Source: a virus. From it: 40,712 nt of DNA. Where the stretch lies: positions 1-40,712 of IMG/VR virus record IMGVR_UViG_3300019142_000011, one strand, 5' to 3'. Positions within the stretch are counted from its first letter, which is position 1. Each line of letters starts with the position of its first letter. Made by a program: the position numbers and the translations under genes. The notes beneath the pieces were generated by a model that saw nothing but the letters and a program-made list of their open reading frames with translations, was not told the origin of the DNA and ran no database searches. Below are positions 1 through 40,712 of this stretch, one piece after another.

Positions 1-39
1 GGGCGGTGACCCCACGGTGGTGCTCTCGGAGGGTGACCG

Positions 40-249
40 GTGACGGCCCGGCCGAAGCGTCCCCGCCAGACGACGTGCTCGAGCTGCGCGCGGCCCGGCA
101 AGACGCACTGCGCGTCGGCCGGCTGTCCGTGGCGGCAGTGCCGTAACTGTGCGGTGCAGTGGTCGGTGCGGTCCGGCGAGCGGATGCCCCTGGCGATCGT
201 CGACCGGAAGGTCGCGCCGCCGGCGGACCCGCTGCCCGACATCAAGTAG
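40..249 (+). CDS. small Cys-rich (zinc-ribbon-like) phage protein
   Basis: A 69-residue protein with a GTG start preceded by GGAGGG at a good distance. It is not a family I can name. It carries six cysteines arranged as a CSSC pair, a Cys and a Cys-Pro in the middle, and a final CRNC pair, which suggests one or two structural zinc sites. It is basic at the N terminus and has no membrane segment. It is the last plus-strand gene before a strong hairpin terminator. If the molecule is circular it directly follows the lysis genes at the right end of the window. The product could bind nucleic acid, but this is only inferred from the cysteines and basic charge. Confidence 0.6.
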   Translation: MTARPKRPRQTTCSSCARPGKTHCASAGCPWRQCRNCAVQWSVRSGERMPLAIVDRKVAPPADPLPDIK

Positions 250-268
250 GAAACCTCATATCAACGGA

Positions 269-305
269 AAACCCCCGCTGACGCTACGCGCGTCGGCGGG
301 GGTTT
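269..305. terminator. bidirectional hairpin terminator between convergent genes
   Basis: A 16-bp stem (269-284 with 290-305, one G-T pair) with a 5-nt loop. One end has AAA and the other TTT, so it can act on both strands. It separates the plus-strand gene at 40-249 from the minus-strand Doc-like gene and probably ends the late and lysis transcript if the genome is circular. Confidence 0.85.
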
Positions 306-323
306 CTCCGTTTGCTCCCCGGG

Positions 324-785
324 CTAGGCGGTCTCGTCCTCTTCGTCGAGCTCGTCGAGCTCGTCGAGTTCAGGCAGAGCCTCTGGATACGAGCGAGGCG
401 ATGCGTGGTTCTTCAGCACTCCGGCGATGGCGGACACGTCGAGAAGCCCCTCAGCGGCGTCGCAGGTGAAGCCGACGGCTTCGACGTCTGACATGTGCAG
501 CCGGTAGCCGTTGCGTCCGTAGAACACGTACATGGCGAGGAACGCCGTGCGCTTGTTCCCCTGCATGAACCCCTGCGTGCGGGCGAGGGAGTGGAACATG
601 GCTGCGGCCTTCGTGTGCACGTCGGGGTAGAGGTCTTGGCCGTCGAACGTCTGCTGCGGGCGCAGGACGGCTGCTTCGACGAGGCCGAGGTCGCGGACAC
701 CAAACATCTCCTCGGACCACACATCACGCAGTCCTTCGTTGATGTCCACGACTTCGCTGACCGTCAGGTATCGGAACCATCGCAT
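324..785 (-). CDS. doc: Doc/Fic-family toxin (death-on-curing-like), altered active site
   Basis: A 153-residue protein of the Doc branch of the Fic fold. Doc toxins phosphorylate elongation factor Tu and stop translation. The Fic motif region is at residues 71-79, where the protein reads QGFMQGNKR. The canonical Doc motif begins with a catalytic His (HxFx[D/N]xNKR); here that His is Gln71, and the position of the conserved acid is Gln75, while Asn77, Lys78 and Arg79 remain. The C terminus is an acidic Leu-Asp-Glu run encoded by a short tandem repeat. The ATG has AAAGGAG 8 nt upstream. The gene follows the antitoxin by 31 bp on the same strand, as expected for a toxin-antitoxin pair. It may be a weak or inactive toxin, or use another chemistry. 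Confidence 0.75.
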   Translation of the reverse strand: MRWFRYLTVSEVVDINEGLRDVWSEEMFGVRDLGLVEAAVLRPQQTFDGQDLYPDVHTKAAAMFHSLARTQGFMQGNKRTAFLAMYVFYGRNGYRLHMSDVEAVGFTCDAAEGLLDVSAIAGVLKNHASPRSYPEALPELDELDELDEEDETA

Positions 786-816
786 TGGTCACGCTCCTTT
801 ACGAGCGCGCCTGTGA

Positions 817-1056
817 TTACAGGTGCGCCAACTTCTCCAGCGCGACCTGGTACTGGTCGCGTGCTTCGTTCAGGAGCGCGTCGAACTCTTCCCGTCGGCC
901 TGCGTGCGTCAGGTAGTCACGCAGCGCCTGGCGAAGCACATCGTTCGCCGACGTTCCCGTTACTTTCGCGAACGCCATTAGCGCTCGGTGTTCGTCAGCA
1001 GACAGCCGAAGCTGGAACTGCTGCACCTTCTCCTTCTCAGTCGCTGTGCTGGCCAT
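817..1056 (-). CDS. ribbon-helix-helix antitoxin-like protein
   Basis: About 79 residues. The N-terminal strand KVQQFQLRLSADEH followed by two helices fits a ribbon-helix-helix (CopG/Arc-like) DNA-binding fold, and the C-terminal part is a charged helix that could wrap the toxin. I chose the ATG at 1056 because GAGGGG lies 5 nt upstream; a GTG two codons earlier sits on top of that ribosome site. It is the first gene of the pair with the Doc-like toxin. P1 Doc is paired with Phd, which has a different fold, so this is a mixed pairing. It probably represses its own promoter in the AT-richer stretch to the right. Confidence 0.7.
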   Translation of the reverse strand: MASTATEKEKVQQFQLRLSADEHRALMAFAKVTGTSANDVLRQALRDYLTHAGRREEFDALLNEARDQYQVALEKLAHL

Positions 1057-1254
1057 GTCCACCCCTCGCTCGCGTCTCCTCAGTGCTAGGTCGCTGTGTC
1101 TCTGTGTCTCTGCCTCGGTGCTAGGTCGCTCGTCTCTCTACTTGGCTAGGTGTAGTAGTAGTACTACCACTGATATTACAACTATGACGCATAGTCACTC
1201 GACCGTCAACCACCGGACCTGTAGCTCAAATGCACGGTCCATGCGCTCCCGGCC
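1057..1254. promoter_or_regulatory. intergenic region with CTAGGT repeats, between antitoxin and integrase
   Basis: No gene is seen here. A 13-bp direct repeat, GTGCTAGGTCGCT, occurs at 1083-1095 and 1118-1130, and the hexamer CTAGGT occurs again at 1146. A short palindrome GTAGTACTAC lies near 1158, followed by a stretch that is AT-rich for this genome. It must hold the leftward toxin-antitoxin promoter and possibly the integrase promoter. Which protein binds the repeats is unknown. Confidence 0.5.
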
Positions 1255-1308
1255 TCTAGGTGCTAGCGGTTACAGTCGTGCATACGACTGTCACACCTAG
1301 TACCTAGA
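1255..1308. other. attP: putative attP site of the serine integrase
   Basis: A 54-bp imperfect palindrome centred on the dinucleotide CA at 1281-1282. The inner arms ACAGTCGT and ACGACTGT match perfectly around a GCAT spacer. The outer parts match at 13 of 17 positions, including CTAGGTG on the left and CACCTAG on the right. Large serine integrases use attP sites of about 50 bp with this kind of two-fold symmetry, often beside the integrase gene, and the integrase start is only 14 bp away. Two matching half-sites suggest an unrecombined attP and not a hybrid attL or attR. Confidence 0.7.
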
Positions 1309-1321
1309 TTCGGGTGAGACC

Positions 1322-2716
1322 ATGAACGCAGCGATCTACGTCCGCATCAGCAACGACCGCGCCGGCGCCGGCCTGGGCGTCGCGCGCCAAGAGCGGGACT
1401 GTAGAGCGCTTGTGCGACAGCGCGGCTGGCGGGTCCACGACGTGTACGTCGACAACGACCTGTCCGCCTACAGCGGCAAACCACGCCCCGCATACGACCG
1501 GCTGCTCGCCGACGTCGAAGCCGGCCTGGTCGACGCGATCGTGGCGTGGCACACCGACCGGCTGCACCGCTCGCCGCGGGAGCTGGAACGGTTCATCGAC
1601 ACGCTCGAGCCCCGCAACGTGACGGTCGAGACGGTGACCGCGGGACCGCTGGACCTGGCGACCGCGTCGGGGCGCGCCGTTGCGCGGACTCTCGGCGCGT
1701 GGGCCCGGTTCGAGTCGGAACACAAGTCCGAACGGCTGCGCCGCAAGCACCTCGAGGTCGCGCAGGCCGGCGGGGTCGGCGGCGGCGGGGAGCGGCCGTT
1801 CGGCTACGACAAGGACGGGCTGCGGATCCGCGAAGACGAGGCCGCCGAGCTGCGGTGGGCGGTCGACCAGGTCCTCGCCGGCAGGTCGGTCAGGTCGATC
1901 CTGATGGACTGGTACCGCCGCGGCGTCACGACCGCGCGCGGCAACCCCTGGTCGCAGCCCAGCTTCCGGCGTGTCGTCACGTCGTACCGGATCGCCGGGT
2001 GGCGGTCGCATCGGGGGGTGCCGGTCGCGCCGGCGGTGTGGCCGGGGATCATCGACCGGGACACCTTGGAGCGGGTCCGCGCGATCATGCTGGACCCCGC
2101 CCGCCGGGCCGTGGGCCGAGCGCCGCAGCGGTATCCGCTGCGCCCGCTGGTGTTCTGCGCCGACTGTGGGCTGCAGATGTGGGGGCGGCCCCGTGAGGAC
2201 GGGGTGCGCCGTTACATCTGCGCACCCGGGCCGCCGCAGCACGGCTGCGGCCGCGTGATCATGGCGACGCCGCTCGAGGACCACGTGTTCGACCGGCTCG
2301 TCGCGGTGCTCGACGCAGAGATGCTCGACAAGGCGCACAGGTCGCTGGACGACTCCGACAGCAGACGGGAGCAGCTGTACGCGCAGCTCCGCGCCGACGA
2401 GGAGTCACTGACCGACGCGGCCCACGAGTACCGGGTCGAGCGGATCCTGACGCGAACGCAGTTCCTGTCGGTGTCGCACCGGTTGCAGGGCCGCATCGAC
2501 GAGGCGCGCAAGCAGCTCGCCGCAGTCGACGGGTCACCGTTGCTGGCCGGCCTGCCGGTGGGGGAGGACGCGTTGCGCGCCTGGTGGGCGGACGCCGACC
2601 CCGGGCTGCGCGGCGCCTTGATCCGGGCCGTGGTGGACCGGGTTGTTGTCGGGCCGGCGGTGCGGGGGCTGAACAAATTCGACCCACGCCGAGTGTCCGT
2701 GCAGTGGGCGCTCTAA
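1322..2716 (+). CDS. int: large serine integrase (site-specific recombinase)
   Basis: A 464-residue large serine recombinase that would integrate the phage at a host attB and, with a partner factor, excise it. The N-terminal resolvase domain (about 1-150) begins AAIYVRIS, with the likely nucleophile Ser10, followed by the arginine-rich catalytic region near DRLHRSPRELER. The recombinase domain follows (about 160-265, FGYDKDG), then a zinc ribbon with CADC and CAPG...CG pairs (about 280-315), then a coiled-coil segment (about 340-400). The length is in the usual range for the family. The ATG has GGTGAG upstream. The stop overlaps the stop of a convergent minus-strand gene by 3 bp. No excisionase was recognised next to it. 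Confidence 0.95.
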   Translation: MNAAIYVRISNDRAGAGLGVARQERDCRALVRQRGWRVHDVYVDNDLSAYSGKPRPAYDRLLADVEAGLVDAIVAWHTDRLHRSPRELERFIDTLEPRNVTVETVTAGPLDLATASGRAVARTLGAWARFESEHKSERLRRKHLEVAQAGGVGGGGERPFGYDKDGLRIREDEAAELRWAVDQVLAGRSVRSILMDWYRRGVTTARGNPWSQPSFRRVVTSYRIAGWRSHRGVPVAPAVWPGIIDRDTLERVRAIMLDPARRAVGRAPQRYPLRPLVFCADCGLQMWGRPREDGVRRYICAPGPPQHGCGRVIMATPLEDHVFDRLVAVLDAEMLDKAHRSLDDSDSRREQLYAQLRADEESLTDAAHEYRVERILTRTQFLSVSHRLQGRIDEARKQLAAVDGSPLLAGLPVGEDALRAWWADADPGLRGALIRAVVDRVVVGPAVRGLNKFDPRRVSVQWAL

Positions 2717-3135
2717 GGCTCGTCCACCTGAACGATCGTCAGGTTGACCCCATCGTCGGGGTGGTACGTCCAGCTCGCCTCGTACCCGTCCCACTCGGCG
2801 TCCTGCATCCCGTCGAGTGCGCGCGTGTTGTTCAGGCGGGACAGAACGTGGTCCGGCAGATCGACGGCTGCGAGAACGCAACTGATCGCGCTGTACCCCA
2901 CCCCTTCGCCGTACTTGTCCTTGCCGGACATGCTCAGGCTGCGACCCTCGTCACCGAGGTCGGCGTATTTCTGCTGCCCCGGCTTGATGCAGTCCTCGAA
3001 CGCCCCCTCCAGTGGCAGGGCAGCGGCTTCGGTGGGGCTGGGCGTTGGGACTGCGGTTGCAGTCGGCGTGGCCGCCGGCGGGTCCCCGCCGCAGGCCGCT
3101 GCGAGCACGACGAGTGCACCGATCAGGTATCGCAT
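2713..3135 (-). CDS. putative secreted lipoprotein
   Basis: A 140-residue protein starting at an ATG with GGGGAG just upstream. It has a short basic start, a hydrophobic stretch and a lipobox-like LAAAC with the lipidated cysteine at residue 15, then a Pro/Thr/Ala-rich linker to about residue 40, typical of surface lipoproteins of Gram-positive bacteria. The rest is a small folded domain with two cysteines (near EDCIKPGQQKYADLG and AISCVLAAV). It overlaps the ImmA-like gene by 13 bp. Temperate phages often express lipoproteins from the lysogeny region to block superinfection; that role here is inferred only from position and architecture. Confidence 0.7.
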   Translation of the reverse strand: MRYLIGALVVLAAACGGDPPAATPTATAVPTPSPTEAAALPLEGAFEDCIKPGQQKYADLGDEGRSLSMSGKDKYGEGVGYSAISCVLAAVDLPDHVLSRLNNTRALDGMQDAEWDGYEASWTYHPDDGVNLTIVQVDEP

Positions 3136-3563
3136 GACTCTCCCCTCGTCACACGTGCGACCGCCTCGGACAGCCGCGCGTTCATCAGCTCCATCGCCCG
3201 TCGCGCCACACGCTCGGTGACGTGGAACTCCTCGGCGACGTGCCACACCTCCACGTGCACGCACGCCGACTCCAAGCTGACCACGAAACGCACAAGGTCG
3301 GCGTACGGGACCAAGCGTTGCACTGCCACGTCATCGACGAGTCGCTCATCGCGCGCGACGACGGGCTGCCAGTCAGTGGGCATGAACACGCCATCACACC
3401 CGCCGCCCCGCTCGTCATGGACGAGCTCATGCGCGAGAACACACCTCCGCTGAACTTGCGACAGACGCGGGTCGATCACGATCGCCGCACACCCCGACGG
3501 ATGGGGTACGCACAAAGGAAGGTGCACCGTTCGGCCACGTCGATTTCGCCGCACGCTGAGCAC
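3123..3563 (-). CDS. ImmA/IrrE-family metallopeptidase-like protein
   Basis: About 146 residues. It contains HELVH at residues 45-49, the HExxH zinc-peptidase motif, preceded by SQVQRRCVLA, which is typical of short ImmA/IrrE proteins. ImmA proteases cleave phage or ICE repressors to trigger induction. The start is uncertain: the GTG at 3563 has no clear ribosome site, and the first 40 or so codons overlap a Cys-containing frame with a strong one. The zinc ligands after the motif are less clear. It sits in a compact minus-strand group with the methyltransferase and the lipoprotein, away from the XRE repressor at 15 kb. Confidence 0.75.
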   Translation of the reverse strand: MLSVRRNRRGRTVHLPLCVPHPSGCAAIVIDPRLSQVQRRCVLAHELVHDERGGGCDGVFMPTDWQPVVARDERLVDDVAVQRLVPYADLVRFVVSLESACVHVEVWHVAEEFHVTERVARRAMELMNARLSEAVARVTRGESCDT

Positions 3564-3601
3564 ACCGCGCCTGAGAGCACTGCGCGTTCACTGTCGTTCA
3601 T
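3476..3601 (-). CDS. small Cys-pair ORF overlapping the ImmA-like gene
   Basis: A 41-residue frame with an ATG preceded by AGAGGGG at an ideal distance, which is the best ribosome site in this stretch. It contains a CSAC pair at residues 14-17 and a second Cys pair CTFLC, suggesting a tiny zinc-binding peptide. It begins inside the end of the methyltransferase gene and lies largely over the N-terminal codons of the ImmA-like gene in another frame. It could be a true small protein that couples translation, or the real N terminus of the ImmA-like protein separated by a frameshift or sequence error. Confidence 0.4.
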   Translation of the reverse strand: MNDSERAVLSGAVCSACGEIDVAERCTFLCAYPIRRGVRRS

Positions 3602-4667
3602 CGGCCCCTCTTTTCCTCCCTTCCGCTGTCATCGCCACGTCCTCATAGAGGCGAGCGCGCTGCGCAAGGCGGATGAATGCGACCGCCGCCACGAGCGGTA
3701 CGACGCCGTTGCCGATCGTGTGGATTCGGTCCAGCCGAGAGGCCAGCCCATCAGCCACTCGTCGAACAGCGGGTTGAGGACCATCGGCTGCGACGACTCG
3801 GCGCCATCCGTGGGTGTCGCTGGGCGGGGGGGGCCAGAGTGGAATTCCCTCGCCTGGAAGGGCAGGTCCTGGCCGCCTCGACTGTGGTTGCCGAACGCGC
3901 CCTTGACGTCTCGCGCGGTCGGTGTCGCCCACAGCACCGCCTGGGTGGTCAGGCTCGGCGACATTGAGCCGCGCGGCTGGTGCCGGCCCCGCTTTCCCTT
4001 GGCCAGATCCGGGCCGCCCTCGCGCGCTCGGGGTGTCGCCCACAACTGGCCGTGGGTTTCGGCCGCCTGGCGCACCGCCACGTCCGTCAGCGTTGAGCCA
4101 TGGCCCCAGGATGGGTTGTAGCCGCCGCTGGAGCGCGAGTCGGCGCTCGTGGGCGTAGGCCAGGACGAAAAGACGGTTCCGGCCGTGGGTGGCCCCAACG
4201 GCTGCCGCGCCCAACACTCCCCATTCCGCATCGAACCCTGCTTCGGCCAGCGAGCCGAGAACGAGTCCGAGTCCTCCGCGAGTAGCGAGAGGCGGGACGT
4301 TTTCCAGGAACACAAGCTGTGGTCCCACTTCGCGAACCACCCGGGCGATGTCGTCCCATAGCCATCGCTCGTCTTCGACTCCGGCCTTGGCGCCGGCGTC
4401 GGACCACGGCTGGCAGGGGAACCCCGCAGAGACGAGATCCACAACGCCGCGCCACGGGACGCCGTCGAAGGTGCGCACATCGTCCCAGACAGGAGCTTCG
4501 TCCAAGGCCTGGTCCTCCATCCGCGCCACGAGAGTGGCCGCTGCGAATGCGTCCCGCTCGACTGCACCCACAAGGCGATATCCGCGGCCCAAAACAAGCT
4601 GTAGTCCGAGTTCGAGTCCGCCAGCTCCGGCGCACAGGGCAAGGCCACCGAGGGGATGTGCAGCCAC
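3588..4667 (-). CDS. dcm: DNA cytosine-5 methyltransferase
   Basis: A C5-cytosine DNA methyltransferase of about 359 residues. Counting from the GTG at 4667: motif I is LCAGAGGLELG (about 11-21), motif IV with the catalytic Cys is GFPCQPWS (82-89), the ENV motif is LENVPPL (121-127), motif VIII is GRNRLFVLA, and motif X GNGVVP is near 319. The frame is open upstream to a TTG at 4757, but that codon has a poor ribosome site. It probably protects phage DNA from host restriction; no partner endonuclease was seen. A second frame, open over the same DNA, also resembles phage proteins (see 3629-4672), and a run of eight C on the coding strand at 3826-3833 could switch frames. Confidence 0.85.
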   Translation of the reverse strand: MAAHPLGGLALCAGAGGLELGLQLVLGRGYRLVGAVERDAFAAATLVARMEDQALDEAPVWDDVRTFDGVPWRGVVDLVSAGFPCQPWSDAGAKAGVEDERWLWDDIARVVREVGPQLVFLENVPPLATRGGLGLVLGSLAEAGFDAEWGVLGAAAVGATHGRNRLFVLAYAHERRLALQRRLQPILGPWLNADGRGGAPGGRNPRPVVGDTPSARGRPGSGQGKAGPAPAARLNVAEPDHPGGAVGDTDRARRQGRVRQPQSRRPGPALPGEGIPLWPPPPSDTHGWRRVVAADGPQPAVRRVADGLASRLDRIHTIGNGVVPLVAAVAFIRLAQRARLYEDVAMTAEGRKRGADERQ

Positions 4668-4672
4668 GTCAC
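3629..4672 (-). CDS. overprinted frame within the cytosine methyltransferase gene
   Basis: A 347-codon open frame, shifted relative to the methyltransferase, from a GTG at 4672. Its product begins VTWLHIPSVALPC and carries GSMRNGECW (about 146), a WPTPTSAD block (about 173), further WATPR and WATPTARD blocks, and ends with LNPLFDEWLMGWPLGW. From memory these motifs match a set of phage proteins found as separate entries, so the frame does not look like random antisense or out-of-frame noise. The stop-start overlap with the 27-codon leader puts its GTG directly on a terminating codon. It may be a real overlapping gene or a relic of an ancestral frame of the same gene. Confidence 0.35.
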   Translation of the reverse strand: MTWLHIPSVALPCAPELADSNSDYSLFWAADIALWVQSSGTHSQRPLSWRGWRTRPWTKLLSGTMCAPSTASRGAALWISSLRGSPASRGPTPAPRPESKTSDGYGTTSPGWFAKWDHSLCSWKTSRLSLLAEDSDSFSARWPKQGSMRNGECWARQPLGPPTAGTVFSSWPTPTSADSRSSGGYNPSWGHGSTLTDVAVRQAAETHGQLWATPRAREGGPDLAKGKRGRHQPRGSMSPSLTTQAVLWATPTARDVKGAFGNHSRGGQDLPFQAREFHSGPPRPATPTDGAESSQPMVLNPLFDEWLMGWPLGWTESTRSATASYRSWRRSHSSALRSALASMRTWR

Positions 4673-4752
4673 GGCCGGGCTGCGGCGGCGGTAGTCGAGG
4701 AAAGCCTCTCTCGGCCCTTGTGCTTGTCCATGCTGATCGTCGCGAGATCCAC
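4669..4752 (-). CDS. 27-codon leader frame ahead of the methyltransferase
   Basis: A GTG-started 27-residue frame with GAGAGGG 6 nt upstream, the best ribosome site before the methyltransferase. Its TGA stop at 4671-4669 overlaps the GTG of the overprinted frame (4672-4670), and one base later comes the GTG used for the methyltransferase (4667-4665). This would allow translational coupling to both. Alternatively it is the true N terminus of the methyltransferase, cut off by small indels. No family is recognised. Confidence 0.4.
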   Translation of the reverse strand: MDLATISMDKHKGRERLSSTTAAAARP

Positions 4753-4766
4753 GGCAATCCCTCTCG

Positions 4767-5150
4767 TCAGATCGGTCCTGCAGGCAACAACGACGGCTCA
4801 TCCACCGGCGGCGCCTCCGGCGGCGGCACAAACCCGCCAGGCGCCGACGACACAGCCCGACGCCCCTCACCGCGCCGGCGACGGGCGAGCTCCTCGAACC
4901 ACAACTGCGTCCGCCCCTGCGGCCACCCATACGAGACATGGCACTTCTCGCACACCGCCTCGAGGAAATAACGTCGCGCGTTCTGCCCGGGCGGGTCACC
5001 GACGGGGCGCAGCCACCCGTCACAGCCGTGCGCGGCACAGATGGCCGAGTCGAGCGGGGCGTTGAGCCGGCGGGCGGTAACCCATTCGAGGATGGAGACG
5101 ACGTAGGCCGAGCCGGTGCAGTCGGACATGTCGGGGTTCGCGACCTTCAC
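4767..5150 (-). CDS. hypothetical protein with two Cys/His pairs
   Basis: A 127-residue protein of unknown function. The GTG start at 5150 forms a GTGA overlap with the stop of the upstream methyltransferase gene. It has CAAHGC and CEKCH pairs around residues 45-75, likely one zinc site, then a basic segment LARRRRGEGRR and a Pro-rich tail. The layout looks like a small zinc-binding nucleic acid protein. It lies between two methyltransferase genes in the leftward operon, so a role linked to DNA modification is possible, but nothing in the sequence proves it. Confidence 0.65.
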   Translation of the reverse strand: MKVANPDMSDCTGSAYVVSILEWVTARRLNAPLDSAICAAHGCDGWLRPVGDPPGQNARRYFLEAVCEKCHVSYGWPQGRTQLWFEELARRRRGEGRRAVSSAPGGFVPPPEAPPVDEPSLLPAGPI

Positions 5151-6157
5151 AGCAGCGCCCCCTGCCGGTCGGCCCAGGTGCGGGCGCGGACTTTGGCGTC
5201 GTGCCCGGAGTGGTTGATCCGCCACTGGGCGAGTCGGCAGTAATCGGCTGAGAGGTCGATCGAGATCCCGACGCGGCCGAGCGCCTTGGCGACGAGCGCC
5301 GTGGTGCCCGTGCCGCCGAACGGGTCGAGGGCTACTCCGCCGGGCGGACACCATCCGAGGATCAGTCGCCGCGGGATCTCCGTAGGGAACGCTGCGAAGT
5401 GGTCGACGCCAAGCCACTCGGGAACGACCAGCGGCTCGGTCGCGATGGTCCACACCGACGGCGGCAGCGCGCCAGCCGGGTGCATCGACTTTATTCGCTC
5501 GATCGACTGCGGACGCGTACCGGGCGGATAGCGATCACGGCGCCCGGTCTGGGGCGCCCGGTGATCTGCAGCCCGGGCCACTGTCGCCGGAGAGTGATCG
5601 CCGCGCACCTCATCCATGGCTGCGAAGTAGCGGGCCTCGCGTGTGAAGTGAAAGAGGTACTCGTGGCTGCGCCGGCAGCGGTCCGTGACCGACTCGGGTA
5701 GGCCGTTGGGTTTGGACCACACGACGTCTTCACGAAGGACCAGGCCGAGTTCGTCGACGACTCGGTTGGCGTAGCGCCACGGGAGGCCAAGCAGGCTCTT
5801 CTGGGGCACGTCGAAGCGCGGGCGCGGGCCGGTAGGTCGGTGCTGCGCCTGGTTCGTCAACTTGCTCGAGTTGTCGTTCGGCCCGCGACGTCGCGACGCG
5901 TACTTGTCGCCGATGTTGATCCACAGCGACCCCGACGGCTTGAGCACGCGGACCGCTTCGGCGGTCACCTCGAGCAGGGCGTCGAGGTACTCGGCGGGTG
6001 TGCGCTCGGACCCGATCTGGCCGTCAAAGGTCTCGCCACCGTCCGTGTAGGACCGCAATGCGAAGTACGGCGGCGACGTAACGACAAGGTCGACTGACTC
6101 GTCGGCGAGCGGCAGCGCCCGCGCGTGGCCACGCAGCACGATCGCTGAGCCAGTCAC
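5147..6157 (-). CDS. DNA amino-methyltransferase (N4-cytosine or N6-adenine)
   Basis: A 336-residue DNA methyltransferase. The catalytic motif TSPPY is at residues 27-31 and the AdoMet-binding motif DPFGGTGTT is at 278-286, so the catalytic motif comes first, as in beta-class enzymes. The SPPY form is common in N4-cytosine enzymes but also occurs in adenine enzymes, so the modified base cannot be settled. The GTG at 6157 overlaps the previous stop as GTGA. No restriction endonuclease is near, so an orphan, anti-restriction role is likely. Confidence 0.88.
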   Translation of the reverse strand: MTGSAIVLRGHARALPLADESVDLVVTSPPYFALRSYTDGGETFDGQIGSERTPAEYLDALLEVTAEAVRVLKPSGSLWINIGDKYASRRRGPNDNSSKLTNQAQHRPTGPRPRFDVPQKSLLGLPWRYANRVVDELGLVLREDVVWSKPNGLPESVTDRCRRSHEYLFHFTREARYFAAMDEVRGDHSPATVARAADHRAPQTGRRDRYPPGTRPQSIERIKSMHPAGALPPSVWTIATEPLVVPEWLGVDHFAAFPTEIPRRLILGWCPPGGVALDPFGGTGTTALVAKALGRVGISIDLSADYCRLAQWRINHSGHDAKVRARTWADRQGALL

Positions 6158-6492
6158 GTAGCGGTCGCCGCCCCGGAGTACTGCCAGGCGTTGGCCCAGC
6201 ACCACGGCCACGCGTTGTGGCCGCCTTGGCGGTCGCGCAGCAATCGGCCGCGGCGCAGCTGCTCACGGCGGGTCGCATGGTGCGGGTAGCCGCGGCCGCC
6301 GACCCACCGCCACGACGAGAGGGTGAACTGCAGGCCGCCGTAGTGGCCGTTGCCGGTGCTGATGTGCCACCGGTGACCGGACTCGCAGTGCGCGACTCTG
6401 CGCAGCCTGGTCGAACCGTGAGCGTCGGCCGGCGAGGTGTTGGCAACTGCCAACACGGTTGCGGCGGCGACAGCGGCGGCGGTGCGCCTCAC
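6154..6492 (-). CDS. secreted Rpf-like (transglycosylase-like) protein
   Basis: A 112-residue protein with an N-terminal signal peptide (VRRTAAAVAAATVLAVANTSPADA, given here only as its first 24 positions being hydrophobic and ending in Ala-Asp-Ala) and then an Rpf/lysozyme-like domain. The catalytic Glu is Glu37 in CESG, followed by ISTGNGHYGGLQF and a C-terminal AWPWC, all typical of resuscitation-promoting factors, which cleave peptidoglycan of actinobacteria and wake dormant cells. The GTG start overlaps the upstream replication gene as GTGA. It lies in the early operon, 33 kb from the lysis cassette, so it is probably not the main endolysin. It could act on the host wall during lysogeny or early infection. 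Confidence 0.8.
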   Translation of the reverse strand: MRRTAAAVAAATVLAVANTSPADAHGSTRLRRVAHCESGHRWHISTGNGHYGGLQFTLSSWRWVGGRGYPHHATRREQLRRGRLLRDRQGGHNAWPWCWANAWQYSGAATAT

Positions 6493-7514
6493 CGCGCACC
6501 CGCCTTCGCGTCGGCCAGACACTGCGCGGCGTACGCCACGACGTTGTCCGCGCCACGACTGACCGCGGTTTCCAAGGCCTCGAGGACCACCAGGGCGTCG
6601 TCGTCGACGCCGCGGACCAGCGACTGCAACCGTGGGATCTCGGCGCGCACGTCGCGGACGGTGAGCAACGCCAGGTGCTCGGCGAGCAGCTTCGCGGCAG
6701 CCTCGGAGAACGCGAACCCGCGGTAGTCACGCTGGGCCTGACCCAGCGCGTGCTCGGTCACCTCCCGGGTGCGCATCCCCCCGCCGACGCCGGCGCGCTG
6801 GCACAGCTGGACCCGCAGCGACGTCGCGGCCGCGGCGGCGGCCGGCGTGATGGTTTCGTCGAGCACCACGGTGGGCGCGTCGGGTTTGGCCGTTGGGGGT
6901 TCCACGCGAAGCGAGTCGTCGTCGTCGCGCGCAGCGCGTGAGGACGAGGACGAGTCTGAGACAGAGTCCGAGGATGAGGATGAGGACTCGCGCGCGGAAG
7001 GGCTCCGGTTCCCTATCGGTTGGGTATCGGTTGGGTATCCCGTTGGGGTATCGGGAAGGTATGGGGCTAGGTGGCGGAGCTTCGCCCCCGCGGTCTCACG
7101 GGCGGCGTGCTTGCGGATCTGGCCGGCGAACGCCGGAGCGACCTGCACCGCGGACTCGTAGAACGGGGTCATCAGCGGCGTCGGCGGCAGCTGCGCCAGC
7201 CGGTTGATCGCGCCCGCGATCTGCTTCTCCCCCGCCGGCGGCAGCTGCTTGAGCGCGTTGACGATCAGCACGGTGTGGCTGGGGTTGTCGTAGGTGATGA
7301 ACCCGGCTTGCTGCAACGCGGCCACGGCACGCGCCACCTTCGCGGCCGCCCAGCCCAGGTCATCGGACATCAGCGCCTTGGGCAGCCGGTACAGCCCTTC
7401 GGTGGTACGCCGCTCGTTGGTGAGCAGATACATCGCGAGGTGGCGCGGTGTGTCCTGAAGGCTGCGGATGCGCGGGTCGATCCAGAACCGCGAGTCGATG
7501 AGATGCTTCGCCAT
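6489..7514 (-). CDS. phage replication initiator-like protein (DnaD/O-like organisation)
   Basis: A 341-residue protein starting MAKHLIDSRFW. Residues 20-95 look like a winged-helix domain (TNERRTTEGLYRLPKALMSDDLGW, abbreviated to its first and last parts, then QQAGFITYDN). The middle (about 150-205) is low-complexity: a Pro/Thr/Asp stretch and then a Ser/Asp-rich run. The C-terminal 130 residues are helical and may contact helicase. Phage initiators and replisome organisers share this plan. The ATG at 7514 shares its A with the upstream stop (TGATG). Five short direct repeats lie inside the gene at 7014-7071 and may be the origin, as oriλ lies inside gene O. No helicase or polymerase gene is seen, so host replication proteins would be recruited. 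Confidence 0.65.
   Translation of the reverse strand: MAKHLIDSRFWIDPRIRSLQDTPRHLAMYLLTNERRTTEGLYRLPKALMSDDLGWAAAKVARAVAALQQAGFITYDNPSHTVLIVNALKQLPPAGEKQIAGAINRLAQLPPTPLMTPFYESAVQVAPAFAGQIRKHAARETAGAKLRHLAPYLPDTPTGYPTDTQPIGNRSPSARESSSSSSDSVSDSSSSSRAARDDDDSLRVEPPTAKPDAPTVVLDETITPAAAAAATSLRVQLCQRAGVGGGMRTREVTEHALGQAQRDYRGFAFSEAAAKLLAEHLALLTVRDVRAEIPRLQSLVRGVDDDALVVLEALETAVSRGADNVVAYAAQCLADAKAGAR
7014..7071 (+). repeat. iteron-like repeats inside the replication gene
   Basis: Five head-to-tail units: TATCGGTTGGG at 7014 and again at 7025, TATCCCGTTGGGG at 7036, TATCGGGAAGG at 7049 and TATGGGGCTAGG at 7060. Spacing is 11, 11, 13 and 11 bp, close to one helical turn. The adjacent 6945-6995 stretch is strongly purine-biased on the plus strand. 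Together they look like initiator-binding iterons beside a melting region, but they may also only reflect the low-complexity protein linker. Confidence 0.5.
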
Positions 7515-7729
7515 CAGGTGGCGCCTCCGTGTCGGGCGGGGTCTGGGTCGAGCACGTGGACGTGGCGGGGCTGAGGTGTCCGCCGGCGGACGATGCGGCG
7601 GTGCTGGACGAACCAGCCGTGGACGTCGCGGGCGACCAGCCGCGCGGCGAAGGTGGCGACCCACAAGGTGCCGGCGAGGATCACCAGCAGGAGCAGGTGC
7701 GCGGCGTAGAACGCGACCCAGAACTTCAC
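7514..7729 (-). CDS. small single-span membrane protein
   Basis: A 71-residue protein with one clear membrane segment at about residues 3-28 (VAFYAAHLLLLVILAG and on) and a basic, Arg/His-rich cytoplasmic tail (QHRRIVRRRTPQPRH). The GTG at 7729 forms a GTGA overlap with the gene before it, and its stop shares bases with the ATG of the replication gene. The function is unknown. Its position just ahead of the initiator suggests an early role at the membrane. Confidence 0.65.
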   Translation of the reverse strand: MKFWVAFYAAHLLLLVILAGTLWVATFAARLVARDVHGWFVQHRRIVRRRTPQPRHVHVLDPDPARHGGAT

Positions 7730-8058
7730 GAGGCGCCTACCCGCGGGTCGGTGGCCGCTGTGACGGCGAGCCGTTCGGAGACGCCCGGCGCTTTGAGCAG
7801 GGTGTCGTGGAGGACGTCGAGGGTGACCTGGCAGATGCCGCGGCGCAGCTCGCTGGTGTTGGGGTCGAGCAGCTCGGCGGTGTAGTTCGCGATCTGCCGG
7901 CAGATGCCGCAGAGGAACTCGACGCCTTGCTCTTGGCCGTCGCGGTCGTATTCGACGCGGGCGACGTCGGCGGTGTGTCGGCCGCACCGGTCGCAGTCGA
8001 ACGTGTCGGGTTGGACGAGGGTGATGGGGTCGTAGATCTCGCGTGCGGGCTCGGTCAT
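7726..8058 (-). CDS. zinc-ribbon hypothetical protein
   Basis: A 110-residue protein with CDRC at about residues 22-25 and CGIC at about 50-53, a classic two-knuckle zinc ribbon, followed by a helical C-terminal half. The ATG overlaps the upstream stop as ATGA and the 3' end overlaps the next gene as GTGA, so it is locked into the operon. The family is not recognised. A DNA- or RNA-binding role is possible. Confidence 0.65.
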   Translation of the reverse strand: MTEPAREIYDPITLVQPDTFDCDRCGRHTADVARVEYDRDGQEQGVEFLCGICRQIANYTAELLDPNTSELRRGICQVTLDVLHDTLLKAPGVSERLAVTAATDPRVGAS

Positions 8059-8255
8059 GCGCGCCGGCCTCCTATGGTGGTGGCCGGGACCGGGTTAGCC
8101 TCGCCTTCCCCACGAAGCGTCACCGGCCCCGGCCGACCGTTGTGCTCCAAGGGCCCCGCGGACACGGTCCCTGTGGAGTGGAACTGGCGTCTCCCGACGC
8201 CGTTGCCCAGGCCCGTCGCCGGACCTGAACTCTTAACGTGTGCGGCCGCGGTCAC
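8055..8255 (-). CDS. small Gly/Pro-rich hypothetical protein
   Basis: A 66-residue frame, rich in Gly, Pro and Thr, with no recognised motif and no predicted membrane segment. The main support is position: its GTG overlaps the stop of the upstream coiled-coil gene (GTGA) and its TGA overlaps the ATG of the zinc-ribbon gene (ATGA), the same junction style as the rest of this operon. The amino acid composition is unremarkable and it could be spurious. Confidence 0.45.
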   Translation of the reverse strand: MTAAAHVKSSGPATGLGNGVGRRQFHSTGTVSAGPLEHNGRPGPVTLRGEGEANPVPATTIGGRRA

Positions 8256-8641
8256 TGACGTCGCCTCGCGTTGGCGGCGTCGCGGCCGTTGCGTCGCAGC
8301 ACGGCGACCGCGTCACGCAACGTCTGGAGGTTCTGCGGGTCCTCGGGGTGGTCGGCGACGCGCTGGGCGGCGCGGACCACCGGCTCCCACGTCTCGTGCA
8401 CGGCGCACTTCGACCGCGGCCCAGCTGGTGCCGTCGCGAGCCGGGCGCGGAGCCGCTCGTTCTCCTCCTCGAGCAGCCGGGCGGACTGTTGCGACGCGTC
8501 GGCCCGTCCCTCAGCGACGCGGGCACGGTGTTCCGCAGCTGCTCGGCGTTGATGGGCGGCGACGGCCTGGTCGAGAGCTTCGCGCAGTTCTGCGGCGAGC
8601 TGACGGCCGCGGTGCTCGAGGAACCTGTCGAGCAGCCTCAT
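8252..8641 (-). CDS. coiled-coil hypothetical protein
   Basis: A 129-residue, mostly helical protein. Residues 15-75 are rich in Ala, Glu, Arg and Gln with heptad-like spacing (AAELREALDQAV, ARLLEEENERLRARL), suggesting a coiled coil. A single Cys-His patch (SKCAVHETW) follows. The ATG overlaps the HNH gene stop as ATGA. The function is unknown. Confidence 0.6.
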   Translation of the reverse strand: MRLLDRFLEHRGRQLAAELREALDQAVAAHQRRAAAEHRARVAEGRADASQQSARLLEEENERLRARLATAPAGPRSKCAVHETWEPVVRAAQRVADHPEDPQNLQTLRDAVAVLRRNGRDAANARRRQ

Positions 8642-9150
8642 CGCGTGACACCGACCTTTGCCATCTCCTCATCGAGGTAGCGGGCGAACTCCTCCGGGTG
8701 CGCTTGGGCGAGCCGAGCAGCCGCCGTGTTCCACCTCGCGCGGTCCTGGTTGTTCTCCGCCACCGTTCCGAGCAGCAGGTGGTCCGGGTTCACGCACAGC
8801 GGCTCGTGACACAGGTGCCGCACCACCAAGCCTGGGGGAATGGGTCCATAGGTCAGCTCGTACGCCACCCGATGCGCGAGCGCCATGCGGCCTCTGAGGT
8901 GGAACTGACCGTGCGCCAGTTGCCGAGTGGTCTCGCGTCGACGCGCCGACTGCCATATCAGGCACCCGTCACTGCGCAGCGTTGCCTTCGCCCAGAACCG
9001 CTTGTGAACGTCCTGGTGTCGGCGGATGACGAGCGGGTCGCCGTTCCGCGACCAGCGGCTGTAATGCATCGTGCAGAACCCGCGGCTGCTGTGCGGACGG
9101 TCGCACCCTTCGACCTCGCACAACGCTCCCGGCCGTGGCGACCTACGCAT
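8638..9150 (-). CDS. HNH endonuclease (homing-type)
   Basis: A 170-residue protein with two parts. Residues 11-30 form a zinc finger (CEVEGCDRPHSSRGFCTMH). The C-terminal half holds the HNH nuclease core: AHRVAYELTYG, then RHLCHEPLCVNPDHL with the catalytic His pair, then GTVAENNQD. This is the free-standing HNH form common in phages, often mobile. It overlaps the RuvC-like gene by 8 bp on its start side and the coiled-coil gene on the other, so if it arrived as a mobile gene it has been closely fitted into the operon. Confidence 0.85.
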   Translation of the reverse strand: MRRSPRPGALCEVEGCDRPHSSRGFCTMHYSRWSRNGDPLVIRRHQDVHKRFWAKATLRSDGCLIWQSARRRETTRQLAHGQFHLRGRMALAHRVAYELTYGPIPPGLVVRHLCHEPLCVNPDHLLLGTVAENNQDRARWNTAAARLAQAHPEEFARYLDEEMAKVGVTR

Positions 9151-9688
9151 GGACGAGCACCTCCTCCCACTTCACCTTCGAGACCCACTTGCGGTGCATC
9201 TCCGGTAGCTCAACGACGGGGGCGCCCAGCGCCTCAAGCGCGATCGCCCGCAGCCACAGGGCATCGGCCTGGTTGTTGTCAGCGCCCTCGTAGCCGAGCC
9301 GGCGGACCGCTGAGACGAGCACCTCGTCCTTGGGTGCGTTGCCCCGGCCGCACGCGTAGCCCTTGAGCACGCTCGGCGGCACAACCACGAACGGCGTCCC
9401 CACCTCGTACAGGCCAAGGCGAACGACGCCGCCGAGTTCGCCGAGGTAATGCGCTTGCTGGGGCCGGCCGAACGCGTATCCCTCCATGACGACCAGGTCC
9501 GCGCGCCGCGCCGCAGCCAGAACGTCGTCGCGTAGTTCAAGCAGGCGCTCGCATCCCCGGTGCTTGCTCCGCCATGTGGCAACGCGCCCGGATGGGTAGG
9601 CGACGCCCGTCGCCGTGAGGCTCAGGTCCAACCCGATGACGCGCTTGGGCGGCGCGACGGTCGGCAACGGCAGCGGCGGCGCGGTCAC
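9143..9688 (-). CDS. RuvC-like Holliday junction resolvase
   Basis: A 181-residue protein of the RNase H-like fold. The acidic residues expected for metal binding appear in order: Asp in IGLDLS (about 18-23), Glu in VVMEGYAFG (about 68-76), and Asp residues in GADNNQADALW (about 140-150). Phage RuvC-like proteins resolve branched DNA during replication and packaging. The GTG at 9688 forms a GTGA overlap with the gene before it. It sits downstream of the RecT-like gene in the same operon, which fits a recombination role. Confidence 0.8.
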   Translation of the reverse strand: MTAPPLPLPTVAPPKRVIGLDLSLTATGVAYPSGRVATWRSKHRGCERLLELRDDVLAAARRADLVVMEGYAFGRPQQAHYLGELGGVVRLGLYEVGTPFVVVPPSVLKGYACGRGNAPKDEVLVSAVRRLGYEGADNNQADALWLRAIALEALGAPVVELPEMHRKWVSKVKWEEVLVHA

Positions 9689-9912
9689 GACGTCACTGCC
9701 GAACGGTCGTCGAGGAGAACAACCCGGGGCGGCAGATGCCCGATGTGCCACCAACCGCAGTGACACCGATACACCACCAGCGCCCGGCCGCCCCGCGTCA
9801 TCGCCGACCGTGCAGCACGCTTCGCATCACGCGACCGGGCGTACCGCCGCTTGTGCACCCGGACCCCAGCCTCGTTGACCCGGGTGCACGCACCAGCACC
9901 GATCGTTCGCAT
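9685..9912 (-). CDS. small basic zinc-finger-like protein
   Basis: A 75-residue, very basic protein (KRRYARSRDAKRAAR). It ends its basic part with YRCHCGWWHIGHLPP, a CxC...H...H pattern that could bind one zinc ion. Small proteins of this kind are frequent in actinobacteriophages but have no assigned role. The ATG shares bases with the upstream stop (TGATG). It probably binds DNA or RNA. Confidence 0.65.
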   Translation of the reverse strand: MRTIGAGACTRVNEAGVRVHKRRYARSRDAKRAARSAMTRGGRALVVYRCHCGWWHIGHLPPRVVLLDDRSAVTS

Positions 9913-10334
9913 CAGTCCGCGACGACCCGCGCCACCTCGGCCTGCTCACGCTGCCGGCGGACCACGTACGACCCGGGCGCGAACGCCATGCCGCCGTGCT
10001 CAGGGTGCAGCAGCCAACACGGCGCCGTGGTGGTGAACGCGGCGACCGCCAGGCCTGCGCGGTCCCGCACGTTCAGCGTCACCACACACGTGCCCTCGTC
10101 TGCGACGAGGCGGTGGTCGTGCTGCCCTGCGACGAGCACCACCCCGGCCGCCGGCACAGGCTCACCGGTCCCGGAGATCCGTACCCCCGACAGCAGGTCG
10201 GCGGGGATCACCGCGACGTCGCCCTGGACCTGGACCCCTGACAGGACAGGGATCGGGTCGGCCAGGTCGAGGTGCTCGTCGACCTGCATCCCCGTGCGGG
10301 CGGTCAGGTCTGCCAACGTCATTACGTCAGTCAT
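9912..10334 (-). CDS. hypothetical protein
   Basis: A 140-residue protein, beta-rich in its central part (VAVIPADLL, CVVTLNVRDRA) with two cysteines and no clear motif. I chose the ATG at 10334, which has AAAGGA upstream. It is separated from the DUF6745-like gene by 13 bp that carry its ribosome site. The family is not recognised. Confidence 0.6.
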   Translation of the reverse strand: MTDVMTLADLTARTGMQVDEHLDLADPIPVLSGVQVQGDVAVIPADLLSGVRISGTGEPVPAAGVVLVAGQHDHRLVADEGTCVVTLNVRDRAGLAVAAFTTTAPCWLLHPEHGGMAFAPGSYVVRRQREQAEVARVVAD

Positions 10335-10347
10335 CGCGTCGTTCCTT

Positions 10348-11454
10348 TCATGTGCGCCGGGACATCCCGGCATAGACGGCTCTGGGGAGGTCGTACGTCC
10401 ACGCAGCCGCGGACACGGCGTCGGGCACGTCCGCGGGTGTGGTCAGCCCGTACCGACGGCGGGTGCCGTCCCGCTCGGTGCTGCCGTTGGTGACCAGCAG
10501 GACCCGCACCTCGTCGCCCCACAGCTGCGCGGGCACGTCGAACAGCGAGATCGTCTGGCCGGGGTTGCCCGGGTCGTCCGCGGTGTCGACGAGCTTGAGT
10601 TGCGCGTCGGCGACGAACCGGTCCCACCCGTACGCCTCGATGCCGCAGCGGCGGACCTCGACGTTCTCCTCGCCGATGATCTTGTGCGGTGTCGGCGAGT
10701 GGACCACCCACGCGGGGACCTGCACGCCGTGCCAGAAGTACAGCTCGTAGCCGTCCCACCCGATCGCCGGGCCGGAGTCGCAGTGCAGGCGGTGCGACCC
10801 CAGGCCGCGCGGGCCGACCTGCTCCAGGCGGATCGTGTGGGGCCGCTCGGACACCATGACGAAGTCGCGGTACGGGAACCACCAGCACGCCGACTCGACG
10901 GTGTCCTCGTAGGCGCGGGCGCGGTCCCACAGGTCACCGTCGAGCTCAAGGCCGCACACGTCGCGGAAGAAGCTGGTCCAAGCGGGTCCCCACCACCAGG
11001 AGCCGACCCAGAACTGCCCTCCGATGTACCGGTACCACGCGCCACGGACCGCGCCATCGACCGCGCCACCGACCGCGCCACCGACCGCGCCATCGACCGC
11101 GCCACGGACCGCGCCATCGACCGCGCCATCGACCGCGCCATCGACCGCGCCACCGACCGCGCCATCGACCGCGCCACGGACCGCGCCATCGACCGCGCCA
11201 GGGCGTCGCCGGCGGATCAGTTCGATCGCGACGGCCGCGGCGGGCGCCGCGAGCGCTCCGACGAGCGGGTTGGGGATCCATACGGTGTTGTCGGGCCAGG
11301 GGATGTCGGCGGCGGCGTAGCAGCGTCTGGCGCCGTCGGTGAATCGGGGCCGGTCGGCCGGGTCGGTGCTCAGGCCGACGTCGATCCAACGGTCGGCCCA
11401 CTCGTCGAAGCGGGCGCGCTGCTCGGCGGTGAGGGTGGTGATGCGCCGGGTCAC
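10348..11454 (-). CDS. DUF6745-like protein with GAV tetrapeptide repeats
   Basis: A 368-residue protein. The C-terminal 200 residues, with Trp-rich blocks (WWWGPAW, CWWFPYRDF, LYFWHGVQVPAW) and a His-Cys-Asp-Gly-Pro-Ala stretch, resemble DUF6745 proteins, which are common in actinobacteria and have no proven role. Between about residues 86 and 138 there are 13 tandem units of the form GAV followed by Asp, Arg or Gly. This tract sits between the N-terminal helical part and the conserved domain, as variable repeat tracts do in relatives I recall. The GTG start overlaps the RecT-like gene stop as GTGA. Confidence 0.65.
   Translation of the reverse strand: MTRRITTLTAEQRARFDEWADRWIDVGLSTDPADRPRFTDGARRCYAAADIPWPDNTVWIPNPLVGALAAPAAAVAIELIRRRRPGAVDGAVRGAVDGAVGGAVDGAVDGAVDGAVRGAVDGAVGGAVGGAVDGAVRGAWYRYIGGQFWVGSWWWGPAWTSFFRDVCGLELDGDLWDRARAYEDTVESACWWFPYRDFVMVSERPHTIRLEQVGPRGLGSHRLHCDSGPAIGWDGYELYFWHGVQVPAWVVHSPTPHKIIGEENVEVRRCGIEAYGWDRFVADAQLKLVDTADDPGNPGQTISLFDVPAQLWGDEVRVLLVTNGSTERDGTRRRYGLTTPADVPDAVSAAAWTYDLPRAVYAGMSRRT
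11044..11199 (-). repeat. 12-bp tandem repeat, 13 units, coding for GAVx
   Basis: Thirteen exact-length 12-bp units, each encoding Gly-Ala-Val and a fourth residue (Asp seven times, Arg three times, Gly three times). The fourth codon differs by single substitutions, so units are nearly identical at the DNA level. This favours slipped-strand expansion and contraction without changing the reading frame. Confidence 0.9.
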
Positions 11455-12716
11455 GCGAGCACCTCGTCGACGGTGGTGGGCTGTCCGTCGATGTCCCACA
11501 GCAGCCATTCGCCGTCGCCGGACTGCGCGAACGTGATGCCGCCGTTCTCGATGGTGCGCAGAACGGACATCACCCGGTCGAACTCGTGGGCCTTGACCTC
11601 CTTCGTCGACGACAGGTCACGTCCCACGACCATGCCGGCGAGCGCGAGACGCGCGCCGCGGTCCTTGATCCCGGCGGCGGTGCAGCGCTGTGCGATCACC
11701 TGCGCCCGCGCGGTCGGCAGATCCTTCGGCGGCTTCTCCGCCGCCGGCTTCTTCGGCCCGGCCTGCTCGGCCGGCGCCGGTTCGGGCTCGGCGGCCGGAC
11801 CGTCGCTCGGCGGGGTCGGCTCGGCGGCCGCCTGCTCTTCCTCTACGCCCGCGAGGCGCTCCTGGACGACGCGCAGCGTGTTCTCCGCGTACGCCGCCCA
11901 CCCCTCCTGGTCGTCGGGTCGCAAGTAGGCGAACAGCGTCCCGCCAGCGTCGGTGTGGAACTTGGCGTCAAGCCAGTCGCGGGTGACGTCAGGCAGCTGG
12001 TCGCGGGCTGCGTCCCACCGCACGTGCGCCTCGGTGCGCGGGTCCTCGGCGAGCCGGCCTTCGGCGTCGACGACGGCGCCCAACTCCTCGGCGGTGTAGA
12101 TCATCGTGCCCAGGCAGTCGGGGAACTCTTCGCGGCCGATCAGCGTCAGGCAGCGGTGGCGCAGCATCGCCGCGGTGTATTGCTCCCACGGCAGCGGGTT
12201 GCCCTTCTGCGACCGGGCGAACGGCTTGCCGTCCTTGATCTGCACCAGCCCGGCCTTGACCGCCATCGCGATCGTGTAGGTGGCGGTCTCCCACTCCCCC
12301 TCGGGCCACTCCTTGCGCCGGTACTTGTAGGTCGCCTTCTCCTCGTCGGCGACGGTCGTGACACGGCGGATGCTGTGGCCTGCCCGAAGGATCAGCTCGC
12401 GGACCAGCTTCGCGGACGGCGCCGGTGTGCCCTCGACGATGTCGATGTCGCGCAGCGCCTGCATGGGCGGCACCCGCAGTTCACGGCCGGCGAGGAAGCA
12501 CGCGAGGATCGCGTCGGGCTTGTTGCGGTAGGCGCGGGGCACCATCTCCGTCGCGGCGATGCGCATGGCGACAGCCTCCATGGTGTGGATCTCGCCCATG
12601 GCGGGCAGCCCGACGATCTGCTGCGGCATCACCGTGGACGCGGGCTCGATCGCCGATGCGGGATGGTCGGGAGGGAGGACCTCAGCGACCTCGGCGACTT
12701 CCAGTGCGGCGCTCAT
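11451..12716 (-). CDS. recT: RecT-like single-strand annealing protein
   Basis: A 421-residue protein. The core (about 30-260) has features of the actinophage RecT-type annealing proteins: MRIAATEMVPRAYRN, ILACFLAGRELRVPPMQAL, and HRCLTLIGREEFPDCLG. The C-terminal 150 residues include a Pro/Ala/Glu-rich linker and a small helical domain. RecT proteins anneal complementary single strands in homologous recombination. A matching exonuclease (RecE-like) was not recognised, although the uncharacterised gene at 13084-13956 has a place where one is often found. The ATG at 12716 overlaps the upstream stop (ATGA). Confidence 0.7.
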   Translation of the reverse strand: MSAALEVAEVAEVLPPDHPASAIEPASTVMPQQIVGLPAMGEIHTMEAVAMRIAATEMVPRAYRNKPDAILACFLAGRELRVPPMQALRDIDIVEGTPAPSAKLVRELILRAGHSIRRVTTVADEEKATYKYRRKEWPEGEWETATYTIAMAVKAGLVQIKDGKPFARSQKGNPLPWEQYTAAMLRHRCLTLIGREEFPDCLGTMIYTAEELGAVVDAEGRLAEDPRTEAHVRWDAARDQLPDVTRDWLDAKFHTDAGGTLFAYLRPDDQEGWAAYAENTLRVVQERLAGVEEEQAAAEPTPPSDGPAAEPEPAPAEQAGPKKPAAEKPPKDLPTARAQVIAQRCTAAGIKDRGARLALAGMVVGRDLSSTKEVKAHEFDRVMSVLRTIENGGITFAQSGDGEWLLWDIDGQPTTVDEVLA

Positions 12717-13087
12717 GCGACGGGCACCTCCCGTCGACGCTGGTCGGCGTCGGTGCAGTGCCGCTCGCACTCGTCGAGCACCCCGAGGAGGCGGTCGACC
12801 TCGGCCTGCAACGCCTTCTCCTCGTTGGTCGCCACGACCTCGACGAGGTGGTTGACATCGACGGTCAAGGTGACCTTCCCGCCCTGGTCGTCGCGCCCGG
12901 TCAGGCAGCACAGCACCACGAGAATGTCGGCGTCCTGCTCTGCGGTGAACGTGACCGATCGCACCGTCGCGCCGGTGCCCGGCCGCCAGGTGTTACGCGC
13001 CGTCGAGCCCAGGTCGTTGACCTGCTGACGCACCGTGACCGTGTCGCCGGCACGCACGCACCCGGCGGGCATCATCCGGGGCGTCAC
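12713..13087 (-). CDS. hypothetical protein
   Basis: A 124-residue protein. The N-terminal two thirds look beta-rich (AGDTVTVRQ, KVTLTVDVNHLVEVV) and may be a small SH3- or OB-like barrel. The last 35 residues form a charged helix with two cysteines. GTGA and ATGA overlaps on both sides place it in the same translation unit as the RecT-like gene. The function is unknown. An accessory role in recombination is only suggested by position. Confidence 0.55.
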   Translation of the reverse strand: MTPRMMPAGCVRAGDTVTVRQQVNDLGSTARNTWRPGTGATVRSVTFTAEQDADILVVLCCLTGRDDQGGKVTLTVDVNHLVEVVATNEEKALQAEVDRLLGVLDECERHCTDADQRRREVPVA

Positions 13088-13956
13088 GACTCATCACCCG
13101 GTTCGGGCAGCGCCGCCTCGTACTCGCCGCCCCGCCCGACCTTGCGCCAGTCGAGGTCGCCGATGCGGGTTTCGACCATGCCGCGCGCCTCGGCCAGCGT
13201 CGCGTAGCCGGCGGTGTTCCACGCGGCGGTGCCCTCGGGTGGCGGGTAGGTGTCGGGGAACTCGACGAACCACTCCTTGCCGCGGCGGATCAGCCGGACG
13301 GTGGCGGTGTCGTCGCTGCTGGCCGGGGCCGCCGGATCCGGGAGCGGCTCGCCGTCGTCGTCCTGGTCCTCGTCGCCGGTGAGGAACGGCAGCTTGAGCG
13401 CGCCGCCCCGCGCGTCGGCCTTGTCCGCGGCCTCGGTCTGCGCGGCGGCGACCAGGGCTTCTGCGGAGACGGGGTGACCGATCGCGTCGCCGAGGAACTC
13501 TTTGACCGCGGCGTCCGTGAGCTCGTACACGTCCTCACCGCCGGACAGGATCTGCTTGCGGCGCAGCTGCCCGTCTTTGAGGGGGTGGTGGACGTCGGTG
13601 ACCTTGTACCGGCCGACGACGATGATCGTTTCGCCGAGCTCGTAGGCGCGGTCGGCGTCGGGGATCGTCGCGCTGAGGTGCGCCGACCCGTGCCGGACGG
13701 GTCGCCCCTCGAAGTCGGGAAAGCGGGGGGTCCCTGCGGGGGAGGTTGCAGCACGAGGAGGATCGCCGGGGTCCTCGCCCTCCCCCGCCGGGAGACCAGC
13801 GGACGGCGGGGCGTCGATGTCGATGACGCGGCCGTCGATGTGGAACGCGTCGTCGGGGCCGCCGTGGTTGCGGTCACAGTCAGGCTCGGTGCACCGCGCG
13901 CCGAGGATGTCGCCGACCGCAGGGATGGACGTGGAGATCCGCTCGTTGACGCTCAC
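13084..13956 (-). CDS. hypothetical protein upstream of RecT-like gene
   Basis: A 290-residue protein of unknown family. It has a CTEPDC pair and a His near the N terminus, a Pro/Gly-rich linker (about 50-85), a central beta-rich segment (AYELGETIIVVGRYKVTDV) and an acidic linker (GDEDQDDDGE, about 195-210) before a short C-terminal domain with FVEFPDTYPPP. No nuclease motif is evident, so I do not call it a RecE partner. The GTG start overlaps the gene before it as GTGA. Confidence 0.55.
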   Translation of the reverse strand: MSVNERISTSIPAVGDILGARCTEPDCDRNHGGPDDAFHIDGRVIDIDAPPSAGLPAGEGEDPGDPPRAATSPAGTPRFPDFEGRPVRHGSAHLSATIPDADRAYELGETIIVVGRYKVTDVHHPLKDGQLRRKQILSGGEDVYELTDAAVKEFLGDAIGHPVSAEALVAAAQTEAADKADARGGALKLPFLTGDEDQDDDGEPLPDPAAPASSDDTATVRLIRRGKEWFVEFPDTYPPPEGTAAWNTAGYATLAEARGMVETRIGDLDWRKVGRGGEYEAALPEPGDES

Positions 13957-14315
13957 GCCGACGCCTCGGCCAGCTCAGCGCGGATGGCGGCGTCGAGGAC
14001 CTGGAGCTCCTCGACCGAAAGGCTGGGCTGCATCCGCTGCTCACGGATGTACATGCGGTCGCACGACACGACGATGCTGATGTCGCCGAGGTCGCGGACA
14101 CCGTCGACGTAGCTGCCGCGCTCCTCGATCCGGTCGACGCCCAGGGCGCGGCACGTGGCGATGAACTCGTCGCGCTTGTGGGTGTAGACGCTGAGCTTGT
14201 CGGGCACCGACGGCAGCGGCGCCTCGGGGTTGGCGTCGTAGAACGCGGCGACGGTACGCAGGGCGGCGGCGTAGCGGTGTGCCCTGGATGCTCGCGTATC
14301 GGTGGGTGTGTCCAT
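13953..14315 (-). CDS. hypothetical protein
   Basis: A 120-residue protein. I chose the ATG at 14315 because AAGGGG lies 7 nt upstream; an ATG two codons earlier is too close to it. It is mixed helical and beta, with VDRIEERGSYVDGVRDLGDISIVV in the centre (shown here in part) and a helical end. The family is not recognised. It is the first gene after an internal hairpin in the operon, so its own ribosome site is strong and not an overlap. Confidence 0.55.
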   Translation of the reverse strand: MDTPTDTRASRAHRYAAALRTVAAFYDANPEAPLPSVPDKLSVYTHKRDEFIATCRALGVDRIEERGSYVDGVRDLGDISIVVSCDRMYIREQRMQPSLSVEELQVLDAAIRAELAEASA

Positions 14316-14342
14316 TACCATTCCCCTTGTCGAGTAGGAGTC

Positions 14343-14374
14343 AGCCCCGGTCAGCTAGCGCGCTGGCCGGGGCT
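14343..14374. terminator. hairpin terminator, strongest on the plus strand
   Basis: A 13-bp stem (14343-14355 with 14362-14374, one G-T pair) and a 6-nt loop, followed on the plus strand by CTTCTTT. It lies at the 3' end of the 77-residue gene and between that gene and the next one leftward. On the minus strand it has no U run, so it may only attenuate leftward transcription. On the plus strand it would stop antisense transcription. Confidence 0.6.
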
Positions 14375-14584
14375 CTTCTTTGCAATGACGTGGTGACCCC
14401 CGCGCCCGGCAGCCGTGCGGGGTCGAGCCGACGCCAGGTCGGCGGGGGTCGGGGCAGGACTCATCAGCACGGCGATGCGGTGCATCACCGACGGGTCCGA
14501 GATCTGAGCGGGGAGTCCCTGGGCGGCGCGCTCGGCTGCAGCGAGCTCCTCGGCGGACGGCAACGCCGGCTTCGGGGCGGTCAC
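14351..14584 (-). CDS. small Ala/Pro-rich hypothetical protein
   Basis: A 77-residue protein starting at a GTG that overlaps the previous stop as GTGA. It has a helical N-terminal half (SAEELAAAERAAQG) and a basic C terminus (HHVIAKKSPGQRAS). There is no recognised motif. Its last codons form part of a hairpin, so translation to the end would keep that hairpin from forming, a possible link between translation and read-through. Confidence 0.5.
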   Translation of the reverse strand: MTAPKPALPSAEELAAAERAAQGLPAQISDPSVMHRIAVLMSPAPTPADLASARPRTAAGRGGHHVIAKKSPGQRAS

Positions 14585-14967
14585 GACGCCGACCTCAGCA
14601 GCCCGAGCTCCGCGCGGACCTCTGCGCAAAGGGTGTGCACGTCCTCGACGGCCTGCGCGATGGCTGGGCCGACCCCACTTGGCATCGGGTCGCCGGATGT
14701 CCGCCACCCTTCGGTGAGGGCACGGACGCATTTCGCGCACAGGTCCGTCGACGGGATGGCGGGGAAGATGCGCCGGGGCTGGCGGCCGTCGCACAGCAGC
14801 ACGAACGTGTTGTCGCCTCGGTCCCACCGGATGACGGCGCCTTCGACGACGTGGACCTTGCCGTCCGGGCGCATGCGGGCGTAGCGGTGCTTCACGCGGG
14901 CGCGGGTGACCAGGCCCAGGTTGGGGATGCGCTGGGTGGTGGAGCGCCGCTGGACGGCCGCCGTCAC
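14581..14967 (-). CDS. hypothetical protein with CAKC motif
   Basis: A 128-residue protein with a basic N terminus, a beta-rich middle (GKVHVVEGAVIRW, TFVLLCDGRQ) and CAKC near residue 78, then a helical end. The GTG overlaps the repressor stop as GTGA, so it is co-translated with the repressor. The cysteines (one in LLCDG and the CAKC pair) may bind zinc. The family is not recognised. Confidence 0.55.
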   Translation of the reverse strand: MTAAVQRRSTTQRIPNLGLVTRARVKHRYARMRPDGKVHVVEGAVIRWDRGDNTFVLLCDGRQPRRIFPAIPSTDLCAKCVRALTEGWRTSGDPMPSGVGPAIAQAVEDVHTLCAEVRAELGLLRSAS

Positions 14968-15239
14968 ACGCCCACCGCCGGTGCCTCTTGCGCTTGCTCA
15001 CCGCTCGGAGCGACTGGAACATCGGGCGGCGTCCTCGGCTTCGTGATGGCCTCAAGCGGCACATCAAGTGCCCGGGCCAGCGCTTCCGCGATTTGAGGAT
15101 TGAGCCCCTTTCGGCGCTGTGGGCTCGCCTCGAGATCGTTCAGGTACTGCACGCTGATGTCTGCCTGCAGGGCTAATCGCGACTGAGGGATCTGTGCCTT
15201 CTCACGGATGGCCCGCACCGCTGCGCCGTTGATCTGCAT
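14964..15239 (-). CDS. XRE-family repressor (cI-like)
   Basis: A 91-residue helix-turn-helix protein. The XRE domain is at about 5-65: AAVRAIREKAQIPQSRLA, then ADISVQYLNDLEAS, then AEALARALDVPLEAI. The C terminus is short and Pro/Ala-rich, with no LexA-like protease domain, so induction would not be by RecA-driven self-cleavage; the ImmA-like protease is a candidate partner. The ATG at 15239 has no ribosome site and is probably leaderless: a TTGCGT and a TACTGT 17 bp apart place the start of transcription at or next to the ATG. It heads the leftward operon and faces the divergent regulator. Confidence 0.8.
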   Translation of the reverse strand: MQINGAAVRAIREKAQIPQSRLALQADISVQYLNDLEASPQRRKGLNPQIAEALARALDVPLEAITKPRTPPDVPVAPSGEQAQEAPAVGV

Positions 15240-15409
15240 GGCCGGGCACAGTACGCGCACTAGCGCGTATACGCAAGCATCGCGCACCCCAAACCGGGAT
15301 TTTACGCACCCTCAAGTGCGAACTACACCCTTGATTCGCACTTCTGGGCTACGAAAGTGCGTACTCGGCAATCTTGACTGCGCGTATCACGCAGTCCACG
15401 CTCGCCGGC
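15240..15409. promoter_or_regulatory. divergent control region with operator-like repeats
   Basis: No gene. It separates the leftward repressor from the rightward regulator. Three kinds of dyad are visible: a perfect 10-bp palindrome GCGTATACGC at 15265-15274, a 9-bp inverted repeat AAGTGCGAA (15314-15322) with TTCGCACTT (15335-15343) plus a third copy AAGTGCG at 15355, and a 7-bp inverted repeat GACTGCG (15376-15382) with CGCAGTC (15390-15396). A leftward promoter for the repressor is plausible (TTGCGT, 17 bp, TACTGT, 8 bp to ATG). The rightward promoter is not clear; TTGACT at 15374 is one candidate -35. Confidence 0.7.
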
Positions 15410-15826
15410 ATGGACGATGACCTTCGGCAGGAACAACTCCGCGCGACCTTCGCCACCTGGGGCCAGGCACTGATGACCCAACGGTCCAGGAGGGGATGGA
15501 GTAAGCGCCGGGCGGCTCAGGAGATTGGGGTCTCCGAGGCGACGTGGCGGATGTACGAGGCGGGTGGCCGCAACGTCTACGGCACCTGGGTCCTTCCGAA
15601 TCCGTCGCAGGATGTCCTGCGGCGGATCACGCGCACGTTGGGAATCGTGCTGGAGATCGGCGATGACGACACCAGCGTCCGACGAGCCGACCCAGACGAG
15701 ATGGGTTCACCCGCAGCAGCACAGGCGGACCTCTCGGGTATCAACATCTCGGACGTGCGCCGAAAGCTGGAGGACGCCCTCGAGGCCGTCGCCGAGCTTG
15801 AGCGGCGCCAGTACCCGGGTGCTTGA
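15410..15826 (+). CDS. XRE-family transcriptional regulator (Cro-like position)
   Basis: A 138-residue helix-turn-helix protein. Residues 15-75 form the HTH (LMTQRSRRGWSKRRAAQEIG, then SEATWRMYEAGG), followed by VLRRITRTLGI and a helical C-terminal segment. It is transcribed away from the repressor, as Cro or a lytic regulator would be. I chose the ATG at 15410; it has no ribosome site and may be leaderless. A TTG 12 codons upstream is also open. It is the first gene of the rightward operon and may balance the repressor at the shared operators. Confidence 0.75.
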   Translation: MDDDLRQEQLRATFATWGQALMTQRSRRGWSKRRAAQEIGVSEATWRMYEAGGRNVYGTWVLPNPSQDVLRRITRTLGIVLEIGDDDTSVRRADPDEMGSPAAAQADLSGINISDVRRKLEDALEAVAELERRQYPGA

Positions 15827-15860
15827 ACTGGTGTCACACCCCGTTGGCACTCTCGGTCGG

Positions 15861-16166
15861 ATGGAGAAGTGGCGTCCATGGCAGGAGCTGGCGGCCAGGC
15901 AGCACCTGATCTTGCTGAGCGCGCATCTGCCCGCGGCGAGCGGCGGCGGCGTCTACGTGGAGTGTGACGACCGGCTTGATCCGCTCCGCAAGCACGGCTA
16001 CACACACGAGGACGTAGCCGCTGCGACGGGGCAGGACGCCTACCACCTGCTGGATGAACTGCGGCTGCGGCTGCGCTTGTCCGAGGACTTCGATGAGGTT
16101 TGGGGTCGTTACGACGGCGATGACATCCTGCGGCGGCTGGGCGAACTTTATGAGTCCGACCACTGA
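15861..16166 (+). CDS. hypothetical protein
   Basis: A 101-residue protein, start uncertain (in-frame GTG codons at 15819 and 15831 would add 14 or 10 residues). Its beginning, MEKWRPWQELAARQHLILL, recalls the first residues of some ImmA/IrrE-like phage proteins, but there is no HExxH, so it is not a peptidase of that kind. The rest is helical and acidic and ends RRLGELYESDH. It follows the regulator gene closely and may be part of the switch. The function is unknown. Confidence 0.5.
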   Translation: MEKWRPWQELAARQHLILLSAHLPAASGGGVYVECDDRLDPLRKHGYTHEDVAAATGQDAYHLLDELRLRLRLSEDFDEVWGRYDGDDILRRLGELYESDH

Positions 16167-16196
16167 CCGTCGTCCCTAATTTCGGGCTGCGGTGAC

Positions 16197-16478
16197 GTGG
16201 GCGTCCCCGACAACCCACTCGTCCGCCTCCTCGAGCACGAGGACTGGTACCGCGACGCCCTGTGCGCCCAATCCGTCGCCGCGGACCAAGCCGAGCTCGA
16301 AGACTGGCACGGCGACGGCACCGAACTCGGCCGCACGATCTGCAGCCGCTGCCCAGTCCAGGAGCAGTGCCTCGACACCGCGATCGCCCGCCGTGAGAAA
16401 CACGACATCTGGGGAGGCCTGACCCCCGACGAACGCAAGAAGCTGAGACGTGACCGGCTGCGGCGACACACCGCATAG
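16197..16478 (+). CDS. WhiB-family Fe-S transcription factor
   Basis: A 93-residue WhiB-like protein. Four cysteines (23, 49, 52 and 58) form the C...CxxCxxxxxC cluster-binding set, and DIWGGLTPDERKK (about 70-82) is the tryptophan-glycine turn followed by the basic tail. WhiB proteins bind a 4Fe-4S cluster and work with the main sigma factor. They occur only in actinobacteria and their phages, so this fixes the host phylum. Phage WhiB proteins can interfere with host WhiB genes or block superinfection. The start (GTG at 16197) has a weak ribosome site. A covarying stem-loop starts at the stop codon. Confidence 0.93.
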   Translation: MGVPDNPLVRLLEHEDWYRDALCAQSVAADQAELEDWHGDGTELGRTICSRCPVQEQCLDTAIARREKHDIWGGLTPDERKKLRRDRLRRHTA

Positions 16479-16513
16479 CCGGATCGGGCCACACCCAAAA
16501 CCACCCGATCCGG
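16479..16513 (+). repeat. stem-loop element, copy 1
   Basis: A perfect 10-bp stem, CCGGATCGGG with CCCGATCCGG, around a 15-nt loop that ends CAAAACCA. A second copy with the same stem and loop lengths lies at 17821-17855. The stem bases differ by paired changes while the loop is conserved, so the structure, likely RNA, appears to be selected. It begins next to the WhiB stop codon. There is no U run, so it is not a typical terminator. Confidence 0.7.
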
Positions 16514-16552
16514 TCACAGAACCCGTGCATAGGTGTGCGCCATCCTGCATAG

Positions 16553-17170
16553 ATGCCACGCGCCACCGTCTCCGACCAGCTGATCCGTGCCGGCGATCAG
16601 CTCGCCGCGATCCCCGCCCTGGACCACCAGGTCCTCGAGGACGCCGCCTGGCCAAGCACCGCCGCGCGCGACCTGTACGCCTACAGCGGATCCACCACCG
16701 GCGCCGGCGGCTCGCCGACCCTGTCCTACGCCACCGCCCGCGACGAGGACGGCGACGTCGTGCACCTCACCACGTCGCACCGCACCGCGGGACGCAAGCT
16801 GCAGGAGGCCGACCGCCACCTCGCGTCGGCGCTGCGCGCGATGGGCCGCGGCTACGTCACCGCCGCCACCATGGCCGACCACGAAACACGAACCACGAAT
16901 CGTGTATCGACCCACCGCAACGACTGCGCCGCCTGCGACCTTGGCACCCACGACCTGCCCGTCGCCGGCGCCTGCAAGCAGCTGCTCGCCGGCGTGGTCC
17001 TGGCGTTTCACTGCGTGGAGGTCCGCGACCCCGGCGTGGCGGTCACCGACCTGCTGTCCAAGGCCTGCAAGGCGATCAACGTCGCGCACCAGGCGCTGAC
17101 CGGCCGTGGGCACACCACCACGCGCAGGAAGCCCGCGGCCGTGGCTGCCCCAGCGAGGAATGTCGCATGA
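16553..17170 (+). CDS. hypothetical protein with Cys pairs
   Basis: A 205-residue protein. The first 115 residues are mixed helix and strand; the second part has CAACDLGTHD (about 122-131), then GACKQLL and FHCVEV, which may form a zinc site, and a helical end before a basic tail. There is no ribosome site; the ATG follows TGCATAG directly, and the same heptamer occurs exactly 20 bp upstream. The family is not recognised, although proteins of this kind lie near WhiB genes in actinophages. The stop overlaps the next gene as ATGA. Confidence 0.6.
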   Translation: MPRATVSDQLIRAGDQLAAIPALDHQVLEDAAWPSTAARDLYAYSGSTTGAGGSPTLSYATARDEDGDVVHLTTSHRTAGRKLQEADRHLASALRAMGRGYVTAATMADHETRTTNRVSTHRNDCAACDLGTHDLPVAGACKQLLAGVVLAFHCVEVRDPGVAVTDLLSKACKAINVAHQALTGRGHTTTRRKPAAVAAPARNVA

Positions 17171-17376
17171 CCGTCAACGTGTGGAAGATCATCACGGCGC
17201 TGTTCGGCCGAACCCGTCGACCCGAGCCGGAGCGCTGCAGCTGCGGTCTGCGCAAAGGCGGCAACGTCGTCGTGAACTTCACGGCAGACACGTCGGCGCT
17301 GACAGGCACCCTCGAATCCGTCGGTCTGGGACTGCTCGATGCCGCCCGGCGCATCGAACAGCGCTCGCGCGTGTAA
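17167..17376 (+). CDS. small hypothetical protein
   Basis: A 69-residue protein that starts in an ATGA overlap. It has a hydrophobic, amphipathic N terminus (VNVWKIITALFG), a CSCG pair near residue 24 and a helical C-terminal half (LESVGLGLLDAARRIEQRS). The N terminus is too short for a clear membrane span. The function is unknown. Confidence 0.55.
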   Translation: MTVNVWKIITALFGRTRRPEPERCSCGLRKGGNVVVNFTADTSALTGTLESVGLGLLDAARRIEQRSRV

Positions 17377-17581
17377 GGCGAAGGCCTGCCGACGCAAACC
17401 GGCACGCCACTCGTTTTACGACCGCTGCACGAGCCACATGTGGTGTGCCATGTGCAACCGCAACGAGGTCCGCGTCGGCGGGCGCTGCGACACCTGCAAG
17501 GCCTACAAGCGGCGCACCGGCCGCGACCGCCCCGCAGAAGTACTCCAAGCGCAACGACGACGGGATCGGCTGACCGCGTGA
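17339..17581 (+). CDS. small multi-Cys zinc-finger protein
   Basis: An 80-residue, very basic protein overlapping the previous gene by 38 bp. The second half has CAMC and CDTC pairs (about 36-54) followed by KAYKRRTGRDRP, a pattern seen in small phage zinc-finger proteins. Earlier cysteines (ACKAKAC) may bind another ion. An ATG at 17440 would give a 46-residue protein with just the finger; neither start has a strong ribosome site. It is probably a nucleic acid-binding protein. Confidence 0.55.
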   Translation: MPPGASNSARACKAKACRRKPARHSFYDRCTSHMWCAMCNRNEVRVGGRCDTCKAYKRRTGRDRPAEVLQAQRRRDRLTA

Positions 17582-17808
17582 CCTACGAGTACCGCTGCCC
17601 ACAGTGCGCCGACGTCGTCGACGTCGACGAGACACACAAGCCGTTCTACGACCAAGGCGTCGCCTGCCCGGTGTGCAACGAGCGCGAGCACCCCGGCGGA
17701 CTGCTCAACGCGCCGTTACCCGACCTGGTGGTCTTCAAGCGCGTCTGGACTGCGCCGACGCTGGCCAGCGCCGCGATCCCCAGCCGGCCGAAAGGCGCCG
17801 CGTCGTAA
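17578..17808 (+). CDS. FmdB-like zinc-ribbon protein
   Basis: A 76-residue protein whose start, YEYRCPQCADVVDV, matches the FmdB/CxxC zinc-ribbon regulatory-like family, with the second pair CPVC near residue 37. The C-terminal half is Pro/Ala-rich and basic. The GTG overlaps the preceding stop as GTGA. The family has a poorly defined regulatory role; in phages it is likely structural or DNA-binding. A stem-loop element follows 12 bp after the stop. Confidence 0.65.
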   Translation: MTYEYRCPQCADVVDVDETHKPFYDQGVACPVCNEREHPGGLLNAPLPDLVVFKRVWTAPTLASAAIPSRPKGAAS

Positions 17809-17820
17809 GGCGGGGAATAG

Positions 17821-17855
17821 CCGGAACGGGCCAGAGACAAAACCACCCGTTTCGG
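17821..17855 (+). repeat. stem-loop element, copy 2
   Basis: A 10-bp stem, CCGGAACGGG with CCCGTTTCGG (one G-T pair), and a 15-nt loop ending CAAAACCA. It is the partner of the element at 16479-16513. The sixth stem base changes from T to A and its partner from A to T, which keeps pairing. It lies after the FmdB-like gene and about 220 bp before the sigma factor. From 17856 to 18077 I see no further gene, only GC-rich DNA that should hold the promoter for the sigma gene. Confidence 0.7.
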
Positions 17856-18077
17856 TGATGGACGCGACCCCCCATCCGCGGGGTACAAATTCACAACGCG
17901 GGAAGTGGCCACGCACTTAGCAGGGCCCACCGCATCCTCTTCGGCCCCGACACCACCACCCCCACGGTGACCGGGGACACTCCATTTCCCCCGCAAGGCC
18001 CGGGCACTTCCCCCCGTGGCGGCGCGCGCCCGCGGCCAACAACCGCCGCCGCCACAACCACCCGATCGGCACCCAGC

Positions 18078-18593
18078 ATGGAGCTGCCCACCAGCGTCCT
18101 GCGTGCGCTGACCAGCCTCGCCCACACCCACGCGCGTGCCACACGCCCCGCGATCGAACCCGAGGACCTCCTCCAGGAGGCGCTGATTCGCATCTGGCGA
18201 GACGGTGTCACCGAACCCGCCATCGCAATCGTGTGCGGCAAGAGGGCGATCGTCGACGCGGTCCGCCGCCACGCCGGCCGCCCTGGCAGCACCAAGAACG
18301 TCGGCGCCTCGCGCACCTACAGCTACGACGACCACGACGGCCAGGTCGACCCCTTCGACCAGTACCCCGCCTCCCCGTCAGCTGAAGACGAGGCGCTCGG
18401 TGCAATGAACGCCGACCGCATCGTCGATCTCGTCGACGCGCTGCCCGACCGCCACCGCGACGTCATCATCTCTCGCGCCAACGGCGAGTCGCTCGCCTCG
18501 ATCGGCGCACGCCACGGCGTCACCGAGTCCGCGGTATCGATCATGCACAGCCGGGTCTGTCACCGTCTCGCACCCCGGCTCGGTCGTCGATGA
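18078..18593 (+). CDS. ECF-like RNA polymerase sigma factor
   Basis: A 171-residue sigma-70 family protein. Residues 26-63 (EPEDLLQEALIRIWRD and on) match the sigma-2 region, and residues 119-165 (ALPDRHRDVIISRANGESLA, then GARHGVTESAVSIMHSRV) form the sigma-4 HTH. The linker is short and acidic, as in ECF sigma factors. I chose the ATG at 18078; a GTG at 17967 would add 37 low-complexity residues. There is no ribosome site at either. It lies directly before the HNH and terminase genes, so it is a candidate activator of late promoters. Confidence 0.82.
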   Translation: MELPTSVLRALTSLAHTHARATRPAIEPEDLLQEALIRIWRDGVTEPAIAIVCGKRAIVDAVRRHAGRPGSTKNVGASRTYSYDDHDGQVDPFDQYPASPSAEDEALGAMNADRIVDLVDALPDRHRDVIISRANGESLASIGARHGVTESAVSIMHSRVCHRLAPRLGRR

Positions 18594-18760
18594 GCCCCGC
18601 ACGAAAGCTCACGCCGCCAGCCACCAGGACCAAGCCCAGTGGACGGGCGTCCACGACACGCCACATCGCCGCGCACCGAGACCCGGTCGGCAACCAGGCG
18701 GCCCGCAACGTGGACAAGGCCAGGGACGGCCTGCACCGCTCACTCGACCGCCGCGGCTGA
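18590..18760 (+). CDS. small basic hypothetical protein
   Basis: A 56-residue, highly basic frame (about one quarter Arg, Lys and His) without hydrophobic segments. It is supported by an ATGA overlap with the sigma gene stop and a TGATG junction with the HNH gene after it. There is no known motif. It may bind nucleic acid, or be a small partner of the HNH protein. Confidence 0.55.
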   Translation: MSPARKLTPPATRTKPSGRASTTRHIAAHRDPVGNQAARNVDKARDGLHRSLDRRG

Positions 18761-19071
18761 TGACGCTCCCACGCCGCTGCATCGACGGCGGCGAGCTCAT
18801 CGCCTCCGGCACCCGCTGCGCCGCCCACCAGGCGCAACGCAAGCGGATCCGCAACGCCGACCGCCCCGCGGCGAAGGCGGCGGTTGCTCACCACCTGGCG
18901 ACCGTCGGACCGATCTGCCCCGGTTGGCAGCGACCTGCCCACCAGGTCGACCCCGCCGAGCTCACCGCCGACCACGTCGTCGCGATCGCGAACGGCGGCC
19001 GCGGGTTCCACGCCGGCGACCCAGCCGAAGTCCTGTGCCGCAGCTGCAACTCATCCAAGGGGAAGCGATGA
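18760..19071 (+). CDS. HNH endonuclease next to the terminase region
   Basis: A 103-residue HNH nuclease: a Cys-rich start (RRCIDGGELIASGTRC), the core TADHVVAIANGG with the catalytic His, and CRSCNSSKGKR at the end with the last Cys pair and Asn. Small HNH proteins of this type stand just upstream of terS in many cos-type phages and are needed with the terminase for cleaving cos DNA. That makes the region from here to 20.2 kb the likely packaging end. The ATG shares bases with the gene before it. Confidence 0.85.
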   Translation: MTLPRRCIDGGELIASGTRCAAHQAQRKRIRNADRPAAKAAVAHHLATVGPICPGWQRPAHQVDPAELTADHVVAIANGGRGFHAGDPAEVLCRSCNSSKGKR

Positions 19072-19316
19072 CACCGACCGCCGTGGCCACCAAGGCCGAC
19101 GTCAAGCGTCAACACCTGACGCTGACCCGGACTGGGCTGGTGCAGCTGGTCAACCGCTACCTGCTCGCCCGCGGTTCCGTGCGCCCCCTGCTGCGCCTGC
19201 GTGCGTGGCAGCAGGCGGCGTTCATCGCCCGCCAACGCCAGCTGCTGCCCGCCGAGCTGATCCGTGCGCTGACCAAGCACGGCACCGTGCACTACACGTA
19301 CGAGGTCGCGCAGTGA
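19068..19316 (+). CDS. hypothetical helical protein
   Basis: An 82-residue, basic, largely helical protein (VKRQHLTLTRTGLVQLVNRY, then AWQQAAFIARQRQLLPAELIRALT). The ATG overlaps the HNH stop as ATGA and the stop overlaps the next GTG as GTGA. The family is not recognised. It may be part of the packaging or early-late transition genes. Confidence 0.55.
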   Translation: MTPTAVATKADVKRQHLTLTRTGLVQLVNRYLLARGSVRPLLRLRAWQQAAFIARQRQLLPAELIRALTKHGTVHYTYEVAQ

Positions 19317-19582
19317 AGCCCGCTGAAGCAGCACGCGTGTACCGCGAGACGTCCGAGCAGCTCGCCGCCGTCGCCGAGGTCGCCAAGCTCAACGCCGAAG
19401 CCGCGAAGGTCCTCAAGGAGCACGCCAAGGCCAACCCGGACCTGACCCACTACCGCAAGCTGGCGTTCACCCGCGGCTCGCAGCGCCGGTTCAACCAGGC
19501 CAAGGCCAAGGAGCTGCTGGGCGACAAGAAGGTCGCCGAGTGCATGACCACCGTCGAGACGGTCGGCATCACGCTCCTGTGA
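19313..19582 (+). CDS. hypothetical coiled-coil protein
   Basis: An 89-residue protein, helical from about residue 3 to 40 (AEAARVYRETSEQLAAVAEV and on), then LTHYRKLAFTRGSQRRFNQ and a final hydrophobic strand. The GTG start overlaps the previous stop. The sequence is rich in Ala, Lys and Glu with heptad-like spacing. The function is unknown. It is the last rightward gene before a 144-bp gap and the opposite-strand gene. Confidence 0.55.
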   Translation: MKPAEAARVYRETSEQLAAVAEVAKLNAEAAKVLKEHAKANPDLTHYRKLAFTRGSQRRFNQAKAKELLGDKKVAECMTTVETVGITLL

Positions 19583-19726
19583 CGCGCTAGGCGCCCGAGG
19601 TACCGCGCGCGTCGCCCGCAGAGTGGGGGGGCGGCAGGAGATCGCGAAGGCCTGGGCGCCCCGGCGAGTCCCTCGCCCCTGCCCTTGCGCGCGCTGACGG
19701 GTTCCGGCCCGAGTTTCCCCGGCGAG

Positions 19727-20074
19727 CTACTCGAAGCTGGTCATCACGCGGAGATCGCGGTGAAGCGCCTCGACGGCACGCTGCATCGCGGTTACGTCGA
19801 TCGCCACCCACCCTCCCTGCGGTGTTTGTATGAGCCGCTGCAGGGTGCGGCCGTCCGCCGCGCGGAAGTCGATCATGCCGGGCAGCATCGCCTCATCGCA
19901 GACGATGTCGATTCCCATGAACGAGGCCACATCACCGTGGCCCTTGGGCGACTCCCTGAACGTGGCTCCGGAGTCAAAGAGAAGGTCGTAGACGGCAGCC
20001 TTGCGGCCGTGGACCGTCAGGAGATCGTCAGCATGCCGCGCAGCTGCTGCAGTGACCGCCTCGCTCCAGTTCAT
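19727..20074 (-). CDS. hypothetical protein on the opposite strand, before terminase
   Basis: A 115-residue protein coded against the direction of its neighbours. I chose the ATG at 20074, which has GGTGG 8 nt upstream; a GTG at 20086 is possible. It begins with a helical stretch (WSEAVTAAAARHADDLL), then has a beta-rich middle (MIDFRAADGRTLQRLIQ, GGWVAIDVT). The family is not recognised. Single opposed genes between HNH and terS can be lysogen-expressed accessory genes. The 144 bp on its left holds no gene; the 90 bp on its right carries its ribosome site and that of terS. Confidence 0.55.
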   Translation of the reverse strand: MNWSEAVTAAAARHADDLLTVHGRKAAVYDLLFDSGATFRESPKGHGDVASFMGIDIVCDEAMLPGMIDFRAADGRTLQRLIQTPQGGWVAIDVTAMQRAVEALHRDLRVMTSFE

Positions 20075-20164
20075 CACGGGAACCACCGTAACTGACCAAC
20101 AGGCCGCCCGTCCGTCCGACCGCCTCCGGGCTCACGTCGAACGGGCGGGGCGAGGAGCGCACAC

Positions 20165-20692
20165 GTGCCCGGTCCGCCACCATCCCAGGATCGGGCACGT
20201 GCTGCGACCCCGACCAAGGCCGTGCTCACCGTCCAGGTCCTGCCCGCGCTCGTCGATGCCGACGCGCCACCCGCGCCTCCCGACGGCCTCGCCGGCGAGC
20301 TGCTCGACGACTGGCACGACTTCTGGCGATCGCCGCTGGCAAAGGGGATCTCCACCACGGCGCTGCCCGCCTTCCGGCGGCTGTTCCGCTACCGCGCAAT
20401 GCAGGCGGAGCTGTTCGCCGACGCCGAGCGGTGGGGCTTTCTGGCAGAAGGATCCGAGGACCAGCTGGTCGCGCACCCCGCGCTGAAGGCAGCTATGGCA
20501 CTCGAGTCCAAGATCCTCGCGCTGGAGGACCGGTTCGCCCTGACCCTCAAGGCCGAACAGAACACCGGGATCCGCATGGGCCAGCTGGCCGACGCGGCAG
20601 TGAAGGTCGCAGAAGCGCAGGCGGCGTTGACGCAGGAGACGACGCCGCGTGCCGATCCTCGCCTCGCCAACACCGGAGCCGCTCCCACCTAG
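20165..20692 (+). CDS. terS: terminase small subunit (P27-like)
   Basis: A 175-residue protein that fits the P27-type small terminase subunit: a helical core with LDDWHDFWRSPLAKGIS, FRRLFRYRAMQAELFADAE, and a conserved ALESKILALEDRFALT stretch near the C terminus. It would recognise phage DNA ends and guide the large subunit. The GTG has GAGGAG upstream. It overlaps the large subunit gene by 44 bp. It is the first gene of the long late operon. Confidence 0.8.
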   Translation: MPGPPPSQDRARAATPTKAVLTVQVLPALVDADAPPAPPDGLAGELLDDWHDFWRSPLAKGISTTALPAFRRLFRYRAMQAELFADAERWGFLAEGSEDQLVAHPALKAAMALESKILALEDRFALTLKAEQNTGIRMGQLADAAVKVAEAQAALTQETTPRADPRLANTGAAPT

Positions 20693-22391
20693 CCACGGCG
20701 GCCTGGTCGCCAACTGGATGGAGTCAAACCTCGTCCACGGCGAGGGCGACCGCGAAGGCGAGCCGTACCGGCTCGCGCCTCACCTCGAGCGACTGCTCTA
20801 CCGCTGGTTCGAATACGACCCGGCCAGCGTCACCATCCTCCAGCCGCGACGCGACGTCGCCGCAGACGTCGCCGAGCTGTTGCGCCGCGGAAACGCCGGC
20901 GACCGCAGCCCCCAAGTGGTCGACGGACTGACCCTGGCGGGCTTAGCCCAGGGCGTCTACAGCCACCGCAAGGGCGTGGTCGGCTGGGCCAAGGGATCGG
21001 CGAAAACAGAGTTCGAAGCAGCGCTCGCGCTCGAGCACCTCGAAGGCCCGTCATGGGTCAAGGGCACGCCGGTCGTCACCGTCGGCGCAGTCGACGGTGG
21101 ACAGGCCAACGAGCTGCTGCGCATCGCCGACATGATGTGCCCAAGCGAGGAACACGACCAGGTCTCTGACCTGCGTGAGCGCTTGCACTACACACCCGGC
21201 GGCGACAGCCGGCCAGCCAAGATCAGCCAACGCCACGGCAGGGGACGGATCCTTTCCACCTCCGCGGCGCTGGGCAAGAACGACGGCAAGCGCACCTCGC
21301 TGCTGCTGTGCGACGAGGTTCACGAGTGGGACTACCACTCCGACGCCGGCGCCAAGCGACACGGGATCCTGGAGCGCAACACCAACAAGCGCGAAGGCTC
21401 CCGCCAGCTCAACGTCTCCACCGCAGGCTGGTCACTGGAATCGTTGCTGGGCGGCATGTACCAGACGGGCCGCGACGTCGCCGCCGGCGACGTGCCCGAC
21501 CCCGGCTTCCTGATGGAGTGGTGGGAAGCCACCGAGGGCCTGGACCTCGACGACGACGCGCAGCTCGAGCAGGCCATCCGCGAAGCCAACCCGATGGCGG
21601 AGCTGCTGCCCTGGCTGGTCGACACGCTCAAGCGCTCCTACCTGGACCACAAGGCCCGCGGGAAAGTCGGCGAGTGGCTGCGCTACCACGGCAACCGCTG
21701 GGTCGACGCGCCTGACGGCGACGAGTGGCTCGAGGACATCGAGCTGTGGAACAAGCGCGAGGCGCCCGGCCGGCGGATCAAGAAGACCCTCGAGGACGGC
21801 AACGTCATCGAGGTGGCGCCCCCGCCGCCGCGCGACACCGAGATCGTCGTCGCCTTCGACGGGTCACGCACCGGTGACTCCACCGCAATCATCGGCGTCA
21901 CCGTCTCGCCCACGCCGTACGTGTTCGTCATCGACATCATCGAGCGGCCCGAACGCGACCCCGCCGACTGGCACGTGTCGCGTCAGCGGGTGCGCAACGG
22001 GTTCCTCAACGCAGCTGACCAATGGACGGTGCGGCGCTGGCCCGCCGACGAGTCCTACTGGCACGGCGAGCTCGAGGCGCTGGAGCAGGACCACGAACTG
22101 CCGATCGAGGCGTTCCCGCAGTCATGGGAGCGCATGGGCCCCGCCTGCGAGCTGCTCTATGAGCTCATCACCCGCGGCGGCATGACCCACGACGGTGACC
22201 CGCGCCTTCGCCGGCACATCCGCAACGCCCGCAAGGTCACCTCCGAGAACAGCGTGCGCATCAGCAAGAAGAACATCCGCTCACGGCGCTGGGTCGACGG
22301 GGCGATCGCGACCTCGATGGGCGTGCGCGTCGCCACCGACCTGGCCAAACCACAGGCGCCCGGCCCCGAGCCGATGTTCGCCGTCACGTAG
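20649..22391 (+). CDS. terL: terminase large subunit
   Basis: A 580-residue DNA-packaging ATPase and nuclease. The ATPase domain has a Walker A of the deviant type, GWAKGSAKT (112-120), and a Walker B, LLLCDE (218-223). The C-terminal RNase H-like nuclease starts near VVAFDGSRTGDST, with Asp404 as first metal ligand. The length is normal for the family. The GTG start has GGAG upstream and lies within the terS gene. Confidence 0.93.
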   Translation: MPILASPTPEPLPPSHGGLVANWMESNLVHGEGDREGEPYRLAPHLERLLYRWFEYDPASVTILQPRRDVAADVAELLRRGNAGDRSPQVVDGLTLAGLAQGVYSHRKGVVGWAKGSAKTEFEAALALEHLEGPSWVKGTPVVTVGAVDGGQANELLRIADMMCPSEEHDQVSDLRERLHYTPGGDSRPAKISQRHGRGRILSTSAALGKNDGKRTSLLLCDEVHEWDYHSDAGAKRHGILERNTNKREGSRQLNVSTAGWSLESLLGGMYQTGRDVAAGDVPDPGFLMEWWEATEGLDLDDDAQLEQAIREANPMAELLPWLVDTLKRSYLDHKARGKVGEWLRYHGNRWVDAPDGDEWLEDIELWNKREAPGRRIKKTLEDGNVIEVAPPPPRDTEIVVAFDGSRTGDSTAIIGVTVSPTPYVFVIDIIERPERDPADWHVSRQRVRNGFLNAADQWTVRRWPADESYWHGELEALEQDHELPIEAFPQSWERMGPACELLYELITRGGMTHDGDPRLRRHIRNARKVTSENSVRISKKNIRSRRWVDGAIATSMGVRVATDLAKPQAPGPEPMFAVT

Positions 22392-22415
22392 GCACACGAA
22401 GCAAGGACGCAACCG

Positions 22416-22580
22416 TTGTCTCTACGTGAAGCTCTCTTCGCCGCCGCGCTGATCGGCGCCGGCGCCCTCGTCGTCGCCGGCGTCGCGCAGGTCAGCCGCC
22501 CCGCCGCGCTGGTGACGGCGGGCGTGCTCGTGGCGGTGTGGGCCTGGCTGGTCCTGGCCGACAGCGGTGATCCGTCGTGA
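22416..22580 (+). CDS. small two-span membrane protein
   Basis: A 54-residue protein with a TTG start; AAGGA lies 9 nt upstream, which decides the start. It has two hydrophobic segments (LFAAALIGAGALVVAGV and LVTAGVLVAVWAWLVLA) separated by a short QVSRP turn. Its stop overlaps the portal gene start as GTGA. Small membrane proteins occur here in other actinophages, but their function is unknown. Confidence 0.65.
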   Translation: MSLREALFAAALIGAGALVVAGVAQVSRPAALVTAGVLVAVWAWLVLADSGDPS

Positions 22581-23917
22581 GGCCGCTCGCGCGGCTGCTG
22601 CAGCGCAAGGCGTTCTCGTCCTCCTCCGTTGGCCGGTCCGACTCCTGGTCGCAGCTGCCGTTCTGGGTCGACCGGCTCGGCAAAGAGGAGTCGCTGGAGG
22701 CCAACTTCGAGACGTACGTCCGCGAGGGATACAAGGCCAACGGTCCCGTCTTCGCATGCATCCTCGCGCGGCTGCTGGTGTTCTCCGAGGCGCGGTTCCA
22801 ATTCCAGCGCATCGTCAAGGGCCGCCCCGGCGAGCTCTACGACGACCCCGCGCTGGCGCTGCTCAACGCGCCCAGCACGACGAACTCGCTGCTGTCACGC
22901 ATGGAGCAAAACAGCTCGCTGGCAGGCAACTACTACGGCACCAGCGTTGGCGCCGGCGCGTCGAAGCGGATCCGCCACCTGCGCCCCGACTGGGTGAAGG
23001 TGCTCACGGGCTCGCCGACCGACGACCCGTTCGACCTCAACGCCGACATCCTGGCCTACGCGTACATGCCCGGCGGACGGGTCGACAAGGCCGAGCTGCT
23101 GCTGCCTAGCCAGGTCGTGCACTACGCGCCGATCCCAGACCCCTTGGCGCAGTGGCGCGGCATGTCGTGGCTGACCCCGGTCATCCGTGAGCTGCAGGCC
23201 GACACTGCCGCCACCAAGCACAAGCTGATGTTCTTCAAGAACGGCGCGGCCGCCAACTTCGTCGTGTCCTATAGCGACACCGTCGACGCCGAGGCCTTCG
23301 GCAAGTTCGTCGAGATGTTCAAGGCCAGCCACGCCGGCGTGGACAACGCCTACAAGACGATCCACGTGGGCGGCGGCGCGGACATCACCACGGTCGGCAA
23401 GGACCTGCAGCAGCTCGACTTCAAGGTCACGCAGGGCGCGGGCGAGACTCGCATCGCCGCGGCTGCGGGCGTCCCGCCGATCATCGTGGGACTCTCGGAG
23501 GGCCTGCAGTCGGCCACCTACTCCAACTACGGGCAGGCACGCCGGCGCTTCGCCGACGGCACCATCCGCCCGCTGTGGCGCACGGCTTCCGCCGCGCTGG
23601 CCACTCTCGCGCCGCCGCCGGCGGATTCACGTCTGTGGGTCGACACGCGTGACGTGTCGTTCCTGCGCGAGGACGAGAAGGACGCCGCCGAGATCCTTGG
23701 CCTGAACGCCCGGGCGCTGCGCCAGTTGCTCGACGCCGGCTGGGAGGCCGAGTCCGCCAAGGCCGCGATCACCGCGGGCGACCTGGGGCTGCTGACCCAC
23801 ACCGGCCTGTTCTCCGTGCAGCTGCAAGCACCCGGCTCGGGCCAGCCGCCGCTGCGCGCCCCCGCCGCCGACGACATGCCACCGCCCGCCCGCCGCGGCG
23901 ACAACCAGGAGCAGTAG
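22577..23917 (+). CDS. portal protein (HK97 family)
   Basis: A 446-residue portal protein that would form the dodecameric ring for DNA entry and tail attachment. Family features include the start region (RLGKEESLEANFETYVREGYK, shown in part), the AGNYYGTS segment, LMFFKNGAAANFVV (the first half of the crown region) and AGVPPIIVGLSEGLQSATYSN. The C-terminal tail is Pro/Ala-rich. The protease and capsid genes follow directly. Confidence 0.92.
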   Translation: MRPLARLLQRKAFSSSSVGRSDSWSQLPFWVDRLGKEESLEANFETYVREGYKANGPVFACILARLLVFSEARFQFQRIVKGRPGELYDDPALALLNAPSTTNSLLSRMEQNSSLAGNYYGTSVGAGASKRIRHLRPDWVKVLTGSPTDDPFDLNADILAYAYMPGGRVDKAELLLPSQVVHYAPIPDPLAQWRGMSWLTPVIRELQADTAATKHKLMFFKNGAAANFVVSYSDTVDAEAFGKFVEMFKASHAGVDNAYKTIHVGGGADITTVGKDLQQLDFKVTQGAGETRIAAAAGVPPIIVGLSEGLQSATYSNYGQARRRFADGTIRPLWRTASAALATLAPPPADSRLWVDTRDVSFLREDEKDAAEILGLNARALRQLLDAGWEAESAKAAITAGDLGLLTHTGLFSVQLQAPGSGQPPLRAPAADDMPPPARRGDNQEQ

Positions 23918-24898
23918 ATGGACCGCAAGAGCTTCTCGCGCGTCGAGATCAAGGACGCCGACAAGGGCCTGGTCTCGGCCGTGTTCTCCACCTTCGACGT
24001 GGTCGACCACGACGGCGACGTCACCCTCAAGGGCGCGTTCACCGACGGCCAGGCCGTCGTGATCTCCGCGTACGGGCACCGCTCCTGGAAGGGCGCGCTG
24101 CCAGTAGGCAAGGGCGTCATCCGCGAGGACGGCGACACCGCGGTGCTCGATGGCGAGTTCTTCATGGACACCGTCGAGGGCCGCGACACCTTCACCGTCG
24201 TCAAGCGCCTGGCCGAGGACAACCTGCAGGAGTGGTCCTACTCCCTGGACGACGTCGAGTCAGAGCGCGGCACTAAGGACGGGCGCAGCGTCCGGTTCCT
24301 CAAGAGGATCGGCCTGGTCAAAGAGGTCTCACCCGTGCTCATGGGCGCCGGCATCGAGACCCACACGCTGGGCGTGAAGGGCCGCAAGCAGCTCCAGTCC
24401 GCTCTGTGGGAGGCGCTGCGCAACGCCGGCCGCGAGCGCTACGGCGCCGAGGACACCTACGTGTGGATCGACGACTTCGACGTCGACGAGCTCTACGCCG
24501 TGTTCTGCATCTCAGCTGACGACACCGAGACCCGCTTCGTGCGCGTGTCCTTCGAGCGCGCCGACGACGGCACCGTGACCCTGGCAGCCGACGAGCGTGA
24601 CGTTGACCGCACCGTCGCCTACCAGCCCAAGACCCTCAAGTTCTCCGAGCACGCCGACACGGTCCTGGCCGACGTCGACGCGCTCGTCACACGCGCGACG
24701 GAAGTCATGGCTCTGCGCGCCACGAAAGGCAAGGGCCTGTCAGACACGTCCGCCGACCAGCTGCGCCGCGTAGGCGCCGAGCTGGACCGGCTCAAGGCGC
24801 TGCTCGAACAGCCCACCCCCATCCCCGAAGACGAGCTCCAGGACGCGGCCGCCGCCGAGTACCTGCGCTTCGTCGCCTCTCAGCACACAGGAGCATGA
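23918..24898 (+). CDS. prohead protease with C-terminal scaffold-like region
   Basis: A 326-residue protein. The first 170 residues match the HK97-type capsid maturation protease: FSTFDVVDHDGD, AYGHRSWKG with the catalytic His (about 52), LQEWSYSLDDV with the likely catalytic Ser, and VLMGAGIETHTL. The remaining 150 residues are acidic and helical (LLEQPTPIPEDELQ), a size and composition expected for a fused scaffold that is cut away after assembly. The major capsid protein has its own N-terminal helical region. Confidence 0.85.
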   Translation: MDRKSFSRVEIKDADKGLVSAVFSTFDVVDHDGDVTLKGAFTDGQAVVISAYGHRSWKGALPVGKGVIREDGDTAVLDGEFFMDTVEGRDTFTVVKRLAEDNLQEWSYSLDDVESERGTKDGRSVRFLKRIGLVKEVSPVLMGAGIETHTLGVKGRKQLQSALWEALRNAGRERYGAEDTYVWIDDFDVDELYAVFCISADDTETRFVRVSFERADDGTVTLAADERDVDRTVAYQPKTLKFSEHADTVLADVDALVTRATEVMALRATKGKGLSDTSADQLRRVGAELDRLKALLEQPTPIPEDELQDAAAAEYLRFVASQHTGA

Positions 24899-24900
24899 CC

Positions 24901-26121
24901 ATGAACTTCCCCGCACTGAAGGACGCACAGGACAAGCTGTCCGCCAAGCGCAAGGCGCTGCACGAGATCTTCGAGCAGGCCGGCACCGACATGGACCTGA
25001 CCAAGGTCAAGTCCATCGACGGTGACACCAAGGCCAAGGTCGACCACATCCGCAGCCTCAACGCCGAGATCGACGAGGCCGCCGACGAGGTCAAGAGCCT
25101 GCAGGACGTCGCCCGCGCCGCCGAGCGTGCCGTCGACCCCGAGGCCAAGGCCGCCGAGGCTGGCGACGCCCGCACCGACGGTCCCGTGACCGTGAAGTCG
25201 TTCGGTGAACTGTTCACCGCATCCGACGCCTACCGGCTGAAGTCGGGCTCGCAGGGCCCCGAGGCGCACATCGACATCGAGCTCAAGACGCTCATGGAGA
25301 CCGGCGCCGGCTTCGCCCCCGAGACGACCCGCACCGGGCGCATCGTGGACTCCGCGCAGCCCGCGACCACGCAGATCCTCGACGTCGTCCCCCTGGGCTC
25401 CACCAAGCAGACCGCCGTGGTCTACATGGAAGAGACCACCCACACGAACAACGCCGCGGAGACCGCCGAGGGCGGCACGTACGGCGAGGCAGCGCTCGCG
25501 CTGACCGAGAAGAGCTCCTCGGTGCGCAAGATCACCGTGTGGCTGCCCGTCACCGACGAGCAGCTCGAGGACGAGCCGCAGGCCCAGGGCTACGTCAACC
25601 GGCGTCTGCCGTTCATGGTGCGTCAGCGCCTCGGCTCCCAGATCCTGGTCGGCAACGGCACCGCGCCCAACCTTCGCGGCTTCCTCAACGTCGTGGGCAT
25701 CCAGACCCAGGCCAAGGGCGCCGACCCGGTCCCGGACGCCGTCTACAAGGCCATGACCAAGGTCCAGGTCACCGGCGACGCCATGCCCGGCGCCGTCGTG
25801 TTCCACCCCAACGACTGGCAGGACATCCGCCTGCTGCGCACCGCCGACGGCATCTACATCTGGGGCTCGCCCTCAGAGGCCGGTCCGGAGCGCCTGTGGG
25901 GCCTTCCCGTCATCAAGACGCCGGCCATCACGGAGAACACCGCCCTGGTCGGCGACTTCGAGGGGTACTCGGAGCTCGCGGTCAAGCGCGGCATCGACGT
26001 CCAGGTGAGCAACAGCCACGGGACGTTCTTCGTCGAGGGCAAGCAGGCCGTCCGTGCCGACATGCGCGCGGCGCTGGTCGTGTACCGCCCGGCCGCGTTC
26101 GCGACCGTCACCGGCATCTAG
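24901..26121 (+). CDS. major capsid protein (HK97 fold)
   Basis: A 406-residue protein. Its first 100 residues are a charged coiled coil (scaffold or delta region). After that comes a typical HK97-fold coat protein: TGAGFAPETTRTGRIVDSAQ in part, the ILDVVPLGSTKQTAVVYMEET strand region in part, QILVGNGTAPNLRGFLN, and FHPNDWQDIRLLRTADG. The ATG at 24901 is preferred because AGGAG lies 7 nt upstream; an ATG two codons earlier overlaps the protease stop. A hairpin follows the stop. Confidence 0.94.
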   Translation: MNFPALKDAQDKLSAKRKALHEIFEQAGTDMDLTKVKSIDGDTKAKVDHIRSLNAEIDEAADEVKSLQDVARAAERAVDPEAKAAEAGDARTDGPVTVKSFGELFTASDAYRLKSGSQGPEAHIDIELKTLMETGAGFAPETTRTGRIVDSAQPATTQILDVVPLGSTKQTAVVYMEETTHTNNAAETAEGGTYGEAALALTEKSSSVRKITVWLPVTDEQLEDEPQAQGYVNRRLPFMVRQRLGSQILVGNGTAPNLRGFLNVVGIQTQAKGADPVPDAVYKAMTKVQVTGDAMPGAVVFHPNDWQDIRLLRTADGIYIWGSPSEAGPERLWGLPVIKTPAITENTALVGDFEGYSELAVKRGIDVQVSNSHGTFFVEGKQAVRADMRAALVVYRPAAFATVTGI

Positions 26122-26138
26122 CCATCACCACCTGACAC

Positions 26139-26175
26139 GCCGGGAGTCGCAGCCTCAACCGCTGCGGCTCCCGGC
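26139..26175 (+). terminator. hairpin after the major capsid gene
   Basis: A 15-bp stem (26139-26153 with 26161-26175, one G-T pair) and a 7-nt loop. There is no U run. It stands in the 92-bp gap after the capsid gene. Such hairpins often reduce read-through, so that capsid mRNA is more abundant than the genes after it, or protect the 3' end of the mRNA. Confidence 0.6.
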
Positions 26176-26213
26176 TGCTGTCACCCCTTGCTACAGGACC
26201 GGGAGGTCTGAAC

Positions 26214-26405
26214 ATGGCTGTTATCGAAGGCGCGTTGTCGCGCAACTACACCGTCGCGGGTGCGCCCACGAACGGGACGTCCGGGACGCTGGCCGGCGTA
26301 GCCGCGAAGGGCGCAGTGCTGTCCGACGCGACCAACGCCAAGCTGTACATCAACACCGGCACGTTGGCGTCGCCGACGTGGACCGTGGTCGGGACGCAGA
26401 CGTGA
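26214..26405 (+). CDS. small structural-type protein
   Basis: A 63-residue, Gly/Ala/Thr-rich protein (SGTLAGVAAKGAVLSDATNAK in part, then YINTGTLASPTWTVVGTQT in part), beta-rich and without charge clusters. The ATG has GGGAGG upstream. It follows the capsid gene and could be a capsid decoration protein or a small head protein. The stop shares a base with the next ATG. Confidence 0.6.
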   Translation: MAVIEGALSRNYTVAGAPTNGTSGTLAGVAAKGAVLSDATNAKLYINTGTLASPTWTVVGTQT

Positions 26406-26737
26406 TGATCGCCGCCGAACGCCTCTGGCTGACCGCGTCGGGTGACCGCCTCGTCGGCGACGGCGACGTCGATGCCGCGGTGCTCTTCGCCGCGCCCGGC
26501 GACGAGATCTCCGACGAGGACGTCGCAGCCTTCGGGCTCGACGAGCTCGCCGTGGCCGAGAAGCCCGAGCCCACTCCGGAGCCGACGCCCGAACCCGCGC
26601 CTGAGCCCAAGCCCGAGGCGACCCCGGAGCCCAAGCCGGAATCCACCCCGGCCCCCAAGCCCGAACCCGCCGCCGCGCCCGCCGGTGATTCCACTGAATC
26701 GCCCAAGCCCGCGAAGCCCAAGACCCAGGGGAAGTAG
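26405..26737 (+). CDS. hypothetical protein with Pro/Glu/Lys repeat tail
   Basis: A 110-residue protein. The first 55 residues are a compact acidic domain (MIAAERLWLTASGDRLV, then DEISDEDVAAFGLDEL). The rest is a repeated Pro-Glu/Pro-Lys tract (PEPTPEPTPEPAPEPK), stiff and extended. Such proteins lie between capsid and connector genes in many actinophages and may be head-surface or connector parts. The function is not established. Confidence 0.65.
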   Translation: MIAAERLWLTASGDRLVGDGDVDAAVLFAAPGDEISDEDVAAFGLDELAVAEKPEPTPEPTPEPAPEPKPEATPEPKPESTPAPKPEPAAAPAGDSTESPKPAKPKTQGK

Positions 26738-26741
26738 CCCG

Positions 26742-27368
26742 ATGCCTTACACCGACACCGCCAAGGCGCGGATGCTCAACCACCTCGCAGGCAACGCTGC
26801 GACGAGCTCCGCCGCCACGCACATCGGCGCGCACACCGCCGGCGTGCCCACGACCGGCAACGAGGTCACGGGCGGCTCGCCCGCCTACGCCCGCAAGTCG
26901 CTCACGTTCGAGGCCGTCGCCGGCACCGAGCTGGCCGGCTCGCTGGACGTGTCCAACTCGCCGGTGATCGACGTGCCCGCGGGCACGACGGTCCGCTGGC
27001 TGGGCATCTGGACCGCATCGACCGCCGGCACGTTGCTCGCGTACATGCCCAACGGCGGCGGCGCGTACAAGCCGTTCTCCGTCGACGACGCCGCGACCGA
27101 CGTTCTGGACGCCGCGGCGCACGGCTTCTCCAACGGTGACACCGTGGTCGTGTGGGGCGCGTCGCTGCCCACCGGCCTGTCGCAGCACACCGTGTATCAC
27201 GTGCGTGACGTGACGACGAACTCGTTGAAGCTGGCCGCCACTGCGGGCGGCGCGGCGATCGACATCACCGCGATCGGTCACGGCGACCTGCAGCGCATCG
27301 TCGAGGAGACGTTCGGCGCGCAGGGCACGCTGACCGTGACCGACGTCGACCTCGCGATCTCCGGCTGA
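26742..27368 (+). CDS. phage structural protein (possible head decoration or fibre)
   Basis: A 208-residue protein. It begins MPYTDTAKARMLNHLAG, then has TAGVPTTGNEVTGGSPAYAR and a beta-rich body (VPAGTTVRWLGIWTASTAGTLLAY). From memory the NEVTGGSPAYAR type of segment recurs in virion proteins of actinophages. It may form part of the head decoration or an appendage. The ATG has AGGGGAAG upstream. The next gene begins 44 bp after its stop, in DNA with a small hairpin. Confidence 0.65.
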   Translation: MPYTDTAKARMLNHLAGNAATSSAATHIGAHTAGVPTTGNEVTGGSPAYARKSLTFEAVAGTELAGSLDVSNSPVIDVPAGTTVRWLGIWTASTAGTLLAYMPNGGGAYKPFSVDDAATDVLDAAAHGFSNGDTVVVWGASLPTGLSQHTVYHVRDVTTNSLKLAATAGGAAIDITAIGHGDLQRIVEETFGAQGTLTVTDVDLAISG

Positions 27369-27412
27369 TCTGGCGTGCCCCCAGGTGACCCCGCCGTTCG
27401 GGGGGCTTAGTC

Positions 27413-29425
27413 ATGCCCATACAAGCGCCGGTCGTTACCGGAAGCGGAAGCTCGGCAAAGACCAGCTCACAAACCTTCGGGGTGTCGAACTTCGACGTCT
27501 CGGATCCGGTCAATGCGGTCCCGGCGGGAGTCCTGGTCGTCGTTGTCGCGTCATGGGATAACACGACCAACGGCACGACCAGTCCGGCGCCGACCGGAAG
27601 CCTCAGTGGCTTTGCCGGCATTACATGGACCAAGCGGGCAGAGCGGGGGTCTGGCTCCGCATCCGCCGCGGGCGTCGTCGGCGCGGTGTGGACTGGGACG
27701 ACGACGCAGGCGATCCCCTCGGGGACGACGCTCACACTGACGCTTTCCGCGCCTGTTGCGGCCAAGGCTATGTCGTGCATGTACTTCCCCAACGCCGACG
27801 TGAGCGCTGTCAACGTCGCTCAAAATGGTGCCGTCAGCGGCAGCCCCACGGTGAGCGTGAGTCCAACTTCGATCGGCCAGGCGGTGGTCGGTGTGGTCGC
27901 CGGGGAGGGCGACACGGCGGCAGCGTTCACGGAGGACGCCGACACAGTAAACGGCTCGTGGGCCTCTATTGACCGGATCGGCACAACCGGGGGGCAAGCG
28001 GCCAGCAATGCTCGCCACGCCGTCGCGTACAAGGTGATAACCGCGACGGGCTCTCAGACGTACAACCCGTCGATCACCCTCGGTGGCAACGACTGGGTCG
28101 CGTTCGCTCTCGTCCTCGACGAGGTAACGGCCGGTCCGTCTGCGACAGGGCGAGGAGTCGGGCAGGGCGTCACCACCGCCAGCAGCACCAAGGCGGTAGC
28201 GGCCGCCACACGGGCCACAGGACGCGACCGGACCACCGTCACCACCGCCAAGGCGACACAGACCGCCAGCCGGGCGAACGGCAGCAGCATCGTCCGCGCC
28301 TCGGCACGCAAGGCCGCCGCTGCCGTCGCCCGCATCGTCGGAGTCGGTGCAGTCCGCGACACAACCACCCGCGGCGCAGTCACCACCGCCACGGTCACAG
28401 CCCAGTCGCCTAGTCGCAGCGTTGCCGCGAAGGCCGCCACAGCGTCCGCCCGGGTGACCGCGGCGCCAGCAGCGGCAACCCTGGGCACCAAAGTTGTCCA
28501 AGCGGGCACGCGGCTGCTATCTGCAGGCACGGCAGCGAGCATCGCTGCGAAGGCAGGCACGGCAGCAGGCCGGGTTTTCGGCCTCGGCCACGGTTCGTCG
28601 TCAGCAGCCAAGACAGTCATCACAGCGGGATCCACGACCGGCAAGGTCGCCGCCGCGGGCGTGGCGACCACTTCGACCACGAAAGCGGCCGCCGGGTCCG
28701 GCACCACCGTCGGCCGCGCACCCACGACGTCGACGACCGGCAAGCAGACCAGCACCACCGTGACGGTCACCGCCAGCGGCCGCGCAGCCGCCACCACACG
28801 CAAGGCCGCCAGTCTCACAGCGGCAGCCGCCGGCGCCGGACGAGCTGTCACGCAGGCAGCAAAGACGGTCGCGACGACCGCCCGCACGATCGCGCGAGGG
28901 CTCGTGACGGTCGCGGCGAACAAGGGGATCGTCTTCGCCGGATCCACCATCGGCCAGGTCACCGCAGCCAGCCGCGCCACGGCGAGCACCGCCAAGGGTG
29001 CAGTCACCACCTCGGCGGTCACCGCCGCGACCCACACGTCGGCGGCCGGCGCCAAGAACAGCGCCGCAACTGTCACCGTCACCGCCAAACCCCACGGCTC
29101 GTCGACGTCGACCAAGGCAGCGACCGCAGCCGCGGCCACCGCCGCGACCGGGACAGCAACCGGCGCAGCAACCAAAACCGCAACCGCCGCCGGGCACGTC
29201 ACCGCCGCCGGCCTCGTCACCACGACCGCGCGCGGCGCCGGCACCCCGGCGTGGCTTCACATCGAAGCCGACACCCGCCCCGGCGTCCACCTCGAGGCGG
29301 CCGCCAGAACACACGCCGGCGGAGCCGCGGCGACCAGCCGCACCGTCGCGCTGGAGGCGGACAGCCACACCGGGCCCGTCGAAGCCAACTCACGCACCGT
29401 CACCGGAAGGGTCGAGGTCACATGA
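27413..29425 (+). CDS. large Ala/Thr-rich fibre-like virion protein
   Basis: A 670-residue protein in the head module. The first 240 residues form a beta-rich domain (PAGVLVVVVASWDNTTNGT, SGTTLTLTLSAPVAAK). Residues 240-610 are low-complexity, dominated by Ala, Thr, Ser, Lys and Arg, in degenerate units of roughly 25-30 residues that often show Thr/Ser-x-Lys-Ala and end in Gly-Arg. The final 60 residues are less repetitive (AWLHIEADTRPGVHLEA). The plan suggests a head domain, a long stalk and a tip. The role is inferred: perhaps a capsid fibre that binds cells or surfaces. It could also be a scaffold-like or glycosylated surface protein. Confidence 0.7.
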   Translation: MPIQAPVVTGSGSSAKTSSQTFGVSNFDVSDPVNAVPAGVLVVVVASWDNTTNGTTSPAPTGSLSGFAGITWTKRAERGSGSASAAGVVGAVWTGTTTQAIPSGTTLTLTLSAPVAAKAMSCMYFPNADVSAVNVAQNGAVSGSPTVSVSPTSIGQAVVGVVAGEGDTAAAFTEDADTVNGSWASIDRIGTTGGQAASNARHAVAYKVITATGSQTYNPSITLGGNDWVAFALVLDEVTAGPSATGRGVGQGVTTASSTKAVAAATRATGRDRTTVTTAKATQTASRANGSSIVRASARKAAAAVARIVGVGAVRDTTTRGAVTTATVTAQSPSRSVAAKAATASARVTAAPAAATLGTKVVQAGTRLLSAGTAASIAAKAGTAAGRVFGLGHGSSSAAKTVITAGSTTGKVAAAGVATTSTTKAAAGSGTTVGRAPTTSTTGKQTSTTVTVTASGRAAATTRKAASLTAAAAGAGRAVTQAAKTVATTARTIARGLVTVAANKGIVFAGSTIGQVTAASRATASTAKGAVTTSAVTAATHTSAAGAKNSAATVTVTAKPHGSSTSTKAATAAAATAATGTATGAATKTATAAGHVTAAGLVTTTARGAGTPAWLHIEADTRPGVHLEAAARTHAGGAAATSRTVALEADSHTGPVEANSRTVTGRVEVT

Positions 29426-30303
29426 GCGTCGAACGTGTCCTCGTCGACGTCGGCCAGCAGGTCGAGGTCACCTTCACCGTGGACGGCGTCCCCACCGACG
29501 CCGACGGCGACATCGTCAACGTCACGGTTACCCACGCCGACGGCAGCGTCGACGCTCCCGTCGCCGCGACCGCGCAGACCGACAACGGCGTCTACCGCAT
29601 CGTGCTGCCAGCCCAGGCCGACGTCGACCGGCTCACCCTGGCGTGGACCGGCGAGTTCTCCGGCGTCGCACAGACCCTGCGCACCCGGGCCGAGATCGTC
29701 GGCGCGCACTACTTCACCATCGGCCAGCTGCGCGCCGCGCAGAACAACACGCTGGCCGACACCACCAGCTACCCGCTGGCCAGGCTGACCGAGATCCGCT
29801 CCATCGTGGAGAACCGCATCGAGGGCAAGCACGGCTGCGACGTCGCGTTCGTGCCCCGCTACGGCCAAGCCACGCTCACCGACGGGTACGGCCAGCGGCT
29901 GATCCTGGACGACGTGCTGCGCCTACGCGAGGTCCTGTGGTGCCGCATCAACGGCACCGCCCTGACCGCCGACGAGCTCGCCGACCTCAAGGTCCACCCG
30001 TGGGGCGCGGTCGACCGCAAGACGCTCGGGACGTGGGCAGGCAACGACACGTCCGGTGTGGTGGAGATCGGCTACAGCCAAGGCTACGAGTACCCGCCCG
30101 ACGACCTGGTCGACGCCGCGGTCACCGCCGCGCACTACCTGGCCACCTCCGAACGCACCGGCCAGTCCGCCCGCGCGGTCTCCGTGGACAACCAGTTCGG
30201 CAACGTCCGCTACTCCACTGCGGGCGAGAAGCGCACGTTCGGGATCCCCGACGTCGACGCCGTGATCTCGTCGCACTCGCACAGAGGGCCCTTCATCGCA
30301 TGA
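29422..30303 (+). CDS. head-tail connector protein with N-terminal Ig-like domain
   Basis: A 293-residue protein. Residues 1-95 look like a beta-sandwich domain (VEVTFTVDGVPTDADGDIVN in part). Residues 95-290 resemble HK97 gp6-like head-tail connectors: FTIGQLRAAQNNTLADTTSY, LTEIRSIVENRIEG, LDDVLRLREV, and YEYPPDDLVDAAVTAAHYL. Connectors of this kind form the ring under the portal. The ATG overlaps the previous stop as ATGA. Confidence 0.8.
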   Translation: MSVERVLVDVGQQVEVTFTVDGVPTDADGDIVNVTVTHADGSVDAPVAATAQTDNGVYRIVLPAQADVDRLTLAWTGEFSGVAQTLRTRAEIVGAHYFTIGQLRAAQNNTLADTTSYPLARLTEIRSIVENRIEGKHGCDVAFVPRYGQATLTDGYGQRLILDDVLRLREVLWCRINGTALTADELADLKVHPWGAVDRKTLGTWAGNDTSGVVEIGYSQGYEYPPDDLVDAAVTAAHYLATSERTGQSARAVSVDNQFGNVRYSTAGEKRTFGIPDVDAVISSHSHRGPFIA

Positions 30304-30743
30304 GCACCACACTCGTGCCGTTCAAGGTCGCGCTGCTCGCCGCGCTCGAGGCCCGTGAGGCCCTTGAAGGCGTGTCGATCGAGTACGCCTTCAACGGCGA
30401 CCAGACGCCGGCGGACCGCATCTTCCTGGACAACGACGTCGACTCCGACACGCTGCTCCAGTCGATGCGCGGCGAGGGCCCAAAGCCCCGCGACGAGGAG
30501 TACGTCGTCGGCGTGACCGTAGAGACGTACCGCCCCGGCCTCACCGCACAGGAAGCCGAGACGCGCGTCACCGCGTGGCTCGCCGAGCTCGACGCCGTGC
30601 TGGCCAGCGCGCCGAACTTCGGTGTCACCAACGTCCTGTGGGCGGTCCTCAAAGCCGGGTCGTTCGTAACCGGCAAACACGACCGCGGGTACGCGTCGCG
30701 CTACGAGGCCGCCATCCAGGTCAAAACCCGGCTGCGGACCTAA
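30300..30743 (+). CDS. tail terminator or head-tail joining protein
   Basis: A 147-residue protein of mixed alpha/beta type (PFKVALLAALEAREALEGVS, EYVVGVTVETYRPGLTAQEA, then a helix with AWLAELDAVL and GVTNVLWAVLKAGS). Its position after the connector and before the tail tube, and its size, fit a tail terminator or neck protein. No single motif proves it. The ATG overlaps the connector stop as ATGA. Confidence 0.6.
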   Translation: MSTTLVPFKVALLAALEAREALEGVSIEYAFNGDQTPADRIFLDNDVDSDTLLQSMRGEGPKPRDEEYVVGVTVETYRPGLTAQEAETRVTAWLAELDAVLASAPNFGVTNVLWAVLKAGSFVTGKHDRGYASRYEAAIQVKTRLRT

Positions 30744-30778
30744 CCGCCCGATCCCACATCTGTTCCGCCCAATTGCGC

Positions 30779-30795
30779 GTTGCGCATCACGCAAC
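30779..30795. promoter_or_regulatory. short hairpin similar to the operator at 15.38 kb
   Basis: A 6-bp inverted repeat, GTTGCG with CGCAAC, around CATCA. The right part, ATCACGCA, also occurs in the inverted repeat at 15376-15396 in the control region. It lies in the 79-bp gap before the next gene. It may be a repressor site in the late region, an attenuator or chance. Confidence 0.3.
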
Positions 30796-30822
30796 TCGCC
30801 ACCTCGGTCCTAGGAGGGCCTG

Positions 30823-31119
30823 ATGAAGCTCGTCTACACCGGCCCGTTCGAGGCCGTGGAAATCCCCACCGGCACCAGCGACGTCATCGCCACCAGCGGT
30901 GCGGTCGTCGACGTCGACGACGCCGTCGCTGGCCGCGCGCCCAAGGGCACCCCCGGCGAGGACGGCTACGACGCCGGCGAGGGTCTGCTCGCGCAGGCCG
31001 ACAACTTCCGCGCCGCCACACCCGCGGAGATCCGCGCCGCCGACAAGGCCGCCGCCACCGACGCCGCGACCGACGTCACGGCCACCAACACCGCCGCCGC
31101 CGCGGCACAGGAGAGCTAA
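30823..31119 (+). CDS. hypothetical protein preceding the tail tube gene
   Basis: A 98-residue protein. The first 45 residues are beta-rich (MKLVYTGPFEAVEIPTG, SGAVVDVDD), a pattern often seen just before tail tube genes in actinophages. The C-terminal half is Ala/Thr/Asp-rich and probably disordered. The ATG has TAGGAGGG upstream, one of the best ribosome sites in the window, so it is probably made in quantity. The function is unknown. Confidence 0.65.
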   Translation: MKLVYTGPFEAVEIPTGTSDVIATSGAVVDVDDAVAGRAPKGTPGEDGYDAGEGLLAQADNFRAATPAEIRAADKAAATDAATDVTATNTAAAAAQES

Positions 31120-31122
31120 CCG

Positions 31123-32085
31123 ATGGGCGCATTCGACGCACAGATCGGCATCGCCGCCGAGACCACCGTGGGCACCCCGGTGACCGTCACCCGCTTCTAC
31201 GAGTTCCTCAGCGAATCCATGAAGCTGAACATCGACCGGATGCGCTCCGCTGGGCTTGGCCGCGGCCGCGTCCAGCGTTCGCACCAGGTCGCCGCCGGCC
31301 GCAAGATCGCCGCCGGCGCCGTGAACATGGAGACGTGGAACAAGTCGCTGGGCCTGTGGCTCAAGCACTCGATGGGCACCGTCGTGACGACGCAGCCCGC
31401 CGTGGGCACCGACCCTACCGTGTACGACCACACGTTCACGCCCGGCGACCTGTCCGCGCTCGCGCTGACCTACCAGGCCGGCCGGCCCGACGAGGCCGGC
31501 GTGGTGCGCCCCTTCACCTACGACGGCTGCGTCGTCACCGGGTGGGACCTGGCGTGCGCGCTGGGCGAGATCGGCAAGTTCAACGTCGCGCTCAACGGTG
31601 AGGACGAGACCACTGCCACGGCGCTGGCCGCCAAGTCCTACCCGACGGGGCTGGAGCTGCTGACCTTCGTCGGCTCGAGCCTGTCGATCGGCGGCTCGGC
31701 CGTGGACGTGGCGAACTTCAACGTCGCCGGCGACAACGTGCTGAAGGTCGACCGCGGCAAGCTCGGGCAGGCGACGCGCACCAAGGCGATGGAGGGTGCG
31801 GTGCGCCCCTACACGGGCACCGCCGACCTGTCGTTTGCGGGGTTCACCGCCTACAACCGGTTCGTCAACCGCACCGAGGCGGAGATCGTCGCGCTGTTCG
31901 AGGGCTCCACCATCTCCAACAGCTACAAGCATCAGCTGAAGATCACCGCCAACGTGGTGTTCAACGGCGAGACGCCGACGATCGGCGGGCCCGACGAGAT
32001 CCGCCAGGCGATGCCGTTTGAGGTCGTCGACCCGGGTGCCGGCGGGATAAGCGTTCTCTACAGGACGACGGATTCCCAGCCGTAG
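31123..32085 (+). CDS. major tail tube protein
   Basis: A 320-residue protein with the features of siphoviral tail tube proteins: [17 protein letters not shown] at the start, [18 protein letters not shown], and a C-terminal [19 protein letters not shown]. The central part is beta-rich with many Gly and Thr. Its size, its position three genes before the tape measure, and the strongly translated neighbours support the call. An HNH gene is inserted 17 bp after its stop. Confidence 0.85.
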
Positions 32086-32102
32086 TTCGTTACGATACGT
32101 GG

Positions 32103-32666
32103 ATGCCGGAGCGCTATAGCGACCCGTCGTTCACCGAGGAGCAGCGGCGTCGACTCATCGGCGCCGCAAGCAAAGCGCGGTGGGCGGCGATGTCGCCCGC
32201 CGAGCGTCTCGCCGCTACCGAGCATCTGCGCGCGGACCGCGGCGACGAGTGGCGCCAAAAGATCGGCGAGGCGCAACGCCGGCTGTGGGCCGACGGTCAC
32301 CGCCCGAACTTCAAGACGCGGACGTGCCACGTGTGCGCGCAGGAGTTCGTACCGAACAGCGGACATCAGCGGTACTGCACCAAAGAGTGCAAGTGGTTGA
32401 TGCGTCGACTGGCTCGCGTCGGCATGACACCCGTCGAGTACCTGGAGATGTACGAGCGCCAGGGTGGACGGTGCGCCCTGTGTCGCAAGGAACGGTTCGG
32501 CTGGGGTCGCGGTCTGGCGAAGCTGCACATCGACCACTGCCACGCCACGGGCCGTGTTCGCGGCCTGCTGTGCGGCGACTGCAACACCGCCATCGGTCGG
32601 TTCGGCGACGACCCGACAAAGCTGCGCCGCGCAGCGGACTACGTCGAAGGCACGCCCGTCACCTAG
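32103..32666 (+). CDS. endonuclease VII-like HNH nuclease, probably mobile
   Basis: A 187-residue protein. The N-terminal third is helical and basic and may bind DNA. A CHVC...C...C finger follows (about 76-100: [17 protein letters not shown]). The C-terminal part is the endonuclease VII-type fold: [24 protein letters not shown] with the catalytic His pair, and [15 protein letters not shown]. It interrupts the usual tube-chaperone-tape order, which is typical of free-standing homing endonucleases. It has no strong ribosome site. Confidence 0.85.
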
Positions 32667-32688
32667 TCCCATCGCAAGGAGTGCACGG

Positions 32689-33174
32689 ATGACGGCCACG
32701 GACGGCCGCTTTGGGCTGCAGGTCGACGGGCTCGTCGACCTGCAGCGCTGGCTGCGGCGCATCGACACGGCGCTGCCCAAGCGGCTGCGCGTGGTGCACC
32801 GCCAGGTCGCCGAGCTCGTCGCCCGTACCGGCCGCGCGAACGCGGCGCGGCTTGGCGCCATGGAACGCAGGGCCGCCGACGCGGGTCTGCGCGCGCGCGG
32901 CGAGCAACGCGGCGCCTACGTGGTGCTGCGCGCCAGCGCCCGCGCGCCGTGGGCGATGGGCGCGGAGTTCGGCGCCAACCAGAACACGCTGCGCATCCGG
33001 CGGACCGGCCGCTACGTCGGCTACCGCCAGTTCGTCCCGTGGACGGGCAACGGCACCGACGCCGGCCGGTTCTTCTACCCGGCCGTCCGGTCGGAGGGAC
33101 GCAAGGTCGTTTCGGAGTACCTCGAGCTGCTCGACGAGCTGCTCGCCACGGCAAGCGAAGGACCGTCACTGTGA
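32689..33174 (+). CDS. HK97 gp10-like tail completion or minor tail protein
   Basis: A 161-residue, basic protein. The start is helical (LVDLQRWLRRIDTALPKRLR), and the C-terminal half has PWAMGAEFGANQNTLR, RQFVPWTGNGTDAGRFFYPA and a final helix, which resembles gp10-like proteins that join tail and head. The ATG at 32689 has AAGGAG upstream. It usually stands before the tail tube gene; here it lies after it, beyond the HNH insertion. Confidence 0.7.
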   Translation: MTATDGRFGLQVDGLVDLQRWLRRIDTALPKRLRVVHRQVAELVARTGRANAARLGAMERRAADAGLRARGEQRGAYVVLRASARAPWAMGAEFGANQNTLRIRRTGRYVGYRQFVPWTGNGTDAGRFFYPAVRSEGRKVVSEYLELLDELLATASEGPSL

Positions 33175-33494
33175 GCAAGGCAGCCAAGAAGACCGCCGCG
33201 AAGAAGCAGACCTCCCGCCGGGCGTCGGCCAAGGCCACCACGGCGCCGAAGACGCTGAAGGTGTACGTCGACGAGTTCACCGTCGCCGACATCATCGACT
33301 TCGAGGACTTCGTCGGCACGCCGTGGGCCGCCGTGTTCGGCTCATCCGAGCCGCAGCCGCGCCGCGTCGCGGTCGCGCTGGAGTGGATCGAGCGCCGGCG
33401 CCTGGATCCGGCGGTCACCGTCGAGCAGATCCTGCTCGGGCCCGCCAAGGACGCCGAGACCGTCGAGATGGTCAGCGGGCCACGCCCCGCCTGA
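33171..33494 (+). CDS. tail assembly chaperone
   Basis: A 107-residue protein with a Lys/Ala-rich N terminus (VSKAAKKTAAKKQTSRRAS) followed by an alpha/beta domain (TLKVYVDEFTVADIIDFED, ALEWIERRRLDPAVTVEQI). Its size and place just before the tape measure gene match the first of the two tail chaperones. A second, frameshifted chaperone is not evident; the only open -1 extension is 18 codons or so and ends 3 bp before the tape measure start. Confidence 0.7.
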   Translation: MSKAAKKTAAKKQTSRRASAKATTAPKTLKVYVDEFTVADIIDFEDFVGTPWAAVFGSSEPQPRRVAVALEWIERRRLDPAVTVEQILLGPAKDAETVEMVSGPRPA

Positions 33495-33550
33495 CCCCCT
33501 CCGCTTTTCCCCGCAGCACTCCCCGCAGCACCCCTGAAGGTTGGTGACCA

Positions 33551-36500
33551 GTGACCGCCAAGCGTGAGATCAAGGTCACCATCACCGGCGACAAGGACTC
33601 CCTGTCGCGCACCCTCAAGGGCGCCGACGCCGATCTGGGCAAGTTCGGCAACAGCGCCGACGCGAACACCAAGAAGGTGTCGAAGTCCGTCGGCGGGCTG
33701 AGCACCAGCATCAAGGGGCTGGCGACCGCCGCGGCCGCGTACGGCGCGCTCAACTTCCTCAAGGAGGCCAACGCCGAGGCGGAGGAAGCCGCAAAGGTGT
33801 CCCGCCTCACCGATGCCGCGATCAAGTCGACCGGCGGTGTCGCCAACGTCACCGCCGCCCAGCTCGACGAGCTCGCCGCGTCGCTGTCACGCAAGGCCGC
33901 CGTCGACGACGAGACCGTGCAGTCCGCGGCCAACGTGCTGCTGACGTTCACGAAGGTCCGCAACGAGGTCGGCGCGGGCAACGACGTGTTCAACCAGGGC
34001 GCCGAGGCGGCCCTGAACATGTCGGCCGCGCTGGGGCAGGACCTGCAGGCCGCGACCACGATGGTCGGCAAGGCGCTCAACGACCCGATCCGCGGCATCA
34101 CCGCGATGACCCGCGCGGGCGTGCAGTTCACCGACCAGCAGAAGTCGCAGATCGCCGCGATGGTCGAGACCGGCGACATCCTCGGCGCGCAGAAGGTCAT
34201 CCTGGGGGAGCTGGGCACACAGTTCGGCGGCGCAGCCGAGGCGGCCGCGACCGGCTCGCAGAAGCTGAAGGTCGCGTCGGACAACCTCAAGGAAGCGATC
34301 GGCAGCGGGCTCGCGCCGACCGTCGACCGGCTCGGCGACGCGCTGATGGAAATGGCGCCCGAGACGCAGGCGAACGTCGTGAAGTTCGGCGCCCTGGCGG
34401 TCGCCGGCGGCGGCACCGCAGTCGCTCTCGGAGCGGTCGTTGACGGCACCCGCAAGGTGACCAAGGGCGTCAAGGACTTCGCTGCCCCGATCGGCACCAT
34501 GGTGTCGAACCTGCGCGAGGCGCGTGCGTCGGGCCGGTCACTTGGCGACACGCTCAAGTCTTCGCTGACGCCGGCCACGGTGGGGCTTGGTACTGCGACG
34601 ATCGTCGCTACTGCGTTGATCGCCGACGTCGTGCGGCAAAAGCGTGAGCACGTGGCGGTGTCGCAGGAAGTGGCCGCGGCCATCCGCGCAGAGCGCGAGG
34701 GGACCGAAGGGTCGGTCGACGCCTGGGCTGCCGAGGAACTGGCCCGTCGCGGGCTGATCGACTCCGCGAATGAGATGGGCATTTCAACGCAGACGCTGGT
34801 CGCCGCAATCCGCGGCGAGGGCGACGCCATGGACGAGGTCAAATCCAAGGCGAGGGCGTTCTACGACGAGCACGTCGGGGTGCTCAAGATCGGCCTGTAC
34901 GACGCAGAGCACCAGGTCGAGTCCTTCCGGGACCAGGTCGCCAAGCTGTCCAAGGGCTACGTCAGCGGCGCCGAAGCCGAACGGCAGTTCGCAGCCGCGA
35001 CCAAAGAACTCGCCGGCGACGTGGCCGGTGCCGAAGACGCGACGGTCAAGCTGTCCGTGGCCGTCGAGAACCTCGGCGAGCACATGGACGCCGCCGAAAA
35101 GAAGGCGTTCGGGCTCGCAGACACCACCGTCGCGTACCACGAGGCGTTGCGCGAGGCGCGCGCCGCGTTGGAGGAGAACGGCGGCACCCTCGACCTGTCC
35201 ACGAAGAAGGGCGCGGCCAACTACGAGCAGCTCAAGAACCTCGTCCTCAAGACCAACGACCAGGTCGAGCAGCTGCGTCTCGAAGGGGCCACCCGCAGGG
35301 AAGCCAACGCCGCCGCAGACGAGGGCCGCGAAGCGATCCGGCGCCTGGCCGAGCAGTACGGGCTGGCCGAGAAGGACGTCCGGTTCCTCATCAAGGCGGT
35401 CGAGGACGTCCCGGACCGCAAGAAGTTCCGCATCGACGCCGACACCGCGGACGCCCAGCGCAAACTCGACGCGCTGGTCGCACGCCTGGACTCGATCGAG
35501 CGGCGCAGCCTGAGCCTGCGGCCCGGCTCCACGCCCAACCACCCGCTGCCAAAGGTCGGTGGCGCCGGCGGCAGGACATCCACCACGGGGCCGCTGACGA
35601 GGGTCGACGGGTTCGAGTACAACGCGGCCAGCACCGAAGCACAGATCCCCGAGCTGGTGCCCAAGAAGCTGCGCGGCGAGCTCGCCGACGTCAACACGTC
35701 GATCGACACGCTGCGCGCGCTTGGCAAGGACCGCACCAAGGCGCAGGACCGCCAGCTCGCCAACCTCGTCGAGCGCCGCGACCGGCTGCAGAACCGCGCC
35801 GAGAACTTCAGCGACATCGGCTACGACAAGCTGCCCCGCGCCGACAAGATCCGTTACGCCCGCGCCCGGCTGCGCAAAGCCACACCCGGATCCGACGAGT
35901 GGGCAGAGTGGAAGGCCGAGCTCGACACGCTGCTCGAGGACAAGACCGCGGGGCGCACCCCGTCCGAGCAGAAGGCGGCGGACAAGCGCGCCGCGCAGGA
36001 CGACCGCAACGAGGCGGCCGCAGAGTACGAGCGCGGCGAGGCGTTCGAGGACCTGCCCCGCGCCGGCAAGATCAAGTACCTGCGTCGGCGGCTGCGCAAG
36101 CTGGAGAAGCGCGGCAAGAAGGGCTCACCGAAGTGGTTGCAGCTGCGCGCCGACCTCGATGACCTGCTCGACAACGCCGACGCGGGTCTGAATGACGCCG
36201 AGGTGGCCGCGCGCAAGCGCGCCGACGCCGCCGCCGAGAACGCCAGCCGCATCGCGGAGTTCAACTACAGCCAGCTGCCCACACCCGAGAAGATCCAGTA
36301 CGCCGCTGCCCGGGTGCAGGCCGAGGAGCGCGCGGGCCGCAAGGGCTCGCCCGAGTGGGCCCGCTGGATCGGCGAGCTGCACTCGCTGCAGACAAGCGGC
36401 ACCACGACCACCACGGCGGGTGACGCGTTGGGCGCGTTCGTGGGCACGACGTTCGACGGGCTCGGTGGGGCGTTCGCCGGCCGGGTCTATGTGACGAACA

Positions 36501-36577
36501 TCCACGCCGCCGGCGTGCAGATCGACGAGGCGAAGCTGCTGGAGATGCAGCGTCAACAGGAGCTGCTGTATGCCTGA
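33551..36577 (+). CDS. tape measure protein
   Basis: A 1008-residue protein that sets tail length. The N-terminal part is typical of tape measure proteins: KREIKVTITGDKDSLSRTLK, a helical coiled-coil region, then membrane-like segments (VVKFGALAVAGGGTAVALGAVV in part, and ATVGLGTATIVATALIADVV in part). The middle is helical and charged. The C-terminal part (from about residue 750) has three related units of about 50-70 residues. The GTG start has a modest GAAGG upstream. It overlaps the distal tail gene by 8 bp. Confidence 0.93.
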   Translation: MTAKREIKVTITGDKDSLSRTLKGADADLGKFGNSADANTKKVSKSVGGLSTSIKGLATAAAAYGALNFLKEANAEAEEAAKVSRLTDAAIKSTGGVANVTAAQLDELAASLSRKAAVDDETVQSAANVLLTFTKVRNEVGAGNDVFNQGAEAALNMSAALGQDLQAATTMVGKALNDPIRGITAMTRAGVQFTDQQKSQIAAMVETGDILGAQKVILGELGTQFGGAAEAAATGSQKLKVASDNLKEAIGSGLAPTVDRLGDALMEMAPETQANVVKFGALAVAGGGTAVALGAVVDGTRKVTKGVKDFAAPIGTMVSNLREARASGRSLGDTLKSSLTPATVGLGTATIVATALIADVVRQKREHVAVSQEVAAAIRAEREGTEGSVDAWAAEELARRGLIDSANEMGISTQTLVAAIRGEGDAMDEVKSKARAFYDEHVGVLKIGLYDAEHQVESFRDQVAKLSKGYVSGAEAERQFAAATKELAGDVAGAEDATVKLSVAVENLGEHMDAAEKKAFGLADTTVAYHEALREARAALEENGGTLDLSTKKGAANYEQLKNLVLKTNDQVEQLRLEGATRREANAAADEGREAIRRLAEQYGLAEKDVRFLIKAVEDVPDRKKFRIDADTADAQRKLDALVARLDSIERRSLSLRPGSTPNHPLPKVGGAGGRTSTTGPLTRVDGFEYNAASTEAQIPELVPKKLRGELADVNTSIDTLRALGKDRTKAQDRQLANLVERRDRLQNRAENFSDIGYDKLPRADKIRYARARLRKATPGSDEWAEWKAELDTLLEDKTAGRTPSEQKAADKRAAQDDRNEAAAEYERGEAFEDLPRAGKIKYLRRRLRKLEKRGKKGSPKWLQLRADLDDLLDNADAGLNDAEVAARKRADAAAENASRIAEFNYSQLPTPEKIQYAAARVQAEERAGRKGSPEWARWIGELHSLQTSGTTTTTAGDALGAFVGTTFDGLGGAFAGRVYVTNIHAAGVQIDEAKLLEMQRQQELLYA
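35806..36410 (+). repeat. three-fold internal repeat in the tape measure protein
   Basis: Three related segments share a pattern: a hydrophobic start, LP, a Lys-Ile-x-Tyr, an Arg-rich helix, then a Ser-x-x-Trp and an acidic helix. They start near 35806 (YDKLPRADKIRYARARLRK), 36041 (FEDLPRAGKIKYLRRRLRK) and 36263 (YSQLPTPEKIQYAAARVQA). The second and third share GKKGSPKW and GRKGSPEW. They are linked by helical spacers. Confidence 0.75.
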
Positions 36578-37436
36578 TGAGCAGCTGCACTGGGTCGACG
36601 TCGACGGCGCCGCGCATGACCTGTTGACGTCGGCGACCGACGTCGAGGTCGAGTGGGGCGTGTCGGGCCGGCACATGCCGCCGGTGAAGCTGTTCGAGGA
36701 GGAAGTCCCCGGCCAGCACGGCTCGCGGTTTCGTGAGGCTCGCTTCGGGCCGCGCGACATCGCTCTGCCGATCACCGTGAAGGGATCGACGCCGGCGGAC
36801 CTGCGCGCCAAGGTGCGCGCTTGGGCCACCCGCTTCGACCCAACCCGCGGGGCGGGGACGCTGCGCGCCACCGACACCGAAGGAATGCAGCGCCAGGTCA
36901 CCTGCCGTTACGCGTACGGCATGGAGGGCCAGGAGGTCGCCGAGAACGGCCTGCTGTGGCAGCGCCAGGTCGTTGTGTTCCGCGCCAACGACCCGTTCTG
37001 GTTGGACACGTCGCCGATCAGCGACACGTGGACCGTCGGCGAGCCAGCGACGTTCTTCCCGTTCTTCCCGCTGACGCTGTCCTCCAGCGAGGTGTTCGCC
37101 GACGTCAGCGTGAACAACGACGGCGACGTCGAGACGTGGCCGTCGTGGACGATCGTCGGTCCCGGATCCGGTCTTGTCCTGCGCAACCTGACCACCGGCA
37201 AGGTGCTGTCGCTCACGGCCACGCTCGCCGCTGGTGACACCGTGACGATCGACACGGCTCCGGGTGTGAAGACCGTCGTCGACGCCGCCGGCGCGAACCT
37301 GTACTCGGGGCTGTCGTCGATCTCGTCGTTGTGGTCGCTGGCGCGCGGCGCTAACCGTGTACACGTCGAGCTGACCGGCGCATCGGCTGACTCGTCGGTG
37401 ACGATGCAGTACCAGCGCCGCTGGCTGGTGGTGTGA
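36570..37436 (+). CDS. distal tail protein (Dit-like)
   Basis: A 288-residue protein of the siphovirus distal tail type. The N-terminal half has the tube-like domain with PGQHGSRFREARFGPRDIAL, then WATRFDPTRGAGTLRAT and LWQRQVVVFRANDPFW; the C-terminal half is a beta-sandwich (FADVSVNNDGDVETWPSW). It joins the tail tube to the tip and follows the tape measure gene, as expected. Its ATG is within the end of the tape measure gene. Confidence 0.82.
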   Translation: MPDEQLHWVDVDGAAHDLLTSATDVEVEWGVSGRHMPPVKLFEEEVPGQHGSRFREARFGPRDIALPITVKGSTPADLRAKVRAWATRFDPTRGAGTLRATDTEGMQRQVTCRYAYGMEGQEVAENGLLWQRQVVVFRANDPFWLDTSPISDTWTVGEPATFFPFFPLTLSSSEVFADVSVNNDGDVETWPSWTIVGPGSGLVLRNLTTGKVLSLTATLAAGDTVTIDTAPGVKTVVDAAGANLYSGLSSISSLWSLARGANRVHVELTGASADSSVTMQYQRRWLVV

Positions 37437-37437
37437 C

Positions 37438-38568
37438 GTGGCCGAGTGGCTCGTCGAGGTCCGCGACGCGCACCTCAACCGCGTCGGCGAGATCGACGAC
37501 TACCAGCAGCTGAAGATGATCCCGCGGTTCAACGCCGTCGGGTCGTGGGTGCTCGACGTCGACAACCGCACGTCGGCGGCCGACGCGCTGGCCGCTCAGG
37601 GTGCTGGGATCACCGTGCGCCGCGACGGCGAGCACTTCTTCTCCGGACCAGTCCGCGAACGGGTGCGCACCCGCACCGGTGACACCAGCCGGCTGCAGCT
37701 GTCAGGGCCCGACGACCTGTGCTGGCTCGCCGAACGCCTCGCGCGGCCCGTCACGTCAGGCCCCCCCTACACCACGGCGGCCTACGACGTTCGCACCGGC
37801 GCCGCCGAAACCGTGCTGCTGGCCTACGTCAACTTCAACGCCGGCGCCGCCGCCCGCGCCGACCGGCGGGTCGCCGGCCTGGTGCTACCCGCCGACCAGG
37901 CGCGCGGCGCCACCGTCACCGGCCGCGCGCGCTTCCCGGTCCTGCTGGACCTGTGCGCCTCCATCGCGCTGTCCGGCGGCGGGCTGGGGTTCAGGATCGT
38001 GCAGGTCGGCCAGACGCTGCAGCTGCAGGTCTACGAGCCGCAGGACCGCTCCGACACCGCGATCTTCTCCGAGGAGCTGGGCAACCTGGGCGACTTCTCC
38101 TACGCCGAATCGTGGGACGGGGTCAACCACGCCACCGTCGGCGGGTCCGGCGAAGGCACCGGCCGCGTGTTCGTCGAGGCGTTTAAGTCCGACTCGATCG
38201 CAGCGCGCGGCCTGCGCGAGACGTTCGTCGACAAACGCGAAACGTCCAACACGACCGAACTGGCGCAGGCCGGCGCCGAGGAGCTCGAGCGCGCCTCCGA
38301 CCAGACATCGCTGTCACTGTCGCCCATCGACACCGAGGCGGTCGCGTTTGGCACCCACTGGGGGCTGGGCGACATCGTCACCGTCGTCGCCGACGGCGTG
38401 CCCATCGTCGACGTCGTGCGTGACGTGACCATCACCCTTGCCGCCGGCGCCCCCGAACAGGTCAAGCCGCTGGTCGGCACCCCCGGCGCCACCGACCCCC
38501 GTGTGCCCCGCATGTTCGCCGCGGTCCGCGCCCTCAAGCAGCGCACCTCGCAGCTGGAACGGAGATAA
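37438..38568 (+). CDS. Gp37-like tail tip protein
   Basis: A 376-residue protein that resembles the siphovirus ReqiPepy6 Gp37-like family of actinophage tail-associated proteins: MAEWLVEVRDAHLNRVGEI, NAVGSWVLDVDN, a long middle with RDGEHFFSGPVRERV, then VGGSGEGTGRVFVEA and HWGLGDIVTVV. It probably forms the tail tip hub (a Tal-like role). The GTG lies 1 bp after the previous stop. No peptidase motif was seen. Confidence 0.78.
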   Translation: MAEWLVEVRDAHLNRVGEIDDYQQLKMIPRFNAVGSWVLDVDNRTSAADALAAQGAGITVRRDGEHFFSGPVRERVRTRTGDTSRLQLSGPDDLCWLAERLARPVTSGPPYTTAAYDVRTGAAETVLLAYVNFNAGAAARADRRVAGLVLPADQARGATVTGRARFPVLLDLCASIALSGGGLGFRIVQVGQTLQLQVYEPQDRSDTAIFSEELGNLGDFSYAESWDGVNHATVGGSGEGTGRVFVEAFKSDSIAARGLRETFVDKRETSNTTELAQAGAEELERASDQTSLSLSPIDTEAVAFGTHWGLGDIVTVVADGVPIVDVVRDVTITLAAGAPEQVKPLVGTPGATDPRVPRMFAAVRALKQRTSQLERR

Positions 38569-38573
38569 CCCCG

Positions 38574-39416
38574 ATGGCTCTGACCTACTTCCCGTTTGAC
38601 GCCGGCGCCGGCGCCAACGTCACCGAAGACCGGTGGCGCGACATGGCCCGCCAGTTCGTGCGCACCGGTGTGCTGCGCGCCGAGGGCAACGCGTTCGCCG
38701 TGTCCGCCAACGCCGGCATGTCGGTGGCTGTCGCGACGGGATCCGCGTGGGTGCGCGGGCACCTGGTCAAGTCAGACGCGTCGGAGTCGGTCGCGATCGC
38801 CGCGGCCCACGCCACCCTCGAGCGCCGCGACCGTGTGGTGCTGCGCGCCGACTTCACCGCCAACACGATCGCGATCGTGGTCCTCACCGGCACCCCCGTC
38901 GGCAGCAACTCGACCGCCCCCGGCTTGACGCAGTCGACATCGCGCTGGGAGATCCCGCTGGCCACGGTTCTCGTGCCGGCCGCGGACACCGTCATCGACG
39001 CCAACCAGATCACCGACGAGCGGTGCTGGGCCAACGGGCCGCACGCCTACACCGAAAAGACCGCTTCGCAAACCGGGATCACCAACGCCGCGGTGGACCT
39101 GACCGACATGACGGTGACGTTCAACGTGTCCGAGCCGCGGCGGGTGCGCATCGCGGGTGAAGTGTCGATCTCGTCCAACGTGGCCGATGACGTCATCAGC
39201 GTCATCATCGCGGACTCGGCCAACACGGTGCTGAAGAACTCCGAGGACCACGTCGCTCGGGCCGGCCTGGGCACCACGGTACGCGTCGAACTGCCCTACT
39301 CGTTGTATGGCGTGGGACGCCACACGGTGAAGTTGCGCGCGCAGCGCGTCGGCGGCACCGGAACGCTGAGCACCGGCCCCGCGACCCTCATCGTCGAGGA
39401 CAGAGGCCCCGCCTAA
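38574..39416 (+). CDS. minor tail or receptor-binding region protein
   Basis: A 280-residue protein. It begins LTYFPFDAGAGANVTEDRW, a start I recall in minor tail proteins of Streptomyces and related phages. The rest is beta-rich with AWVRGHLVKSDASESVAI and a C-terminal beta-sandwich (RRVRIAGEVSISSNVADDVI). It is the last structural gene before the terminator and the lysis genes, the usual place of receptor-binding proteins. It could bind cell wall polymers. Confidence 0.72.
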   Translation: MALTYFPFDAGAGANVTEDRWRDMARQFVRTGVLRAEGNAFAVSANAGMSVAVATGSAWVRGHLVKSDASESVAIAAAHATLERRDRVVLRADFTANTIAIVVLTGTPVGSNSTAPGLTQSTSRWEIPLATVLVPAADTVIDANQITDERCWANGPHAYTEKTASQTGITNAAVDLTDMTVTFNVSEPRRVRIAGEVSISSNVADDVISVIIADSANTVLKNSEDHVARAGLGTTVRVELPYSLYGVGRHTVKLRAQRVGGTGTLSTGPATLIVEDRGPA

Positions 39417-39447
39417 ACACCGCCTCACCAACCTCCGCCGCACTTCG

Positions 39448-39474
39448 AGCCCTCCGGATCCGGGAGGGCTTTTT
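39448..39474 (+). terminator. rho-independent terminator after the tail genes
   Basis: An 8-bp stem (AGCCCTCC with GGAGGGCT) and a short loop, followed by TTTTT. It is a textbook plus-strand terminator at the end of the tail operon. The lysis genes just beyond must be transcribed by read-through or from a promoter not seen by eye. Confidence 0.9.
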
Positions 39475-39502
39475 CGTGCCATCACATCAGGAGCCACGCC
39501 GC

Positions 39503-40000
39503 ATGGCGACATCGCAGAACGGTTACCCCGTCCGCACGTCGGAGACGTGCAAGGTCTGGCGCATCCCAGTCGGGTCTGGCGCCAAACGCCACATCGTGCT
39601 CGCCCCTGGCGCCCCCGGGTTCGTGCTCGTGCACCTCGCGACGTGGTTCGACGACGAGATCGAGCCGCTCAACCAGGGCCAGTGGGACGAGTGGGGGTTC
39701 GCGCCTCGCGCGATCCGCGGGTCCACGACGGTGTCCAACCATGCGTCGGGTACCGCGGAGGACCTCAACGCCACGGAGCACCCGATGGGTGTGCGCAACA
39801 CGTTCACGGCGGAGCAGCAGCAGCGGATCCGCCGCAAGCTGCGCCGCTACCGCGGCGTCATCCGGTGGGGCGGCGACTACGTGTCGCGGCCCGACGACAT
39901 GCACTTCGAGATCAACGCGAGCCGGGCGAAGGTCCGCGCCGTCGCTGCTGTGCTGCGGGCCACCCGCCGCGGCCGCCGCATCAGGAAGGCCAACCCGTGA
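39503..40000 (+). CDS. endolysin, M15-type peptidase
   Basis: A 165-residue peptidoglycan peptidase of the VanY/L-Ala-D-Glu peptidase type (M15). The zinc-binding signature SNHASGTAED (SxHxxGxAxD) is at about residues 79-88, and HFEIN holds the third ligand. It would cleave the peptide of the wall at lysis. There is no separate wall-binding domain; the C terminus is short and Arg-rich. The ATG at 39503 has AGGAG upstream and is preferred over a GTG at 39476, which would lie in the terminator tail. It overlaps the holin gene as GTGA. Confidence 0.88.
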   Translation: MATSQNGYPVRTSETCKVWRIPVGSGAKRHIVLAPGAPGFVLVHLATWFDDEIEPLNQGQWDEWGFAPRAIRGSTTVSNHASGTAEDLNATEHPMGVRNTFTAEQQQRIRRKLRRYRGVIRWGGDYVSRPDDMHFEINASRAKVRAVAAVLRATRRGRRIRKANP

Positions 40001-40167
40001 AGCGCTACGCCAAGACCCTCGTCGCCGTCGCCATCGGCGGACTGACGGTGCTCGCTTCGGCGATCACCGACAACGTCGTCACGCCGCAGGAGTGGGTGCA
40101 GATCGCCCTCGCCGCGCTGGGCGCGGTCGGCGTGTACGCAGTCCCCAACCGCGCCGGCAAGAAGTAG
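39997..40167 (+). CDS. holin
   Basis: A 56-residue protein with two membrane segments (LVAVAIGGLTVLASAIT and VQIALAALGAVGVYAVP) joined by NVVTPQEWV, and a Lys-rich end. It resembles the small r1t-type holins of actinophages. It would make pores for the endolysin. The GTG start overlaps the endolysin stop, which fixes the lysis cassette. Confidence 0.85.
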   Translation: MKRYAKTLVAVAIGGLTVLASAITDNVVTPQEWVQIALAALGAVGVYAVPNRAGKK

Positions 40168-40172
40168 CCGGT

Positions 40173-40712
40173 GTGGATCTCGTGCTTGCCGTCGTCGCCG
40201 TCGGGTCGCTCGCGCTCAACGCCGTCATGTTCGTCGTCGCGCGCCGCGACCGCCGTGACAACCGCCGCGTCGACCCCGTCACGAATTACGTCCAGCTAGT
40301 GGATGACCTTACGGAGGAAGCCGAGCGGCTCAAGGGCGAGCAAGCCGAGATGCGCAACGAGATGAAGAAGCTGCGCACCGAGCTGTCCGTGGCCCTGTGG
40401 GCGATCGGCTACGCCCGGTCGCTGGAGCGCGATCACGAGCGCGAACGCGTCGAGTGGCAGGAGGAGCGCGCTTCGTTTCGATCGCGTATCGCGACGCTGC
40501 AGTCCAAACTCGACCGCGTCAACGCGTCGGGCGGTGAACTGAACGTGAACGGCATCCGCCGCACCTTGCGCGTGGCCGGCGAATTCAAGAATACCCAGCA
40601 GATCGAAAACGTGATCGTGCGGTCGGCGCGGGGCACCACCAAGTTCATCAAGGAAATTGCCGAGGTCAAAGACAGTTTCAAGGAAAAGCAGGACTACGCC
40701 CGCCTCGACGGC
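40173..40712 (+). CDS. membrane-anchored coiled-coil protein, partial at window end
   Basis: A 180-codon frame from a GTG 5 bp after the holin stop, still open at the end. It begins with one hydrophobic segment (LVLAVVAVGSLALNAVMFVV, residues 3-22), then a long charged coiled coil (about 45-115: EEAERLKGEQAEMRNEMKKL) and a C-terminal part with VIVRSARGTTKFIKEI. If the ends of the window are joined, it would end after Gly-Arg at position 9, 182 residues. One N-terminal anchor plus a coiled coil beside the holin resembles spanin-like or envelope-disrupting lysis proteins. The function is not established. Confidence 0.7.
   Translation, partial: MDLVLAVVAVGSLALNAVMFVVARRDRRDNRRVDPVTNYVQLVDDLTEEAERLKGEQAEMRNEMKKLRTELSVALWAIGYARSLERDHERERVEWQEERASFRSRIATLQSKLDRVNASGGELNVNGIRRTLRVAGEFKNTQQIENVIVRSARGTTKFIKEIAEVKDSFKEKQDYARLDG

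Follow-up and report, generated by a model that had tools for sequence, protein, structure and literature searches.

C5-cytosine DNA methyltransferases are built from a large domain that carries motifs I-VIII and X, and a small domain that carries the target-recognition region and motif IX. In M.EcoHK31I, a two-polypeptide enzyme of this class directed to YGGCCR, the small subunit has a size of reportedly about 23 kDa and is said, in a 1995 description by Lee and colleagues, to be translated from a different frame of the gene for the large subunit. The large subunit of that enzyme contains motifs I-VIII and X, together with the predicted target-recognition domain, and the small subunit contains motif IX (PMC3404938). 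A second split enzyme, M.AquI (CYCGRG), has motifs I-VIII on one polypeptide and motifs IX and X on the other (PMC3404938). Overlapping frames inside phage methylase genes are also produced by endonuclease-encoding mobile insertions; the overlapping frame considered here would instead be part of the methyltransferase itself. In a literature search, which had subscription papers outside its reach, we found no published phage report of such an overlap.

The locus lies in a window of 40,712 nucleotides, the whole of viral record IMGVR_UViG_3300019142_000011. Its motif layout, as far as that of M.EcoHK31I has been described, is the same: motif IX is placed on the second chain in the window and in 202 of 222 related loci. 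The second chain is read in another frame, +1 in all 222 loci, which agrees with the overlap reported for M.EcoHK31I. The systems differ in several respects. The second frame here spans nearly the whole of the first, starts only 4-5 nt from it in many members and, at about 230-480 codons, encodes a larger chain than the small subunit of M.EcoHK31I (reportedly ~23 kDa); the target-recognition region seemingly lies in this second frame, whereas in M.EcoHK31I it is predicted in the large subunit; and the genes are borne by phages or prophages, with no partner nuclease seen. M.AquI is resembled only by minority variants described below, since motif X of the window is on the large chain and not together with motif IX on the second. 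It is the near-complete overlap, the starts 4-5 nt apart and the wide spread that look like the features setting this arrangement apart from known two-polypeptide methyltransferases.

Results

Two open frames on one strand

A first-pass annotation of the window had described a C5-cytosine methyltransferase gene overlapped by an open frame of 347 codons, and reading of the sequence confirms both on the minus strand. The methyltransferase frame, which we call F1 (or alpha), is open over 3588-4757, up to a TTG at 4757; the likely start is the GTG at 4667, which gives a product of 359 aa (3588..4667) with the LCAGAGG, GFPCQPWS, LENV and GNGVVP peptides. The second frame, F2 (or beta; 3629..4672, minus strand, GTG start), is in the +1 phase relative to F1, covers nearly all of it, and remains open further upstream to 5038. 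It contains the annotated VTWLHIPS, GSMRNGECW, WPTPT, WATPR, WATPT and LNPLFDEWLMGWPLGW, and the same bases do encode ADGLASRLDRI in F1 and WLMGWPLGW in F2. When the synonymous codons of F1 in the window were shuffled, with its protein and codon usage kept, F2 acquired a mean of 3.6 stops, compared with 0 observed (P=0.007). Because the GC content of the window is 69%, the length of F2 and the outcome of this shuffle are modest evidence taken alone; we therefore examined relatives, and it is the comparative evidence that decides.

The F1 product is recognizable as the catalytic chain. It matches Pfam PF00145 (1.5e-28) and phrog_363 (2.7e-53), and its motifs are conserved in relatives: motif I, LALCAGAGGLELG, for SAM binding (4605..4643); motif IV, GFPCQPWS, with the catalytic Cys (4401..4424); motif VI, FLENV (4296..4310); motif VIII, GRNRLFVLA (4158..4184); and motif X, GNGVVP (3696..3713), all on the minus strand. 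Motifs I, IV (PCQ), VI (ENV) and VIII, by which PF00145 enzymes are identified, are conserved in 73 relatives. The AlphaFold model of F1 has a confident M.HhaI-like core, with a Foldseek match to the large-domain fold of M.HhaI (E 1e-13, ~176 columns), and contains no predicted small domain. Residues 197-276 and 297-311 fall below pLDDT 50, which indicates that the small domain is missing from F1. The PF00145 alignment stops at profile position 167 of 324, and neither this extent, nor the model, nor a motif search places a small domain or motif IX on the F1 chain.

F2 alone matches phrog_1008, a family also named 'DNA methyltransferase' (7.4e-28); Pfam and PDB sequence searches returned no match for it, and its single-chain structure model is poor (pLDDT 59). 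Three regions can be distinguished along the frame. A conserved block, GWFAKWDHSLCSWKTS...WPKQGSMRNGECW (4211..4342, minus strand), overlaps F1 motifs VI-VIII, where both frames are constrained. It is followed by a variable region (3908..4162, minus strand) with the W(P/A)TP blocks WPTPTSAD, WATPRARE and WATPTARD, which, from its variability and position, is probably the target-recognition region. Finally, LNPLFDEWLMGWPLGW (3731..3778, minus strand) is motif IX. Motif IX is thus in F2, with motifs I-VIII and X in F1.

The two overlapping peptides had been described in the first-pass annotation as common endings of different phage protein entries, and the profile matches bear this out: F1 and F2 each match one of two separately catalogued phage families. 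Although phrog_363 and phrog_1008 are catalogued as independent, in the loci that we read a single stretch of DNA encodes both, one in each frame. The accompanying suggestion that this DNA serves two families holds to the extent that two families are catalogued and both frames are coding; the families are not unrelated, both being named 'DNA methyltransferase' and F2 having the motif-IX part that F1 lacks.

Selection acts on both frames

We compared the similarity of each frame among 109 non-redundant genes with that in shuffles preserving the protein of the other frame. The excess of F2 over the shadow of F1 is highest at F1 residues 106-150 (GWFAKWDH..SWKTS..WPKQGSMRNGE; z 24-49) and at residues 301-315 (EWLMGWPLGW), where F2 motif IX has an excess similarity of 3.44 and a z of 74 beyond what F1 explains, with the third-frame control at z 49 in the same columns. 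The F1 peptide that overlaps this motif, RVADGLASRLDRI (3723-3761), has a shadow score of 1.24 of 2.68 and is largely a shadow of it. The RVADG of F1 arises because EWLMG forces it, GAR TGG CTN ATG GG reading R/G-V/M-A-x-G one base earlier, and it varies along with the F2 motif: EWMMG yields RMDDG in one member (L008).

Stop codons give a similar picture in both directions. Given F1, a single F2 stop is seen over F1 residues 106-300, where ~216 are expected, and 44 against 156 expected over residues 16-105; there is no depletion at residues 1-15 (58 vs 56), and the third-frame control is not depleted overall (1060 vs 1025). Conversely, given F2, the variable region contains 30 F1 stops against 619 expected, so that ~590 are missing, and the corresponding third-frame control gives 861 vs 811. 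The first ~100 residues of F2 are stop-poor, yet their similarity is within the third-frame control and is mostly shadow, from which we conclude that they are probably translated and little constrained.

The distribution of substitutions in close pairs indicates which frame is the conserved one in each part of the overlap. In the 5' part (F1 residues 8-105), 22/11/67% of differences fall on F1 codon positions 1/2/3, and in the variable part 68/18/14%, the first position of F1 being the wobble position of F2. This switch has a chi2 p of 4e-36 in ten pairs, namely those among 58 whose variable region aligns well. When all 58 pairs are taken, differences in the variable region divide 37/28/35%, as expected if divergent stretches misalign, and 58% of differences within motif IX still fall on the F2 wobble position. 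These data are drawn from the genes of relatives, the window gene being without a close DNA relative.

Both frames are under selection, the property by which an overprinted gene pair is recognized; stop depletion and wobble positions in relatives agree that both are coding. The proposal that F2 is not random is therefore upheld by the stop depletion, by conservation in the +1 frame and by the wobble pattern in relatives. The first-pass annotation had also set out what would speak against it, namely a lack of F2 homologues outside methyltransferase DNA together with synonymous change in F1 that freely breaks F2. The first was found, F2 homologues occurring essentially only over methyltransferase DNA (222/222 loci); the second was not, as F2 is the conserved frame in the 3' half.

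Related loci and variant forms

The 222 loci comprise 12 annotated loci, 80 viral contigs from the F2 search, 50 viral contigs from a search with F1 only, and 80 contigs from bacterial or archaeal genomes. An F2 match at the +1 frame is present in every one, across phages, plasmids and bacterial and archaeal genomes, and 202 combine motif IX in F2 with motif X in the F1 ORF. Because F2 is also found in 50/50 of the loci chosen by F1 alone, the pattern is not merely a selection effect. Searches of phages and plasmids with F2 match inside methyltransferase genes of distant phages, and none of the 222 loci has F2 without a methyltransferase core. Both frames are open in loci of 42-44% GC, including those of an Acinetobacter phage (L007), a Leptospira plasmid (L013) and a Paenibacillus phage (L006), in the last of which the record labels the inner frame 'g55 internal gene'; F2 occurs also over genes of 46-50% GC.

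Split forms with motif X in F2 are found at L003, L004, L009, L011, L035, L042 and L206, and it is these variants that resemble M.AquI. Motif IX is followed by GNGV in the same frame, the order expected of motifs IX and X. The C-halves of this type match phrog_1008; they also match phrog_116, a family of single-chain methyltransferases, at positions 409-497, and F1 matches the core of that family (213-378). The first-pass annotation had raised repeated frame switching in evolution; the movement of motif X into F2 in these variants supports that part of the idea, and the rest is not upheld. One chain (L127), with EWMMGFPEGW..GNAVV in a single frame, aligns without gaps, at a tiny score, to VMGYPDSYK..GNSVV of M.HhaI (motifs IX-X). 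We dropped it as a single-chain bridge, as its +1 frame retains the upstream F2 block and it may be a frameshifted copy; the single-chain link rests instead on the phrog_116 match.

Of six annotated genes considered as single-chain controls, five proved unsuitable. Three (L224, L226 and L228) begin an F2 with a motif-IX signature inside F1, L229 has a nearly full-length F2, and L227 has a partial F2 without motif IX. The sole negative control, L225, has motif IX in its own frame and 17 stops in the +1 frame. This gene, a single-chain Streptococcus phage methyltransferase (538-1620, 41% GC), also has a 160-codon open +1 stretch with LSDILEENIPEEFFLSAEKI, which may reflect another frame change.

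Several further loci depart from the common form. At L091, L124, L151, L153, L156, L157 and L181, stops interrupt F1 within the variable region without a break in F2, and motif X reappears in an F1-frame ORF of its own; this interruption could be decay, an error or a three-piece form. The F2 of L116 (2346-3728), with 461 codons, contains two motif-IX/X-like regions and its own motif X at the end, and is possibly an intermediate form. In the Methanomethylovorans hollandica archaeal plasmid (L224, 1077-1868, minus strand), a gene recorded as dcm (43% GC) has the same motif IX in its +1 frame. A Sphingomonas plasmid record (L010, 1378-2469) annotates F2 alone, as a hypothetical protein, and leaves the catalytic F1 unannotated; in most other annotated records F1 is annotated and F2 is not.

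Paired start codons

The start codons proposed for the window are paired in GTGACGTG (4665..4672, minus strand), with the GTG of F2 at 4672-4670 and that of F1 at 4667-4665, an offset of -5. In relatives the commonest arrangement has the F2 ATG +4 nt after the F1 ATG (ATGAATG), and -5 is second. Where an F2 ATG or GTG lies at -30..0 before the F1 core start, 72% of these starts in relatives have a Shine-Dalgarno sequence, compared with a 10% background. In the window, no obvious Shine-Dalgarno sequence belongs to the GTG start of either F2 or F1. Just upstream is a 27-codon ORF (4669..4752, minus strand) that begins with GTG at 4752 and is preceded by GAGAGGG. The TGA that ends it shares bases with the F2 start (GTGA), an arrangement suggestive of translational coupling, and translation of F2 in the window is possibly coupled to this ORF.

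Discussion

We consider it probable, at about 0.82, that a C5-cytosine DNA methyltransferase of two subunits is encoded here by a pair of genes that lie on the same strand and overlap over almost their whole length. In this model, F1 would supply the catalytic large domain, consisting of motifs I-VIII, a poorly ordered stretch and motif X, and F2 would supply the remainder, a variable and probably target-recognising region together with motif IX. Translation of the two chains would begin at start codons separated by 4-5 nt and served by a single ribosome-binding region, and in the window it may be coupled to the small upstream ORF. The chains would then join in one enzyme acting on phage DNA, whose methylation would presumably protect it from host restriction. 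The openness and conservation of both frames, the selection on them and the placement of the motifs are observed directly; we infer the separate starts of both chains, their assembly, target recognition by F2 and enzyme activity.

The alternative that fares best, and which we regard as unlikely, is programmed frameshifting, in which the ribosome begins in F1, moves into F2 by a +1 shift once motif VIII has been read, and may return to F1 for motif X, to give one fused methyltransferase. The split forms are consistent with such a scheme, as their motif X is in F2 and a single +1 shift produces a complete enzyme, and so is the finding that the first 100 residues of F2 are no more similar than the third-frame control. 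However, a mid-gene shift does not need F2 to be stop-poor from near the F1 start (44 vs 156 at residues 16-105), nor F1 to be stop-poor across the variable region (30 vs 619). In addition, a Shine-Dalgarno sequence accompanies a separate F2 start in relatives, and the common form needs two shifts.

It is much less probable that F2, overprinted on the methyltransferase gene, is a separate functional protein with a role outside methylation, such as that of a regulator or an anti-defence protein. Its N-terminal half has no known relatives and its structure model is poor, but the best-conserved part of F2 is motif-IX-like, exactly what F1 lacks, its relatives of the split form have motif X and resemble a family of single-chain methyltransferases, and F2 occurs without a methyltransferase core in 0/222 loci. 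The remaining reading, that F2 is a mere shadow of a conserved GC-rich F1 and its catalogue families are mis-annotated ORFs, finds some encouragement in the GC-rich window, where long non-coding ORFs are common, and in the mostly shadow-like F2 N-terminus, and is very improbable in the face of the wobble switch, the stop depletion given F1 with the third frame as control, the presence of F2 in genes of 46-50% GC, and a conservation of EWLMG far in excess of the needs of F1.

The two-subunit reading has wider implications. The arrangement is spread over hundreds of phages and prophages and one archaeal plasmid, and databases usually annotate one of the frames. On balance we favor, with less assurance than for the locus itself, the view that what is catalogued as two unrelated families is in fact a major class of C5-methyltransferases from phages and prophages, each a single enzyme whose subunits are encoded in two frames with paired starts on one ribosome site. 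The lead in constraint would switch from F1 (catalysis) to F2 (recognition) and back to F1 (motif X), and changes in specificity would occur in F2, with F1 only tolerating them. If this is true, many of the phage annotations that read 'DNA methyltransferase' cover only one half of an enzyme, and F1 expressed alone would falsely look like an inactive methyltransferase. A phiBT1 gene is annotated 'may be inactive'. The loci would also constitute a large natural set of long same-strand overlaps, across GC contents and host phyla and with a known structural logic, that serves to test how a single sequence evolves when it encodes two proteins. Naturally split methyltransferases are, moreover, wanted tools for targeted methylation (PMC3439449).

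The genes that flank the overlap in the window, all on the minus strand, include a second, unrelated methyltransferase (N6_N4_Mtase, PF01555, 1.6e-41) just upstream at 5147-6211, so that the phage carries two different methyltransferases close together. Upstream of both lies a DnaD-like helicase loader gene (6489-7664; phrog_1701, 2.5e-17), and directly downstream of the F1/F2 gene is a small metallo-protease-like gene (3123-3563; phrog_87, 3.8e-13; Pfam M78, 1.5e-4).
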